Shown: piece by piece, positions 1-64,000 of the stretch
How positions within the stretch are numbered: position 1 is the stretch's first letter
Layout: every line of letters starts with the position of its first letter
Assembly (NCBI RefSeq): GCF_003355475.1
Contig: NZ_CP031356.1
Location: 3,100,001-3,164,000, forward strand
Direction: 5' to 3'
Source: Brachybacterium saurashtrense
Lineage (GTDB): Bacteria; Actinomycetota; Actinomycetes; Actinomycetales; Dermabacteraceae
DNA: 64,000 nucleotides
Notes under the pieces: generated by a model
Told to the model about the DNA's origin: nothing
The model's input: only the letters and a program-made list of their open reading frames with translations
The model's database searches: none
Made by a program: the position numbers and the translations under genes

Positions 1-115
1 GTCGGACCCGTCGGCGCCGGGCGGTGCACCGCCTGCTGACCCCGGCCCTGCGACCCCGGCGGAGCGCGCCTCCACGGGGGACCGGCCGGCGCGGCCGGGC
101 CGGCCGGTCCGTGAC

Positions 116-775
116 GTGCGCCGGGGCGCCGCGGACCGCGCCGAGCCTCCGGGCCTCGACGCCCCTGCGCGCGGACCGTCGGGCGCCGGCCCCTCGGATC
201 CCGCGCGCTCCGGCGAGGAGCCGGAGATCCTGTTCGATCCGCCGGAGCTGCCGGCCCCGCCGGATCCCTTCGAGCTCGCGCGCCGCACCGTGAACCGCTC
301 GCGCGCCGCCGCTCGCGACCGCGGGCTCTTCCCGATCTCCGCGAAGACGCAGGCCAGGGACGTGCGCGACCGGTCCGGCCGGGCGCCCGGCTACTCCGGC
401 TCGCGGCCCGACCCGCGGGACCCGCAGGGCATCGAGAGCGTGCTGAAGAAGGTGCTGGGGAACCTGGGCTGGAACGCCGGGATGAGCACCGGGCGGGTGC
501 TGGACGAGTGGGACGACATCGTGGGCGAGCGCCTGGCCGTGCACTGCCGTCCCGTCTCCTTCGAGGACGGCGTGCTGGTGGTCAGCGCCTCCTCCTCCGC
601 CTGGGCCTCTCAGCTGCGGATGCTCACCCCGCAGCTGATCACCACCATCGAGGAGCGGGTGGGGGCGCATGTGATCTCCGAGCTCAAGGTCACCGGCCCG
701 GCCGCCGCCGAGCGCAGCTGGAAGAAGGGCCGCCGCACCGTGACCTGGCGCGGCCCCCGCGACACCTATGGCTGA
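116..775 (+). CDS. dciA: DUF721 family protein DciA (5' end uncertain)
   Basis: DciA loads the replicative helicase DnaB in bacteria that lack DnaC; in actinobacteria it sits in the dnaA-recF-gyrB neighbourhood, as here. The conserved DUF721 core runs from about residue 103 to 205 (IESVLKKVLGNLGWNAG, then WDDIVGERLAVHCRP and SSAWASQLRMLTPQL). An arginine-rich helix (FELARRTVNRSRAAARDRG, residues 57-75) precedes it, as is usual in actinobacterial members. The first 55 residues are Pro/Ala/Arg-rich and look disordered. The GTG at 116 is only the first start in the window; the frame is open back to base 2, so translation may begin upstream, possibly overlapping recF. Confidence 0.8.
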   Translation: MRRGAADRAEPPGLDAPARGPSGAGPSDPARSGEEPEILFDPPELPAPPDPFELARRTVNRSRAAARDRGLFPISAKTQARDVRDRSGRAPGYSGSRPDPRDPQGIESVLKKVLGNLGWNAGMSTGRVLDEWDDIVGERLAVHCRPVSFEDGVLVVSASSSAWASQLRMLTPQLITTIEERVGAHVISELKVTGPAAAERSWKKGRRTVTWRGPRDTYG

Positions 776-882
776 GGCACGAGCGGCAGGAGCTCGGCGA
801 GGAGTGCCGCTGTTCACGCGGCGTCATCGCGCGGCGCCATCCTGCTACCGTAGAACCCGACGAGCTGATGCAGCTCGCGTGC

Positions 883-997
883 ACTGGGGTCGGTGAAATT
901 CCGAGCCGGCGGTGACAGTCCGCGACCCGATGGCCTCTGGCCCTCGGCTGACCAGGTGGAACTCCTGGACCGACGGTGAGAGTCCGGATGGGAAGCG
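883..997 (+). promoter_or_regulatory. FMN riboswitch (RFN element)
   Basis: The leader of the rib operon contains the conserved RFN blocks in order: GGGGTCGGTGAAATTCCGAG, GGCGGTGACAGTCCGCGACC, a variable stem, ACCAGGTGGAACTCCTGGACC, then CGACGGTGAGAGTCCGGATG followed by GGAAG. These are the paired and FMN-contacting segments of the aptamer that lowers riboflavin gene expression when FMN is plentiful. It lies 130 bases upstream of ribD, consistent with control of the whole ribD-ribE-ribBA-ribH operon. Confidence 0.95.
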
Positions 998-1088
998 CAC
1001 GCGAACGACGTCCTCGGGCACGCCGGCACCGCGCACCCCCTGCGCGCGTCGGGGACCCGTCGGCGACGCCGTTCCCGCACACCCTTCC

Positions 1089-1124
1089 TCTCCTCCACCG
1101 CCGCGAGCCGCGGAGTGGAGGAGA
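1089..1124 (+). promoter_or_regulatory. Shine-Dalgarno-sequestering hairpin of the FMN riboswitch
   Basis: Bases 1089-1098 (TCTCCTCCAC) are the exact complement of 1115-1124 (GTGGAGGAGA), which carries the ribD ribosome-binding site. Inside this stem, 1101-1105 (CCGCG) pairs with 1109-1113 (CGCGG) around a three-base AGC loop. The result is a long GC-rich hairpin that would hide the Shine-Dalgarno sequence six bases before the ribD start. I infer that this is the expression platform and that control is translational; no U-tract follows, so it is not an intrinsic terminator. Confidence 0.75.
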
Positions 1125-1130
1125 CAGAGC

Positions 1131-2180
1131 ATGCTGCAGGACGTCGAGCACCGGGCGCTGGCCCGCGCCCTCGAGATCGCGGCCGATCCGGCCGTGCCGC
1201 TGGGCCCGAATCCCCGTGTGGGCTGCGTGCTGCTGGACCCGCACGGCACGGTCCTGGCCGAGGGGCACCACCGCGGCGCCGGCACCGCACACGCCGAGGC
1301 CGACGCGCTGACCGCGGCCCGCGCCGCCTCCGCCCCGCTCGCCGGCGCCACCGCCGTGGTCACCCTGGAGCCCTGCGCGCACACGGGCCGCACCGGCCCC
1401 TGCGCGGACGCCCTGATCGAGGCCGGCGTCGGCCGTGTGGTGATCGCCCGCACCGACCCCAACCCGGTCGCCGCCGGCGGTATCGCGCGCCTGCGCGCCG
1501 CGGGGCTCGACGTGGAGCTCGCGATCCCGGAGGATCTCGCGGCGGCCGCCGCGGCCCTGAACCGCGGCTGGGAGCACGGCCTGGCGCACGAGCGCCCCCT
1601 GGTCACGGCCAAGATCGCGCTGAGCCTCGACGGCCGCGCGGCCGCCGCCGACGGCACCAGCCAGTGGCTCACCGGCGCCGCCGCCCGCGAGGAGGTGCAC
1701 CTGCTGCGCACCACCTGCGATGCCGTGCTGGTGGGCACCGGCACCGCCCGGGCGGACCACCCCACGCTCACCGCGCGCCGTCCCGACGGCACCCTCCACC
1801 CCCGCCAGCCGCTGCGGGCCGTGATGGGCACCTCGGAGGCGCCCCCGCTGCCAGCGATCGACGGCGCCGGGGAGGTGCTGCCTCTACGCACCCGCGACCC
1901 CTCGGTCGCGCTCGCCACCCTGTTCACGCGCGGCGTGCGCCATGTGCTGCTGGAGGGAGGCCCCACCCTCGCGGCCGCGTTCCTGCGCGCGGGCTGCGTG
2001 GACGAGCTGATCGTCCATCTCGCCCCCACCCTGCTGGGCGGCGGGCGTCCCGCCGTGGCGGATCTGGGGATCACCACCCTCGCCGACCGGCTCGACCTCG
2101 ATCTCGTGGACATCGCGCCGATGCCCACCCCGTCCTGCCCCACGGACCTCCGCCTCACCCTCCGTCCCCGCACCGCCTGA
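1131..2180 (+). CDS. ribD: Bifunctional riboflavin deaminase/reductase RibD
   Basis: RibD deaminates 2,5-diamino-6-ribosylamino-pyrimidinone 5'-phosphate and then reduces the ribosyl side chain with NADPH. The N-terminal cytidine-deaminase-like domain shows the zinc motif HAEADAL (about residue 54) and PCAHTGRTGPC (about residue 81). The C-terminal reductase domain begins near residue 155 (TAKIALSLDGRAAAADGTSQ). At 349 residues it is normal length. The ATG at 1131 follows GGAGGAGAC and fits the conserved N-terminus (LARALEIAADP); an in-frame start at 912 lies inside the riboswitch and is rejected. First gene of a four-gene operon. Confidence 0.95.
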   Translation: MLQDVEHRALARALEIAADPAVPLGPNPRVGCVLLDPHGTVLAEGHHRGAGTAHAEADALTAARAASAPLAGATAVVTLEPCAHTGRTGPCADALIEAGVGRVVIARTDPNPVAAGGIARLRAAGLDVELAIPEDLAAAAAALNRGWEHGLAHERPLVTAKIALSLDGRAAAADGTSQWLTGAAAREEVHLLRTTCDAVLVGTGTARADHPTLTARRPDGTLHPRQPLRAVMGTSEAPPLPAIDGAGEVLPLRTRDPSVALATLFTRGVRHVLLEGGPTLAAAFLRAGCVDELIVHLAPTLLGGGRPAVADLGITTLADRLDLDLVDIAPMPTPSCPTDLRLTLRPRTA

Positions 2181-2195
2181 CCAGGAAGGACCACC

Positions 2196-2810
2196 ATGTT
2201 CACCGGAATCGTCGAAGAGCTCGGCACCGTCGAGTCCCTCACCCCCGGCGCCGACCCCGCCCGCCTGAGGATCCGCTCCCCGCGCGTGCTCGAGGGCATC
2301 GCGCTGGGTGACTCGATCGCCGTGAGCGGCTGCTGCCTCACGGTCACCGCCGTGGAGGGCGAGGTGTGGAGCGCGGACGTCATCGCCACCACCCTCGCCG
2401 CCACCTCCCTGGGGGACCTCGCCCCCGGGGACCGCGTCAACCTCGAGCGCTGCGTGCGCGCCGACGGACGCCTGGACGGGCACATCGTGCAGGGCCACGT
2501 CGACGGCGTCGGTCAGGTGCGCGGCCGCGAGGAGAGCGCCGGCACCACCCTGCTGCGCCTGGCGCTGCCCGAGGGTCTGGCCCGCTACGTGGTGGACAAG
2601 GGCTCCCTCGCCGTGGACGGCGTGAGCCTCACCGTGGCCGCGATCGACGGTGACGAGGTGACCATCGGCCTCATCCCGGAGACCCTCGAGCGCACCACCC
2701 TGGGGCGTCGCGCCGTGGGGGACCGCGTGAACCTCGAGGTGGACGTGCTGGCCAAGTACGTCGAGAAGCTCGCCGGGGGCCTGCTGCCCGGAACGGGGGC
2801 CGCGCGATGA
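2196..2810 (+). CDS. ribE: Riboflavin synthase alpha subunit
   Basis: Dismutates two molecules of 6,7-dimethyl-8-ribityllumazine to riboflavin and the pyrimidinedione substrate of lumazine synthase. The N-terminus [15 protein letters not shown] is the family signature, and the protein consists of two tandem lumazine-binding repeats: the first with [12 protein letters not shown] (about residues 41-52) and the second with [12 protein letters not shown] (about residues 137-148). Length, 204 residues, is typical. AGGAAGG precedes the ATG. It starts 15 bases after ribD and its stop overlaps the ribBA start by ATGA, so translation is probably coupled. Confidence 0.95.
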
Positions 2811-4108
2811 GCACCCCCGCGAACGCGCCGGGCGGCGCCGGTCCCGCGGCCCCGACCGCCGGGCTGCGCCTGGACCCCGTCGAGGACGCGCTCGCGGCGA
2901 TCGCCGCCGGCCGCCCCGTGGTGGTGGTCGACGACGAGGACCGCGAGAACGAGGGCGACCTGATCCTCGCCGCCTCCGCGGCGACCGAGGAGCTGATCGG
3001 CTTCGCGGTGCGCCACTCGAGCGGTCTGCTGTGCGCGCCGATGAGCGCGGCGCGGGCCGACGCCCTCGAGCTGCCGCTGATGGTGCGGCAGAACGCCGAC
3101 CCCCTGCGCACCGCCTACACCGTGAGCGTGGACGCGGCCGTAGGCGGGACCACCGGCATCAGCGCCGCCGACCGCGCCCGCACCCTGCGCGTGCTCGCCG
3201 GGGAGGACACCGTGCCCGCGGACCTGGTGCGCCCCGGCCACGTGCTCCCGCTGCGGGCGAAGCCCGGCGGGGTTCTCGAGCGGCGCGGCCATACCGAGGC
3301 CGCCGTGGACCTCACCCGCCTGGCCGGCCTGCCGGCGGTGGGGATGATCGTCGAGCTCGTGCACGACGCCGGGGACATGATGCGCGGCCCCGCCCTGCGG
3401 GAGTTCGCCGACCGCCACGGCCTGCCGATGATCTCCATCGAGGCCCTGGCCGTGCACCGTCGGCGCCACGACCCGCCCGCGCTGGCGTTCACCGCGCCGG
3501 TGCCGCTGCCCACCGAGCACGGCACCTTCCAGGCCCTGGCCGTGCGCGAGGGCACCGCCGAGCACCTGGTGCTGGTGCGCGGGGACGTCACCACCGCCGA
3601 GCCGGTGCTCACCCGGGTCCACTCCGAGTGCGTGACCGGGGACGTGTTCGGCTCGCGGCGCTGCGACTGCGGCCCGCAGCTGCAGGAGTCCCTGGCCCGC
3701 ATCGACGCGGCCGGGCGCGGGGTGTTGATCCTGCTGCGCGGCCACGAGGGCCGCGGCATCGGCCTGGTCGAGAAGCTGCGCGCCTACGCCCTGCAGGACG
3801 CCGGCCGCGACACCGTCGAGGCGAACCTCGACCTGGGCCTGCCGGTGGACGCCCGCTCCTTCGCCGCGGTGCCGGGGATCCTCGCGCACCTGAGCGTGGG
3901 TGCGGTGGACCTGCTCACCCACAACCCGGAGAAGGCGCACGCCCTGGTGGGCGGCGGCGTCGAGGTGGCCGCGACCTCCCCGCTCACCCCCCACCCCACC
4001 CCGGAGAACCTCGGCTACCTCACCACCAAGCGGGACCGGCTGGGCCACCGCCTCGTCGGCCTCCCGCACACCCCCGCACCCACCCCCACGAACGGAGACC
4101 CCTCATGA
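2807..4108 (+). CDS. ribBA: Bifunctional DHBP synthase / GTP cyclohydrolase II RibBA
   Basis: The N-terminal half makes 3,4-dihydroxy-2-butanone 4-phosphate from ribulose 5-phosphate (acidic motif [12 protein letters not shown] near residue 41; [13 protein letters not shown] near residue 163). The C-terminal half opens the GTP imidazole ring ([20 protein letters not shown] near residue 271 with the zinc cysteines, then [12 protein letters not shown]). Thus one protein feeds both branches of riboflavin synthesis. It has 433 residues; the first 20 are a poorly conserved Ala/Pro-rich extension. ATGA overlaps link it to ribE upstream and ribH downstream. Confidence 0.95.
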
Positions 4109-4605
4109 GCGGCCACGGAAGCCCCACCGCCCCGATCCCGCACCAGCCCGGCACGCGCCTCGCGATCGTCGCCGCCTCCTGGCACGAGCAGGTGATGGAC
4201 GGCCTGCTCGCCGGCGCCCTGCGCGCGGCGGCGGAGGCCGGCATCGACGAGCCCACCGTGGTGCGGGCCCCCGGCTCCTTCGAGCTGCCGGTGCTCGCCG
4301 ACGCCCTCGCCCGCGATCACGACGCGGTCGTGGCGCTCGGCGTGGTGATCCGCGGCGGCACCCCGCACTTCGAGTACGTGTGCGCGGCGGCGACCGACGG
4401 CCTCGCCCGGGTGGCGCTCGACCACGGCACACCGCTCGGTTTCGGCCTCCTCACCTGCGACGACGAGCAGCAGGCGCTGGATCGGTCCGGGCTTCCCGGC
4501 TCCCGGGAGGACAAGGGCCACGAGGCCGCCGCCGCGGCGCTGACCACGGCGCACGTGCTCTCCGGGCTCTCCGCGCCGGGATCCGCGGGCACCTCCGGGC
4601 GCTGA
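4105..4605 (+). CDS. ribH: 6,7-dimethyl-8-ribityllumazine synthase
   Basis: Condenses the RibD product (after dephosphorylation) with dihydroxybutanone phosphate to give lumazine, the substrate of RibE, with which it can assemble. Family features: [17 protein letters not shown] (residues 18-34), the substrate loop [27 protein letters not shown] with the catalytic-site histidine, and [11 protein letters not shown]. Length 166 residues. The start is the ATGA overlap with ribBA; an earlier in-frame opening is antisense-like noise inside ribBA. Last gene of the operon, followed by a hairpin. Confidence 0.95.
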
Positions 4606-4610
4606 ACCGC

Positions 4611-4649
4611 GCACAGGGGCTCCCGGGCGACTCCCAGGCGCCCCTGTGC
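4611..4649 (+). terminator. Candidate terminator of the rib operon
   Basis: GCACAGGGGC (4611-4620) pairs with GCCCCTGTGC (4640-4649) around a 19-base loop that can itself pair weakly. It begins six bases after the ribH stop. There is no clear U-tract, as is common in GC-rich actinobacteria. Confidence 0.6.
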
Positions 4650-7151
<2,502 letters not shown>

Positions 7152-7239
7152 CGTCGGCCCCCGGGCGCGGCGCCGGCCCGCTGCGCGCCCCCGGGGACCC
7201 CCTCGATCCATCGGCCCCACCGGAAAGGCCTCCACTCCC

Positions 7240-10092
<2,853 letters not shown>

Positions 10093-10095
10093 TCC

Positions 10096-10686
10096 GTGAG
10101 CACCAGTGACTCCAGGACCACCACCGGGAGCGCCGACCCGGCCGAGTCCACGTCCACGCTCCCGGCCTTCGACGGCACCTCCAGCCCGTCGACCTCGTCG
10201 GCGGAGCCCGCCCCCACCACGGGCGAGACGTCGATGGGCGCGGGCAGGGGCTCCGCGTCCCGCGGCGCCAGCCGCAGCCCGAAGAAGACCCCGCCCCTCG
10301 CCGCCGCGGCGGAGACCGAGCGGCGCGGCCCCCGCCGGGTGCGCCTCACCCTGGCCCGGCTGGACCCGTTCTCGGTGATGAAGCTGTCCTTCCTGGCGGC
10401 GATCGCGATCGGCATCGCCACCGTGGTGGCCGTGATCCTGCTGTGGAACCTGGTCGAGGCGATCGGGCTGTGGAGCCAGATCGACCAGCTGGGCAGGGAC
10501 CTCAACGGCGGCGACCCGCTGCCCTTCATGGAGTTCTTCAGCTTCTCGAAGATGACCAGCTACGGCACCATCGTCGCCGTGGTGAACGTCGTGATCATCA
10601 CGGCACTCGGCACCCTGCTGGCCTTCCTGTACAACCTGGTGGCCGCCCTGCTGGGCGGGCTGAAGATGACCTTCACCGACGAGTGA
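10096..10686 (+). CDS. DUF3566 membrane protein
   Basis: Actinobacteria keep a DUF3566 gene directly after gyrA; function is unknown, although an envelope or division role is often assumed. Residues 1-75 are Ser/Thr/Pro-rich and probably cytoplasmic and disordered. The conserved domain starts at RRVRLTLARLDPFSVMKLSF (about residues 78-97) and has two transmembrane segments (about 95-120 and 155-185) flanking a loop with FMEFFSFSKMTSYG. The GTG start is three bases after the gyrA stop, so it is co-transcribed and probably translationally coupled with the gyrase genes. Confidence 0.85.
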   Translation: MSTSDSRTTTGSADPAESTSTLPAFDGTSSPSTSSAEPAPTTGETSMGAGRGSASRGASRSPKKTPPLAAAAETERRGPRRVRLTLARLDPFSVMKLSFLAAIAIGIATVVAVILLWNLVEAIGLWSQIDQLGRDLNGGDPLPFMEFFSFSKMTSYGTIVAVVNVVIITALGTLLAFLYNLVAALLGGLKMTFTDE

Positions 10687-10730
10687 GCCGCCGGGTGGGA
10701 CGGTCCCGCACCGCCCGCCCCGCGCGATCC

Positions 10731-10766
10731 CGACGCCGCCGTGCCTGCTGAGGCGCGGCGGCGTCG
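10731..10766 (+). terminator. Terminator after the gyrase operon
   Basis: CGACGCCGCCG (10731-10741) pairs perfectly with CGGCGGCGTCG (10756-10766) around a 14-base loop, 45 bases after the DUF3566 stop, followed by TCGTTCC. It can serve the plus strand; the minus-strand gene ending at 10861 is 95 bases away. Confidence 0.65.
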
Positions 10767-10860
10767 TCGTTCCCCCGGCGCGTCCGCGCAGCCCTCGCGT
10801 CGGCCTCGTGCCCGCCCATGCCCGCCCGTCCCGTCCCGCGGCGTCGCGGTCCCTGCGCGG

Positions 10861-11340
10861 TCAGGAGGCCTGGAGCTCGGTGATCTCGGCGATCTGCGCG
10901 CCCAGGTGGGCGAGGGCCTGCTCGGCGGGCACGGTCGCGGCGACGCCGTGCGCGCCGGCGCCCAACGAGATCCGGCGCGCCGGATCCCCGGTGAGGGAGG
11001 CGTCGGCGATCACGGGCCAGGCGGTGGTGGCGCCGAAGGGCGTGATCGTGCCGCGCTCGTAGCCGGTGACCTCGCGGGCGACCTCCTTGTCCGGCATGGA
11101 CAGCCGGTTCACGCCCAGCAGCGCCCGCAGCCGGGGCCAGGAGATCTCGCGGTCCCCCGGCACCAGCACGAACAGGAAGTCTCCCTCCCCGCGCCGCACC
11201 ACGAGAGTCTTGACGATGTCGCGGGGCTCGACGCCGCGGGCCGCGGCCGCCTCGGCGAGGGAGCCCACGCGGCCGTGCCGGGTGATCTCGTAGGGCAGGC
11301 CGGAGGAGTCCAGCGCCTCGCGGGCGCGCAGTTCGCTCAT
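10861..11340 (-). CDS. ybaK: YbaK/EbsC-family aminoacyl-tRNA deacylase
   Basis: Members hydrolyse mischarged tRNA, classically Cys-tRNA(Pro), in trans. The single YbaK/ProX editing domain covers the 159 residues: DIVKTLVVRRGEGDFLFVLV contains the conserved Lys, and GYERGTITPFGATTAWPVIAD matches the family pattern G-x-x-x-G-x-x-x-P-F-G. The start is supported by a leaderless arrangement: TATCGT at 11352-11347 ends six bases before the ATG and no Shine-Dalgarno is present. It is divergent from the hypothetical gene at 11441. Exact tRNA substrate cannot be read from sequence. Confidence 0.85.
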   Translation of the reverse strand: MSELRAREALDSSGLPYEITRHGRVGSLAEAAAARGVEPRDIVKTLVVRRGEGDFLFVLVPGDREISWPRLRALLGVNRLSMPDKEVAREVTGYERGTITPFGATTAWPVIADASLTGDPARRISLGAGAHGVAATVPAEQALAHLGAQIAEITELQAS

Positions 11341-11440
11341 GGGTCCACGATACGGAGCCCGGCGGAGGGCGCGGGCCGTGAGGCGTCTCGCAGGCGGCCG
11401 GGGTCTGCGGGCGCAGCCCGGCTGTCGGTACGGTCGAGAG

Positions 11441-12262
11441 ATGGTCTCCTCCTCCCTCGCCCGACCCCTCCCGGACCTCCGCCCGCTGCCGCCGGTGCAG
11501 GAGCAGCACTTCGCCCCCGCGGACTATCCGTGGGTGGGGGCGGCGGTGCGCTCCGCGCTGCTGCTCGAGGACGGGATCGCGGATCTCGACCCCGTCGGCG
11601 GTGTGGGAGCGCCCGCCGAGAGGCTGCCGGAGCCGGTGGTGGACATCGACCTCGTCGAGCAGGCCCTCGCCGCCGAGGGCGTCGCACCGCTGGCCGAGCG
11701 CACGCTGGTGCTCGCCGTCGGCTCCAACCAGACCCCGCAGGCCATCGCTCGCAAGTACCGGCGGGCCGGTGGCACGGTGCCGGCGGCCACGCCCTTCGTG
11801 CGCTGCACCGTGCACGATCTCGCCGTGGGGCACGTGGCCCACATCGCCGCACCGGGGTACGTGCCGGCGGCGCCGTACCGTGCCCCGGGCCAGCGCATGG
11901 AGCTGGTCGCCACCTGGTTCGACGACGAGCAGCTCGCGGTGATCGACGCGACCGAGCCGAACTACGACAGGATCCGCCTGGCCGCCGCGCAGCACCCGCT
12001 CACGCTCGCCACGGGCCAGGAGCCCGCGCAGGCGCACGTCTACGCCTCCCGCTGGGGCGTGCTGGCCCGCGACGGGGTGCCGATCCCGCTGCGCCACCGC
12101 CAGCAGGAGCTGTTCGACGAGCTCTCCGCGCTCACCGGCGACGAGCGCTTCGTGGGCGAGGCCGGTGAGCTGTGCGCCCGCATGGCGGCGGAGCCCGGGG
12201 CGCTGCGCGAGCGGGTGAGCGCGCGCGGCCTGGTCGCGCCCGACGGCCTCGCCCGGCCGTGA
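11441..12262 (+). CDS. Hypothetical protein with a gamma-glutamylcyclotransferase-like motif
   Basis: I do not recognise the family. The 273-residue protein is soluble with no signal peptide. A central segment, TLVLAVGSNQTPQAIARKY (about residues 88-106), resembles the YGSN nucleotide/substrate loop of gamma-glutamylcyclotransferase-like folds, but the rest does not allow assignment. Start chosen at ATG 11441 because TACGGT (11429-11434) lies exactly six bases upstream, a leaderless pattern seen repeatedly here. It shares a 100-bp divergent promoter region with the ybaK-type gene. Coding character (codon bias, length) is good, so the gene is probably real. Confidence 0.65.
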   Translation: MVSSSLARPLPDLRPLPPVQEQHFAPADYPWVGAAVRSALLLEDGIADLDPVGGVGAPAERLPEPVVDIDLVEQALAAEGVAPLAERTLVLAVGSNQTPQAIARKYRRAGGTVPAATPFVRCTVHDLAVGHVAHIAAPGYVPAAPYRAPGQRMELVATWFDDEQLAVIDATEPNYDRIRLAAAQHPLTLATGQEPAQAHVYASRWGVLARDGVPIPLRHRQQELFDELSALTGDERFVGEAGELCARMAAEPGALRERVSARGLVAPDGLARP

Positions 12263-12356
12263 ACCGCACGCCCTTCCCGCCCCCATCCCGATGATTAGCT
12301 AGGCTATGCATATCCGGGGTGCTCGCCCCGGACCGCGGACGAGGGGAGACGCAGCG

Positions 12357-13748
12357 ATGACCGCCATCTGGTGGGTGCGGGACGACCTCCGGCTCCATGA
12401 CAACCCCGCCCTCGCGGCGGCGGCCGCCGCCGGGGACGTGATCGCCGTGCACGTGGACGAGCGGATCGACGGGGTCCGTGCCGCGGGCGGCGCCTCCCGC
12501 TGGTGGCTGCACCACTCGCTGCGGCGCCTGGGCGACTCCCTGCGGGAGCACGGCGTCCCGCTGGTGCTGGCGGACGGCGATCCCGAGCAGGTGATCCCGC
12601 AGCTGGTCCGGGAGACCGGCGCCGAGCAGGTGCAGTGGAACCGGCGCTACCACCGGCCCCGTCGTGATCTCGACGCGCGGCTGAAGAGTGCGCTGCGTGC
12701 GCAGGGCGTGCGTGCCGAGAGCAGCGACGGCTTCCTGCTGCACGAGCCGTGGACGATCGCGACGCAGAAGGGCGAGCCCTACCGCGTCTACTCCGCCTTC
12801 GCCCGCGCCTGCCGCGATGCCGCCCCGCCCCGCCCGGACGACGCCGCCGCGCCGAACCTGTCGGGACCCGCCGACGAGGTGCACGCCGCCGGCCACGCGA
12901 TGGCGCAGTGGCGGCGCGCGGAGCACCTCGAGGAGATCCTGGACCGCCGCGGCTGGGTGCCGACGGCCCCGGACTGGGCGGAGGGGCTGCGGGAGACCTG
13001 GACGCCGGGGGAGGCCGGGGCGTGGGACCGGCTGGACGCGCTCGAGGACGTGCTCGACGACTACGCGCGCCACCGCGACCGGCCCGCGCTGCAGGGCACC
13101 TCACGCCTCTCCCCGCACCTGCGCTTCGGCGAGATCTCCCCGCACCAGGTGTGGCGGCGCAGCCGGGAGCTGGGCCCGGGGGAGGGGCCGGAGACGTTCC
13201 GCGACGAGCTGCTGTGGCGGGAGTTCGCCTGGCACCGGCTGTTCCACCTGCCCGAGCTCGCCACGCGCAACGTCCGCTCGCAGTTCGACGCCTTCGACTG
13301 GCGCGAGGACGAGGACGACCTCCGGGCCTGGCAGCGCGGGCGCACCGGGATCGACCTGGTCGACGCCGGGATGCGGCAGCTGTGGCGCACCGGCTGGATG
13401 CACAACCGGGTGCGCCTGGTGGTGGGCTCCTTCCTCACCAAGAACCTGCGCCTGCACTGGCGGCACGGCGAGGAGTGGTTCTGGGACACGCTGGTGGACG
13501 CCGACGAGGCCGCGAACCCCTTCAACTGGCAGTGGGTGGCAGGCACCGGGGACGATGCGGCGCCGTACTTCCGCGTGTTCAACCCCGAACGGCAGCAGGA
13601 GCGGTTCGACCCCGAGGGCGAGTACGTGCGCTCCTGGCTGCCCGAGGTCGGCACCGGCGACAGGCCCGCCCCGCTGGTGGACCTGCGCGCCTCCCGGCGG
13701 GACGCCCTCGCCGCCCATCAGCGGCTCTCGGGGCAGGCCGACGAGTGA
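12357..13748 (+). CDS. phrB: Deoxyribodipyrimidine photolyase (CPD class I type)
   Basis: Uses FADH- and blue light to split cyclobutane pyrimidine dimers. N-terminal alpha/beta antenna domain (AIWWVRDDLRLHDNPAL, residues 3-19) and C-terminal FAD domain with TSRLSPHLRFGEISPHQVW, LLWREFAWHRLFHLP, GIDLVDAGMRQLWRTGWMHN and NPFNWQWVAGTGDDAAPYFR; the tryptophan-rich pattern is that of photolyases. Length 463 residues. The ATG at 12357 follows GAGGGGAGAC; the earlier in-frame ATG at 12306 overlaps a possible -10 (TAGGCT, 12300-12305) and is rejected. Ends 12 bases before the convergent oxidoreductase gene. Confidence 0.93.
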   Translation: MTAIWWVRDDLRLHDNPALAAAAAAGDVIAVHVDERIDGVRAAGGASRWWLHHSLRRLGDSLREHGVPLVLADGDPEQVIPQLVRETGAEQVQWNRRYHRPRRDLDARLKSALRAQGVRAESSDGFLLHEPWTIATQKGEPYRVYSAFARACRDAAPPRPDDAAAPNLSGPADEVHAAGHAMAQWRRAEHLEEILDRRGWVPTAPDWAEGLRETWTPGEAGAWDRLDALEDVLDDYARHRDRPALQGTSRLSPHLRFGEISPHQVWRRSRELGPGEGPETFRDELLWREFAWHRLFHLPELATRNVRSQFDAFDWREDEDDLRAWQRGRTGIDLVDAGMRQLWRTGWMHNRVRLVVGSFLTKNLRLHWRHGEEWFWDTLVDADEAANPFNWQWVAGTGDDAAPYFRVFNPERQQERFDPEGEYVRSWLPEVGTGDRPAPLVDLRASRRDALAAHQRLSGQADE

Positions 13749-13760
13749 CCCGGGTGGGCC

Positions 13761-15410
13761 TCACACCACGGTGAACCGCACCGTGTGCCAGCCGCTGGCG
13801 CCGTCGGGCGCGGGCGCGGCCCGCTGGGAGGTCTGCAGCGTGCCCTCGCCGTCCGTGGCCCGCACCGTCACCGAGTGGTCGCCGGGCTCGGCGTCCCCCC
13901 AGCGCAGCGACCACTGCACCCAGGTGTCGGCGGTGACCTCGGCGCCCAGCTGCGCCTCGCGCCACTGCCCGTCGTCGATCCGCACCTCCACCGCGGAGAC
14001 GCCGCGCTGCTGCGCCCAGGCGGTGCCGCCCAGCATCACGGCGCCGTCCGCGTCCGCCTCCAGCTCCGCGAAGGAGCGGGGCACGTCCACCCGCGAGGCG
14101 GTCTTGATCGGGCCGCGCTCCGACCAGCCGCGGGTGGACCAGTAGGCGACGTCGTCCTCGAAACGGGTGACCTTCAGCTCCGTCAGCCACTTGGTGGCCG
14201 AGACGTAGCCGTACAGCCCCGGCACCACCATCCGCACCGGGTAGCCGTGCTCCGCCGGCAGCGGCTCGCCGTTCATGCCCACGGCGATCAGGGAGTCCCT
14301 GTCGTCGGTGAGCGCCTCCAGCGGGGTGGAGGCGGTGAACCCGTCGATCGAGCGGGAGAGCACCATGTCGGCGCCGTCCTGCACCCCGGCGCGCTCCAGC
14401 AGGGTGCGCACCGGCACCCCCAGCCAGGTCGCGTTGCCGGCGAGGTCCCCGCCCACCGCATTGGAGACGCAGGTGAGCGTCACGTGCGCCTCCACCATCG
14501 GCTCCTCCAGCAGCGCGGCGAGGTCGATCTCGAGCTCCTGGTCCACCAGACCGTGGATCCGCAGGCTCCAGGCAGCAGGGTCCACGCGCGGCACCGCGAG
14601 GGCGGTGTCGATCCGGTAGAAGTCCTGGTTCGGGGTGAGGTAGCGGGGCATGCCCTCGAGCTCCACCTGCGCCTCGGCAGGGATCGGCGGGGCGGAGGTG
14701 CGGGGCGCGGGCAGCACGTACCGGGCGGCGCGGGCGGCGACCTCCCGGCTCGCGGTGATGCCGCGGCCCACCGCGGCGCCCACCACGGCGAGCACCCCCA
14801 CGGCGCCCACGCCCAGCAGCGCCCGCCGACGGGTCCAGCGCGCCCGGGCCTCGTCGGCCGAGCCGGTCGTGCCTGCCCCGTCGGCCGCACCTGCCCCGTC
14901 GGCCGTGCCGGTCCCCTCGGCGGCCCCGACCCCGTCGGCCCCCGGGGCGCCCTCGGTCCCGGAGGCCGCCGGGCCGTGCACGGTGCGCAGGAGCAGCAGC
15001 AGGGCCGGGACCGCCACGAGCGTGCCGAACAGGGTGGGGAGGACGTCCAGCGCGGTGTTCTGGGCGCGGGTCAGCACCAGCGCCATCGCCAGCGCCCCCA
15101 GCCCCGCCAGCAGCACGGCGGCGAGAGCGCGCCGCGCCGCCCCGAGCCGGCCGATCAGCGCCGTGAGCACCAGGTACACCGCCCCCATGGAGGCGAACAG
15201 CACCAGCTTGTCCCAGGTGCCGAACAGCCGGATCACGAGATCCTTGACGCCCGGCGGGACGATGTCCACGAAGGCGCCGCCCACCGCGACGAACGGCGCG
15301 GAGGAGGAGCTGAAGGCGAGCGAGGCCAGCTCCGCGACGGCCACCAGCACCAGGCCGGCCACCACCCCGGCGACGGCGGACCATCGAGCGGCCCCGCGCG
15401 GCGCGGTCAT
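13761..15410 (-). CDS. Membrane-anchored sulfite-oxidase-type molybdopterin oxidoreductase
   Basis: The 549-residue protein has five predicted membrane segments in the first 225 residues (four before residue 150, one at about 206-225 after an Ala/Gly/Thr linker). The outside domain is the SUOX-type molybdopterin fold: YLTPNQDFYRID, WSLRIHGLVDQELEID and LTCVSNAVGGD, whose cysteine is the expected molybdenum ligand, followed by the Mo-cofactor dimerisation-like domain (about 430-549). The substrate is unknown; relatives repair oxidised methionines or handle sulfite. Start ATG overlaps the rskA stop by one base (TGATG), so it belongs to the sigK operon. Confidence 0.85.
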   Translation of the reverse strand: MTAPRGAARWSAVAGVVAGLVLVAVAELASLAFSSSSAPFVAVGGAFVDIVPPGVKDLVIRLFGTWDKLVLFASMGAVYLVLTALIGRLGAARRALAAVLLAGLGALAMALVLTRAQNTALDVLPTLFGTLVAVPALLLLLRTVHGPAASGTEGAPGADGVGAAEGTGTADGAGAADGAGTTGSADEARARWTRRRALLGVGAVGVLAVVGAAVGRGITASREVAARAARYVLPAPRTSAPPIPAEAQVELEGMPRYLTPNQDFYRIDTALAVPRVDPAAWSLRIHGLVDQELEIDLAALLEEPMVEAHVTLTCVSNAVGGDLAGNATWLGVPVRTLLERAGVQDGADMVLSRSIDGFTASTPLEALTDDRDSLIAVGMNGEPLPAEHGYPVRMVVPGLYGYVSATKWLTELKVTRFEDDVAYWSTRGWSERGPIKTASRVDVPRSFAELEADADGAVMLGGTAWAQQRGVSAVEVRIDDGQWREAQLGAEVTADTWVQWSLRWGDAEPGDHSVTVRATDGEGTLQTSQRAAPAPDGASGWHTVRFTVV

Positions 15411-16387
15411 CACAGCACCCCGCTCGCGATCGGCTTCATCGTGGGCTGCTCGGAGCCGCCGGCGGGCTCGATGGTGAGGCCGATCTCGACCCCGTCGGGC
15501 AGCGCGCCGTCGTGCATCATCGACTCCTGCGGATCCTCGAGCATCCCGGCGCTGACGATGTCCTCGCCGTCGATCATCCACAGCTGGTACGTCTCGCTGG
15601 CGGGGAGCGCGGGCAGCCCGGCGGACTGCACGATCATCGCCTGCTCCTGGCGCGAGTACATCAGCTGCAGCTCGCCGCCCTCGGCGGAGGGGAGGATCAT
15701 GTGCGCGGCGTCGTCCGCGGCCATGATCTCCGAGAGCATCGCGCGCTCCTGCTCCGCGCCCTCCTGCGCGGAGGCGATCGCCTCGAGGGAGGCGCGGGCC
15801 TCCTGCTCGGCGAGGCGCTCGCTGTTCCACATGCTCACCCCCACCACGGTGCTCACCAGCAGCGCCGCGGCCGCGGCGGCGGTCCACCGGCTGCGCCGCA
15901 CGCTGGCGCGGTAGCGGTCCAGCGGGACCACCTCCGCGGGCGGGCGGGCGTCGGCCGACGAGCGCGCGTCGGGCGCGATGCCCGGCGTGGAGCCCGGTGT
16001 GGAGTCCGGCGCGCCTGCCGTGGGGATGTCGGGTGTGGAGCCGGGCGCGGCTGCCGTCGGGACACCGGGGGAGGTGCCGGCCGCGGCGCCAGCCCCGGCC
16101 TCCGGGGTCGAAGCGTCCGCGGTCGCAGCGTCTTCGTCCGCCTCCTCGGCGAGCGGGGAGAGCTGCCGGGTGGTGGCGATGCGGGCCATCACCGCGGCCT
16201 TCAGCTCCGGGCGCGGGGCCAGCGGGGTGAGGCTGCCGGCGAGCTCGCCGGCGGTCTCCTCGAAGGAGAGCGCCTCGGCGGCGGAGTCAGGATCCTCGGC
16301 CAGGTGGCGGCGCATCCGCTCGCGCTCCTCGCCGTCCAGGGCGTTCAGCGCCCAGGCGCCGGTCATCGTGTGCTTCTGCTCGTTCAC
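15410..16387 (-). CDS. rskA: Anti-sigma-K factor RskA
   Basis: Membrane anti-sigma factor that holds SigK until released by regulated proteolysis. N-terminal sigma-binding helices (GAWALNALDGEERERMRRHL, residues 10-29) lack the HxxxCxxC zinc motif, as in RskA proteins. A Pro/Ala/Thr linker with imperfect repeats of the type TPGxAPDS precedes one transmembrane helix (WTAAAAAALLVSTVVGVSMW, about residues 173-192) and an extracytoplasmic RskA domain with ETYQLWMID. Starts at GTG 16387, overlapping the sigK stop (GTGA). 325 residues, longer than usual because of the linker. Confidence 0.9.
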   Translation of the reverse strand: MNEQKHTMTGAWALNALDGEERERMRRHLAEDPDSAAEALSFEETAGELAGSLTPLAPRPELKAAVMARIATTRQLSPLAEEADEDAATADASTPEAGAGAAAGTSPGVPTAAAPGSTPDIPTAGAPDSTPGSTPGIAPDARSSADARPPAEVVPLDRYRASVRRSRWTAAAAAALLVSTVVGVSMWNSERLAEQEARASLEAIASAQEGAEQERAMLSEIMAADDAAHMILPSAEGGELQLMYSRQEQAMIVQSAGLPALPASETYQLWMIDGEDIVSAGMLEDPQESMMHDGALPDGVEIGLTIEPAGGSEQPTMKPIASGVL

Positions 16388-17073
16388 GAGGTCACCCCCA
16401 GCCTGTCCCGCAGCACGATCATGCCGTCCCGGATCCGAGTCTTCGCCGTGCCCACGGGGATGTCCAGGAGGGCGGCGACCTCCCGATGGCTGTAGCCGCC
16501 GAAGTAGGCGAGGCGGATCGCCTCCGACTGCGCGGAGGTGAGCTCGCCCAGCGCCGTGCGCACGCGCCTGCTCTCCACCCTCATGATCCCCTCCTCCTGC
16601 ACGTCCACCACCTGCTGCTCCAGCTGCAGCAGGCCTTCCTCGGAATCGCGGCGCCGGGCCGCCTCGCTCGAACGCACCGTGTCCACCGCGCGGCGATGGG
16701 CGATGGTGCACAGCCATCCCTGGGCGCTGCCGCGATGGGCGTCGAACCGGGTGGCCTGCCGCCAGATCTCCACGAACACCTCCTGCATCACCTCCTCGCT
16801 CATCGCCACGTCCCGCACCACCCGGCGGATCAGGGCGAACAGCATCGGGGCGACCTCGTCGTACAGACGGGAGAAGGCGTCCTCGTCGCCGAGGGCGATG
16901 CGGTGCAGCAGAGCGGCCGAGGACGGCGGCGCCGCCTCCCCGCCCGGCAGCGCGTGCAGACCGATCTCGCCGCCGGGCGGCGCGGCCTGCCCGGGATCGC
17001 CGCCGGGTGGCGGGCCCAGGGCGGCCTCACCGGGCCGCGTGGGCGGCTCGGCGGGGGAGTGCTCGGGAGGCAT
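16384..17073 (-). CDS. sigK: ECF sigma factor SigK
   Basis: Group 4 sigma factor. Region 2 spans about residues 58-125 (DEDAFSRLYDEVAPMLFALI, then EVMQEVFVEIWRQATRFD and GWLCTIAHRRAVDTVR); region 4 is at about 165-222 (LTSAQSEAIRLAYFGGYSHR, EVAALLDIPVGTAKTRIRDG). Pairing with rskA identifies it as SigK-type. The first 50 residues are a Pro/Gly-rich, probably disordered extension. GGAAGGAG precedes the ATG. In mycobacteria SigK drives fasciclin-domain secreted proteins, and here a fasciclin lipoprotein gene lies directly upstream on the same strand. Confidence 0.92.
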   Translation of the reverse strand: MPPEHSPAEPPTRPGEAALGPPPGGDPGQAAPPGGEIGLHALPGGEAAPPSSAALLHRIALGDEDAFSRLYDEVAPMLFALIRRVVRDVAMSEEVMQEVFVEIWRQATRFDAHRGSAQGWLCTIAHRRAVDTVRSSEAARRRDSEEGLLQLEQQVVDVQEEGIMRVESRRVRTALGELTSAQSEAIRLAYFGGYSHREVAALLDIPVGTAKTRIRDGMIVLRDRLGVTS

Positions 17074-17100
17074 ACGGCGTCACTCCTTCCAGTGGGACCT

Positions 17101-17139
17101 GTCGGGCCGGGGCGGACGGTGCGCCCGCCCCGGCCCGAC
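17101..17139 (-). terminator. Strong hairpin between the fasciclin gene and sigK
   Basis: GTCGGGCCGGGGCGG (17101-17115) is perfectly complementary to 17125-17139, leaving a nine-base loop. It lies 26 bases after the fasciclin stop and 28 bases before the sigK start. It can act as a terminator or an attenuator; no U-tract follows on the minus strand. Confidence 0.65.
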
Positions 17140-17165
17140 CGGGACGCCTATGCAGTGTGCGCCGC

Positions 17166-17882
17166 TCAGCCCTGCTCCGCCATGCTCGGCGGCATCAGAA
17201 CGGTATCGATCATGTACACGGTGGCGTTCTGCGTGGTGACACCGCCGCAGATCACGGCCGCACCGTCGACCATGAGGTCGTCGCCCTCACCGGTGACCTC
17301 GAGATCCTCGCCCTGCACCGTGGTGTGGGTGCCGGCGACCTCGTCCGGCGAGAGCTGCCCGGGCACCACGTGGTACGTGAGCACGCCGCTGAGCGCATCG
17401 GCATCCTCGGCGAGGGCCGTGAGGTCCTCCTCGGGGATCGCGCCGAAGGCGTCGTCCACCGGTGCGAACACGGTGAACTCGTCCCCGTCGAGGGTGTCGG
17501 CCAGGTCCACCTCCGGGTTCAGCTCGCCGGAGACGGCGGAGGTGAGAGTGGTGAGCATCGGGTTGTTCGAGGCGGCGACGCTGACCGGATCCTGCGCCAT
17601 GCCCTCCACCGAGCCGGCACCGTCCGGCACCGTCTCGGCGTAGTCCGCGCAGCCGGCGCCCACGAGGTTCGCCGCCGGATCCATCGAGTCCATGTCGTCC
17701 GAGTCGTCCATGCCGCCCATGTCGCTGGGACCGTCCATCGACTCCTCGGCGGTCTGCCCGCCGCCGTCGGACATCGGCTCCTCGTCCATCGAGCCGGAGT
17801 CCATCCCGCCGGAGCACGCGCTCATCAGCGCGACGGTGGCGGCCAGAGCCCCCAGCCGGGGAAGCATCCTGTGAGTTCTCAT
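17166..17882 (-). CDS. Fasciclin-domain lipoprotein
   Basis: Secreted, membrane-tethered FAS1 protein of 238 residues. The signal peptide ends in the lipobox ALMSAC, with the lipidated Cys at residue 23. A Met/Ser/Asp/Gly-rich linker (about 24-75) leads to one FAS1 domain (about 95-235) with [12 protein letters not shown], the motif [12 protein letters not shown] and [14 protein letters not shown]1 domains mediate adhesion or protein contacts. AAGGAGAT precedes the ATG. Its position before sigK, together with a SigK-like promoter at 17960-17986, matches the mycobacterial MPT70/MPT83 situation. The Met-rich linker could bind copper or be an oxidation target; that is speculation. Confidence 0.9.
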
Positions 17883-17959
17883 GACGATCTCCTTCGTGAG
17901 GCTGCGGTCGCTCCGGCGGGTCCGGGGCGGGACGTCCCGGGAGGGGCGTCGCATCAGGG

Positions 17960-17986
17960 GTTCGGAGCGGAGCGCCGGATGGATGG
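17960..17986 (-). promoter_or_regulatory. Candidate SigK promoter of the fasciclin gene
   Basis: Read on the minus strand, CCATCC (17986-17981) is followed after 15 bases by CCGAAC (17965-17960). This resembles the CCATCC / CCGAAT elements reported for mycobacterial SigK. A second overlapping CCATCC is at 17982-17977. The predicted transcript would have a leader of about 70 bases. Assignment is by resemblance only. Confidence 0.5.
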
Positions 17987-18117
17987 GAACGATGTCTGCC
18001 GGGAGACGATGTGACCTCGCGAACAACCCCCGGGACCGGTTGGACTCGGCACCCCGGATCGGGGTAGCGTTGCTCGTCGGTGGCCGTCACCGGAGCGTTC
18101 CGGAGGCCGTCGCGCAC

Positions 18118-18191
18118 GGGCCTATAGCTCAGTCGGTTAGAGCGCTGTCCTGATAAGACAGAGGTCGCTGGTTCAAGTCCAGCTAGGCCCA
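18118..18191 (+). tRNA. tRNA-Ile (GAT)
   Basis: Complete cloverleaf: acceptor GGGCCTA pairs with TAGGCCC, D-arm GCTC/GAGC, anticodon arm CTGTC-CTGATAA-GACAG with anticodon GAT, T-arm GCTGG-TTCAAGT-CCAGC, discriminator A. CCA is not encoded. In most actinobacteria it directly follows gyrA-DUF3566. Confidence 0.97.
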
Positions 18192-18212
18192 CGTCGAGGA
18201 TCGGAGGAACTC

Positions 18213-18383
18213 ATGAAGAAGTTCATCACGACCGCCGTCGTGCTCGGCACGGCCGTGGCGGGGATCCTCACCTGGCGGAAGGTCGAATCCGACCGCATCC
18301 GCAACGATCTGTGGACCGAGGCGGAGCGCGTCTCCACCGAGCAGGACGAGGTCGCCGAGGCACAGCCCGCGCACCGCGCCTGA
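18213..18383 (+). CDS. DLW-39 family small protein
   Basis: A 56-residue protein between tRNA-Ile and tRNA-Ala, where actinobacteria commonly encode a short conserved protein named for a DLW motif. The sequence starts MKKFITTAVVLGTAVAGIL, a short hydrophobic segment suited to a membrane anchor, then WRKVESDRIRNDLWTEAERV, which carries the NDLW motif, then an acidic tail. GGAGG lies at 18203-18207, well placed for the ATG. Function is unknown. Position and motif together make the assignment secure. Confidence 0.88.
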   Translation: MKKFITTAVVLGTAVAGILTWRKVESDRIRNDLWTEAERVSTEQDEVAEAQPAHRA

Positions 18384-18394
18384 CATCCGCACCC

Positions 18395-18467
18395 GGGGAC
18401 TTAGCTCAGTTGGTAGAGCGGTAGCTTTGCAAGCTTCAGGTCAGGGGTTCGACCCCCCTAGTCTCCA
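18395..18467 (+). tRNA. tRNA-Ala (TGC)
   Basis: Acceptor GGGGACT pairs with AGTCTCC (one G-U), D-arm GCTC/GAGC, anticodon loop TTTGCAA with anticodon TGC, T-arm AGGGG-TTCGACC-CCCCT, discriminator A. The anticodon stem GTAGC/GCTTC contains one U-U mismatch (28-42). The 3' part is the integration site of the island that follows. Confidence 0.95.
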
Positions 18468-18468
18468 C
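18424..18468 (+). repeat. Left attachment repeat (in tRNA-Ala)
   Basis: Forty-five bases from the anticodon loop through the 3' end of tRNA-Ala are repeated without a mismatch at 25675-25719. This is the usual footprint of a tyrosine-recombinase element that integrates in a tRNA 3' half and restores the gene. Confidence 0.9.
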
Positions 18469-18480
18469 GAAACACCAGGT

Positions 18481-18514
18481 AAGAGGCCGTTTCCCGCGAG
18501 GGAGGCGGCCTCTT
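18481..18514 (+). terminator. Terminator after tRNA-Ala (island copy)
   Basis: AAGAGGCCG (18481-18489) pairs with CGGCCTCTT (18506-18514); an inner TCCC/GGGA extends the stem. It lies 13 bases after the tRNA and probably came with the island, since the original downstream hairpin is now at 25730. Confidence 0.7.
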
Positions 18515-18694
18515 CCGCGTCCGGGTCAAGCGATCGACGATCGGCTGGGGCGGTAGCGAATCGGTCGTTCTCGGTAGTAATCCGTGTTGGGTCAGGTGCG
18601 CCCTGTGCGTCCTCGCGACCAGCAGAATCACGCAGAGCGAGACCCCTGCTCCCGACCGCGTGCGCCCGGTGCGCCCCGGAATCCAGTCTGCTGA

Positions 18695-18970
18695 AGTAGT
18701 CGGCGTCAGTCATTCATCACGGATACCCGCGACGGCCGTCAGTACGTCGGCAAGGCCGACGGTGCGGAGAGCATCCGGCAGCGCTGGAACGCCTACGCGG
18801 CCAACGGCCACGGCGGTAACGTCGAGCTGCGCAACGTCGACGCGAGCGGCTTCCGCTACTCGGTTCTGAGGATCTTCGACCCGGCAACGCCGACGAGCGT
18901 CATCGACGCGGCCGAGAGCCACTTCAAGCTCGCCCTCGACACGCGCAGGCACGGGCTTCACCGCAACTGA
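18695..18970 (+). pseudogene. GIY-YIG nuclease fragment (5' truncated)
   Basis: The open frame ends at TGA 18968-18970 and encodes a GIY-YIG-like domain: FITDTRDGRQYVGKADGAES with the Y-V-G core, IRQRWNAYAANGHGGNVELR and AAESHFKLALDTRRHGLHRN. It corresponds to the catalytic and C-terminal part of a nuclease domain usually found at the end of longer proteins. There is no start codon between the upstream stop (18692) and the domain, and the first GIY element is missing. The other 225 bases between the tRNA terminator and this fragment hold nothing recognisable. Confidence 0.65.
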
Positions 18971-19066
18971 TCACGAGTGGACGGCTCTCGGGTCCGGCGA
19001 CAGCTTCGTGCTGAGTGGTGTCCGCAGGCGAGTGCCGTGTCCGTGCTGCGTCATATCGTGTGTTCC

Positions 19067-19411
19067 ATGGTGATCGAGCCCGAAGAGCAGACCCCGTGCC
19101 AGTGCGATCAGGACTGCGCGTGCGGGAACACTGCGGATCTCATCCACGGCGGGGTCGCGATCTGTGGGTGCTGCCTCGCCGACTGCCCCGATGTGCACGT
19201 CCTCGAGGGCAGGACCTGGCGGAGCGGCTACACGGTTCGGCTCGTGCCGTGGCGCGGCGGCTACGAGCTCCACGTCGATGGGGTGGGCGTGACGCAGTGT
19301 GTCGAACGAGTGGAGGCCGAGGACACGGTCCGGGACTTCCTCGAGTCCCTCGAGCGCGATGACGCCCGCACGGCGAGCGTGACGGTGTGGGGTACGCCGG
19401 AACAGCGGTAG
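19067..19411 (+). CDS. Hypothetical cysteine-rich small protein
   Basis: Not recognised. 114 residues, with eight cysteines in the first 45 (CQCDQDCACG, then CGCCLADCPD), a pattern that suggests metal binding. The remainder alternates strand and helix (TVRLVPWRGGYELHVDGVGV) and is acidic near the end. ATG 19067 is the first start after a lower-quality stretch; no strong Shine-Dalgarno sequence. It precedes the 291-residue unknown gene by 60 bases on the same strand and may be co-transcribed with it. Confidence 0.5.
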   Translation: MVIEPEEQTPCQCDQDCACGNTADLIHGGVAICGCCLADCPDVHVLEGRTWRSGYTVRLVPWRGGYELHVDGVGVTQCVERVEAEDTVRDFLESLERDDARTASVTVWGTPEQR

Positions 19412-19471
19412 GAGATCGGTCGCCGGGGCCGGCCCGCTATCGGCGTCAGTGGCCGGGTGCATGATCTTCCT

Positions 19472-20347
19472 ATGAGGACGAATCAAAACGGGGAGCTGAG
19501 GATCGGTTTCGTCGATGTCGGCTATGCCCGGGGGCACACGGGCAAGGTGCCGATCGAGTGCTGGGCTCCCAATCGCCTCGGCGAGCTCTCCGTCGTCACA
19601 GATCAGGCATTCGCCCGATGCGAAGTAGTCGATGCGTGGGAGGGCGAGATCTCCCCGCGGGAGGACCCATCCGGCCTGGACGTCCTGCTGGAGACATGGG
19701 CGCTCAACTACGACCTCGTCGTGTCCTGGAACGGGCTGTTCGGGGACTATCTCCCGCTTGCTCGCCTCAGCGATAAGGTGGCGGGCATCCTGCCGAAGAG
19801 CGTGGACCTCCTCGAGCAGCTCGCGCTCGACGTCGCCGACATGTTCCCCGAGAAGCGGTGGAAGACGGCGGGGCTGTCGCTCGGAAAGGTCTACGTCTCG
19901 TTCGGCGACGAGTTCGACCTCGGCGAGAAGTACCGCGGAGACTCCGCCCTCGACGACTGCATGCGGATCTTCAGCATCTACCGCAGGCTCCTGTCGGGCA
20001 CGCCGCTGCGGTACGACTACGTCGCCTACGGTGGGGCGAAGAAGATCGTCGAGCATCATGCAGTCATCGCGCCGTCGGAGCGCACTCTGGCAGCGATGCG
20101 AGGTGGCCCGGCGGCGCGCAACGATGTGCGCTGCGATCTGGACTGGTCCGGCATCGCGCTTCCGGACAGCGTCGTCGAGCTGCTCGACGGGGTGGATGAG
20201 ACCGCGCGCAAGCCGGTGCTCCGCTTCGCGCTGCAGCTGCTGGCTCCGTCCGTGAACGAGCGCGTCCGCGCCCGGCTCCGCGACGGCGAGTCGCTGGGAA
20301 CCAAGGACATGGAACGGCTTGAGACGGCCCTGGAGCGAACGCCATGA
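19472..20347 (+). CDS. Hypothetical protein, possibly RNase H-like/DEDD nuclease fold
   Basis: Not assigned to a family with confidence. 291 residues, soluble. LRIGFVDVGYARG (N-terminal), YDLVVSWNGLFGDYLPLARL (middle) and DSALDDCMRIFSIYRRLL (later) are spaced like motifs I-III of DEDD exonuclease-like domains, in which acidic residues bind two metals, but the first motif lacks the second acid of D-x-E. The C-terminal 80 residues are helical. Starts at ATG 19472 (GTG 19457 is an alternative). Its stop overlaps the next start by ATGA, so it was part of an operon now broken by an IS element. Confidence 0.5.
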   Translation: MRTNQNGELRIGFVDVGYARGHTGKVPIECWAPNRLGELSVVTDQAFARCEVVDAWEGEISPREDPSGLDVLLETWALNYDLVVSWNGLFGDYLPLARLSDKVAGILPKSVDLLEQLALDVADMFPEKRWKTAGLSLGKVYVSFGDEFDLGEKYRGDSALDDCMRIFSIYRRLLSGTPLRYDYVAYGGAKKIVEHHAVIAPSERTLAAMRGGPAARNDVRCDLDWSGIALPDSVVELLDGVDETARKPVLRFALQLLAPSVNERVRARLRDGESLGTKDMERLETALERTP

Positions 20348-20421
20348 GCGGCGGACCGGAGCAAGCGAGCGGATGTGCGTCCGGGGTCAGCCCTGATCCG
20401 GAGAACGCTTTGGTCCGCTTG
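20344..20421 (+). pseudogene. 5' fragment of a gene interrupted by an IS3 element
   Basis: An ATG at 20344 overlaps the preceding stop (ATGA) and opens a frame of about 26 codons (MSGGPEQASGCASG...) that runs straight into the IS left end at 20422. The overlap suggests translational coupling to the 19472 gene. I cannot recognise the product, and no matching 3' part is evident beyond the IS at 21739. Confidence 0.4.
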
Positions 20422-20439
20422 TGTATCGCCCCGGGTTTG

Positions 20440-21372
20440 TTAGAGGCTCGCAAGTGCCGCGTCGGCGGTCGCCGGCACGGTCTGGTGGCGATGGTAGTTC
20501 TCCTCGAGCTCGACGGGCGGGATCATGCCGATCTCGCCGTGCAGGCGGCGGTGATTGAACCAGTCGATGTACTCCGCGGTCGCGATCTCGAGCTCGTCGA
20601 TGTTCTTCCAGGGCCCGTGGTTGCGGACCAGCTCCGCCTTGAAGAGCGAGTTGAAGGCCTCGGCCAGGGCGTTGTCATAGGAGTCGCCGGTCGAGCCGAC
20701 GGAGGCGACCGCTCCGGCTTCCGCGAGGCGCTGGGTGTAGCGGACGGCGACGTACTGGACGCCCTTGTCGCTGTGGTGCGTGAGCCCGGAGACGTCGTGG
20801 CCTGCGTACTCACGGGTCCAGATCCCCATCTCCAGCGCGTCCAGGGCGAGGTCGGTCCGCAGGGACTGCGACAGCTGCCAGCCGACCACGCGGCGGGAGA
20901 ACACATCGATGACGAACGCGGCATACACCCAGCCCGCGAACGTGCGGCAATACGTGATGTCCGCGACCCATAACTGGTTCGGGGCCGTCGCGGTGAAGTC
21001 GCGTTCGACCAGGTCAGCGCGAGTGTCTGGGCCGTCGCCGGGGCGTGTGGTCCGTGGGCCCTTCTCTCGGCTGATGCCGCGCAGCCCGTCGGCTCTCATC
21101 AGTCGTTCCACGGTGCAGCGCGCGACCGCGATGCCTTCTCGGCGCAGCTGAGCGTGGAGCTTCTTCGCGCCGTAGACCCCGAAGTTCTTCGCGTGCACGC
21201 GCCGGATCTGGACCAGCAGTTCCTTGTCCCGGATCGCTCGCTTCGAGGGCGGGCGGGTCTTGAACGCGTAGTAGGTGCTCGGCGCGATCTGGGTGCCCGC
21301 TGCGGTGAGCGTGCGGCAGATCGGCCAGGCGCCGAACTCGTGCTTGTGCTGGTCGATGAACGTCACGATCAT
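20440..21372 (-). CDS. IS3-family transposase OrfB (DDE integrase domain)
   Basis: 310 residues. After an HTH_21 region (RDKELLVQIRRVHAKNFGVY) comes the rve catalytic core with the DDE triad: D in LWVADITYCRTF, D in HHSDKGVQY and E in DNALAEAFNSLFKAE, and the C-terminal FNHRRLHGEIGMIPPVE. ATG overlaps the orfA stop (ATGA), but the active product is expected to be an OrfAB fusion made by frameshifting. All catalytic residues are present. Confidence 0.93.
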   Translation of the reverse strand: MIVTFIDQHKHEFGAWPICRTLTAAGTQIAPSTYYAFKTRPPSKRAIRDKELLVQIRRVHAKNFGVYGAKKLHAQLRREGIAVARCTVERLMRADGLRGISREKGPRTTRPGDGPDTRADLVERDFTATAPNQLWVADITYCRTFAGWVYAAFVIDVFSRRVVGWQLSQSLRTDLALDALEMGIWTREYAGHDVSGLTHHSDKGVQYVAVRYTQRLAEAGAVASVGSTGDSYDNALAEAFNSLFKAELVRNHGPWKNIDELEIATAEYIDWFNHRRLHGEIGMIPPVELEENYHRHQTVPATADAALASL

Positions 21373-21686
21373 CGCGGTGGGCGGTCGAGCTCCGCTGCGA
21401 AAAAAGCCGAGGCCGACTTCAGAATCGCGTTCGCCCGGCGCAGCTCGCGCACTTCCTTCTCCAGCTCAGCGAGCCGCTCGGCGTCGCTGGTCGTGGTCCC
21501 GAGTCGGCGGCCCTCGTCAATCTCGGCCTGCACGACCCAGTTCCTCAACGTTTCGGCCTTGATCCCGAGCTGCTCGCCCACACGGCGGAACGTTCCCGAC
21601 CTCGTCGCTGGATCCCGTCGCGCGTCCACGGCCATCCTCGTGGCCCTCTCCCGAAGTTCATCGGGGTACTTCCTCGGTGCTGCCAT
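21369..21686 (-). CDS. IS3-family transposase OrfA
   Basis: 105 residues: an N-terminal helix-turn-helix (MAAPRKYPDELRERATRMAV, then VGEQLGIKAETLRNWVVQAE) and a C-terminal leucine-zipper-like coiled coil (RLAELEKEVRELRRANAILK). It binds the IS ends and multimerises the transposase. ATG 21686 fits the conserved start; an upstream ATG at 21695 would add three residues. Confidence 0.9.
   Translation of the reverse strand: MAAPRKYPDELRERATRMAVDARRDPATRSGTFRRVGEQLGIKAETLRNWVVQAEIDEGRRLGTTTSDAERLAELEKEVRELRRANAILKSASAFFAAELDRPPR
21399..21405 (-). other. Programmed -1 frameshift site in the IS3 element
   Basis: On the coding strand six T then C (T TTT TTC in the OrfA frame) lie near the end of orfA. 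A -1 slip here enters the orfB frame, which is open from the slip site to the orfB ATG. This would make the OrfAB transposase, the standard strategy in the family. Confidence 0.65.
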
Positions 21687-21738
21687 GCTCCTCATCCTCC
21701 CGTGGGATCAGAGCCTCCACCAGACCCGGGGCGATTCA

Positions 21739-21925
21739 CTGGAAGCCGAGGAACGCAATGCCGGCCGAGCAGAGGGTGGGCACCGTGGCGATTACATCGG
21801 ACGGACAGATGCCGAAAAGGAGTTCGGCGCAACGATCGACCAACCTGCAGGCGTTGAACACCGGCACGAGTCCTACGGCCTGATCGTCAGGAGCCGGGAA
21901 GGTACGGCTCGCCGCGCAGCACGCC
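21739..21925. other. Unassigned sequence between IS element and TetR gene
   Basis: No gene with recognisable product; short open frames on both strands give no family resemblance. Probably debris of the gene disrupted by the IS. Confidence 0.4.
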
Positions 21926-22507
21926 CTAGAGGCGTCGGCACCCTCGCTCGAACAGCTCCACCGCACGCAGTGCCTGGGCACGTGCGTCGTTCGGGGTCGC
22001 TCGCGAGACGGCGCGGATGGTCGTGAGAATGATCCGGATGTCGCCGAGGTCGAGGTCAGCGCGCACGGAGCGTTCGCGCCGGGCTCGCGCGATCAACGAT
22101 TCCAGCTGAGCGAGAGCCGACGTTTGGAACTCCGCGAGTTCGTCGGTGACGTCCAGTTTCTCGATCAACGGAGTCATGATCCCGGGCTGCTCTGCTTCGA
22201 TCGAGGCGAACTCGCGGATGGTGCGGAAGATTGCTGCGCCGGCGCCATCAGCATCGACGGCATGGTCCAGTAGGCTGCCGCAACGGTCTATCTCGCTCTC
22301 GTAGACCGCTGCGAGCAATCCGGCGCGGTTCGGGAAGTGCCGGTACAGGGTCGCCGGTGACAGATCTGCGCGGTCGGCGATGGTCGACAGCGGCGCGTCG
22401 ACGCCCTGCTCGTGAATCACGTCCCGCGCGGCCGAGACCAGCTGTGCGCGATTACGTGCTCGATCAGCTCGGCCCGGCGTGCTTCCTGTTCCAATCTGAG
22501 GCACCAT
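21926..22507 (-). CDS. TetR-family transcriptional regulator
   Basis: 193 residues. The N-terminal HTH (residues ~18-65) reads NRAQLVSAARDVIHEQGVDA, then STIADRADLSPATLYRHFPN and RAGLLAAVYESEID, typical TetR. The C-terminal ligand domain is of the type found in many efflux or redox regulators (IFRTIREFASIEAEQPGIMT). It is divergent from the quinone oxidoreductase gene, and a small inverted repeat lies between them, so it probably represses both itself and that gene. Confidence 0.9.
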   Translation of the reverse strand: MVPQIGTGSTPGRADRARNRAQLVSAARDVIHEQGVDAPLSTIADRADLSPATLYRHFPNRAGLLAAVYESEIDRCGSLLDHAVDADGAGAAIFRTIREFASIEAEQPGIMTPLIEKLDVTDELAEFQTSALAQLESLIARARRERSVRADLDLGDIRIILTTIRAVSRATPNDARAQALRAVELFERGCRRL

Positions 22508-22527
22508 CGGTTGCTCCTGCTCTCACT

Positions 22528-22548
22528 TCACCCAGAAACGTAGGGTGA
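22528..22548. promoter_or_regulatory. Candidate TetR operator
   Basis: TCACCC (22528-22533) and GGGTGA (22543-22548) form a perfect inverted repeat with a nine-base spacer in the 50-70-bp region between the TetR gene and the oxidoreductase. Position and symmetry fit an operator. Confidence 0.5.
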
Positions 22549-22576
22549 CTCTCATTTCATGCGTAGCGTTAGGAGC

Positions 22577-23572
22577 ATGTCAAGCGATGTGAGTGCTTCA
22601 GGGTCTGATTCGACGATGCGGGCAGTGGTCTTCGACCGGTACGGCGGCCCAGAGGTTCTCCGCGTGGCCGAGGTGCCCATCGCGCGTACTGGGCCGGGCG
22701 AGGTGTTGATCCGCGTGGAGGCATCCAGCGTCAACGGCGGCGAGACCGCCGGGCGACGAGGGGACTTGAAGCTCATCACTGGGCGGCGGTTTCCCAAGCG
22801 CATCGGCATCGACTTCGTCGGCACGGTCGTCCAGACGGATGCCGATGCCGCATACGCCCCGGTCGGTACGCGCGTGTGGGGAACCGTCGATGAGCGCGGC
22901 GAGCAGGGATCCCTCGCCGAGTACATCGCCGTAGATCCGAGTCGGTTCAGCATCGCGCCCGCCGGGCTCACTCCGGTCGAGGCGGCGACTTTGCTCGCCG
23001 GCGGCACGACCGCGCTGACCGCGATGCGCGACATCGCCCGCCTGCGTGCGGGCGAGAGGCTGCTCGTCCGTGGCGCTTCCGGCGGCGTGGGCAGCGTCGC
23101 CGTGCAGGTCGGTGCACATCTTGGCGCTGAGGTCACCGGGCTCGCCCATCCAGACGCCTTCGAGTTCGTCCGAGCACAAAAGGCCAACCATGTTCTGGAC
23201 TACGTGACTCCGCCCTCGCAGCTTGGCGAGTTCGACGTCATCTTCGATACGCGCGGGACATCGCTGAGCGCGTATCGGCGACTGCTCACCCCGCGTGGTC
23301 GGATGGTGACGATCGCGTTCAACCTGAGGCGACCGGTTCGCAGCCTCGCCGGCCTCCAGCTCTCGCGTCTGCGCCGCGTCCGCCCTGTGCGACTATTCCT
23401 CGGCCGCCCGCGCCGGCCCGTGTTCGAAGAGCTCGCTCACCTTGCCGAGCGCCGCGTCATCGCACCAGTGGTCCACAGCGTGCACACCATGGAGGACGTC
23501 GTCTCAGCCCACGCCCAGATGGAGCACGAGCGAGTCCTCGGCAAAGTCGCCGTGGACGTCGCTCACAACTGA
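22577..23572 (+). CDS. NADPH:quinone oxidoreductase-like MDR protein
   Basis: Medium-chain dehydrogenase/reductase, zinc-independent branch, reducing quinones or enals with NADPH. GroES-like N-terminal domain (MRAVVFDRYGGPEVLRV, GPGEVLIRVEASSVNGG) and Rossmann domain with LLVRGASGGVGSVAVQ. The chain length (331 residues from ATG 22577; 318 from ATG 22616) fits. AGGAG is very close to 22577, so the start is uncertain. Regulated most likely by the divergent TetR. Typical accessory detoxification cargo. Confidence 0.85.
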   Translation: MSSDVSASGSDSTMRAVVFDRYGGPEVLRVAEVPIARTGPGEVLIRVEASSVNGGETAGRRGDLKLITGRRFPKRIGIDFVGTVVQTDADAAYAPVGTRVWGTVDERGEQGSLAEYIAVDPSRFSIAPAGLTPVEAATLLAGGTTALTAMRDIARLRAGERLLVRGASGGVGSVAVQVGAHLGAEVTGLAHPDAFEFVRAQKANHVLDYVTPPSQLGEFDVIFDTRGTSLSAYRRLLTPRGRMVTIAFNLRRPVRSLAGLQLSRLRRVRPVRLFLGRPRRPVFEELAHLAERRVIAPVVHSVHTMEDVVSAHAQMEHERVLGKVAVDVAHN

Positions 23573-23679
23573 GCCCCGCACAGCAGTGCCGCTTCGCTCC
23601 GAGAGGACGGCGAACTGCATTGAAACCGGGCGATCGCCCTCGTGGTCGGAGGGCGCTCTCGGCCATTGGTGCCCATCCG

Positions 23680-24099
23680 TCAGGATCCGGTGCTGGTGCT
23701 CCGTCCGGCGAAGCGGGCCCGGACTTCCTCCGAGGTGGGGGAGAAGAGGTTGCCGAGGTTCCCGTCCGGGTCGCGCAGCAGCGCGGAGCGGTTTCCCCAG
23801 GGCATGTCGGTGGGTGCTTGCACCCAGGAGTCGACCTGGCCCTGAAGGCGCTTGTGCTCGGCGTCAACGTCGTCGACACGCAGCTCGATGATCGCGGTGC
23901 GGTTCGCGCAGGCTTCAGCAGCGCCTTCGCCGAACAGCGGCACGGTGCTGGAGTGCCCGATCGCGAGAGTCGCCAAGGGGGTCACCAGCTCGGCGAAGAC
24001 GGGCGCGGGGCGCTGGGCACCGATGCCCGTCACGAGCTCGTACAAGCCGACCATGTCGTCGAAGTCGTCGGTGATGATGCGGACGGAGGCGAGTTCCAT
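23680..24099 (-). CDS. VOC (glyoxalase/bleomycin-resistance-like) family protein
   Basis: 139 residues with the duplicated beta-alpha-beta-beta-beta fold of the vicinal-oxygen-chelate superfamily: MELASVRIITDDFDDMVGLY at the start and the hallmark SALLRDPDGNLGNLFSP near the end. The activity (glyoxalase, dioxygenase, drug binding) cannot be told. ATG 24099 with a weak AGGGA upstream. An IS element begins 31 bases beyond its start, so its native promoter may be lost or IS-derived. Confidence 0.8.
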   Translation of the reverse strand: MELASVRIITDDFDDMVGLYELVTGIGAQRPAPVFAELVTPLATLAIGHSSTVPLFGEGAAEACANRTAIIELRVDDVDAEHKRLQGQVDSWVQAPTDMPWGNRSALLRDPDGNLGNLFSPTSEEVRARFAGRSTSTGS

Positions 24100-24198
24100 G
24101 AGTGTTCCCTTCACTACTGCAGCGTTTTTGGGACTGCCGCATGGATAGGTGCCATCTGATCTGGCTTGCCCGCTGGGCGGCCTGGAAGGATGTGCACC

Positions 24199-24507
24199 AT
24201 GCGCGCTCCCTATCCCCAGGAGTTCCGCGATGACGTCGTGCGTGTGGCCCGGTCCCGTGAGGACGGCGTCACCATCGCGCAGATCGCGAAGGACTTCGGC
24301 GTCCACGAGATGACGCTGCACAAATGGATCCGCCAGGCTGACATCGACGACGGCAACCGCCCCGGCAAGACTCGGGAGGACTCGACCGAGCTGCGCGACC
24401 TCCGCCGCCGGAACCGGCTGCTGGAGCAGGAGAACGAGGTCCTCCGCCGCGCCGCGGCTTACCTCTCCCAGGCGAACCTGCCGGGAAAAGGTTCTACCCG
24501 CTCGTGA
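24199..24507 (+). CDS. IS3-family transposase OrfA (second element)
   Basis: 102 residues: helix-turn-helix (YPQEFRDDVVRVARSREDGV, IAKDFGVHEMTLHKWIRQAD) followed by a coiled coil (LRDLRRRNRLLEQENEVLRR). DNA-binding partner of OrfB. Ends overlapping the orfB start by ATGA-type overlap (24504-24507). Confidence 0.9.
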   Translation: MRAPYPQEFRDDVVRVARSREDGVTIAQIAKDFGVHEMTLHKWIRQADIDDGNRPGKTREDSTELRDLRRRNRLLEQENEVLRRAAAYLSQANLPGKGSTRS

Positions 24508-25364
24508 GCGAGCTTGCCGCTGACGGGATCTCCGTCGCGGTGTCCTTGCGGGTCCTGAAGCTCTCCCGCCAGCCCTACTACCGCTGGCGGAAACAGCAGG
24601 TCACCCAGGCCGAGATCGTCGAGGCCTACCGCGCCAACGCCCTGCTGGACGCCCACCGTGACGACCCCGAGTACGGGTACCGGCTCCTGGTCGACGAGGC
24701 CGCGGAGGCTGGCGAGGTGATGTGTGAGCGCACGGCGTGGAAGATCTGCCGCGACAACCAGTGGTGGTCCGCCTTCGGCAAGAAGCGCGGCAAGAACGGG
24801 AAGCGTCCCGGACCACCGGTCCACGACGACCTGGTCACGCGGGACTTCTCCGCCGATGACGTCAACGAACTGTGGCTGACCGATATTACGGAGCACTGGA
24901 CCGATGAGGGCAAGCTCTATCTCTGCGCCATCAAGGACGTGTTCTCCGGCCGCATCGTCGGCTACTCCATCAGCGACCGGATGAAGGCCCGCCTCGCAGT
25001 GAACGCCCTAGACAACGCGGTATCGCGCCGTCGCGATGCTGCCGGATGCATCGTGCACTCGGACCGCGGGTCCCAGTTCCGGTCACGCAAATTCGTGCAT
25101 GCCCTGAACCGTCATCACCTCATCGGATCGATGGGGAAAGTCGGCGCTGCCGGGGACAACGCCGCGATGGAGTCCTTCTTCGCATTGCTCCAGAAGAACG
25201 TCCTCGATCGCAAGCGGTGGCGGCCCCGAGAGGAACTGCGCATCGCGATGACCACTTGGATCGAGCGGACCCATCACCGGCGTCGCCGACAGGCCCGCCT
25301 GGGCCGATTGACGCCCATCGAATACGAGACCATCATGAACCCCGCCGTGGACCTCGCGGCCTGA
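24504..25364 (+). CDS. IS3-family transposase OrfB (second element)
   Basis: 286 residues with HTH_21 (YGYRLLVDEAAEAGEVMCER) and the rve domain: D in LWLTDITEHWTDEG, D in VHSDRGSQFRSRKF and E in DNAAMESFFALLQKN; C-terminal LGRLTPIEYETIM. Catalytic residues are intact. Different subgroup from the first IS3 element. Confidence 0.92.
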   Translation: MSELAADGISVAVSLRVLKLSRQPYYRWRKQQVTQAEIVEAYRANALLDAHRDDPEYGYRLLVDEAAEAGEVMCERTAWKICRDNQWWSAFGKKRGKNGKRPGPPVHDDLVTRDFSADDVNELWLTDITEHWTDEGKLYLCAIKDVFSGRIVGYSISDRMKARLAVNALDNAVSRRRDAAGCIVHSDRGSQFRSRKFVHALNRHHLIGSMGKVGAAGDNAAMESFFALLQKNVLDRKRWRPREELRIAMTTWIERTHHRRRRQARLGRLTPIEYETIMNPAVDLAA

Positions 25365-25398
25365 CACCCCAACTGTCACCTGATCGTGCGGCAGTCCC

Positions 25399-25580
25399 GC
25401 GTGATCGACGGAACCGATGAGGGAGGCATCACGTCGACGGTCTCGTGGAAGGGCGGCGGCGACTACGAGATGGTCCACGTGTCGCCGCGGTTCGGCTCGC
25501 AGACGCCTCGGCACCGCGCCCCGGCGCTGAAGAAGAAGCTCGGCCTTTCACAGGCCGCGGACGTGCGGGACGCGGTGTGA
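25399..25580 (+). pseudogene. C-terminal fragment, probably of a type III-like DNA methyltransferase
   Basis: Starting at the IS border, the frame encodes RVIDGTDEGGITSTVSWKGG followed by GDYEMVHVSPRFG. The pattern DG-x-x-GGI-x-x-x-V-x-W-x-GGG resembles the C-terminal part of Mod-type adenine methyltransferases. The remaining ~30 residues do not follow the family. The N-terminal part with catalytic motifs is missing; the IS insertion probably removed it. 25581-25674 holds nothing recognisable. Confidence 0.4.
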
Positions 25581-25674
25581 CTGTTTCGGTGCAGCTCACC
25601 CTCGGTGCGCCTCAGATGCGCCCTGAGGATCGACCGAATATGATCTGACCAGGCATAATTCGTTCGTGCAATCT

Positions 25675-25719
25675 GCTTTGCAAGCTTCAGGTCAGGGGTT
25701 CGACCCCCCTAGTCTCCAC
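25675..25719 (+). repeat. Right attachment repeat (displaced tRNA-Ala 3' end)
   Basis: Exact 45-bp copy of 18424-18468, covering the anticodon loop to the 3' end of tRNA-Ala but without the 5' half. It marks the far end of the island and is the original chromosomal 3' end. Confidence 0.9.
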
Positions 25720-25729
25720 CAGGCATGAC

Positions 25730-25763
25730 AGAGAGCCCCTCTCCTCCGGGAGAGGGGCTCTCT
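25730..25763 (+). terminator. Original tRNA-Ala terminator
   Basis: A perfect 15-bp stem (AGAGAGCCCCTCTCC at 25730-25744 with 25749-25763) and a TCCG loop, just after the displaced tRNA 3' end. It is now separated from its tRNA by the island. Confidence 0.85.
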
Positions 25764-25838
25764 GCTGTCGTGCTGCGGGGCCGCGCACACCGGCGCCGCC
25801 GAGCCGAGCCGGCCCGCGCCAGCCGGTACCCTGACCGA

Positions 25839-26747
25839 ATGCTCCCGACCTCCGACGTGCTCGCCCTGCTGCGTGCCAGGCGGAGCTCCCTGCCTCCCGT
25901 GCTCCTCCGCGTGGCGCACTTCGTGCTGGAGCACCCCTCCGCGGTCGTGGACATGTCCACCGCGCAGCTCGCGAGCGCCGCAGGGGCCTCGGAAGCCGCC
26001 GTGTCCCGGCTGTGCGAGCGGATCGGACTGTCCGGGTATCCCGCGCTGAAGTCCGGCCTGGCCGTCTCGCTGGCCCGCGCGGAGGCGCGGCCGACGGCCA
26101 ACGTCGCCGCGATCGACGAGGGCACGGACGCCCGGACCGTCATCGACGTCGTCGCACGATCGCACGAGGACGCGATCCAGCTGACCGCCGAGGGCCTGGA
26201 TCCCGAGGAGGTCGACGCCGTCAGCGAGATGCTGCGCCGCACGCGCACCGCGATCGTCTACGCGCTGGCGTCCTCGTCCCCCGTGGCCGAGGATCTCGCC
26301 AGGAAGCTGGTGATGGCGGGGGTGACCGCCACCGCGACCTCCGATCGCCATCTGGCGGCCGCGCTGATCGCGCGCTACGAGGGGCGCTGCGGGCTCATCG
26401 TCATCAGCACCACGGGCTACACCCAGGACTCGGTGTCGCTCGCCGAGGCCGCGAGGCTGCATGACACGCCTGTGGTCGCGGTGACCTCGGACCCGGAGTC
26501 CCGGTTGGTGCGGGCCGCCACCCATGTGCTGCGCACCTCCGCGTACGAGGAGGGCCTGCGCTCGGGAGGCACCTCGGACCGCATCGCCCAGCTGCTCGTG
26601 GTCGACGTCCTCGTCACCGTGCTGCGGAGTGCAGACCACCATGCGGAGATCGCGAGCATGCACCGGATGGACGAGGCGGTGGGTCCGTGGAAGCTGCCGC
26701 GGCGGGGCCCCTCGGGCGCGCCGGAGGCACGCTCCGGCGGGGACTGA
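25839..26747 (+). CDS. RpiR/MurR-family transcriptional regulator
   Basis: 302 residues: N-terminal HTH_6 domain (about 1-75; LPPVLLRVAHFVLEHPSAVV, then LASAAGASEAAVSRLCERIG) and a C-terminal SIS phosphosugar-binding domain (about 120-255; IVYALASSSPVAEDLARKL, ISTTGYTQDSVSLAEAA). Such proteins sense phosphosugars, and the next gene is a PTS permease, so this is its likely regulator. TACCCT (25827-25832) ends six bases before ATG 25839, indicating a leaderless message and deciding the start over a longer frame from 25725. Confidence 0.9.
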   Translation: MLPTSDVLALLRARRSSLPPVLLRVAHFVLEHPSAVVDMSTAQLASAAGASEAAVSRLCERIGLSGYPALKSGLAVSLARAEARPTANVAAIDEGTDARTVIDVVARSHEDAIQLTAEGLDPEEVDAVSEMLRRTRTAIVYALASSSPVAEDLARKLVMAGVTATATSDRHLAAALIARYEGRCGLIVISTTGYTQDSVSLAEAARLHDTPVVAVTSDPESRLVRAATHVLRTSAYEEGLRSGGTSDRIAQLLVVDVLVTVLRSADHHAEIASMHRMDEAVGPWKLPRRGPSGAPEARSGGD

Positions 26748-26787
26748 GGACGGCGAGTGAGGATCCGGACACATCCGACGCCGACGA

Positions 26788-26802
26788 TGAAGGATTCCTT
26801 CA
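26788..26802. promoter_or_regulatory. Candidate RpiR operator upstream of the PTS gene
   Basis: TGAAGGA and TCCTTCA form a perfect inverted repeat around a single T, 144 bases before the PTS start and 40 bases after the regulator stop. A plausible operator for the adjacent RpiR protein. Confidence 0.5.
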
Positions 26803-26945
26803 GTAGGATCCCATCTGGATGATATGTTCCGTCGCGATCTGCGGGACCACTCCCTGTCCCGAGTCCGACACCGACCGTCGACCCCGAGCCTCCTCCGCGC
26901 TGTGCCGCCGCCGCCGGAGGACGCTCGCCGACATGAGAGGTCCCG

Positions 26946-28886
26946 ATGAAGTTCTTCCAGCGACTGGGCAGGTCGCTCATGCTGCCCGTGGCAGTGCTGC
27001 CCGTGGCCGCCATCCTCAGCGGCCTCGGCTACTGGATCCTGACCGCGACGGGCGACGAGAACAACCTGGCCGGCGTCTTCCTCAAGCTCGCCGGGGGCGC
27101 GCTGCTGGACAACCTGCCGCTGCTGTTCGCGATCGGCGTGTCCGTGGGCATGGCGACCAAACCGGACGGCACCTCGGCGCTGGCGGGCCTGGTCTCGTGG
27201 CTGATGGTGACCACCATGCTGTCCCCGGCGAACGTGGCCCTGTTCCAGGGGATCGAGGAGTCGCAGGTGAACCCGGCGTTCTCCAACCTCGAGAACGTGT
27301 TCGTGGGCATGCTCTGCGGTCTCGTCGGCGCGTGGTCGTACGACCACTTCAAGGAGGTGAAGCTGCCCGATGCGCTGTCCTTCTTCTCCGGGCGCCGCTC
27401 CGTCGCCATCGTCACCGCCGGGATCTCCCTCGGCCTGGCACTGGTGCTCTTCTTCGTGTGGCCCCTGGTGTACTCGGGTCTGGTCGGCTTCGGCGAGTTC
27501 ATCCTCACCCTCGGTCCTGTCGGCGTGGGCATCTACGGCTTCCTCAACCGCCTCCTGATCCCGCTGGGCCTGCACCACGCGCTCAACTCGGTGTTCTGGT
27601 TCGACGTCGCCGGGATCAACGACCTGGGCAACTTCCTGGACGCCCAGGGGACGTACGGCGTCACCGGGCAGTACATGACCGGCTTCTTCCCGATCATGAT
27701 GATGGGCCTGCCCGGTGCGGCCCTGGCGATGTACGTGACCGCGAGGACCGCGCGGCGCAAGGTGGCCGCCGGCGTGCTGCTCTCCAGCGCGATCGCGTCC
27801 TTCTTCGTCGGGGTGACCGAACCGCTGGAGTTCTCCTTCATGTTCCTGGCGCCGGGCCTGTACGTGGTCCATGCCCTGTTCACGGGCATCTCGATGGCCG
27901 TCAGCGCGATGCTGCCGGTGAGGATGGGCTTCGGGTTCTCCGGCGGCTTCATCGATCTCGTGCTCGGCTGGGTGAACCCGATGGCGCAGAATCCGTGGGC
28001 GATCCCGCTGATGGGCGCGTTCTGGTTCGTGGTCTACTTTTTCGTCTTCCGCGCCATCATCCTGCGCTTCGACCTGAAGACCCCCGGTCGTGAGTCCGAG
28101 GAGGACCTCGCCGAGGACGGGCAGGCCGACACCGCCGCGGGCGGCGACAAGTACGCGGTCACCGCGACGTCCTTCCTGGCCGCCCTGGGCGGCGCGGGGA
28201 ACATCGTGGACCTCGAGAACTGCGCCACCCGACTGCGGATGGAGCTCGTGGACGTCTCCGTGGTCGACGAGGCCGCGCTGAAGCGCGCCGGCGCCGCCGG
28301 CACGATGAAGCCGGGCGGCCGGTCTTTCCAGGTCATCTACGGCACCAGCGTCCAGTTCGTCAAGGATGCGATGGAGCGGATCATGACGGGCCAGGCCGAG
28401 CCCGTCACGGCCTCCTCGGAGGACGCCGCGCCGGCCGGGGAGCCCGGCGCCGCCGGCGCCGTGACCGCGGTGCGGGCGAGCACGCTGGTCCGTCTCCGCC
28501 AGCCCCTCCAGGGCACCGTGGTCCCGCTGTCCGAGGTCCCCGATGCGACCTTCGCGGAGGGCGTCATGGGCCCGGGCGTGGCCATCGAGCCCACCTCGGG
28601 CGAGGTCGTGGCCCCGGCCGCCGGGACCGTCACGCACGTCTTCCCGACCGGGCACGCGGTGGCTCTGACGCTCGAGGACGACACGGAGGTGCTCATCCAC
28701 GTGGGCCTGGACACCGTGAAGATGCGAGGCGAGGGCTTCACCACGCTGGTGACGACCGGCGAGCGGGTCAGCGCCGGCACCCCGCTGCTGCGGGCGGACC
28801 TCTCCGCGATCCGTGTCGCCGGGCACCCGCTGGTGACCCCGGTGATCGTGATGAACGACAAGGACGCGCGCATCGAGCTGGTCTGA
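26946..28886 (+). CDS. PTS permease EIICBA, glucose/N-acetylglucosamine type
   Basis: 646-residue fusion that takes up and phosphorylates a hexose. EIIC (residues 1-375) is a multi-span membrane domain (LPVAVLPVAAILSGLGYWIL; ITPLEFSFMF-type VTEPLEFSFMFLAPGLYVVH). EIIB (about 400-475) has the phosphocysteine in LENCATRLRMEL. EIIA (about 515-646) has the active histidine in VLIHVGLDTVKMRGEGF. Domain order C-B-A and sequence fit the glucose/GlcNAc family; glucose, GlcNAc or maltose cannot be separated by eye. RpiR control (sugar phosphates) favours an amino sugar. GAGAGG precedes the ATG. Confidence 0.92.
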   Translation: MKFFQRLGRSLMLPVAVLPVAAILSGLGYWILTATGDENNLAGVFLKLAGGALLDNLPLLFAIGVSVGMATKPDGTSALAGLVSWLMVTTMLSPANVALFQGIEESQVNPAFSNLENVFVGMLCGLVGAWSYDHFKEVKLPDALSFFSGRRSVAIVTAGISLGLALVLFFVWPLVYSGLVGFGEFILTLGPVGVGIYGFLNRLLIPLGLHHALNSVFWFDVAGINDLGNFLDAQGTYGVTGQYMTGFFPIMMMGLPGAALAMYVTARTARRKVAAGVLLSSAIASFFVGVTEPLEFSFMFLAPGLYVVHALFTGISMAVSAMLPVRMGFGFSGGFIDLVLGWVNPMAQNPWAIPLMGAFWFVVYFFVFRAIILRFDLKTPGRESEEDLAEDGQADTAAGGDKYAVTATSFLAALGGAGNIVDLENCATRLRMELVDVSVVDEAALKRAGAAGTMKPGGRSFQVIYGTSVQFVKDAMERIMTGQAEPVTASSEDAAPAGEPGAAGAVTAVRASTLVRLRQPLQGTVVPLSEVPDATFAEGVMGPGVAIEPTSGEVVAPAAGTVTHVFPTGHAVALTLEDDTEVLIHVGLDTVKMRGEGFTTLVTTGERVSAGTPLLRADLSAIRVAGHPLVTPVIVMNDKDARIELV

Positions 28887-28902
28887 TCCCCTACCGGGGA
28901 GA

Positions 28903-28936
28903 GGAGCGGGGGACGGGCACGCCCGTCCCCCGCTCC
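28903..28936 (+). terminator. Terminator after the PTS gene
   Basis: Perfect 15-bp stem (GGAGCGGGGGACGGG, 28903-28917, with 28922-28936) and a CACG loop, 17 bases after the stop. Very stable; no U-tract. Confidence 0.8.
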
Positions 28937-29045
28937 GATCTCTCCGGGAAAAAGTCCAATCCGGGTCCCGATGTGCTCCGAACCCTTCCTGGAACGCCGC
29001 CCCCGACGGCCGCATGGTCGTCCGGTGTTCGACGAAGGAGACATC

Positions 29046-29825
29046 ATGCGCACGACGACGAAGCGACTGGTCCCCCTCTTCGCAGCCACGGCGATGGTCG
29101 GCATGCTCGGCGCGTCCGGCGTCGCGATGGCCGATGATCACGGCGGCGGCGAGGGCGCGACCACGCTCGAGGCCCACCTCACCGAGCTGAACGACTCCGG
29201 CGCCTCGGGCACCGCGTGGATCACGCTCGAGGGCAACGAGGTCACCGTGAAGCTGGACAGTTCCGGCATGCTCGCGGACGCCCCCCACGCCCAGCACATC
29301 CACATCGGCGGTGCGAACGAGTGCCCCGATCCGTCGATGGAGGGCACCGGGGTGGACGGTGCGATCCGCACCACCGACGCCGCCGACTCCTACGGCGCCG
29401 TGAAGGTCTCGCTGACCAATGACGGCGACACCAGCCCGGACAGCGCCCTGGCCGTGGACCGCTTCCCGGTGGGCGATGCGAGCTATGAGCGCACCCTTGA
29501 GGTGGACGACGAGACGGCCGAGAGCCTGCGCAACGGTGACGGCTCCGTGGTGCTGCACGGCGTGGACCACAACGGCAACGGCACCTACGACGGCGACCAG
29601 GAGTCCGACCTGGATCCGTCGCTGCCCTCCGAGGCGACCGATCCGGCCGCCTGCGGCGCGCTCGAGGTGGCCCAGATGGAGGCATGGCCCGAGGGCGGTG
29701 CCGAGACCGGTGACGGCTCCACCGCTGGCATCGAGCAGTCCGGCGCGATGCTCGCCGGTGCCGGCCTGCTGACCGCCGCCGGTGCGGGCGCGTTCGCGCT
29801 GCGTCGCCGCACGGCCCGGAAGTGA
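29046..29825 (+). CDS. Secreted CHRD-domain protein with C-terminal membrane anchor
   Basis: 259 residues. Signal peptide (residues 1-30, cleavage near AMA-DD), then a CHRD-like domain (about 42-200) with the motif DAPHAQHIHIGG typical of CHRD proteins and a calcium-binding-like DHNGNGTYDGDQESDLD. The C-terminus has a hydrophobic helix (about 232-252) and an RRRTARK tail, the layout of a sorting signal, but I see no LPxTG in front of it. One base separates its stop from the sortase gene, so the pair forms an operon. Start by GAAGGAG upstream. Confidence 0.8.
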   Translation: MRTTTKRLVPLFAATAMVGMLGASGVAMADDHGGGEGATTLEAHLTELNDSGASGTAWITLEGNEVTVKLDSSGMLADAPHAQHIHIGGANECPDPSMEGTGVDGAIRTTDAADSYGAVKVSLTNDGDTSPDSALAVDRFPVGDASYERTLEVDDETAESLRNGDGSVVLHGVDHNGNGTYDGDQESDLDPSLPSEATDPAACGALEVAQMEAWPEGGAETGDGSTAGIEQSGAMLAGAGLLTAAGAGAFALRRRTARK

Positions 29826-29826
29826 C

Positions 29827-30615
29827 ATGACCCCTCAGGGAACCCCCCGACGGAACGGCGGTCGCCGCACGGCGGCCGCCGTTCTGGCGGCCCTCGCCGT
29901 GGTGGGCGCGGCCCTGCTGGTGTTCGCCCTGACCCACCAGGTGGGGGCGCCGCCGGAGCCCCCGCTGCGCACGGCCGGAGCACCGTCGGACGGTGCCGGT
30001 GCGCAGTCGTCGGACGACGGCGGGGAGCCGACGGAGCCGGTAGGTGCCGACCCGACGGAGCCGGCCGACGCCGAGCCGTCGGCCGTCCCCCGCACCGACG
30101 CGGCGGAGCCCTCGGAGCAGCCGTCCTCCGCGGCACCGGAGGCGAGCGTCGCCGAGGCGCTCCCCGCCTCCACCCCCACCGCGGTGCGCATCGACGCGAT
30201 CGGTGTCGAGGAGCAGGTCTTCCCCATCGGTCTCGGCGAGAACGGCGAGCTGCTCGCCCCGCGCGGCGACCAGGCGGACCTGGCGGCCTGGTTCGACGGA
30301 TCGCCCACCCCGGGCGAGAGCGGCCCCTCGGTGATCGAGGGGCATGTGACCTGGGGCGGAGACCCCTCCGTCTTCTTCGAGCTGGGCGCCCTGGAGGCGG
30401 GGGACCGGATCGAGGTGGACCGCGAGGACGGGACCGTCGCGACCTTCGAGGTGTACGACGCCGTCCGCTATCCCAAGGACGAGTTCCCCACGGTCGCGGT
30501 CTACGGCCGCACCGACGGCCCCGAGCTGCGGCTGATCACCTGCGCCGGTGACCTCGACGAGGACGGCCACCACCTCGACAACACCGTGGTGTTCGCCCGG
30601 CTCGTGGAGGGGTGA
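29827..30615 (+). CDS. Class F sortase
   Basis: 262 residues: an N-terminal transmembrane anchor (TAAAVLAALAVVGAALLVFA, about 14-33), a 90-residue Pro/Glu/Ser-rich spacer, and the sortase domain (about 118-262) with VRIDAIGVEEQVFPIGL, the catalytic His in SVIEGHVTWGG and the catalytic Cys in LRLITCAGD; an Arg-like partner is near the C-terminus (NTVVFARL). Class F sortases are actinobacterial and often lie next to single substrates; the CHRD protein directly upstream is the candidate. Confidence 0.88.
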   Translation: MTPQGTPRRNGGRRTAAAVLAALAVVGAALLVFALTHQVGAPPEPPLRTAGAPSDGAGAQSSDDGGEPTEPVGADPTEPADAEPSAVPRTDAAEPSEQPSSAAPEASVAEALPASTPTAVRIDAIGVEEQVFPIGLGENGELLAPRGDQADLAAWFDGSPTPGESGPSVIEGHVTWGGDPSVFFELGALEAGDRIEVDREDGTVATFEVYDAVRYPKDEFPTVAVYGRTDGPELRLITCAGDLDEDGHHLDNTVVFARLVEG

Positions 30616-30625
30616 GGAGCTCCCC

Positions 30626-31054
30626 TCAGGCGGTGCGCAGCGAGCTGAACAGCAGGCTCGTCTGCGTGGCGCGCACCCCGGGCATCGCCCGGATCCGCTC
30701 CAGCACCAGATCGAACTCGGCGAGATTGCGGCAGCGCAGCTGGAGCACCAGGTCCCAGGTGCCGGTGGTGGAGTGGAGCTGCTCCATCTCCGGATACCCG
30801 CGGATCTCGCGCACCACCTCGTGGTTCAGGCGGGTCTCCGTGGCCACCAGGGTCACGCCGCGCACCGCGTCCTGATCCTGATCGCTGCTCACCCGGATCG
30901 TGAACCCCTCGATCACCCCGGTGTCCACCAGCCGGTCCATGCGGGAGGTGACGGTGGAGCGGTTCACGCCCAGCTCCCGCGCGAGCACCGCCACGGGGGT
31001 GCGGCTGTCGGTGCGCAGCAGCGCGATGAGTCGGTGGTCCAGATCGTCGAGCAC
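30626..31054 (-). CDS. Lrp/AsnC-family transcriptional regulator
   Basis: 142 residues: AsnC-type winged helix (DDLDHRLIALLRTDSRTPVA, ELGVNRSTVTSRMDRLVDTG) and RAM effector domain (about 65-140; TTGTWDLVLQLRCRNLAEFD). Start set at GTG 31054, not the ATG at 31060, because TAGGCT (31066-31061) sits exactly six bases before the GTG and would overlap transcription of the ATG; the conserved N-terminus also begins LDDLD. Divergent from a LysE exporter, which it probably regulates in response to an amino acid. Confidence 0.88.
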   Translation of the reverse strand: MLDDLDHRLIALLRTDSRTPVAVLARELGVNRSTVTSRMDRLVDTGVIEGFTIRVSSDQDQDAVRGVTLVATETRLNHEVVREIRGYPEMEQLHSTTGTWDLVLQLRCRNLAEFDLVLERIRAMPGVRATQTSLLFSSLRTA

Positions 31055-31214
31055 GCACATAGCCTAGCGGCACCACACAGAGTGCGGGACATCCCCGCGA
31101 TCTGCCCGCAAGTAGGCGATTGCGGCGCCGCATCGCCGCCCTCTACTCTCACTCCTGGCCCAGGTCAGGGCCTGTTTCGGGACGATGTCCCACACGTGAA
31201 CAAGGTGGTGAGAA

Positions 31215-31844
31215 GTGCTCGACGTGTCCGTCCTGCCCGCATTCCTGCTGGCCGTCATGGTCATCCTCGTGACCCCCGGCCCCGACATGGCCTTCATGAT
31301 CGCGACCGGCATCAACCAAGGGCGGGGCGCGGCGGTGCGCGGGGCGTTCGGCGTCACCACCGCGATGGGCATCTGGGTCCTGATCGCCGCCACCGGCCTG
31401 GGCGTGGCGCTGGCGCAGGTGCCCGCCGCGCTGGATGCGATCCGCCTGGTGGGCGCCGCCTACCTCGGCTTCCTCGCCGTGACCACCTGGCGCCGGGCGG
31501 GCGCGGCCGTGGCCGAGGCCGCGGTGGTGCCCAACGTGTTCCGCCGCGGGTTCGTCGTCAACATCACCAACCCCAAGGTGGCGCTGTTCTTCGTGGCGTT
31601 CCTGCCCCAGTTCCTGGGCACCGCGGGCGCCTCCGGGCAGAGTCCCTTCGCGCAGATCCTCATGCTGGGCCTGCTGCTGCAGCTGGCCGGGCTCGCCACC
31701 GATCTCGCGATCGGCAGCGCCGCGGGCGTGTTCCGCGACGCCGTGCTGAGCCGCCGCCGGGTGCGCCTGGCGCTGGACGCCGCCGCCGGCACCGTCTACG
31801 GCGGCCTCGCCGTGCTGCTGGTCGCCGACGTCGCCCGCGGGTAG
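31215..31844 (+). CDS. LysE-family amino-acid exporter
   Basis: 209-residue inner-membrane protein with six predicted helices. The family signature VTPGPDMAFMIATGINQGR is at about residues 19-37, and ITNPKVALFFVAFLPQFLG at about 117-135. Exports an amino acid or related compound; the substrate cannot be read. GTG start with AAGGTGGTGAG upstream. The divergent Lrp gene is the probable activator, as in the LysG/LysE and Lrp/BrnFE pairs. Confidence 0.9.
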   Translation: MLDVSVLPAFLLAVMVILVTPGPDMAFMIATGINQGRGAAVRGAFGVTTAMGIWVLIAATGLGVALAQVPAALDAIRLVGAAYLGFLAVTTWRRAGAAVAEAAVVPNVFRRGFVVNITNPKVALFFVAFLPQFLGTAGASGQSPFAQILMLGLLLQLAGLATDLAIGSAAGVFRDAVLSRRRVRLALDAAAGTVYGGLAVLLVADVARG

Positions 31845-31890
31845 CAGCGGGCCGGGGGGCACGGGCAGCGCCGGGTCGGGGCCGGGAGGC

Positions 31891-33528
31891 TCAGCGCCCG
31901 TCGGCCGCAGTGCCGGCCGCCGCAGTGCCGCGCGCCGCAGTGCCCGCCGCTGGCCCGTCGGCCGGCGGGGCGTGCCGCTCCAGGAACTCCAGCATCGCCA
32001 CCCGGTCCACCCCGGTGAAGGTGCCGGTGGGCATCGCGGCGAGCAGGGAGGCGTGCAGCCGCGCCACCGGCCACACCGACCCCTCCCAGCGCCGCTCCAC
32101 CTCCGGATCCGGCGCCCGGCAGCAGGACGGGTCCGGACAGGTGGAGCCGTGGCGCACGGAGGTCTCCCGGCCCCGGAACCACTTCGTGTGCGCGAAGTCG
32201 GTGCCCACCGAGATCGAGAACTCCCCGCCGGAGCCGGACTCGATGCGGGAGGTGCACCAGTAGGTGCCGCCCGGCTTGTCGGTGTACTGGCTGTACTGGC
32301 GCATCCGGTCCTCGGTGCGGAACACCCGCCGGGCGCTCCACCACCGGCACACCAGCTGCCCCTCCACCGCCCCCAGCGCATCGGTGGGGAAGCGCACCCG
32401 GTCGTTCTGGTACGCCTTCACGATCGTGCCCGAGGAGTGCACCTTGAGGAAGTGCACCGGGATGTCCAGGTGATGGGTGGCGAGGTTCGTGAAGCGGTGC
32501 GCGGCCAGCTCGTAGGTCACCGCGAACTCGTCCCGCAGGTCCTCCACCGACAGCTCCCGCTGCGCCTTCGCGCCCCGCAGGAAGGCGCTCGCACCCTCCT
32601 CGGGCACCAGCATCGCCGCGGCCAGGTAGTTCACCTCCACCCGCTGGCGCAGCAGCTCGCCGTAGTCGGCCGGCTCGGCCATGCCCAACGCGTGCGCGGC
32701 CAGGGCCTGCAGCACGGTGGTGCGCGGATCCGCGGTGCCGCGCCCCAGCGGCAGATAGATCCGCATCGACGCCGCATCGGTGAGCGAGCGCGCCGAGTGG
32801 GGCAGGTCCGGCACCGAGTGCAGGGTGAAGCCCAGCGCCTCGGCCAGCAGCGACACCTTGCGGTGCGAGAGCGGGCCGCCACGGTGGTCGATGCGGGCCA
32901 GCAGCTCCCGGGCCGTCTGCTCCAGGGCGGGGTAGTAGTTGCCCGCCTCGGACTGCTCCTGGCGCAGCTGCCCGTTCACCCGCCGCGCCTCCTCGGGCGT
33001 GGCCGCCCGCTCCTCGTGCAGGCGCCGCAGCTCCTCGTGGAGGGCCAGGATCGTCTCGATCGCGGCGTCGGAGAGGGTCTTGCGCACCGGCAGGTCCGGC
33101 AGCCCCAGCCCCTGGTAGAGCGCCCCGGCCTGCGCCTTCTCCAGCGCGATCTCGAGCGCGGCCCGGCGTGAGGGCGGGGCCGGGTCCAGCAGGTCCTCCA
33201 CCCCCACCTCGAGCGCGCGGGCGATGCGTCGCAGCTCCCCGAGACGCAGCTCCCGCTTGCCGTTCTCGATCACCGAGAGCTGCGAGGGGGCACGGTCCAG
33301 GGCGGCGGCGAGCTCGGCCAGGGACAGGCCCCGCTCGGTGCGTCGGGCGCGGATCCGCCGGCCGAGCAGCAGCGGGTCCACGTCGTCGTCGGGGGAGCCG
33401 ACGGGGCCGGCGGCGTCGGGGCGCAGGGTGCCGGCGGGACGAGCGGGCCCGTCGGCCCGGCCGACGGCGTCGGGACGCGCGGGGCCGGCGGGGTGTCTGC
33501 GGGGGCCGGGAGGGGGCTGCGCGGTCAT
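31891..33528 (-). CDS. ramB: RamB-type (ScfR family) XRE regulator of acetate/glyoxylate metabolism
   Basis: 545 residues. A 45-residue Pro/Ala/Gly-rich lead, an XRE helix-turn-helix (about 52-110; [40 protein letters not shown]), an IrrE-like DUF955 region (about 215-330) and a C-terminal DUF2083 domain with a cysteine cluster [16 protein letters not shown]. This architecture is that of short-chain fatty acyl/RamB regulators, which repress the glyoxylate shunt. It is divergent from aceA-aceB here, which supports the assignment. ATG 33528 chosen; GTG 33552 would add eight residues. Confidence 0.8.
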
Positions 33529-33569
33529 GCGGGACAGCGTGACACAGAACACTTCTGCAGAACAGAAAT

Positions 33570-33590
33570 ATCGCGAAAGTTCTTCGCGAT
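33570..33590. promoter_or_regulatory. Palindrome 1 between ramB and aceA
   Basis: ATCGCGAA and TTCGCGAT (eight-base perfect arms, five-base spacer AGTTC). It lies 42 bases upstream of the ramB start and could serve as an autoregulatory operator. Confidence 0.5.
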
Positions 33591-33633
33591 CGGGGGTTCT
33601 GGCGGGGTGGCGGGATGGTCAGAGTGTGACCAC

Positions 33634-33650
33634 TCGACGAAGTTCGTCGA
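33634..33650. promoter_or_regulatory. Palindrome 2 between ramB and aceA
   Basis: TCGACGAA and TTCGTCGA with a single central G, 96 bases upstream of aceA. It shares CGAA/TTCG with palindrome 1, so both may bind one regulator. Confidence 0.5.
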
Positions 33651-33745
33651 TCGCGGGACTCGCCCCCGGCGCTGTTCCCGCCCGCCCAGCCCTACCCGCC
33701 CCTACCCGCCCCGTACTGCCCCCTACCTGCCCCGAGGAGCCGACG

Positions 33746-35083
33746 ATGACCCCCTCCGATCCCTCCATCCCGCGCCGCTCTCCCCGCCCCGGCGACCCGA
33801 GCATGACCGCCGAGGAGCTCGCCCGCGACTGGGAGATCGACCCCCGCTGGCGGGGCGTGCGCCGCGACCACACCGCTGCCGACGTCCTCTCCCTCGCCGG
33901 GCCCGTGCGCGAGGAGCACACCCTCGCCCGCCGCGGCGCCGAGCGGCTCTGGGAGATGGTCCAGGAGAACACCGCCGACCCCGCCACCTGGATCTCCGCG
34001 CTCGGCGCCCTCACCGGCAACCAGGCCGTGCAGCAGGTGCGGGCCGGGCTGAAGGCCGTCTACCTCTCCGGCTGGCAGGTCGCGGCCGATGCCAACCTCT
34101 CCGGCCAGACCTACCCCGATCAGTCCCTCTACCCCGCCAACTCCGTCCCCGCCGTGGTGCGCCGCCTCAACAACGCGCTCCTGCGCGCCGGGCAGATCGA
34201 GTTCGCCGAGACCGGCACCACCAGCCGGGACTGGCAGGCACCGATCGTCGCCGATGCGGAGGCCGGGTTCGGCGGGCCGCTGAACGCCTACGAGCTCATG
34301 CACCAGATGATCGAGGCGGGCGCCGCCGGCGTGCACTGGGAGGACCAGCTCGCCAGCGAGAAGAAGTGCGGCCACCTGGGCGGGAAGGTGCTGGTGCCCA
34401 CCTCGCAGCACGTGCGCACCCTGAACGCCGCCCGGCTCGCCGCGGACGTCGCCGGCACCCCCACCGTGCTCATCGCCCGCACGGACGCGCTCGCGGCGAC
34501 GCTGCTCACCAGCGACGTCGACGAGCGCGACCGGCCCTTCCTCACCGGCGACCGCACCGCCGAGGGCTTCTACGAGGTCACCCCCGGGATCGAGCCGGTC
34601 ATCGCGCGAGGCCTGGCCTACGCGGAGTACGCGGACCTGCTGTGGGTGGAGTCCTCCACCCCGGATCTCGCGCTGGCCCGCCGCTTCGCCGAGGCGATCC
34701 ACGCCCGCTTCCCCGAGCAGAAGCTCGCCTACAACTGCTCGCCGAGCTTCAACTGGAAGCGGCACCTGGACGATGCGCAGATCGCGCGCTTCCAGAGAGA
34801 GCTCGCCGCGATGGGCTACGCCTTCCAGTTCATCACCCTGGCAGGCTTCCACTCCCTCAACCACGCCATGTTCGAGCTGGCCAGCGGGTACCGGGAGCGA
34901 CAGATGAGCGCCTTCGTGGAGTTGCAGGAGGCGGAGTTCGCCTCCGCCGCGCACGGCTTCACCGCCCACCGCCACCAGGCGGAGGTGGGCACGGGCTACT
35001 TCGACCGCGTCGCCACCGCCCTGAACCCCACCTCCTCCACCCTCGCGCTCGCCGGCTCCACGGAGACGGCGCAGTTCCACTGA
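33746..35083 (+). CDS. aceA: Isocitrate lyase
   Basis: Cleaves isocitrate to glyoxylate and succinate, the first step of the glyoxylate shunt needed for growth on acetate or fatty acids. The catalytic-loop motif KKCGHLGGK with the active Cys is at about residue 208; substrate and metal sites are in [23 protein letters not shown] and [10 protein letters not shown]. 445 residues. The ATG follows GAGGAG; a longer in-frame opening would run antisense through ramB and is rejected. aceB follows after 87 bases. Confidence 0.96.
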
Positions 35084-35170
35084 GCACGCCGCCGGCCGGA
35101 CCCGTGCCGTCGGGCGCACTCGCCCCGTCGGCCCGACCCCCACCCCTTCTCTCGCACCCAGGAGCACGCC

Positions 35171-36871
<1,701 letters not shown>

Positions 36872-36977
36872 GGTGCTGCCGACGGGCGGGCCGGGCAGGT
36901 GCCCGGGTGCGGGGCGGTGCCCGGGGGTGGGGCGGACGCCGTCGACCCCCGGGCACCGGCCCGGCTATGTTCAGGCC

Positions 36978-38471
36978 ATGCGCATCGGCATCGACATGGG
37001 CACTACCCGCACCATCGCGGCGGGCGCGGACCGCGGCAACTATCCCGTGCTCCGCTTCGCGGACCTCGACGGTGACCAGCACGACCACTTCCCTTCCGTG
37101 ATCGCCGACGTGGACGGCGAGCTGGTGCACGGCTTCGCCGCCGAGCGCGCCGCCCGCGCCGGCGCCCCGCACCTGCGCTCCTTCAAACGCCTGCTGGGGG
37201 CACCGGGCACCCATCCGGGCACCACGGTGGAGCTCGGCGGGCAGGAGCACCTGCTGCTGGACCTGGTGACCGCCTACCTGGTGGCGGTGCGGGAGGCGCT
37301 GCCGGTCCCGGCCGGCCAGGTGGCCGTCTCGGTGCCGGCCCACGCCCACTCCGCGCAGCGCATCATGACGCTGGAGGCGTTCCGCCGGGCCGGCATCGAC
37401 GTGATCGCGATGCTCAACGAACCCTCCGCCGCCGGCTTCGAGTACACCCACCACCAGTCCCGCAGCCTCACCTCCCGCCGCACCCGCATCGCGGTCTACG
37501 ACCTGGGCGGGGGCACCTTCGACAGCTCCCTGGTCGAGGCCGACGGCACCGGGCACGTGGTGCTGGGCAGCCACGGGGACAGCCGCCTGGGCGGCGACGA
37601 CCTCGACGAGGTGCTGCTCGAGCTGGTGCTGGAGCGTGTGGGCGAGCTCTCGGGACTCACGGCCGACACCCTCGGGCCAGCGGGGCTGGCGGCCCTGCGC
37701 GAGGAGTGCCGGGCGGCGAAGGAGCGCCTGCTGCCGCAGACGCGGCGGATGATGATCGACCTCGGCCAGGAGCACGAGCCGGTGATCCTGCCGGTGGAGG
37801 AGTTCTACGCGGCCGCGACCCCGCTCGTCGAGCGGACGCTGGAGGTGATGGCCCCTCTGGTGGGGGAGCTGGAGGCGGAGTCCGGCATCGCCGGGATCTA
37901 CCTGGTGGGCGGCGGGTCCGGCCTGCCGCTGGTGGGGCGCCGGCTGCGGGAGCGCTTCGGTCGGCGCGTGCACCGGTCCCCGTACCCGGCGGCCTCCACC
38001 GCGATCGGTCTCGCGATCGCCGCGGACCCCGACGCCGATGTCACTCTCGCGGACCGGCTCTCCCGCGGCATCAGCGTGTTCCGCGAGGCGCAGGCGGGCG
38101 AGGGGATCACGATCGACCAGGTGCTCACCCCGGACGAGCCCCTGCCTGCCACGGGTGTCACCACCGTGACCCGCACCTACACCGCGGCGCACACAGTGGG
38201 TTGGTTCCGCTTCGTGGAGCACGCGCACCGGGATCCGGACGGCGAGCTGCGCGGCGACGTGGTGCCGTGCGCGGACGTGCTCTTCCCCTTCGACCCGGCG
38301 CTGCGGGAGCTGGACCCGGCCGCGCTCGCCCGGGCGGAGGTGACGCGCCGCGAGGGCGGACCGCGGATCGAGGAACGCTACAGCCTGCACCCCTCGGGGG
38401 CCGTGACCGTGCAGATCACGGACCTGGACAGCGGGTTCAGCCGCGAGTACGGACTCGCCCGGCGGGGCTGA
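36978..38471 (+). CDS. Hsp70-like (DnaK-type ATPase) protein
   Basis: 497 residues. Actin-like ATPase domain: phosphate-1 MRIGIDMGTTRTIAAG, connect-1 LNEPSAAGFEYTH, phosphate-2 VYDLGGGTFDSSLVE and adenosine motif IYLVGGGSGLPLVGRRL. A C-terminal beta-rich region (about 385-497) replaces a canonical substrate-binding domain, and the EEVD-like or lid segments of DnaK are absent. No grpE or dnaJ nearby, so it is not the housekeeping DnaK. Start ATG 36978 is leaderless, with TATGTT (36966-36971) six bases upstream. Role unknown. Confidence 0.85.
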   Translation: MRIGIDMGTTRTIAAGADRGNYPVLRFADLDGDQHDHFPSVIADVDGELVHGFAAERAARAGAPHLRSFKRLLGAPGTHPGTTVELGGQEHLLLDLVTAYLVAVREALPVPAGQVAVSVPAHAHSAQRIMTLEAFRRAGIDVIAMLNEPSAAGFEYTHHQSRSLTSRRTRIAVYDLGGGTFDSSLVEADGTGHVVLGSHGDSRLGGDDLDEVLLELVLERVGELSGLTADTLGPAGLAALREECRAAKERLLPQTRRMMIDLGQEHEPVILPVEEFYAAATPLVERTLEVMAPLVGELEAESGIAGIYLVGGGSGLPLVGRRLRERFGRRVHRSPYPAASTAIGLAIAADPDADVTLADRLSRGISVFREAQAGEGITIDQVLTPDEPLPATGVTTVTRTYTAAHTVGWFRFVEHAHRDPDGELRGDVVPCADVLFPFDPALRELDPAALARAEVTRREGGPRIEERYSLHPSGAVTVQITDLDSGFSREYGLARRG

Positions 38472-38514
38472 GCGGGGGCGACGTCCGGTCCAGAGGCCGG
38501 GCCGGCGGGCGGGC

Positions 38515-38937
38515 TCAGCGCGCGGCGGCGTGCTCCTCGAGCACCTCGTCGAGGATCTCGGCCGTGTCCTGCAGCCGGGCGATGCGTGCGGCGAGCTCTC
38601 GGCGATGGGCGCGCAGTGCGTCGAGCCCGGTCTCCTGGGCCGGATCCCGGCCCAGCAGCAGCGGCAGCAGCGGGGAGATCTCGGCGCTGGAGAGCCCCAC
38701 GGCCAACAGGCGCTGCACCAGCAGCACCCGGTCCATGGCCTCGGCGTCGTAACGGCGGTGGCCGGCGGCAGTACGGGCCGCGGCGAGCAGGCCCTGCTGC
38801 TCGTAGTAGCGCAGCGACCGGGCGCTCGCGCCGGTGCGGGCGGAGAGCTCGCCGATGCCGAGGCGCGGTGCGACCGCGGGGGTGGCGCTCGCGGGCATCA
38901 CGTCCACAGGGGTCACACGGGTGTCACAGACGGTCAT
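38515..38937 (-). CDS. MerR-family transcriptional regulator
   Basis: 140 residues. MerR winged helix (about 27-95: LGIGELSARTGASARSLRYY, EQQGLLAAARTAAGHRRYD) followed by a dimerisation helix (RELAARIARLQDTAEILDEV). No cysteine cluster, so a metal or redox sensor is unlikely. TACGGT (38949-38944) ends six bases before ATG 38937: leaderless start. Target unknown; convergent with the Hsp70-like gene. Confidence 0.88.
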   Translation of the reverse strand: MTVCDTRVTPVDVMPASATPAVAPRLGIGELSARTGASARSLRYYEQQGLLAAARTAAGHRRYDAEAMDRVLLVQRLLAVGLSSAEISPLLPLLLGRDPAQETGLDALRAHRRELAARIARLQDTAEILDEVLEEHAAAR

Positions 38938-39035
38938 GCGGCCACCGTACGATCCAGCGCGTCGCGAAGCGTGCAGGTCAGGGGTGTGTCGGTGAGGGTG
39001 ACATCGGTGTGAGGTCTCATGTGGCGACCGCGGCC

Positions 39036-40817
39036 TCATCGTCTCGGTCCCGGGGGCCCGTTCGAGGAGCTGGGGAGGAAGTGGAGATCGACGCCGCGGC
39101 CGCGCGGGCCGAGAAGCGGGGCGCGGGTGGGGAGATCGGTGAGGCGCAGCCGCAGAGCGTCGAAGGCGTGGTGGATCGTCGGGGCCTCTGCCGGGACGGC
39201 GGCCGGGGCGCCCGGTGGGTCCAGGGCAGGCGCCGAGGGGCCGGGGCGCGCACTGCTGGCGGTGCCGGGGTGCGTGACCGAGGGGGTGTCGGAGTCGCCG
39301 TCGCGGCGGGGGCCGGGGTCCGGGTGAGGGCTGGTGCCGGGACCGGTGTCTGACCGCGATGCGTGGTCCCGCGCCCCGCGGCGGTAGGTCCCGAGAGGGT
39401 CGAGGTTCACGCCGCGCCGGTGGGCCCTCTGGCCGAACCGGGTGGTCCAGTCGACGGTGCGTCGCACCCCCTGCTCGTCTCGCACCACGCGCACGCTCTC
39501 CCCGGAGCTCTCCTTCTGGTTGTCCCCTCCGCAGAGTCCGTTCCCGTTCTCGAGGCTGGTGGGACCGCCCCGTGACCAGGGCACGATGTGGTCCATCTGG
39601 CGGATCGGGGCATCGCAGTACGGGGCCCGGCAGGTCTGATGGGCGAGGGTGAGGAAGCGCCTCAAGGAGTCCGGGAACGACCGGGAGCGGGCCTCCACCG
39701 CCACGAGCTGGCCGTCCTCGGGGTCGGTGTAGAGGCGCCGGAGGGTCAACGATGTGTCGGTGTCCTGCTCCCCGCGCTGCGCCGCGCGCAGCATCTCCTC
39801 GCGCACGTGGTCGTAGGGCACCGGTCCGAAGCCCTCGATCGTCGCGGCGTCAGCATGGGCGGGGGCGAGCAGCGACCGGTCGGTGATCACGATTCCCACG
39901 TCCAGCGTGGTCGGATCGATGCCGTCGCCCCGACCCACCAGCGCGTCGGCGAAGAGATCGGCCATGATCTGCTGGTGACCGCGCCGGTCGCCGCTCGCCC
40001 GTGCGGCCTCGGCCGCGACGGAGAGTCCTTTCCGGATCCGGGCCGCGTCGATCCCGGGGATCGTCGCCCGCACGGTCGCCATGCCGTGATCGGTGCGGGT
40101 GATCGTCACGTGCCGGTCGTGCAGCGCTCGACGGTGGCGCTCCGCAGCCCCTTCGGGATCCAGCGCGTGCAGGATCCTCGCGACGTGATCGGCGATCTCC
40201 CCGGTGCCGCAGTCCGTCAGTGCATCCAGCTGGGCGCTGAGCACCTCGTCCACCTGCTCCCGGATCTCCGGGGTGACCGGCGCCATCGCCGTCCCCACCC
40301 GGTGCACGGAGCGGGGGTGCAGCGATCCCTCCGCCAGTGCGGTGAGCATCCCGGGCATGTTCTGCACCAGCCGGCGGCAGGTCGCGAGGCTCCGGCCGGC
40401 CACCGCGCGCGACTCCTTCAGCGCCCGCGACGCCTCGGAGCGGGCCACCTGCGCCGCCTGCCGGGGACTCTCCTCGCGCTGCAGGCAGTCTGCCTTCACC
40501 GCCGCTTCCAGGTGCACGAGGGCCCGGGCGCGCACCGCGTCGAGCGCCGCCTCGAGGCCCGTGATCCCCGCGAGGAGTGCCGTGGTGCCCTCCACGGAGA
40601 GGTGCTCCAGCGAGGCGGAGCCCTGCACGCCGAGCTCGACGAGGACGGACCGCACCGCGGCGAGATCCACGTCGCCGACGGCGAGCTCCGCCCCCTCTGC
40701 ACGGACCGGCACGCCCGCGGGGAAGCCCGTCGGGGCGTCCTCGTGCGCGGGGTGCTCGGCGGGGCGGCCGCCGTCGGCCTCCTCGCTGTCCTCGCTGCGC
40801 TGTGGATCCTGTGCCAT
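39036..40817 (-). CDS. DUF222 / HNH endonuclease (13E12-repeat-like) protein
   Basis: 593 residues. DUF222 domain (about 75-330) and an HNH nuclease motif at about 395-435: CRAPYCDAPIRQMDHIVPWS, RGGPTSLENGNGLCGGDNQK, with the His-Asn-His zinc-finger arrangement. The last 110 residues are Pro/Gly-rich and probably disordered. Many copies of such genes occur in high-GC actinobacteria; the role is unclear. Start ATG 40817 is supported by GATAGT (40829-40824) six bases upstream. Confidence 0.88.
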   Translation of the reverse strand: MAQDPQRSEDSEEADGGRPAEHPAHEDAPTGFPAGVPVRAEGAELAVGDVDLAAVRSVLVELGVQGSASLEHLSVEGTTALLAGITGLEAALDAVRARALVHLEAAVKADCLQREESPRQAAQVARSEASRALKESRAVAGRSLATCRRLVQNMPGMLTALAEGSLHPRSVHRVGTAMAPVTPEIREQVDEVLSAQLDALTDCGTGEIADHVARILHALDPEGAAERHRRALHDRHVTITRTDHGMATVRATIPGIDAARIRKGLSVAAEAARASGDRRGHQQIMADLFADALVGRGDGIDPTTLDVGIVITDRSLLAPAHADAATIEGFGPVPYDHVREEMLRAAQRGEQDTDTSLTLRRLYTDPEDGQLVAVEARSRSFPDSLRRFLTLAHQTCRAPYCDAPIRQMDHIVPWSRGGPTSLENGNGLCGGDNQKESSGESVRVVRDEQGVRRTVDWTTRFGQRAHRRGVNLDPLGTYRRGARDHASRSDTGPGTSPHPDPGPRRDGDSDTPSVTHPGTASSARPGPSAPALDPPGAPAAVPAEAPTIHHAFDALRLRLTDLPTRAPLLGPRGRGVDLHFLPSSSNGPPGPRR

Positions 40818-40829
40818 GCCGCCACTATC

Positions 40830-41230
40830 GCAGTTCTGTTCGAACCGGGAACTGCTCGTGTGGATGATCCACCGTGTTGTGCACAGAATGTGGATGAACG
40901 ATGCGTGGGGAGGAGCAGTCGCGGGTCAGGCAGACTCCCGAGGAGACTCGCGGAACACCACCTCAGGTGTGGGAGAAGGGGTGCTCAGATTCCTGAGCGC
41001 GGCCCGTCGCGCCCCGGCGAGAAATGATGGCCATGCCCTTCCCGAGTGTCTCGCGGACGGCGCAGGTGACGGACTCAATCGAAACAGAAGCGTCCGCGAG
41101 GGGAAGTAGCTGCGAGTCTGTTCGATTCAGGACATGGCGCAGCCCGGCGCGGTGCACCGCCACGCTGCGCCGCACGCCGCACGCCGCACGCCGCTGGCCG
41201 CAGGGCGCCCCGCGCGTCGCAGGGCTCTGC
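40830..41230. other. Non-coding interval upstream of the HNH gene
   Basis: No supported gene. It contains three direct copies of GCCGCAC near 41169-41192 and AT-richer patches close to the HNH promoter. Short open frames here have no family resemblance. Confidence 0.5.
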
Positions 41231-41264
41231 GCGGTGCAGTGCTCAGCATGCCGCGCTGCACCGC
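41231..41264 (-). terminator. Candidate terminator of fdxA
   Basis: GCGGTGCAG (41231-41239) pairs with CTGCACCGC (41256-41264) over a 16-base loop, 35 bases beyond the fdxA stop. Confidence 0.5.
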
Positions 41265-41298
41265 CCCGGATCACGCGTCGGCGTGGGGGATGGCGCCC

Positions 41299-41628
41299 TC
41301 ACTCCAGCGGGTTGGGCTGGATCGGCAGCGCCTCGATGATCGCGTGGTCCTTGTCGATCACGCCCATTTTGGCCGCGCCGCCGGGCGCGCCGATCTCGTC
41401 GAAGAACTCGACGTTGGCCTTGTAGTACTCGGCCCACTGGTCCGGGGTGTCGTCCTCGTAGAAGATCGCCTCGACGGGGCACACGGGCTCGCAGGCGCCG
41501 CAGTCCACGCACTCGTCGGGCTGGATGTAGAGCATCCGGTTGCCCTCGTAGATGCAGTCCACGGGGCACTCGTCGACGCAGGCGCGATCCTTCACGTCCA
41601 CGCAGGGCAGGGCGATCACATAGGTCAT
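41299..41628 (-). CDS. fdxA: 7Fe ferredoxin FdxA
   Basis: 109-residue electron carrier of the actinobacterial [3Fe-4S][4Fe-4S] type. Cys ligands appear in CVDVKDRACVDECPVDCIYE and in CVDCGACEPVCPVEAIFYED; the C-terminal extension after residue 60 is typical of FdxA. GGAGGA precedes the ATG. Its promoter carries a SoxR-type box in a 19-bp spacer, and soxR is divergent, so it is probably part of a redox-stress response. Confidence 0.95.
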   Translation of the reverse strand: MTYVIALPCVDVKDRACVDECPVDCIYEGNRMLYIQPDECVDCGACEPVCPVEAIFYEDDTPDQWAEYYKANVEFFDEIGAPGGAAKMGVIDKDHAIIEALPIQPNPLE

Positions 41629-41685
41629 CGGGCGCGGTCCTCCCGGGCAGTCACGGTCACGAGTCCTTCTCGTGATCCTCGAGGG

Positions 41686-41716
41686 AACGTAGTATCTCAA
41701 GTGCACTTGAGGTCAA
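41686..41716 (-). promoter_or_regulatory. SoxR-type promoter of fdxA
   Basis: On the minus strand, -35 TTGACC (41716-41711), a 19-bp spacer and -10 TACGTT (41691-41686). Overlapping the spacer is the perfect palindrome CTCAAGTGCACTTGAG (41696-41711), close to the SoxR box CCTCAAGTTAACTTGAGG. The long spacer is the hallmark of MerR-family activation. Confidence 0.8.
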
Positions 41717-41732
41717 GGACGGGAGGGGCGGG

Positions 41733-42323
41733 GTGAACGCGGCGCATGATCCTGAAGATCTGATGACCATCGGCGAGATGGGCGCGCGCACGGGGGTGGC
41801 CGCGAGCGCGCTGCGCTACTACGAGGAGCTGGGGCTGATCGCCTCGGTGCGCACCGTGGGGAACCAGCGCCGGTACGCCCGGCACATGCTGCGGCGGGTC
41901 TCGCTGGTCTCGGTCGCCAAGCGGCTCGGGATCCCGCTGTCAGACGTGCGCACGGCGTTCGGGGACGTGCCCATGGACCGTACTCCCTCTCATGCCGAGT
42001 GGCAGCGGGCCTCGCGGCGCTGGCGCCGCACCCTCGAGGAGCGCCGTCGGGCGATCGAGCGTCTCGAGCACGAGCTCACGGGCTGCATCGGCTGCGGCTG
42101 CCTGTCCCTCAAGGCCTGCGCGCTGCTCAACCCGGACGATGCGCTGGCCGCCACCGGCTCCGGTCCGCGGCGCCTGGAGGACGTGCACGAGGACGACCTC
42201 GACGAGGAGTCCGACGGCGCGGTGCCGGCGGCGCCTGGGGAGCCGGACGCGGCGGCGCCAGGGGAGCCCGGCGCGGCGGCGCCTAGGGCGCCCGACGGCG
42301 CAACGCCCGATGGCGATGTGTGA
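41733..42323 (+). CDS. soxR: Redox-sensitive MerR-family activator SoxR
   Basis: 196 residues from GTG 41733 (186 from ATG 41763). MerR DNA-binding domain (MTIGEMGARTGVAASALRYY, EELGLIASVRTVGNQRRYAR), dimerisation helix, and the cysteine cluster CIGCGCLSLKAC that binds the [2Fe-2S] sensor in SoxR. The last 55 residues (after LNPDDALAATG) are an acidic then Ala/Pro-rich tail not found in enteric SoxR. GGGAGGGG precedes the GTG. Divergent from fdxA and followed by sodA, both with SoxR boxes. Confidence 0.92.
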   Translation: MNAAHDPEDLMTIGEMGARTGVAASALRYYEELGLIASVRTVGNQRRYARHMLRRVSLVSVAKRLGIPLSDVRTAFGDVPMDRTPSHAEWQRASRRWRRTLEERRRAIERLEHELTGCIGCGCLSLKACALLNPDDALAATGSGPRRLEDVHEDDLDEESDGAVPAAPGEPDAAAPGEPGAAAPRAPDGATPDGDV

Positions 42324-42332
42324 CGGACCGGC

Positions 42333-42363
42333 TTGCCCTCAAGTGCCCTTGAAGTTCTAGGGT
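42333..42363 (+). promoter_or_regulatory. SoxR-type promoter of sodA
   Basis: -35 TTGCCC (42333-42338), 19-bp spacer, -10 TAGGGT (42358-42363). The spacer region carries the imperfect box CCTCAAGTGCCCTTGAAG (42337-42354), a slightly degenerate copy of the fdxA/soxR palindrome. Lies 52 bases upstream of sodA. Confidence 0.72.
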
Positions 42364-42414
42364 CGAGCTATCTCCCGTCGGGCACACCGGCGGGCTCCCA
42401 CGAAAGGACGGACC

Positions 42415-43044
42415 ATGGCGGAGTACACGCTTCCCGATCTCGACTACGACTACGGTGCGCTGGCGCCCTCGATCTCGGGCAAGATCATGGAGCTGCATCA
42501 CTCCAAGCATCACGCCACCTACGTCAAGGGCGCGAACACGGCGCTGGAGAAGCTGGCGGCGGCGCGCGAGGCCGGGGACTTCGGCACGATCAACCAGTTC
42601 TCGAAGGATCTGGCGTTCAACCTGGGTGGTCACACGAACCACTCGATCTTCTGGAAGAACCTCTCGCCGGAGGGTGGGGACAAGCCCACCGGTGAGCTGG
42701 CCGCGGCGATCGATGAGTTCTTCGGCTCGTTCGACTCCTTCCGTGCGCACTTCACGGCGGCGGCGCTGGGGATCCAGGGCTCGGGCTGGGCGGTGCTGGC
42801 CTATGAGCCGATCGGGGGGAACCTGGTGATCGAGCAGTTCTACGATCAGCAGAACGGTGTGCCGGTGGCGACGATCCCGCTGTTCCAGCTGGACATGTGG
42901 GAGCACGCCTTCTACCTCGACTACCAGAACGTGAAGGCGGATTACGTCACGGCGATCTGGGACATCGTGAACTGGGCCGACGTGCAGGCACGCTTCGAGG
43001 CTGCGCGCTCGAGCGCGTCCGGTCTGGTGGTTCCGCAGGCCTGA
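42415..43044 (+). CDS. sodA: Superoxide dismutase (Mn/Fe family)
   Basis: 209-residue cytoplasmic enzyme converting superoxide to peroxide and oxygen. Metal ligands fit the family: His in [13 protein letters not shown], His in [11 protein letters not shown], and Asp/His in [12 protein letters not shown]. The residues around the second shell ([11 protein letters not shown]) do not settle Mn versus Fe by eye; actinobacterial homologues are usually Mn. CGAAAGGACGG precedes the ATG. The SoxR-type promoter upstream predicts induction by redox-cycling compounds. Confidence 0.95.
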
Positions 43045-43069
43045 TCCCGCGGGCCTGAGCCTGTTCTCG

Positions 43070-43103
43070 ACGGCCGGTCCCTCCGTGGTGAGGGGCCGGC
43101 CGT
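43070..43103 (+). terminator. Terminator after sodA
   Basis: 14-bp stem (ACGGCCGGTCCCTC at 43070-43083 with 43090-43103, one G-U) and a six-base loop, followed by TTCGTCT. Starts 26 bases after the stop. Confidence 0.8.
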
Positions 43104-43141
43104 TCGTCTGCGCGCGGCCGGCGCGCCTGCCCACAGTTTCC

Positions 43142-43171
43142 TTGACCGGCATATGTCGCGAGCGGTATACA
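43142..43171 (+). promoter_or_regulatory. Promoter of the ArsR gene (leaderless)
   Basis: -35 TTGACC (43142-43147), 18-bp spacer, -10 TATACA (43166-43171). The -10 ends six bases before the ATG, so the transcript should start at or beside the start codon. The spacer ATATGTCGCGAGCGGTATAC has partial dyad symmetry that could be the ArsR operator. Confidence 0.7.
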
Positions 43172-43177
43172 TGCGGC

Positions 43178-43579
43178 ATGTCCTCCGTCGAGCACGACGC
43201 CGGCCCCGCCCCCGACGTCCAGGCCACCGCCACGCACACCGTGCTCTCCCTGCCGCTGCGCCGGGAGATCCTCGACGTGCTGCGGGAGGGGCCGGCGCCC
43301 GTCGGCGCCCTCGTGGAGCGCACCGGCGCGCCGCAGGCCGCGGTGTCCAAGCAGCTGCGGGTGCTGCGGGAGAACGGCTTCGTCGAGGTGCGCGCCGAGG
43401 GGAGGCAGCGCTGGTACGCGCTGTGCCCCGAGCCCTTCGCGCAGCTCGCCGACTGGCTGGCGCCCTACCGGTGGCTGTGGGAGGACCGGCTCGACCGACT
43501 GGGCGAGCAACTGGACCGCATGAACAAGCTGGACCGCATCGAGGAGCAGGACCGCATGCAGGACGAGGAGACGCCATGA
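43178..43579 (+). CDS. ArsR-family transcriptional regulator
   Basis: 133 residues with one winged helix (LSLPLRREILDVLREGPAPV, RTGAPQAAVSKQLRVLRENG, FVEVRAEGRQRWYALCPEP) and a charged C-terminal coiled coil (DRLGEQLDRMNKLDRIEEQD). No metal-binding cysteine pair, so it belongs to the metal-independent ArsR proteins that accompany SRPBCC genes. Start chosen by the leaderless promoter. Overlaps the next gene by ATGA. Confidence 0.9.
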   Translation: MSSVEHDAGPAPDVQATATHTVLSLPLRREILDVLREGPAPVGALVERTGAPQAAVSKQLRVLRENGFVEVRAEGRQRWYALCPEPFAQLADWLAPYRWLWEDRLDRLGEQLDRMNKLDRIEEQDRMQDEETP

Positions 43580-44460
43580 CCAGCACCGACCCTCAGCTTC
43601 ACGACGTGGACGGCGGCACCGACATCGTGGTGCGCCGCCGCTACCCCCACCCGATCGAGCGCGTCTGGCGGGCTGTCACCGAGACGGAGCATCTCGCCGC
43701 CTGGTTCCCCGGCGCCCCCGAGTTCGACCTGCGCGTGGGCGGGACCGTGCGCTTCGCCGAGTTCGCGGGCGACCCGGCCGAGTTCGGGGAGGTGCTCGCG
43801 CTGGAGCCGCCCCGCCTGCTGCGCTTCACCTGGGACACCGATGTGGTGACCCTCGAGTTCGCACCCGCCGGCGAGGGCACCGAGCTCGTACTCACCAACC
43901 GCCTCGCCGACCGCCCTGCCGCGGCCAGCGTCGCGACCGGCTGGGAGGCCTGCCTGGGCCTGCTCACCGCCGTCGTCGCGGGGGAGCCGCCGGAGGATCC
44001 CGGGCCCCGGTTCGCCCGCCACGAGGAGCTCGCCGCGCGTTTCGGCCTTTCCCGGCCGGTGCTCGAGGAGACGACCGACGGGTGGTCGGCGCGGTTCGAG
44101 CGGCAGCTGGTGTGCTCCCCGGAGGCCGCCTGGGAGCTGTTCCTCGGCGGTGCCGCGGAGCCCGAGGTCACCCACGAGGTGCCCGCCGCGGGCCAGGAGC
44201 TGCGTGCCCCGCGGGCGCCCGAGGTGGTGCTGGGCATCGTCACAGAGGTCGAGGCCGGGCGTCTGCTGGCCGTCGACACCGGTGCCGGGGAGCCCGGTGA
44301 CCACGTGCGCTTCGAGCTCGTCGAGGGCACCGGCCACGGCGCACGGATGGTGCTCACCGTGCGCGGCACCGACCCGGCGGAGAGGGATGCGGCCCTCGCG
44401 CAGTGGGGCGGTGGCGCCGTGGAGGCGATCGCCGCGGCCGCGCTCGCGCACGTCTCCTGA
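43576..44460 (+). CDS. SRPBCC (AHSA1-like) family protein, two domains
   Basis: 294 residues. The first AHSA1-like START fold (about 12-115) has RRRYPHPIERVWRAVTETEH, AAWFPGAPEFDLRVGG and RLLRFTW; a second, more diverged copy (about 165-290) starts FERQLVCSPEAAWELFLGGA. Such proteins bind hydrophobic ligands and are commonly coupled to ArsR regulators, here by ATGA overlap. Ligand unknown. The tandem arrangement is about twice the single-domain length. Confidence 0.82.
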   Translation: MTSTDPQLHDVDGGTDIVVRRRYPHPIERVWRAVTETEHLAAWFPGAPEFDLRVGGTVRFAEFAGDPAEFGEVLALEPPRLLRFTWDTDVVTLEFAPAGEGTELVLTNRLADRPAAASVATGWEACLGLLTAVVAGEPPEDPGPRFARHEELAARFGLSRPVLEETTDGWSARFERQLVCSPEAAWELFLGGAAEPEVTHEVPAAGQELRAPRAPEVVLGIVTEVEAGRLLAVDTGAGEPGDHVRFELVEGTGHGARMVLTVRGTDPAERDAALAQWGGGAVEAIAAAALAHVS

Positions 44461-44496
44461 CGGCCCCGCCCGGGGCGCATCCGACGGGCCCGGGCC

Positions 44497-45240
44497 TCAC
44501 GCCGCCGAGGGCTCCACGCGGCCGTCGCGCAGGGAGATCACGCGGTCCGCGTCCTCGGCGAACTCGCGGTCGTGGGTGACCATCACGGTGGCGACCCGCA
44601 GCTCCCGGGTGATCCCGCTCAGCAGATCCACCACCTCGCGGGAGCGCTCGTGGTCCAGGGCGCTGGTGGGCTCGTCCACCAGCAGCACGGACGGCTCGGT
44701 GACCAGGGCGCGGGCGATGTTGACGCGCTGTCGCTGGCCGCCGGAGAGCTCGTGCGGGCGGCGGTCGGCGTACTGCGCCATCCCCACCCGCTCCAGCAGC
44801 TCCTCGGCACGGCGCCGCTCGGCGCGCAGACGTCGGCCGCGTAGCCCTGCGAGGTGTCCGCGCACCAGCAGCTGATCCCGCACGGTGAGGGCGGGCAGCA
44901 GGTTCGGCTGCTGGAAGACCACGCTGATCCGGTCGCGGCGCATCGCGGTGCGGCGCGCCTCGTCCAGGCCCGTCAGCTCGGTGCCGTCGATCCTCACGGT
45001 GCCGGAGCTCGGCACCACCAGCCCGGCCGCGACGCTCAGCAGCGTCGACTTGCCGGAGCCGGAGGGTCCCAGGATCACGGCGAACTCGCCGCGGGCCACC
45101 TCCAGGCTCGCCTGGTGGAGCACGGTGTTCAGGCGTTCGCTGCCGTTGGGGTGCCGTCCGTCGGGGTAGGTGACGGTGACGTCCCGTGCGGAGAGCGCGG
45201 GGGCGGTCGTCGTGGTGTCGGGTGCGGTGGCGGTGGTCAT
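44497..45240 (-). CDS. ABC transporter ATPase (MacB/LolD type)
   Basis: 247 residues with Walker [19 protein letters not shown], signature [16 protein letters not shown], Walker B SVLLVDEPTSALD and switch His in VMVTHDREFAED. The MacB/LolD/FtsE subgroup pairs with FtsX-type permeases, and the permease gene ends five bases upstream. ATG 45240. Together they likely export or extract a lipophilic or peptide compound. Confidence 0.92.
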   Translation of the reverse strand: MTTATAPDTTTTAPALSARDVTVTYPDGRHPNGSERLNTVLHQASLEVARGEFAVILGPSGSGKSTLLSVAAGLVVPSSGTVRIDGTELTGLDEARRTAMRRDRISVVFQQPNLLPALTVRDQLLVRGHLAGLRGRRLRAERRRAEELLERVGMAQYADRRPHELSGGQRQRVNIARALVTEPSVLLVDEPTSALDHERSREVVDLLSGITRELRVATVMVTHDREFAEDADRVISLRDGRVEPSAA

Positions 45241-45245
45241 GGTGA

Positions 45246-46379
45246 TCAGTTCCCTCCGAGGGCGAGCAGCGGATCGACGCGGGTCACGCGCCGGGTGGCG
45301 AGGACGGAGCCCAGCAGGCCGATGGCCAGCACGCCCGCGACGGGCAGCAGCACGGTCACGGCCGAGGACTCGAACGGGGCGACGGTGCTGAGCGCGGCCC
45401 CGCCGCCGGCGCCCACCAGACCGCCCGCGGCGGTCCCGACGGCGAGCAGGATCGCGGCCTGCCCCACGGTGTCCCGCAGCACGTAGCGGGCCGAGGCGCC
45501 CAGCGCCCGCAGCACCGCGATGTCGCGGGTGCGCTGGATCGTCCACACCGACAGGAAGGCGATCGTGACCAGCGCGGAGATGCCGTACAGGAACCCCTGG
45601 ATGAGGGTCAGGGAGCCGTTCTCCGAGGAGTAGGAGGGCAGTGCGGAGAGCGACTCGGCAACGCTCACGGCGCGCGTGCCGGACTCGGCCGCGGCCGCCG
45701 CGATCTCGTCCTCGGCCGACCCGCCTGCCGCACTGCCTGCCGCACCGCCCGCCGCACTGCCTGCTGCGCCTCCCGCCGCCTCCTCGCGCACCAGCAGCGC
45801 GGAGCCGGCGGTGTCCTCCGCCTGATGGGCGAGCGCGCAGAAGGTGTCCACGTGCACGTAGCCGACGGGGGAGTGCGAGTACCACTGGGTCTCCACGATG
45901 CCGGCGACGGTGAGGTCCTGGCCGTTCACGGAGACCGTGTCCCCGGCGGCCACGTCCAGGGCCTCGGCGATGTCCGCGGGCAGCAGCGCCTCGCCCTCGG
46001 CAGGGGCGTCGGGGAGCTCGGCGGCGACCTGGCCGTCCGGGGCGATGCCGAACAGGGCCAGCGAGGTCACGGCGTCCCCGGCCTCGATCCGCATCTGGCC
46101 CACCGACAGCGGCTCGGTGGAGAGGCCATCCGCGTCGGCCCACACCCGGGCCTGGTCGGTCGAGACCTGCGAATCGGCCCAGGAGACCTCGTCCCCCAGG
46201 GTGGGGGTGAACGCCACGGCGTCGGCCGGGAGCGCCTCGATCGCGGAGATGTTCTGGTGGGCGAGGCCGCGGGTGAGGCCGGTGAGCAGCACCAGCAGCA
46301 GCGTGAGCAGGGCGATCACGCCGATCATCAGCGTGAAGCGCCCCTTGGCGTGGAGGATGTCTCTGAGTGCGACGAACAT
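45246..46379 (-). CDS. FtsX/MacB-type ABC permease
   Basis: 377 residues. A first membrane helix (FTLMIGVIALLTLLLVLLTG, about 15-34) precedes a periplasmic-type domain with an Ala/Gly low-complexity insert (about 200-222); three helices at about 255-375 form the FtsX core (SALVTIAFLSVWTIQRTRDI, AVLRALGASARYVLRDTVGQ, ATRRVTRVDPLLALGG). A four-helix arrangement fits half of a homodimeric mechanotransmission transporter. Divergent from the two-component system, which probably controls it. Confidence 0.9.
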   Translation of the reverse strand: MFVALRDILHAKGRFTLMIGVIALLTLLLVLLTGLTRGLAHQNISAIEALPADAVAFTPTLGDEVSWADSQVSTDQARVWADADGLSTEPLSVGQMRIEAGDAVTSLALFGIAPDGQVAAELPDAPAEGEALLPADIAEALDVAAGDTVSVNGQDLTVAGIVETQWYSHSPVGYVHVDTFCALAHQAEDTAGSALLVREEAAGGAAGSAAGGAAGSAAGGSAEDEIAAAAAESGTRAVSVAESLSALPSYSSENGSLTLIQGFLYGISALVTIAFLSVWTIQRTRDIAVLRALGASARYVLRDTVGQAAILLAVGTAAGGLVGAGGGAALSTVAPFESSAVTVLLPVAGVLAIGLLGSVLATRRVTRVDPLLALGGN

Positions 46380-46509
46380 GGCTCCATTCCCTCGTGGATC
46401 GCCCCGTGCACATCGGCCCCCGCGGGCACCGTCGCACGCCGGAGGGACGAGCCGGCACCGGTCCTTTCGGACGATGCCCCGCCCGCCGCCGCCGCTCTAC
46501 AGTGGCGAG

Positions 46510-47826
46510 GTGAGCCCCGTCCCCGCCGCCCTCGCCGACCGCGCCCGCCCCGCCGGTCCCGACGGCGCCGGCGCGCACGGGGGCCGGGACTCGGACGGGC
46601 GCGACGCCACCGCCCCCGCCACCCTCGCCACCGTGCTGCGCGGGGCGATGCACCTGGCCTTCGCGGTGCTGCTGAGCCTCGGCGCGCTCCGCGCCGTCAC
46701 CGTCGAGCAGGTGCCGCCGGTGCTCGCCCTGGGCCTGGCCGGCCTGGTCGCCGCTGTGTACGGGATCGGCGCCGCGCTGGCCCACCGCCGACGGGACCCG
46801 GCGCAGGTCGCCGCCGCCGATCTGCTGCTGCCCTCCCGCGGCTGGGTGGTGGTGCTGCTGGCCGCCTGGGTGGGCGCGACCCTCGTGGCTTCCGCCTTCG
46901 TGTGGCTCGCCTTCCCGCTGTTCTTCCTGGTCCTGTTCTCCCTGGGCCGCCTCGCCGGGCCGCTCGCCCTGCTGGCCGTCGCCGCCTGGGCCGTGCTCGC
47001 CCCGCTGGCCGTGGGCGCCCAGAGCGAGCTCGGCGTGGGCGAGGTGCTGGGGCCGCTGGTGGGCGCCGTGTTCTCCCTGGTCGCGCACACGGTGTGGCGT
47101 CGGCTGCTGGAGGAGGCGGAGCGCAACCGCCGCCTGGTGGAGCGTCTGCGCGCCGCCCAGGCCGAGCTCGCCGCCGCCGAGCGGCGCAAGGGCGTGGCCG
47201 AGGAGCGCCAGCGACTCGCCCAGGACCTCCACGACACCCTCGCCCAGGGGCTGAACTCGATCGTGCTGATCAGCCGCGCGGCCCGCGCCGCGCATCCCGC
47301 CGCGGCCGAGGAGTTCACACGCATCGAGGAGGCCGCCCGCGCGAACCTCGCCGATGCGCGCGGCCTGGTGCGCGACCTCGCCGCGCGCGCCCCGCACGGC
47401 GACCTGGAGCAGGTGCTCGGCGAGGTGCTCGAGCGCACGCGCCGGCTGGAGAGCGGCACCCGCTTCGCGCTGCGCACCGACGGCGACGCCCACCCCCTCC
47501 CGCCCGCCGCCGTCGAGACGATGCAGCGCGCCGCCCAGTCGCTGCTCGCCAACGTGGTGCGCCACGCCGACGCCGAGCGGTGCGTGCTCACCCTCGCCTG
47601 GTGGCCGGAGCGGGTGAGCCTCGACGTGGTGGACGACGGGCGCGGCGTCGACCCCGCCGCCGTGCACCGCGACGACCGCGGCGGGGACGGGCTGGCGCTG
47701 CTGCGCTCCCGGATCGCCCGCGCCGGCGGGACCGTGACGATCGACTCCGCGCCCGGGGAGGGCACCACCGTGGGTGTCTCGCTGCCCACTCCCGTCGGCC
47801 CCGGCACCCCTGAGGAGGGCGCATGA
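46510..47826 (+). CDS. Two-component sensor histidine kinase (HisKA_3 type)
   Basis: 438 residues. Five to six membrane helices between about 45 and 190, a coiled coil (EEAERNRRLVERLRAAQAEL), the HisKA_3 dimerisation domain with the phosphorylated His in RQRLAQDLHDTLAQGLNS, and an HATPase domain (LLANVVRHADAERC, DVVDDGRGVDPA, GDGLALLRSRIARAGG). I chose GTG 46510 because TACAGT (46498-46503) ends six bases before it, indicating a leaderless message; ATG 46474 is upstream of that box. The response regulator overlaps by ATGA. Confidence 0.9.
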   Translation: MSPVPAALADRARPAGPDGAGAHGGRDSDGRDATAPATLATVLRGAMHLAFAVLLSLGALRAVTVEQVPPVLALGLAGLVAAVYGIGAALAHRRRDPAQVAAADLLLPSRGWVVVLLAAWVGATLVASAFVWLAFPLFFLVLFSLGRLAGPLALLAVAAWAVLAPLAVGAQSELGVGEVLGPLVGAVFSLVAHTVWRRLLEEAERNRRLVERLRAAQAELAAAERRKGVAEERQRLAQDLHDTLAQGLNSIVLISRAARAAHPAAAEEFTRIEEAARANLADARGLVRDLAARAPHGDLEQVLGEVLERTRRLESGTRFALRTDGDAHPLPPAAVETMQRAAQSLLANVVRHADAERCVLTLAWWPERVSLDVVDDGRGVDPAAVHRDDRGGDGLALLRSRIARAGGTVTIDSAPGEGTTVGVSLPTPVGPGTPEEGA

Positions 47827-48464
47827 GCATCCGCGTGATGATGGTGGACGACCACCCGGTGGTGCGCGCCGGTCTGCGCGCGCTGCTGGAGGCCGACGAG
47901 CGGGTCGAGGTGGTCGCCGAGGTGGACTCCGGCGAGGCCGCCCTCGCGCGCCTGGACGAGCTCGCCGCCACGCCCGACGGCGCCCCGGACCTGGTGCTGA
48001 TGGACCTGAACCTCGGCGTGGGCCCGGACGGGATCGAGACCACGCGGCGGCTGCGCGCCGCGCACCCCGCCGTGCAGGTGCTCGCCGTGACCACCTTCGA
48101 CGACGAGGCGGACATCGTGGGTGCCCTCGAGGCGGGCGCCACCGGGTACGTGCTCAAGGACTCGCCCACCGAGGCGCTGCTGGCCGCGGTGCAGGAGGCC
48201 GCCGCCGGGCGCAGCGTGCTCTCCCCGGAGGTGCAGCAGCGCCTGATCGCCCGCATGACCAGCCCCGGCACCGCGCTCTCCGCGCGGGAGGCGGAGATTC
48301 TCGAGGCCCTCGCCACCGGCGCCACCAACCGCGAGGTCGCCAAGGCGCTGTTCATCTCCGAGTCCACGGTGAAGACCCATCTGGTGCACCTGTACGACAA
48401 GCTCGGGGTGGACAGCCGCACCGCCGCCCTGCGGGTGGCGCGGGAGCGGCGACTGATCCGCTGA
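47823..48464 (+). CDS. LuxR-family response regulator
   Basis: 213 residues. Receiver domain (1-120) with acidic pair MVDDHPVVRAG, phosphoacceptor Asp in DLVLMDLNLG and Lys in GYVLKDSPTEAL; LuxR HTH domain (about 150-210) with LSAREAEILEALATGATNRE, VAKALFISESTVKTHLVHLY. Partner of the kinase it overlaps; NarL/LiaR type. The divergent ABC exporter is the likely target, as in peptide-antibiotic or envelope-stress systems. Confidence 0.93.
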   Translation: MSIRVMMVDDHPVVRAGLRALLEADERVEVVAEVDSGEAALARLDELAATPDGAPDLVLMDLNLGVGPDGIETTRRLRAAHPAVQVLAVTTFDDEADIVGALEAGATGYVLKDSPTEALLAAVQEAAAGRSVLSPEVQQRLIARMTSPGTALSAREAEILEALATGATNREVAKALFISESTVKTHLVHLYDKLGVDSRTAALRVARERRLIR

Positions 48465-48580
48465 GCGGCGGGCTGAGCGGCGGGGCGGGCCGAGCGGCGG
48501 GGCGGGCAGAGCGGAGGGCCGACGGCCCGGGTGGGCGGCCGGCCCTCGGAAGGGGTGGGGACGGGCGTCGGCGCCCGCGC

Positions 48581-49129
48581 TCACCAGCGATGGGCGACGT
48601 CGACCACCAGGCGGGACCCGTTCCCGGGACCGTCCAGCACGAACACGCGCATCGGGAGCCGGGCGCGCACGCCCAGCCCGATCGTGGTCTCTCCCTCGAA
48701 ACTGCCGGCGAAGGCGACCTGACGGAAGGTGCGGTAGCCCGTCACGTCCACCGCGTGGGAGCGGTCGGCGGGGGCGTAGGTGGCCCGGCCCATGTCGTCG
48801 TATGCCGGGGCGTTGACGACGATGCGCAGGTCCGCGGCGCCGTCCAGTCGGACGACGGTGCCGGAGCCCGGCTGGGTCACCTGGTTCACGTACGCCACCG
48901 AGTACCCGGTGACGTCGTGGTCGAGATCGATGACGAGCCGGTCGTAGCAGCTGTGGCGACCGGTGCGGAGATCATCGACGTGGGCCGAGGACATCCCGGC
49001 CGAGGCGCGGGGGAGGGACCCCCAGTAGATGCCGCAGTACGGTGCGGCGAGGGCCGTGGACGGCGCGAGCAGGCCCAGTCCGAGGAACAGGGCACAGCTG
49101 GCGAGGACGGCGAGGACTCTCTTTCTCAT
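48581..49129 (-). CDS. Secreted AMIN-like domain protein
   Basis: 182 residues with a clear signal peptide (RVLAVLASCALFLGLGLLAP, cleavage near ALA-AP). The mature part is a beta-rich domain (DRLVIDLDHDVTGYSVAYVN, VVRLDGAADLRIVVN, VAFAGSFEGETTIGLGVRAR, FVLDGPGNGSRLVVDVAHRW) like the AMIN-like domain found in actinobacterial secreted proteins, perhaps for cell-wall binding. Two cysteines (YCGIY, SCYDR) may form a disulfide. GGAGGAAG precedes the ATG. Confidence 0.75.
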   Translation of the reverse strand: MRKRVLAVLASCALFLGLGLLAPSTALAAPYCGIYWGSLPRASAGMSSAHVDDLRTGRHSCYDRLVIDLDHDVTGYSVAYVNQVTQPGSGTVVRLDGAADLRIVVNAPAYDDMGRATYAPADRSHAVDVTGYRTFRQVAFAGSFEGETTIGLGVRARLPMRVFVLDGPGNGSRLVVDVAHRW

Positions 49130-49380
49130 GGCTTCCTCCTGGGGCGACGGCCCAGACCCTCACGGCCTCGGCCGATCACCAGCAGTGTGCGCCTGCGTTC
49201 AGGGAACGTCCAGTGACCGGCCGGTCATGACCACCGGATCGTGACCTTCGCCTGACCTGCGGCGATGGGGGGGATGCCGGAGGTGCGGCGGCGCGTAGGG
49301 GAGAGCGCGGCATCGCCGGGCGGGGGAAGGTGCGGACCTCGGTCCCGGCGGCGCGGGCCGGGCGCTGTCAGGATGAGCCC

Positions 49381-49875
49381 ATGACCGTGCTCGTCGCCTA
49401 CGCGACCCATTCCGGAGCCACCCGCACCCTCGCCGAGACCCTCGCCGCCGCGCTGCGGGCCGAGGGGCTCGAGGCGGATCTCGTCGACCTCGAGGAGCAC
49501 CCCGACCCCGACGGCCACGATGCCGTGGTGCTGGGCTCCGGGGTGCGGGTGGAGTCGGTGGAGAAGTCCGCGGCGCACTGGGCGCGCCGCCATGCCGAGA
49601 CGCTCGCGGGCCGGCCCTTCGCCTTCTTCTCCTGCTCCGGTTCCGCCGCCGACCCCGCCAAGCGGGAGACGCAGAAGGCCACCGACACCTTCCTCGCGGA
49701 TCTCCCCGTCACCCCCGTCGCGGTGCGGAACTTCCCCGGCTGGGTGCTGATGGACAGGATCCCGCTGCACGAGCGGGTGCTGCTGAAGTCCATGCGCACC
49801 CCCACCGGCGACTTCCGCGACCTGCCCGCCGTCGAGGCCTGGGGCCGCGAGATCGCGCCGCTGCTGCGGGGCTGA
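49381..49875 (+). CDS. Flavodoxin-domain protein
   Basis: 164 residues. The FMN phosphate loop is at the N-terminus (VLVAYATHSGATRTLAETLA), then VVLGSGVRVESVEKSAAHWA and AFFSCSGSAADPAKRETQKA, as in the flavodoxin_5/HemG-like group. Electron transfer or protoporphyrinogen-oxidase-like activity is possible; no heme gene is adjacent. A weak -10-like CAGGAT ends six bases before the ATG, so the message may be leaderless. Confidence 0.82.
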   Translation: MTVLVAYATHSGATRTLAETLAAALRAEGLEADLVDLEEHPDPDGHDAVVLGSGVRVESVEKSAAHWARRHAETLAGRPFAFFSCSGSAADPAKRETQKATDTFLADLPVTPVAVRNFPGWVLMDRIPLHERVLLKSMRTPTGDFRDLPAVEAWGREIAPLLRG

Positions 49876-49954
49876 GCGGACCGGCGGCGCCCGGACCGGC
49901 GATGTCCGAGGCGATGTTCGAGGTGATGTCTGACATGGGTAGTACGCTCGCTCC

Positions 49955-50233
49955 ATGACCACCGTCAGCAAGCGGGAGCTGAACCAGCAGACGGCCGCCG
50001 TCCTCGCGCGCGTCACGGACTCGGAGGACGTGCTCGTCACCGAGCGGGGCGTGCCGCGCTGGAGGGTGGCCAGCGCGCGCCTGTCCGAGACTGCGCTCTC
50101 GCGGCTCGAGCGGGCGGGTCGCTATGCACCGCCGAGCACGACGCCCGCGCCCTGGCCGGCGCCGTCGGCGGAGCCGACGTACACCTTGGAAGCCGTCGAC
50201 GCCCTCCTGGATGAGACGCGGGGAGAGCACTGA
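49955..50233 (+). CDS. Phd/YefM-type antitoxin
   Basis: 92 residues. The N-terminal DNA-binding Phd/YefM fold reads MTTVSKRELNQQTAAVLARV, then DSEDVLVTERGVPRWRVASA. The C-terminal half is Pro-rich then helical (YTLEAVDALLDETRGEH) and should neutralise the toxin two bases downstream. TACGCT (49943-49948) ends six bases before the ATG: leaderless. Confidence 0.85.
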   Translation: MTTVSKRELNQQTAAVLARVTDSEDVLVTERGVPRWRVASARLSETALSRLERAGRYAPPSTTPAPWPAPSAEPTYTLEAVDALLDETRGEH

Positions 50234-50235
50234 GC

Positions 50236-50637
50236 GTGCCCGGATCGCTGATCTACCTCGACTCCTCGGTGGCGCTGCGCACCCTCCTCGACGTCCCCGA
50301 GCGGGAGCGGCTGCGCGCCTGGATCGACCGGACCCCGCACGTGCTCTCCTCGCGCCTGCTGCGCACCGAGGTGATCCGGGTGCTCCGGCGGGAAGGCCGC
50401 TCCCCGGCCGAGGCCGCTCCGCTGCTGGACCGGGTGGGCCTGCTCGAGATCGGGCAGGAGACCTTCACCGTGGCCGAGTCGATCGAGCGGCACGTGAGGA
50501 CGCTCGGCGCCCTGCACCTGGCCTCGGCGCTCCTGATCGGCGAGCCCGTCACGGTGGCCACGCACGACACCGCCATGGCCGAGGTGGCCCGTCATCTCGG
50601 GCTGGCGGTGATCGATCCGGTGGTCGGCGACACCTGA
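50236..50637 (+). CDS. PIN-domain toxin (VapC-like)
   Basis: 133-residue PIN nuclease, predicted to cut RNA. Acidic residues: D in LIYLDSSVALRTLL, E in LLRTEVIRVLRR and D in VATHDTAMAEVARHLG. The third usual Asp, in the pattern LDALHLA, is Gly here (RTLGALHLASALLIG), so activity may be altered. GTG start two bases after the antitoxin stop; the pair is a type II toxin-antitoxin operon. Confidence 0.85.
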   Translation: MPGSLIYLDSSVALRTLLDVPERERLRAWIDRTPHVLSSRLLRTEVIRVLRREGRSPAEAAPLLDRVGLLEIGQETFTVAESIERHVRTLGALHLASALLIGEPVTVATHDTAMAEVARHLGLAVIDPVVGDT

Positions 50638-50668
50638 CGGCCTCCCGGGGGCCATGCCGCCCGTCCGC

Positions 50669-51382
50669 TCACCGCTCCTGCGCGAGCTGCAGGAACAGCG
50701 CGTGGAAGCGGGTCTCCCCGGTGGACTCGGGATGGAAGGCGAGGCCCAGCACCCGTCCCTGCCGTGCCGCGACCGCCCGGCCGTCCGGCAGCGCGGCGAG
50801 CAGCTCCGCGGACGGGCCGAGCTCCTCGATCAGGGGGGCACGGATGAACGCGGCCCGGACCGGCGGCCCCTGCAGCGCGGGCACCACCAGGTCCGTCTCG
50901 AAGGACTCCGCCTGGCGGCCGAAGGCGTTGCGGCGCACGGTGACGTCCAGCCCGCCGAGGGTCTGCTGGCCGGGCACGCCGTCCTGCAGCCGCTCGGCCA
51001 GCAGGATCAGGCCCGCGCAGGTGCCCAGCACGGGCATCCCGCCCGCGATCGCCTCCCGCAGCGGCTCCCGCAGCCCGGCCAGGTGAGCGAGACGGTCGAT
51101 CACGGTGGACTCCCCGCCGGGGATCACCAGCGCGTCCACCGCGGCGAGCTCGTCGGGCCGGCGCACCGTGGTCACCTCGGCGCCCAGCTGCGCGAGCAGG
51201 CGGTCGTGCTCGCGCACGTCCCCCTGCAGGGCGAGGATCCCCACCCGCACCCCGCGGCCCGGCAGAGCGGCGTCGGGGGTCGAGGTGGGCGCCGCCCGGG
51301 GGGAGGCGGGGGCCGGCCGGGCCTCGTCGGCAGCGGCGACGGGGCCGACGCCCGGGGCCGGGCTCGTGCCGGCGCTGGTCAC
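50669..51382 (-). CDS. pdxT: Pyridoxal 5'-phosphate synthase glutaminase subunit PdxT
   Basis: Releases ammonia from glutamine and channels it to PdxS. 237 residues; the conserved class I amidotransferase begins near residue 45 ([20 protein letters not shown]) and shows [15 protein letters not shown], the nucleophile Cys in [14 protein letters not shown], and His/Glu in [16 protein letters not shown]. The first 43 residues are an Ala/Pro-rich extension. The GTG start overlaps the pdxS stop (GTGA); an internal start closer to VRVGIL cannot be excluded. Confidence 0.93.
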
Positions 51383-52287
51383 CAGCCGCGCTCGGCGAGG
51401 CGGTGCGGGGCGGGGAGGTCGGCCACGTTGAGGCCCACCATCGCCTCGCCCAGGCCGCGGGAGGCCTCGGCGATGACGGCCGGGTCGTCGTGGAAGGCGG
51501 TGGCCTTCACGATCGCCGCCGCGCGCGCGGCCGGGTCGCCGCTCTTGAAGATCCCGGAGCCGACGAACACCCCGTCGGCGCCCAGCTGCATCATGAACGC
51601 GGCGTCCGCGGGGGTGGCGACCCCGCCCGCGGTGAACAGCACCACCGGCAGCGAGCCGGTCTCGGCCACCTCCTTGACCAGCGCGAACGGAGCCTGGAGC
51701 TCCTTCGAGGCGACGTACAGCTCGTCCTCGCACTTGGCCGCGAGCTCGCGGATCTGCCCGGTGATGGTGCGGATGTGCTTGGTGGCCTCGGAGACGTCCC
51801 CGGTGCCGGCCTCGCCCTTGGAGCGGATCATCGCGGCGCCCTCGGTGATCCGGCGCAGCGCCTCGCCCAGGTTCGTCGCCCCGCACACGAAGGGCACCGT
51901 GAAGCGGTGCTTGTCGATGTGGTGCACGTAGTCCGCGGGGGAGAGCACCTCGGACTCGTCCACGTAGTCCACGCCCAGCTCCTGCAGCACCTGGGCCTCG
52001 ACCTGGTGGCCGATGCGGGCCTTCGCCATCACCGGGATGGAGACGGCCTCGATGATCCCGTCGATCATGTCCGGATCGCTCATGCGGGACACCCCGCCCT
52101 GGGCGCGGATGTCCGCCGGGACCCGCTCGAGGGCCATCACGGCCACGGCGCCGGCGTCCTCGGCGATCTTCGCCTGCTCCGGGGTGACGACGTCCATGAT
52201 CACGCCGCCCTTGAGCATCTCGGCGAGGCCGCGCTTGACGGTGCCGGTGCCGGTGGACGGGGCGGAGGTGGTGTCGGTGCTGGTCAC
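51379..52287 (-). CDS. pdxS: Pyridoxal 5'-phosphate synthase subunit PdxS
   Basis: Builds PLP from ribose 5-phosphate, glyceraldehyde 3-phosphate and ammonia from PdxT. 302 residues with [20 protein letters not shown]-like start, [40 protein letters not shown] with a catalytic Lys, [13 protein letters not shown] and [21 protein letters not shown] start with GAGGGAG upstream. Divergent from the MocR-type regulator PdxR, its probable activator. Confidence 0.96.
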
Positions 52288-52356
52288 AGGGGTGCTCCCT
52301 CATCATCGCGCGGCGCGGGCCGGCGGCCTCCGACGCCGCGACCCTCCCTGCACCAC

Positions 52357-52372
52357 TTTGGCCTATGCCAAA
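52357..52372. promoter_or_regulatory. Candidate PdxR operator
   Basis: TTTGGC and GCCAAA, perfect inverted six-base arms with CTAT between, in the 183-bp interval between pdxS and pdxR. It is the only clear dyad there. Confidence 0.45.
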
Positions 52373-52470
52373 ACGGTAGCACGGGGTGGCAGCGCGGGGT
52401 GTCGGCGAGGCGCGTCCCTGCGGCCGGGGCCGGGCCGGGCGCCGCGCCGCCCACCCCTACACTCGAGCAG

Positions 52471-53892
52471 GTGGGGACCTCTTCGGCAGCGATGATCTCC
52501 GGCGCCACCGCCGCCGAGATCTCCGACAGCGTGCGCGCCCTCATCGACCGCGGCGAGCTGGTGCCGGGAGACGCGCTGCCGCCCGTGCGCGCCCTCGCCG
52601 AGCAGCTGGGCGTCAACCGCAACACCGCGGTGGCCGCCTACCGCCGGCTCGCCCGCGACGGCGCCGTGATCGGGCAGGGCCGGGCAGGGACCCGCGTGGC
52701 CGGTGCCGCGCCGACGCCCCAGGAGGGCTTCGCGCCGGCCGCCGCGCTCGCCGAACTCGCCGAGCTCGCCGAACAGCCGGAGGGCGTGCCCGTCGGCGAC
52801 CTGCGCGATCTGGGCACCGGCAACCCCTCCCCGGCGCTGATCCCCGACCTCGCCCCGGCGCTCGCCGGCGCCGTCGGCCGCCCCGTGCTGTACGGCGAGC
52901 CGGTGATCGATCCGGACTTCGCGCGCTGGGCCCGCGCGTGGATGGCGCCCGACGTCCCGGGCGGGGCCGACGGGCCCTCGCTCACCCTCACCAGCGGTGC
53001 GGTCGACGCGATCGAGCGCCTGCTCGCCCAGGCGCTGACCCGCGACGACGCGGTCGCGCTGGAGGATCCCTGCTTCCTGGCCAGCATCCAGACGGTGCGC
53101 CACGCCGGCTACCGCGCGATCCCGGTGCCGGTGGACGCCGCGGGCATGACCCCGCACGGGCTGCGGGCCGCGCTGGAGGACGGCGCCCGCGCGGTGGTGC
53201 TCACCCCCCGCGCCCAGAACCCCACCGGCGCCTCCCTCGGCGCCCGGCGGGCGCAGGAGCTGGGCGAGGTGCTCGCCAATCACCCCTACGTGCTGGTCAT
53301 CCAGGACGACTACTACTCCTTCCTCTCCCGCTCCCCGTTCCGCTCGGTGGTGGGGCCGGGGCACCGGCGGTGGGCGCTGGTGCGCTCGGTCTCGAAGTTC
53401 CTGGGCCCGGATCTGTGCCTCGCGGTCACGGCCACCGACCCGGAGACCGCCCGCCGCCTCGCGCTGCGGCTCAGCCCCGGCACCACCTGGGTGAGCCACC
53501 TGCTGCAGCGCCTCGCCCACGGCGTGCTGCGCGAAGACGGCGCACGGGAGCTGATCGAGCGCGCCGGGGCCCACTACGCCGCCCGCGGCGCCGCCTTCGC
53601 CGAGGCGATGGCGCGGCACGGCCTGCCCCTGGTGCCGGGCGACGGGATGAGCCTGTGGGTGCCGGTGCCGCGCCCTGCCCGGCAGGTCGCCACCGCCCTC
53701 GCCCGGCGCGGCTGGCTGGTGCGCACCGGGGACGAGTTCCGCCTGGCCGCCGACGGGCCTGCCGGGCCCGGCGTGGGTCGATCGGGCGGGCCCGGCGTGG
53801 AGCCCTCGCATCATCTGCGGCTCACCGTCCACGAGCTCACCGACGCGCAGATGGACGCCCTGGCCGCGGATCTCGCCGCCGCCTGCCGCTGA
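52471..53892 (+). CDS. pdxR: MocR-type (GntR/aminotransferase) regulator PdxR
   Basis: 473 residues: GntR winged helix (about 12-78; GELVPGDALPPVRALAEQLG, VNRNTAVAAYRRLARDGAVI) fused to a PLP-binding aminotransferase fold (about 105-470; VLTPRAQNPTGASLGARRAQ, VIQDDYYSFLSRSPF, VRSVSKFLGPDLCLAV with the PLP Lys). PdxR proteins sense PLP and control pdxST, which is divergent here. GTG 52471 chosen since TACACT (52458-52463) ends seven bases before it. Confidence 0.9.
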   Translation: MGTSSAAMISGATAAEISDSVRALIDRGELVPGDALPPVRALAEQLGVNRNTAVAAYRRLARDGAVIGQGRAGTRVAGAAPTPQEGFAPAAALAELAELAEQPEGVPVGDLRDLGTGNPSPALIPDLAPALAGAVGRPVLYGEPVIDPDFARWARAWMAPDVPGGADGPSLTLTSGAVDAIERLLAQALTRDDAVALEDPCFLASIQTVRHAGYRAIPVPVDAAGMTPHGLRAALEDGARAVVLTPRAQNPTGASLGARRAQELGEVLANHPYVLVIQDDYYSFLSRSPFRSVVGPGHRRWALVRSVSKFLGPDLCLAVTATDPETARRLALRLSPGTTWVSHLLQRLAHGVLREDGARELIERAGAHYAARGAAFAEAMARHGLPLVPGDGMSLWVPVPRPARQVATALARRGWLVRTGDEFRLAADGPAGPGVGRSGGPGVEPSHHLRLTVHELTDAQMDALAADLAAACR

Positions 53893-53940
53893 GGCGGGGC
53901 AGGCGCCGCGGCCGAGCCGGGGTCGGGCAGAGGCTGGACC

Positions 53941-53994
53941 GGCACCGGCACCGGCACCGGCACCGGCACCGGCACCGGCACCGGCATCGGCATC
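53941..53994. repeat. Hexanucleotide tandem repeat (GGCACC)7(GGCATC)2
   Basis: Seven perfect GGCACC copies (53941-53982) followed by two GGCATC copies, in the non-coding gap between pdxR and the ABC importer. The gap 53893-54215 otherwise holds the importer promoter and no gene. Confidence 0.9.
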
Positions 53995-54067
53995 GGAGCC
54001 AGGACGGCCCGGCTCGTCGGCCGCTCGCACACCGCCCTCTTCGCTTCCAGCCCGTCCCGCACCGTGA

Positions 54068-54103
54068 TGTAAGCGTTGACATTGTGAGTGTAAGCGCTAA
54101 CAT
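54068..54103 (+). promoter_or_regulatory. Importer promoter with two LacI-type operators
   Basis: TGTAAGCGTTGACA (54068-54081) and TGTAAGCGCTAACA (54089-54102) are LacI-family operator-like 14-mers centred 21 bp apart. They enclose a strong promoter: -35 TTGACA (54076-54081), 16-bp spacer, -10 TAACAT (54098-54103). A bound LacI-family repressor would block both boxes. No LacI gene lies in the window. Confidence 0.8.
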
Positions 54104-54215
54104 CATGCTCACCGGAGCGCCGACGTCGGCGCCCTCCCCTCCCCGGACCACCCCGCCCCGGGACCCCTCCGGTCGTCGCCCAGAGTCGGGCCGGCCGCAG
54201 ACCAAGGAGCACTCG

Positions 54216-55904
54216 ATGAAGAGAAGGACCCTCCTCGCCACCGGCCCGCTCGCGGCCGCGCTCGTGGCCGGCACCGCCGCCTGCTCGGGCCAGATCAGCA
54301 CCAGCTCGGGTGGCGGCGGCGCGGCCTCGGGCGACGGCACCACCATCCCGCAGCTCACCTTCCCGGCCGAGGTCGCCGAGAACGTCGCCGGCATCACGAA
54401 CTTCAACCCGTTCTCCCCGAACGTCACCTCGCGCAACTACTTCTACGAGCCGCTGATGATCCGCAGCTCGATGAACTGCGAGGTGGTGCCGTGGATCGCC
54501 ACCGAGTACACCTGGCGCGACGAGACCACCCTGGTGTTCACCATCCGCGAGGGCGTGACCTGGGCGGACGGCGAGCCCCTCACCCCGGAGGACGTCGCCT
54601 TCACGCTGAACCTGCGCAAGGAGTTCCCCGCGGCGGACGACATCGGCCTGTGGAACGACGTGTTCGGCGCCCCCGCCGAGTCCGTCGAGGTGGACGGCCA
54701 GGACGTGGTCATCTCCTTCTCCGGCCTCGCCGCCGCCAAGTTCGACTCGCTGATCACCGCGAAGGTGCTGCCGCAGCACGTGTGGCAGGACGTCGGCGAC
54801 CCCACCCAGTACGTCGAGGAGGAGCCCGTGGGCTCCGGCCCCTTCGCCCTCGGCTCCTACAACGGCCGCCGCCTCCAGCTCACCCGCCGCGAGGACTACT
54901 GGCAGGCGGAGAAGGTGGCCGTCCAGGAGCTGATCCTCGAGGGCAACTACGACGCCACCAACGCCGCGCTCAAGCTCGCCGCCGGCGATCTCGACGCCTA
55001 CTGGGGCGAGATCCCCAACCCCGAGCAGGCCTTCGCCGCCAAGGATCCGGCGCTGAACCACTACTGGTACGCCCCGGCCGGCTCCACCGTGCTCACCTAC
55101 AACCTCGCCCAGGCACCCTTCGACGACGTGGCGCTGCGCGAGGCGATCTCCCAGGGCCTGGACAAGGACGAGATCAGCGCCAAGGCCACCTACTCCGTGA
55201 TGGCCCCCGCCTCGCAGACCGGCCTCAAGCTGCCCTACGCGGAGAACCTGCTGCCGGAGGCCTACGCCGGGCAGGACACCGTGCTGCCCTTCGACACCGC
55301 GAAGGCCGAGGAGCTGCTGGACGCGGCCGGCTACGAGAAGGGCTCCGACGGCTTCCGCACCCTGCCCGACGGCACCGCCTTCGCCCCGAAGTTCCTGGTG
55401 CAGGCCGGGTGGATCGACTATCAGGCCGCGGCCGACGTGGTCGTGCGGAACCTGCAGTCGATGGGCATCAACGCCTCCGTGCAGACCTCCCCGCCGGAGG
55501 CCGTGGACCAGGCGAAGAAGGACGGCGACTTCGACATGCTGCTGGAGTACCTCCACGGCGGCTGCGAGGTGGCCCGCAACCTGGGCTCCAAGCTCTCCTC
55601 CGACCAGATCCCCACCGAGGACACGGTCCGCGCGAACGTGGGCCGCTGGGAGGACCCCGCCACCGACGAGATCGTCGCCGAGCTCTCCGGGGAGACCGAC
55701 CCGGAGGCCCAGAAGGCGCTCACCGGCGAGCTGGTGGAGATCATGATGACCCAGTACCCGGTGACCTGCCTGTTCTACGCCCCCGCCCGGATGATCTACC
55801 GCACCGACAAGGCCGAGGGCTGGCCCTCCGAGGAGGAGCCCTACGGGACCAACTCGGAGATGCTCATGATCATCACCCGCCTGGTGCCGCCGAGCGCCTC
55901 CTGA
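54216..55904 (+). CDS. ABC importer substrate-binding lipoprotein (SBP family 5)
   Basis: 562 residues. Lipoprotein signal ending in TAAC (Cys 23), then an extracytoplasmic solute-binding family 5 domain: LTPEDVAFTLNLRKEFPAAD, VGSGPFALGSYNGRRLQLTR, YWQAEKVAVQELILEG and FDDVALREAISQGLDKDEIS. The family binds peptides, nickel or oligosaccharides. LacI-type operators upstream and a beta-galactosidase further downstream favour beta-linked oligosaccharides, by inference. AAGGAG precedes the ATG. First gene of a four-gene operon. Confidence 0.92.
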   Translation: MKRRTLLATGPLAAALVAGTAACSGQISTSSGGGGAASGDGTTIPQLTFPAEVAENVAGITNFNPFSPNVTSRNYFYEPLMIRSSMNCEVVPWIATEYTWRDETTLVFTIREGVTWADGEPLTPEDVAFTLNLRKEFPAADDIGLWNDVFGAPAESVEVDGQDVVISFSGLAAAKFDSLITAKVLPQHVWQDVGDPTQYVEEEPVGSGPFALGSYNGRRLQLTRREDYWQAEKVAVQELILEGNYDATNAALKLAAGDLDAYWGEIPNPEQAFAAKDPALNHYWYAPAGSTVLTYNLAQAPFDDVALREAISQGLDKDEISAKATYSVMAPASQTGLKLPYAENLLPEAYAGQDTVLPFDTAKAEELLDAAGYEKGSDGFRTLPDGTAFAPKFLVQAGWIDYQAAADVVVRNLQSMGINASVQTSPPEAVDQAKKDGDFDMLLEYLHGGCEVARNLGSKLSSDQIPTEDTVRANVGRWEDPATDEIVAELSGETDPEAQKALTGELVEIMMTQYPVTCLFYAPARMIYRTDKAEGWPSEEEPYGTNSEMLMIITRLVPPSAS

Positions 55905-55969
55905 GACCCGCGGCCGGGGCGTGAGCGCACCGCCCCGGCCGTGCCCTCCCGAGTGGAACGGAGCGCACC

Positions 55970-56956
55970 GTGACGTACTTCCTGCGCCGGATCGGCTACT
56001 TCCTGCTGACCCTGTGGGCCGCGATCACCCTGAACTTCCTCATCCCGCGGCTGCAGCCCGGCGACCCCGCGGAGCTGATGATCCGCCAGATCTCCGGCCG
56101 CGACACCGAGATCGACCCCGCCCGCATCGAGGCCATGCGGATCATGCTGGGCCAGCCCGAGGGGAACCTCTTCCAGCAGTACCTCGCCTACCTGGGGCAG
56201 CTGGCCCGTGGCGACTTCGGCTACTCCTACACGTACTTCCCCGCCACCGTCACCGACGTGATCGGTCGGGCGCTGCTGTGGACCCTGGTGCTGGTGGGCG
56301 TGACGCTGATGCTCTCCTTCGTGATCGGCACGGCGCTGGGCGCGTTCGCCGCCTGGTGGCGCAACTCCCCGTTCGACTCCGTGGTGACGCTGGGCTCCAC
56401 CTTCGTGGGTACCCTGCAGTCCTTCTGGGTGGCGCTGCTGCTGCTGTTCGTCTTCGGCTACGTGCTGGGCTGGTTCCCCACCGCCGGCGGCTACGAGGCG
56501 TCGATGCCGGGGCTGAACCTGGAGTTCCTCGCCGACGCGGTGCGCCACTCGGTGCTGCCCGCGACCGTGCTGATGCTGCTGGGGCCGGTGGGCTGGGTGC
56601 TCGGCATGCGCAACACGATGATCCTCAACCTGGGCGAGGACTACATCCGCCTGGCCCGCGCCAAGGGCGTGCCGGACAAGCAGATCGCGCTGCGCTACGC
56701 CGCGCGCAACGCCCTGCTGCCCTCGGTGACCGGGCTCGCGATGGCGCTGGGCGGCATCCTGGGCGGCCAGATCCTCATCGAGACCACCTTCGACTACCCG
56801 GGGCTGGGCCGGCTCATGCAGCAGGCCGCCTCCGGCAAGGACTACCCCCTGCTGCAGGCGCTGCTGCTGTTCACGATCGTGGGCACCCTGGTCGCGAACC
56901 TCATCGCGGACATGCTCTACGGCGTGCTCGACCCCCGCGCACGGAAGGCGGCCTGA
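55970..56956 (+). CDS. ABC importer permease (DppB type)
   Basis: 328 residues with six predicted membrane helices; N-terminus MTYFLRRIGYFLLTLWAAIT, NFLIPRLQPGDPAELMIRQI, and the BPD_transp_1 EAA-like segment DYIRLARAKGVPDKQIALRY. The family-typical YPGLGRLMQQA lies near the C-terminus. GTG start after a weak GGAACGGAG. Forms the membrane pore with the next gene. Confidence 0.92.
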   Translation: MTYFLRRIGYFLLTLWAAITLNFLIPRLQPGDPAELMIRQISGRDTEIDPARIEAMRIMLGQPEGNLFQQYLAYLGQLARGDFGYSYTYFPATVTDVIGRALLWTLVLVGVTLMLSFVIGTALGAFAAWWRNSPFDSVVTLGSTFVGTLQSFWVALLLLFVFGYVLGWFPTAGGYEASMPGLNLEFLADAVRHSVLPATVLMLLGPVGWVLGMRNTMILNLGEDYIRLARAKGVPDKQIALRYAARNALLPSVTGLAMALGGILGGQILIETTFDYPGLGRLMQQAASGKDYPLLQALLLFTIVGTLVANLIADMLYGVLDPRARKAA

Positions 56957-56957
56957 G

Positions 56958-57908
56958 ATGGACGAGAAGAGCACCCCCGCCCCCGCGAGCGGGGTCGACG
57001 ACCCGGCCCTGCAGCACGACCTCGCGCTCGCCGAGGCGGAGCAGACCGCGCGTAGCGAACGGGGACCGGGCTGGTTCCGGATCATCTGGGCCTCGAAGAA
57101 GGCCCGCGCCGGGATCGCGCTGCTGGGCCTGTACGTGCTGCTGGCGCTGCTGGCGCCCGTGATCGCCCCCTACCGCGGGGACGACACCACCTTCGCGCCG
57201 GTGCTGCTGCCCAGCGCCGAGCACCTCATGGGCACCACCACCCAGGGCGCGGACATCTTCAGCCAGCTGATCTGGGGCACCCGCGTCTCGCTGATCGTGG
57301 GCCTGTTCGGCGGGCTCTTCGCCACCGTGGTGGGCCTGATCATCGGTCTCACCTCCGGCTACTTCGAGGGCACCTGGATCGACGACGTCCTCTCCCTGAT
57401 CACCAACGTCGCCCTGGTGGTGCCCACGCTGCCGCTGATCATCACCCTGATGGCGTACTCCGAGGTGCGCTCGGTGTGGTTCACGATCCTCATCATCGGG
57501 ATCATCTCCTGGGCCGGGGCCGCCCGCTCCAAGCGCGCCCTGATGATCACGCTGCGGAACCGCGACTTCGTCACCGCCGCGAAGTTCGCCGGGGACCGCA
57601 CCCCCACGATCATCGCCCGCGAGATCCTGCCCCAGATGACCTCGCTGACGGCGGCCGGCTTCTTCGGCGCCGCGACCGGCGCGATCGGCGCCGAGGCGGG
57701 GCTGAGCTTCCTGGGGCTGGGCAACACCGAGTCCGTCTCCTGGGGAACGATGCTCTACCAGGCCCAGTTGCAGGGCGCGCTCGCGCAGGGCCTGTGGGTG
57801 TGGCTGCTGGTGCCGGGCCTGGCGCTGTCCGGCCTGATCATGGCGCTCACGCTGATCAACTTCGGCATCGATCTCATCTCCAACCCGCACCTGCGAGAGG
57901 ACGGCTGA
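56958..57908 (+). CDS. ABC importer permease (DppC type)
   Basis: 316 residues. A cytoplasmic N-terminal tail of about 50 residues precedes six membrane helices (KKARAGIALLGLYVLLALLA first). EAA-like loop NRDFVTAAKFAGDRTPTIIA and LSFLGLGNTESVSWGTML are typical of DppC proteins. Starts one base after the upstream stop, showing tight coupling. Confidence 0.92.
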   Translation: MDEKSTPAPASGVDDPALQHDLALAEAEQTARSERGPGWFRIIWASKKARAGIALLGLYVLLALLAPVIAPYRGDDTTFAPVLLPSAEHLMGTTTQGADIFSQLIWGTRVSLIVGLFGGLFATVVGLIIGLTSGYFEGTWIDDVLSLITNVALVVPTLPLIITLMAYSEVRSVWFTILIIGIISWAGAARSKRALMITLRNRDFVTAAKFAGDRTPTIIAREILPQMTSLTAAGFFGAATGAIGAEAGLSFLGLGNTESVSWGTMLYQAQLQGALAQGLWVWLLVPGLALSGLIMALTLINFGIDLISNPHLREDG

Positions 57909-57909
57909 C

Positions 57910-59943
57910 ATGTCCCGCCACGCCTCCCCGTCCCGGCCCGGCGGCGACGCCCCGGCCGACGGGAACCCGGCCCCCGGGGCCGAGCCCCGCCCGACCGCCG
58001 GCGCCGAGCGCCCCCCGATCCTCGAGGTCGAGGACCTCACCGTCCGCTACGCCCCCAAGCTGCACCCGGCGCTGGACGCGGTGGACCACGTCTCCTTCGC
58101 GATCCAGCCCGGCGAGTTCGTGGGCCTGATCGGCGAATCCGGCTCCGGCAAGTCCACGCTGGGCACCGCGATCCTCCGCCTCACCGAGCGGCCCGGCGCC
58201 ATCACCGGCGGCAGCATCCGCTTCGACGGCATGGACATCACCACGATGAGCCAGGAGCAGCTGCGGCCCTACCGGTGGCGGGACTTCTCCACCGTGTTCC
58301 AGAGCTCGATGAACGCCCTGAACCCGGTGGTGCGGGTGGAGGACCAGTTCCGCGACGCGATCGAGCTGCACTCCTCCCGCCGCGGCGCCGCCGTGGTGGA
58401 GCGGATCGAGGAGCTGTTCGACCTCGTGCTCATCGACCACCGCTTCATCCGCGCCTACCCGCACGAGCTCTCCGGCGGGATGAAGCAGCGCGTGAACCTG
58501 GCCCTGGCGCTGGCGAACGATCCGAAGTTCGTGCTGCTGGACGAGCCCACCACGGGACTGGACGTGGTGGTGCAGCGCTCCATCCTCGAAGGGGTGCGCC
58601 GGCTCCAGGCGGAGCAGGGCTTCGCGGTGCTGTTCATCAGCCATGACATCGGCACCGTCATGGATCTCTCGGACAGGATCCTGGTGATGTACGCGGGCCG
58701 GATCGTCGAGGAGCACGACACCGACGACCTGCTGCGCGAGCCGCTGCACCCCTACACCAAGGGCCTGCTGGGCTCCTACGGCGACCCCCGTCAGGAGACC
58801 GTGCGGATCACCTATGTGCCGGGCCGGCCGCCGGACCTCTCCCAGCCGCTGAGTGGCTGTCCCTTCGCGCCGCGCTGCCCGGAGAAGATCGACCGCTGCC
58901 TCACCGACGCCCCGCCGCTGGTCCCGATGCCGACCCCGCGCACCGAGGACGCGGTGACCGCCCTGCGGCTGGACTCCCAGGGCACCTGGCGACCGCCCCG
59001 CGCCGCCTGCCACGTGGCGCTGCTGCAGCGCACCGCGCCGGAGACCGCGGGGCTGCCCGCCCGCACGGTCCGCTTCGCCGGCCCCGCCTTCGAGAAGTCG
59101 GTGGGGGAGACGAAGGAGGCGTTCACCGGGGACGTGGTGCTCGACGTGGACCACGTGAGCAAGGTGTTCCACTCCCGGCAGGGGTTCCACCGCAGCGAGA
59201 CCCTCGCCGTGGACGACGTGAGCTTCCGCCTGCGCCGCGGCATGGTCACCGCCCTGGTGGGGCAGTCCGGCTCCGGCAAGTCCACCCTGGCCCGCATGAT
59301 CACGGGCGTGGACCGACCCACCGCCGGCACGATCACCTTCCACAGCCGGGACGGGGATCTGGACGTCGGCTCCCTCGGCACCTCCGCGCTGCGCGGCTAC
59401 CGCTCGCTGGTGCAGATGGTGTTCCAGGACCCGTACTCCTCGCTGAACCCCAACAAGACCCTCGAGTACATCCTCTCCCGCCCCCTGAAGAACCACCGGT
59501 CGATGGGGCGGGCGGAGGTGGGCGCAGCGATCGACGAGCTGCTCGAGCGGGTCGCGCTCACCCCGGCGCGCCGGTACCGCAGCCGGCACGGCTTCGAGCT
59601 CTCCGGCGGGCAGCGCCAGCGGGTGGTGATCGCCCGGGCGCTGGCCGCCGAGCCGGAGCTGATCATCGCCGACGAGCCGATCTCGAGCCTGGACGTGTCG
59701 ATCCGTGCCGAGGTGCTCGAGCTGCTGCAGCGCCTGGTCGCGGACTCGGACGTGGGCATCCTCTACATCACCCACGACCTGCTCTCCGCGCGCATGCTCG
59801 CGGACGACGTCATCGTGCTGAACCAGGGCCGGGTCGCGGAGCACGGCACGGCGATCGACGTGATCCGCGACCCGCAGGACGAGTACACGCGGCGCCTGCT
59901 GGATGCGATCCCGAACCCGTTCGCGGACATCTACAAGGGCTAG
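57910..59943 (+). CDS. Fused ABC importer ATPase (DppD-DppF type)
   Basis: 677 residues carrying both nucleotide-binding domains. First: Walker [16 protein letters not shown], signature [16 protein letters not shown], Walker [12 protein letters not shown]. Second (from about 410): [44 protein letters not shown]. Between them the oligopeptide/dipeptide C-terminal cysteine motif [20 protein letters not shown] is present after the first domain. Starts two bases after the permease. An IS remnant starts one base after its stop codon. Confidence 0.93.
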
Positions 59944-59944
59944 G

Positions 59945-60570
59945 TGTCGTTAGTCATGACGCGGTGGTCACGGCACGGGGATGGAGGGACGTGGCCTCTG
60001 ACCGGCACGATGGGCGGTGTCTAGACATCCGTCGCCGGGGAGGAACTCGTTTCATGGCCCACCGCGGTTCGCCGCCGACGCCGGCCGGAAGACTCCGCCT
60101 GGTCCGACGTGTCGAAGATGAGGGCCGACCCATTGCCCACGTCGCTGCCGAATCCGGCGTCGCCCGATCGACTCTGACGACGTCGGTCCGCCGCATCGCC
60201 CTCGAGCCCGGGGAGATCATCGCTCGCTTCCCGGGCCACATGCTCCACCTGGATGTGAAGAAGGTCGGCCAGAGTCCCGACGGTGGGGGCCGGCGCCTCC
60301 ACGGCCAAGGCGGCAAACGGGCGCGCCATCAGCGGACTCGGCCCTGCACTCCCCGGCACAACAGAGAAGTCGAGCGCTACCAGCGGATCCTCGCCGAGGA
60401 ATGCTCTACGCCCACGCCGTCTACTCCCAGGACGACCGGCGCGAAGCGACCAGCGTCTGGGTCGACCACTGCACACATCATCGGCCGCGCACCGCCTGCG
60501 CTGATCAGCCCCCGGCCACCGGAATCCACGAACGTATCGACAACGTCATGACCTCATACTCCTAGCGACA
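59945..60570 (+). mobile_element. Decayed IS481-family element
   Basis: Ends match as short inverted repeats TGTCGTTAG (59945) and TGTCGCTAG (read inward from 60570). About 626 bp remain of a usual ~1.1 kb. It begins immediately behind the ABC ATPase stop. Confidence 0.65.
60054..60565 (+). pseudogene. IS481-family transposase, internally deleted and frameshifted
   Basis: The N-terminal helix-turn-helix is readable (MAHRGSPPTPAGRLRLVRRV, IAHVAAESGVARSTLT), a middle piece LHLDVKKVGQSPDGGGRR belongs to the DDE domain start, TRPCTPRHNREVERYQRILA is the region before the catalytic Glu, and in another frame IHERIDNVMTSYS matches the C-terminus. Large deletions remove the catalytic aspartates, so it is dead. 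Confidence 0.75.
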
Positions 60571-60636
60571 GCTCTACTCCGCGCTCTCGATCACGACAGT
60601 CCGGCCCTGCCTGGTGGCAGCGATTATGCTTGTGCT

Positions 60637-61029
60637 ATGAAGCTTCTGAGGCCCGGACTGACCATAGGGCTCGCTCTCCTCGCGCTTATCCTCATGTCAT
60701 TCCCGACTTGGCCGATGGAATATGGGCTTCATTCGTCCATAAGAGTTAGATGGATGAGCATGTTCACCATTACCTACTTCGAGCTGGAACCTCTCGTCAC
60801 CTTCTCTGCTGCCGTGCTTGCGACAGTGCTGGTCACTCTTGGTTTGCCAAGACTGCCCTCAACACACATTCCATCGGTGCTCTTCTTTGTGGCTTCAATG
60901 TCCGTACTGGTCGGAATGATTACCGGAACAGGCTGGGCCCTTCTTCCTGCAGTAGTATTGATTCTGCTGCTTGCGTGTGGAGTACTAGCTCGCAAGAGCC
61001 GCCCTGAGGGGCGGACTCACCAGGGATGA
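60637..61029 (+). CDS. Hypothetical membrane protein (lower GC)
   Basis: 130 residues with three to four predicted membrane helices (GLTIGLALLALILMSFPTW; PLVTFSAAVLATVLVTLGLP; IPSVLFFVASMSVLVGMITG; LLPAVVLILLLACGVLA). No family recognised. Its codons use clearly more A and T than neighbours, indicating recent acquisition. No strong Shine-Dalgarno; the sequence TTATGCTTGTGCTATG just before the start may include a -10 box (TATGCT). Possibly intact. Confidence 0.5.
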   Translation: MKLLRPGLTIGLALLALILMSFPTWPMEYGLHSSIRVRWMSMFTITYFELEPLVTFSAAVLATVLVTLGLPRLPSTHIPSVLFFVASMSVLVGMITGTGWALLPAVVLILLLACGVLARKSRPEGRTHQG

Positions 61030-61156
61030 TCTGGATGTTGCGGGTCATTGCCGGCTCTTCACGCCTGAGTCGGACTTCTCTGGGAGATGAACGCTGATTC
61101 TGTCGATGTTCCTACTGGTCAGGGACGTGCCGGGGGTTGTGGACGACACACTAACG

Positions 61157-61466
61157 GGCTCTTCAGAGTTGAGTGTGGGGTGAGGCGTTGAGTCCACCAG
61201 CGATGAGGAACATTCGGAGGCGGTAGTGCTCGAAGTTGCGGAACCCTCTGGTGGCGAGGCGGCCGACCTCGATGATCCCGTTGACGGCCTCGGGGGCCGC
61301 CGTTGCTCGCACCGCCTGTATCGAAGTATGCCAAGAACTCGGTCTTCCAGCGGCGCAGCGTTTTCCCGAGGCTCGCGATCTCGGGGATCGGGCAGGATGG
61401 CAGGCTCTCGATGAGTCGTTCGGTGAGTCGGCGTCCCTGCGCGGGCGTGGTCAAGTGCAACACCTC
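61157..61466 (-). pseudogene. ISL3-family transposase C-terminal remnant
   Basis: On the minus strand the frame reads LTERLIESLPSCPIPEIASL, GKTLRRWKTEFLAYFDTGGA, and after a one-base shift AVNGIIEVGRLATRGFRNFE, HYRLRMFLIAGGL, the classic ISL3 DDE C-terminus. GGCTCTTC near 61157 fits an ISL3 terminal repeat. The N-terminal two thirds are gone. Confidence 0.7.
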
Positions 61467-61477
61467 GCCGAAGCGAA

Positions 61478-61525
61478 TTGGGTTCCGTTCCGAGTCTCCT
61501 TGCTGAGACTCGGAACGGAACCCAA
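61478..61525. repeat. 21-bp perfect inverted repeat, relic of IS ends
   Basis: Two arms beginning TTGGGTTCCGTTCCGAG face each other across a six-base loop (CTTGCT). The same TGGGTTCCGTTCCGAG sequence starts the IS3 remnant at 62794, so the palindrome is probably an IS reduced to its two ends. Confidence 0.75.
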
Positions 61526-61550
61526 GGCGCTTCTCTCAGTGATGCACTGC

Positions 61551-61988
61551 CTACCTCGTGTCGACGCAAGAGTGGCGCCTTCCGGAGATTCTGCCGCCAC
61601 GATCCGAGGGTGTCCTGCGTGCGACAGACGTCCAAGTTGAAGCGGAAGCAATGATCGCTGGAACTAGAATGAGAACTGCATAAAAAATGAATCCCCTCCA
61701 CCACAGTCGATCGAAAAGCCTGTCCGATGTCGCTGTCACGAACCCAAGTACTGCTACAAGGATAGCCGCTATGGCAACCAGGGAAGATATTCTCGGGCTC
61801 TTAGTCAATAGGTACAGCACTAAAAACGTCAGGACTACTGTGGCAGCGGCAATTCCAGATAGCAGTAGGGGGTACCCGTAATACACAAAAGCCATGGGAG
61901 TCCCCGTGGTTAACCAGCTGTACATGAAACCGGCTATGCATGCTGCGAGCAGAACGCTTAGTGTGTAGCGTCTAAAAACTTGCCTCAT
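61551..61988 (-). CDS. Hypothetical membrane protein (lower GC, altered C-terminus)
   Basis: 145 residues with four predicted membrane helices (VLLAACIAGFMYSWLTTGTP; YYGYPLLLSGIAAATVVLTF; SSLVAIAAILVAVLGFVTAT; GFIFYAVLILVPAIIASAST). No family recognised. AT-rich like the 60637 gene. The last 25 residues (TPSDRGGRISGRRHSCVDTR) are basic and not membrane-like and lie next to the IS palindrome, so the original 3' end was probably replaced. Confidence 0.45.
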   Translation of the reverse strand: MRQVFRRYTLSVLLAACIAGFMYSWLTTGTPMAFVYYGYPLLLSGIAAATVVLTFLVLYLLTKSPRISSLVAIAAILVAVLGFVTATSDRLFDRLWWRGFIFYAVLILVPAIIASASTWTSVARRTPSDRGGRISGRRHSCVDTR

Positions 61989-62793
61989 ATCTGGCTAAGC
62001 GCGTACTCGTCCAAGTCGCAGGCGTCCTGCACTAAGAAGACAGATCTTGCCGCTAGAGAGCGAATCGTCATGCTTGTCCTTTATGTCGATCTTTAGGGGT
62101 TTCGAGGCTTTCCAGCAGGAAACCAGGCCGTCTGCACGCTCTTGACGGTTCTGGAAGGTTCAGTGACCTAAGCGCGATCGTAAGGACTAGGTCCTCGGCC
62201 TCGGCTCCCGACCTCCGCCGGGAGGATGGACTGCGGTCGCCCCGTGTGCGACTGCGACGACGGGCTGCGTCGTCGGTTAAGTGGCTCTTCGCATCTGGGG
62301 GTGTAGGTGCGGTTCACGGGGTGGGCGCGTCGGTGCCGGGATAGATGTCGAGGTCTCCCGACGCCGCCGCCGCGCCGTCAGCCCCTACACCCTCATCTGT
62401 GAAGAGCCCCTTTGACACCGCCGCTTCTCAGCCCCCGAAATCGACATGCAGGTCGTTGACAGCCCGTTCCAAAACTCCAACAGTTGGGACCCCTTCATCG
62501 CCTTCAGCGGCCCCGCCACGAAGACCGAGGCATGGGCGAAAGAAAACTCTTCGGATGGCATCGATGCTCGCGCTGACAGAGACAACCTTCCGATAGTGGT
62601 AGCGCGGCTGGGCGAGGGCGTGCAGCGGAAAGGCGATCGAGTAGCCAGCGGCGCGCACGAGCCCATCGACTTCGTGGTGGTCATCGGCCAGGAGGATGAA
62701 CCAACGGTTCACGTCGCAATGCAGGGCCCGGAACGCTGAACAGACATATCGATCCACGCCCGGAGCTTCAGGCTCTCCATCACTAAAGCGCCC
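61989..62793. other. Region without a supported gene
   Basis: Eight hundred bases with mixed composition. Overlapping short frames on both strands (for instance about 100 codons around 62430-62757) give no recognisable product; decayed accessory DNA is the best description. Confidence 0.5.
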
Positions 62794-63103
62794 TGGGTTC
62801 CGTTCCGAGCCTCAGCAAGGCGAATCGGAACATGCCCAAAGAATTCAGTCCAGAGCTGCGTCACCTTGCCGTGCGCATGGTCTACGACCGCCACGCTCGC
62901 GAAGGCGGCCCCGCGCAGCACCGATCCGTGCCGTCGCGCCACAGCTCGGCGTCGGTGAGGAGACCCTGCGGATCTGGTGCAATCGTTACGGCCCCACCGA
63001 ACCGGGAAGAGCTCGATTGACGCCCATCGAATACGAGACCCTCTTGAACCCGGTCGCCCTCGCGGCCTGATACCCCAACTGCCACCTGATCGTGCGGCAG
63101 CCC
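62794..63103 (+). mobile_element. Chimeric IS3-family remnant
   Basis: Starts with the IS end TGGGTTCCGTTCCGAG, then an orfA N-terminus (MPKEFSPELRHLAVRMVYDR), a frameshift near 62925, the HTH part APQLGVGEETLRIWCNRYGP, and abruptly the orfB C-terminus LTPIEYETLLNPVALAA and right end of the 24130-type IS3 element (ending GCGGCAGCCCC). It joins the left end of one IS to the right end of another with loss of all catalytic sequence. Confidence 0.75.
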
Positions 63104-63116
63104 CAACCCTGGATGA

Positions 63117-63165
63117 TTCACTCACGCCTCCACGCCAGCGTCGACAACGTCATGGCCCACTACAC
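63117..63165 (+). pseudogene. C-terminal tail of an IS481 transposase
   Basis: The plus strand encodes SRLHASVDNVMAHYT, matching the C-terminal IHERIDNVMTSYS of the IS481 remnant at 60.5 kb. The normal stop is mutated (ACC AGG). It overlaps the end of the minus-strand galactosidase gene. Confidence 0.6.
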
Positions 63166-63999
63166 CAGGGCCCCCAGATGCACGCGCACCGGCCCGTCGG
63201 CGGTGACCAGCACGTGCCCGTCCTCGTGGGCGACCCGAGCGCCCGGTCCGTCGGCGGTGACCTGCCGCGGGGTCTCCAGCACGATCCGCGCGGCGGGGCC
63301 GGCCGGGACGTCGAAGGTCAGGTGGTCGGGGCCGATCCCCGCCAGCTCGGCGTTCGCCGCGAGCACCCGGGCGGGGCCGACGTCGAGCCCGCGCGCCAGC
63401 AGGTAGCCGGTGTGCGGGGCGGGCTCCAGCGCGATCTCCTCGCCGTCCAGCACGATCTGCACCTGCGGCCGGTAGCCGGTGACGTTCAGGACGTGCAGGA
63501 TCCGCCCGCCGTCCTCGTCCCGGGTGGTGGTGGCGAACACGCCCGGCACGCTGCTGTGCAGGGCGAGGCCGCGCCCCGCCCCGAGCGTCTCGAGCAGGTG
63601 CCCGAGCAGGCCCGGCCGGGAGGGCAGGCCGGCCGCCAGCAGCACCGCCCGGCCCGCCCCGACGCGCACGTCGATCCCGCAGGTCTCGCCGTCCACCGTG
63701 GTGAGCACCGGGCGTGCGTCGCCGGAGGCGGTCAGCTCCTGGAACCACGGCACCCGCGTCTCGCCGAGCAGGCTCGGATCCGACCTCCACGAGACGGAGG
63801 GGTGGAAGCGGCCGGAGTCGTGGCGCACCGGTGCCGCCTGCGCGCCGAGCGCGTCGGCGAGGATCCGGCAGTCGGCGCCCTCGAGGTCCCGTTCGGGCAG
63901 CACGCCCAGCAGCAGCAGGCTCCCGCCGGCCTCGAGGTGCGCCACCAGATGGCGCTGCACGGCGGCGTCGAGGTGGCGGGAGGTCGCCACCATCAGCAC
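63160..63999 (-). CDS. Beta-galactosidase (GH35-like), C-terminal part, runs off the window
   Basis: At least 279 codons; the frame is open to the right edge and the catalytic barrel lies beyond it. Visible: LEAGGSLLLLGVLPERDLEG, DSGRFHPSVSW, a beta-sandwich-like GRILHVLNVTGYRPQVQIVL and LEPAPHTGYLLARGLDVGPA, as in middle and C-terminal domains of bacterial GH35-type galactosidases. The stop at 63162-63160 lies in IS481-derived sequence, so the last few residues may not be native. Family choice (GH35 rather than GH42) is moderately sure. Confidence 0.65.
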   Translation of the reverse strand: MLMVATSRHLDAAVQRHLVAHLEAGGSLLLLGVLPERDLEGADCRILADALGAQAAPVRHDSGRFHPSVSWRSDPSLLGETRVPWFQELTASGDARPVLTTVDGETCGIDVRVGAGRAVLLAAGLPSRPGLLGHLLETLGAGRGLALHSSVPGVFATTTRDEDGGRILHVLNVTGYRPQVQIVLDGEEIALEPAPHTGYLLARGLDVGPARVLAANAELAGIGPDHLTFDVPAGPAARIVLETPRQVTADGPGARVAHEDGHVLVTADGPVRVHLGALV

Positions 64000-64000
64000 G

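Follow-up and report, generated by a model that had tools for sequence, protein, structure and literature searches.

The closest described system to the locus analyzed here appears to be the mpt83-sigK-rskA cassette. In the accessible part of its 2020 description (PMC7509140), this cassette ranges from Mycobacterium to Yersinia and comprises an MPT83/MPT70-type fasciclin lipoprotein, SigK, RskA, and a SigK site before the fasciclin gene; a disulfide formed by a cysteine pair in mycobacterial SigK tunes RskA binding, and the signal initiating the SigK cascade was called unknown. The available text of that paper contains no occurrence of “oxidoreductase” or “molybd.” A second group, described in the accessible part of PMC8315932, includes the ECF16 SigF-MrpX-MsrPQ system of Azospira and the BcrS/AbcS-BcrXQP system of Brucella, in which an ECF sigma/anti-sigma pair controls a Met-rich exported protein and an oxidoreductase of the SUOX fold. 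BcrS/BcrXQP, consisting of an ECF sigma factor, a Met-rich peptide, and a putative methionine sulfoxide (MetO) reductase, is induced by HOCl.

The locus of Brachybacterium saurashtrense, within the 64-kb stretch of DNA that was analyzed (the window), shares all elements of the mpt83 cassette but differs in ending with a SUOX molybdoenzyme, in a SigK without the cysteine pair, and in the Met-rich linker of the lipoprotein. The arrangement resembles that of the ECF16 systems, as far as the latter are described in the text available, but with another sigma factor group, a fasciclin scaffold instead of an MXKDX peptide, a sulfite-oxidase-type enzyme instead of MsrP, and no MsrQ gene in the operon.

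Organization of the operon

The four genes are collinear on the reverse strand, in the order fasciclin lipoprotein, sigK, rskA, and membrane SUOX-family molybdoenzyme (Table 1). The SigK module of the original prediction was upheld: the curated cut-off of the SigK model was passed, and the adjoining gene scored above cut-off as an RskA-type anti-sigma factor with both PF10099 (RskA_C) and NF052375. The MPT70 structure 1nyo matched residues 72 to 233 of the fasciclin protein (E 7.6e-56), giving a FAS1 domain with an N-terminal extension, and the gene carried the sole fasciclin domain found in the genome. Overlapping stops and starts had also been claimed; collinearity stood, but an overlap exists at only two of the three junctions (4 nt between sigK and rskA, 1 nt between rskA and SUOX), the fasciclin and sigK genes being 92 nt apart.

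Table 1. Features of the SigK locus and the associated CHRD-sortase operon in the window
Feature	Position	Strand	Evidence
SUOX-family membrane molybdoenzyme	13761..15410	-	PF00174 E 1.5e-45, 155 bits
rskA, membrane anti-sigma factor, outer domain fairly Met-rich	15410..16387	-	PF10099 E 1.4e-22; NF052375 153 bits, cut-off 100
sigK, ECF sigma factor without SigK cysteine pair	16384..17073	-	NF007228 231.4 bits, cut-off 226
18-bp hairpin, fasciclin-sigK gap	17101..17139	-	MFE -65.4 kcal/mol, z -5.94, equalled by 0/200 shuffles
Fasciclin (FAS1) lipoprotein, MPT70/MPT83-like, lipobox MSAC	17166..17882	-	PF02469 E 1.1e-26
Met-rich linker, residues 24-77, lipobox Cys to next Cys, 8 Met in 54	17652..17813	-	Direct count
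SigK-type promoter CCATCC-N16-CGAA, end ~75 nt before fasciclin ATG	17958..17986	-	Matrix score 26.1, top site of window
Second SigK-type promoter CAATCC-N16-CGAA, before CHRD gene	28957..28985	+	Matrix score 17.8, second-best of window
Secreted CHRD-domain protein, predicted SigK target	29046..29825	+	PF07452 29.8 bits, cut-off 24.1
Sortase, likelier ATG start at 29827	29782..30615	+	PF04203 E 8.3e-21

The 92-nt gap contains a hairpin, and stems of differing sequence were present in most of 12 other loci that were folded. It is possible that the hairpin serves as a partial terminator or mRNA stabilizer; lying behind the first gene, it would allow the lipoprotein to be made in larger amounts than SigK and RskA. 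The original prediction did not mention this hairpin, nor the second promoter and the CHRD-sortase operon at approximately 29 kb.

A predicted SigK regulon

All positions of the window were scored with a promoter matrix built from 22 sites at loci outside the genus. The site ahead of the fasciclin gene, where a SigK-like promoter had been proposed, scored 26.1, compared with 12.6 ± 2.2 (highest, 19.2) for the best sites of 40 sequences resampled from the window with a first-order Markov model, and SigK binding is predicted on this basis. Pattern searches of the 3.72-Mb genome with CMATCC-N14-YBCGAAY returned two perfect matches, the fasciclin promoter, identified independently of the pattern by the matrix, and one other site, 11 kb away, before the CHRD-sortase pair; the latter match is partly by design, since the pattern was made to admit the CAATCC used by the CHRD site and by relatives. 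In relatives, CHRD orthologues preceded by the motif adjoin the SigK locus, and CHRD and sortase genes are paired there too. Because the only two perfect sites of the genome are the fasciclin and CHRD promoters, the predicted regulon is supported.

The motif was also associated with the enzyme gene. With a cut-off of 15 bits and window sizes of the analysts' choice, it was found upstream of SUOX in 6/12 SUOX-fasciclin pairs in SigK-bearing genomes, compared with 1/16 SUOX genes without fasciclin in such genomes, 0/12 in SigK-less genomes, and a chance level of 9/1000 random windows. In a second sample, comprising 78 of 80 loci (Brachybacterium L272 and L273 being left out), the motif was present at 12 of 18 SUOX genes with an adjacent fasciclin versus 10 of the 60 others (p 1e-4). 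As far as sequence allows, the SigK dependence of the motif therefore withstood the motif-score, genome-wide, and SUOX-upstream comparisons.

Fasciclin and SUOX genes are co-inherited

The identical four-gene order was found in Glutamicibacter, Arthrobacter, and Nesterenkonia, with different orders elsewhere, and only four families recurred widely across genera in the neighborhood comparison, in which not all other clusters were annotated. Among the 150 SUOX matches listed, 28 had a fasciclin domain no more than 3 kb away, counted against 137 fasciclin places with some second domains omitted. A fasciclin was present in 58/82 SigK genomes versus 40/314 other genomes. In a tree of 60 of 66 SUOX sequences (six near-copies removed), the fasciclin-adjacent enzymes were scattered, with 13 changes, at least 6 of them forced by well-supported branches; as adjacency was one of the grounds for selecting the sequences, these counts do not represent a rate. 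Thus, the co-inheritance across species that the original prediction required was borne out by recurring synteny in relatives, and the comparisons provide good support for a recurring, repeatedly assembled fasciclin-SUOX pair. Among the publications listed in literature searches, none named this pair, although the oxidoreductase may have been mentioned earlier. Taken without the MetO chemistry, a SigK regulon together with the fasciclin-SUOX pairing is considered highly probable.

Methionine in the lipoprotein linker

Linkers with at least three Met were found in 21/36 SUOX-adjacent fasciclins versus 5/26 others, and in none of 18 other lipoproteins. The family means of the two kinds differed (p 0.005), with the adjacent kind higher in all five families having both, while a Met-fraction test on linkers of at least 15 aa was weak (p 0.025). 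Excluded from these comparisons were fasciclin matches below 100 bits in the first locus set (L109 and L157), L160 (contig ending before the SUOX position), L067 (broken SUOX frame), and seven further fasciclins without a recognized lipobox; one SUOX-adjacent row, L039, had a linker length of 0, its domain call starting early. Tandem Met repeats were observed in the linkers of L226 and L228 (11 and 13 Met), and on direct reading the window linker contained no MXKDX repeats of the MrpX type. A Met-rich linker as a fixed feature of the pair was contradicted by SUOX-adjacent family f7 (0 to 2 Met) and by f34 and f48 (0 Met); some f5 fasciclins without an adjacent SUOX had 2 to 4. Of the Met-rich lipoprotein originally suggested as a possible client, the Met-richness was confirmed by direct count, and the comparison favors the linker Met as a candidate substrate of the enzyme.

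The SUOX-family enzyme

The sequence and a structural model indicate four helices, an RR motif, a fifth helix, an extracytoplasmic Moco domain of the sulfite oxidase fold, and a C-terminal dimer-type domain, in agreement with the membrane SUOX-type enzyme first proposed. The twin Arg R194/R195 directly precedes helix 5 (model residues 185 to 227). In the alignment, R195 was invariant and R194 conserved in at least 90%, and the Mo-ligand C314 was invariant in 18 sequences. The five helices, the twin Arg before helix 5, and the C-terminal Moco domain are shared with the five-helix Sec/Tat molybdoprotein family of Sco3746 as described in the accessible part of PMC5449189. The conserved His predicted there to hold two heme b groups differ from the present family, in which no heme-type His was found among the invariant or near-invariant columns before residue 388. 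An identity as MsrP was rejected: the enzyme reached 46.4 bits with the MsrP profile NF003767, whose cut-off is 207, and the match to the MsrP structure 1xdq did not exceed 25 bits.

Cysteines of SigK and methionine content of RskA

The original prediction of redox control was unsupported as worded in the known mycobacterial sense, as the SigK cysteine pair (133/183 in M. tuberculosis) is replaced by Ala and Arg in the window SigK. The pair was missing from each of 15 SigKs compared, the one in the window and those of 14 Brachybacterium loci (L150 to L163), and SigK-thiol sensing was therefore rejected as the mechanism in this genus. Of 133 SigK-type sequences, 56 had both Cys, 77 had neither, and none had only one; across these sequences, the pair is common but not universal and hence not defining. 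Met made up 7.9% of the RskA outer domain in the window, 4.7% in the genus, 3.1% at other fasciclin-plus-SUOX loci, and 2.3% at 71 loci with neither. A generally Met-rich RskA wherever SUOX is present was rejected, as only the window and, to a lesser degree, its genus stand out.

Proposed mechanism and alternatives

The data suggest a cell-surface system that takes up oxidative damage and reverses it. An extracytoplasmic signal, probably an oxidant, would relieve RskA and free SigK, which is predicted from motif and synteny to transcribe its own operon and the CHRD-sortase operon. Methionines in the disordered linker displayed by the MPT83-like lipoprotein would act as a sacrificial sink for oxidants, forming methionine sulfoxide, and the neighboring SUOX enzyme, exported by Tat and tethered to the membrane, would reduce them again. 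Such a cycle would resemble that of SigF-MrpX-MsrPQ, built from unrelated parts. This reading is favored because of the motif bias, the SUOX-fasciclin pairing, the linker Met enrichment, and the Brucella precedent; against it count the low MsrP scores, the sulfite oxidase fold, the lack of a conserved heme His, and the Met-poor linkers. The MetO reaction itself is conjectural, since the fold is that of sulfite oxidases and the enzyme is not an MsrP. The whole chain, an autoregulated SigK regulon for envelope oxidant defense with linker sink and SUOX repair, is thus put forward tentatively, at somewhat less than an even chance.

A smaller but substantial probability attaches to the enzyme using another substrate, such as sulfite or an envelope S- or N-oxide, with the regulon and pair as described and the fasciclin protein as a docking or adhesion partner whose Met-rich linker would not be the substrate. 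The enzyme shares the Moco fold and C-terminal dimer-type domain with SorA and sulfite oxidase (Z ~26 to sulfite oxidases over both domains, versus 17 over one domain to MsrP), although structural rank tells nothing of the substrate; SorA sulfite dehydrogenase was the best sequence match (E 1.7e-21), and Met-poor linkers exist among the pairs. The SorA and SoxC models matched, but under cut-off (SorA, 113.8 bits against 600; SoxC, 115.8 against 420), a membrane domain has been added, and the active-site loop is altered: the sulfite-binding Arg of SorA, five residues past the Mo-ligand Cys, aligns pairwise to a gap (CVSNAV versus CSGNSR in SorA). Another substrate would also leave the linker Met enrichment unexplained.

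It is unlikely that the acidic linker binds copper(I) and that the regulon responds to copper: Met-rich periplasmic copper proteins exist and MxxM-like spacing occurs in the linkers, but these are almost His-free, and the conserved neighborhoods, in which not all clusters were annotated, showed no copper gene. Least probable is that SUOX is a mere passenger, co-transcribed through its downstream position, since, although 122 of the 150 listed SUOX matches lacked a fasciclin domain at a distance of up to 3 kb, the pair recurs in varied orders and orientations, also where the genome gave no SigK match (G022, G048, and G100), unlinked pairs carry their own SigK motif, and the tree scatter and motif bias in two samples disfavor it.

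For the SigK cascade, the widespread fasciclin-SUOX partnership points to a specific enzyme, a possible substrate, and possible signals, all of which can be tested in the harmless genera Brachybacterium, Glutamicibacter, and Arthrobacter. The partnership would also represent another architecture, the second and unrelated to the first, by which methionine is protected outside the cytoplasm. The four-gene operon is also present in the genome of Nesterenkonia sp. Act20 (L286), in which, according to the accessible part of PMC8965627, an RskA that may not be that of this operon dropped under UV-B and later recovered. It is possible, though less likely than not, that a cycle of Met sink and repair arose separately in Actinobacteria, with a fasciclin protein as its scaffold and SigK in control, in parallel to ECF16/MrpX/MsrP; the regulon would then answer the oxidation of exported Met, and the mycobacterial MPT83/MPT70 antigens would have descended from the sink protein of such a system.

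Results

The window's genome comprises 3.72 Mb in a single contig. The four genes of the module, for an MPT70/83-like fasciclin lipoprotein, SigK, RskA, and a SUOX-family membrane molybdoenzyme (SUOX), are collinear, with overlaps of 4 nt (sigK/rskA) and 1 nt (rskA/SUOX). In the 92-nt gap between the fasciclin gene and sigK, the sequence folds into a hairpin of 18 bp (−65.4 kcal/mol; z, −5.9; equaled in 0 of 200 shuffles). A strong stem of different sequence was seen by eye in most of the 12 gaps folded from relatives, and the hairpin may act as a processing or attenuation element favoring the first gene. The photolyase-like gene converging on the SUOX stop seems to be an addition at its spot, since the next conserved genes lie ∼1.4 kb closer in several relatives.

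Features of the module and its surroundings, in window positions
Feature	Position	Strand	Basis
Photolyase-like gene	12306-13748	+	Recognized by eye
Molybdoenzyme (SUOX)	15410-13761	-	Name confirmed by profile search
rskA	16387-15410	-	Name confirmed by profile search
sigK	17073-16384	-	Name confirmed by profile search
Fasciclin lipoprotein	17882-17166	-	Name confirmed by profile search
ORF pair resembling IS3-type transposase	20440-21695	-	By eye
CHRD-domain protein and sortase, SigK-type promoter in front	28957-30615	+	Promoter by motif; genes by profile search

A SigK weight matrix was built on 22 sites, all from loci outside Brachybacterium. Its top-ranked site in the window was at 17986 to 17958, with a score of 26.1; the best score in resampled windows was 12.6 ± 2.2, with a maximum of 19.2 (40 resamples). 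The runner-up, at 28957 (+) with a score of 17.8, lies upstream of the gene for a CHRD-domain protein, which is followed by a sortase. The pattern CMATCC-N14-YBCGAAY had two perfect matches genome-wide, the fasciclin and CHRD sites, and 40 one-mismatch matches. Among 20 family loci around sigK (L144 to L163), a CHRD gene was present in 14 and a sortase in 13, and the motif was scored upstream of CHRD in most CHRD-bearing loci. Based on both perfect sites and these loci in relatives, the SigK regulon of this genome is predicted to consist of two operons, both for exported proteins. The CHRD-sortase pair adjoins the SigK locus in several Brachybacterium relatives.

The phylum sample of 396 genomes included 82 with SigK (E ≤ 1e-60), and the 47 genomes of the family included 22 (E ≤ 1e-50). 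The 133 neighborhoods read were the window and 132 fetched loci; 21 belong to the family (the window plus the 20 loci L144 to L163, without the locus of genome G419). All four genes occurred in the window's order in 11 of the 21. Four were incomplete (L152, L154, L157, and L160), through a contig end or a weak or broken fasciclin frame, and six had SigK without either partner (L144 to L149), five of these with CHRD-sortase (L145 to L149). The window's order recurred in Glutamicibacter (L274 and L275), Paeniglutamicibacter (L276), Arthrobacter wenxiniae (L280), and Nesterenkonia (L286 and L297); Brevibacterium (L279, L289, and L301) has SUOX-fasciclin-sigK-rskA, and in Actinomadura (L283 and L347) SUOX-fasciclin is divergent from sigK-rskA. 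In L033, L079, L084, and L278, SUOX follows sigK-rskA, and no fasciclin gene was detected in the vicinity; two SUOX genes stand in tandem in L278 (Glutamicibacter sp. PS). In the draft-genome locus L067, both partners adjoin sigK and the SUOX frame is seemingly broken, which could reflect sequencing error or decay.

The SUOX-type family is widespread in the phylum (at least 163/396 genomes), and a fasciclin domain lay within 3 kb for 28 of the 150 SUOX matches listed, some of them in genomes that lack a SigK match (G022, G048, and G100). In a separate named sample, a fasciclin gene was within 4 kb of SUOX in 20/80 loci. On a 60-row tree, the adjacency required 13 changes, at least six of them forced by well-supported branches. 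SigK and fasciclin co-occurred in 58 genomes, with SigK alone in 24, fasciclin alone in 40, and neither in 274 (Fisher P = 3e-24, uncorrected for kinship).

For SUOX genes collected apart from sigK loci (40 loci, L212 to L251), the SigK motif was scored at >15 bits. In SigK genomes it stood upstream of 6/12 fasciclin-paired SUOX genes (8/12 when sites upstream of fasciclin were included) and 1/16 unpaired ones; the figures for SigK-less genomes were 0/3 and 0/9, and for random windows 9/1,000. In the named sample, the motif preceded 12/18 paired versus 10/60 unpaired SUOX genes (P = 1e-4), several of the 18 having sigK close by. Nine of those 10 unpaired genes were from Microbacterium, Agromyces, or Leucobacter, probably the same lineage as family f5 of the first sample, in which fasciclin adjoins sigK and SUOX lies elsewhere. 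Given this arrangement in f5, the unpaired motif-bearing genes are likely unlinked members of the same SigK regulon.

No fasciclin domain other than that of the lipoprotein was found in the genome, and the protein's nearest solved structure is MPT70 (E = 7.6e-56). The linker that separates its lipobox Cys from the following Cys contains 8 Met in 54 residues. Among 62 fasciclins compared, the 36 adjacent to SUOX had 120 Met in 1,539 linker residues, with at least three in 21/36, versus 30 in 743 and 5/26 for the other 26. Family means differed (P = 0.005), and linker Met was higher in SUOX-adjacent members in 5/5 families holding both kinds; for Met fraction in linkers of ≥15 residues, the difference was weak (P = 0.025). 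None of 18 other lipoproteins of these loci reached 3 Met in 45 residues. Tandem Met repeats form some linkers (13 Met in L228, 11 in L226, and 7 in L225), a style shared by Nesterenkonia Act20 and Pseudokineococcus. Exceptions were the Met-poor linkers of families f7 (0 to 2 Met), f34, and f48 (both 0); f5 linkers, without adjacent SUOX, still had 2 to 4.

The closest named relatives of the genome belong to Brachybacterium, with the best named SUOX matches coming from B. tyrofermentans (at 70% identity) and from B. squillarum. The predicted model (mean pLDDT, 76.5) has helices at residues 5-30, 39-50/53-90, 94-113, 120-144, and 185-227, followed by the Moco domain. The arginines R194/R195, which precede the last helix, show conservation across 18 homologues. 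As described in PMC5449189, the Sec/Tat dual substrate Sco3746 likewise has five helices with RR before the last; it has a conserved helix His, whereas none was found in the SUOX helices across the 18 homologues. SUOX is a five-helix, heme-less look-alike of Sco3746, in a family of membrane molybdoenzymes that are likely routed by both Sec and Tat. The Mo-ligand Cys is kept. Sequence does not identify the substrate, because SUOX scores under the SorA, SoxC, and MsrP family cutoffs and the SorA Arg five residues past that Cys falls in an alignment gap. In model comparisons, sulfite oxidases matched over both domains (Z, ∼26) and MsrP over residues 233-467 (Z, 17). The main alternative to methionine sulfoxide (MetO) reduction is that SUOX carries out a sulfite-type reaction or some other one and has the fasciclin protein for its partner.

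Discussion

In Mycobacterium tuberculosis SigK, a Cys133-Cys183 disulfide tunes RskA binding, according to PMC7509140. With columns assigned by position against mycobacteria-like rows rather than by M. tuberculosis numbering, both Cys were present in 56 of 133 SigK-type sequences and neither in 77, the latter including the window and its 14 congeners of L150 to L163. Met content of the RskA outer domain was 7.9% in the window, 4.7% in the genus, and 2.3% in loci with neither partner, which might leave room for methionine sensing.

The mpt83-sigK-rskA cassette is known; literature searches, one key older paper being outside their scope, found no paper that names either the pairing of fasciclin with SUOX or the Met-rich linker. 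In the Azospira/Brucella ECF16 system, which responds to hypochlorite, a Met-rich peptide and MsrPQ are under the control of an ECF factor (PMC8315932). The layout resembles that of the window's module, but the two differ in sigma group, in client scaffold, and in enzyme subfamily, and the module is therefore not a member of that system. The SigK-type promoter, the two-operon regulon, and the fasciclin lipoprotein-SUOX pairing are strongly supported on sequence grounds. By analogy with ECF16, the reading that we favor is a SigK-controlled cycle of methionine oxidation and repair, in which oxidant would be the signal for the regulon, the linker Met of the lipoprotein would serve as an oxidation sink, and SUOX may act as the MetO reductase.
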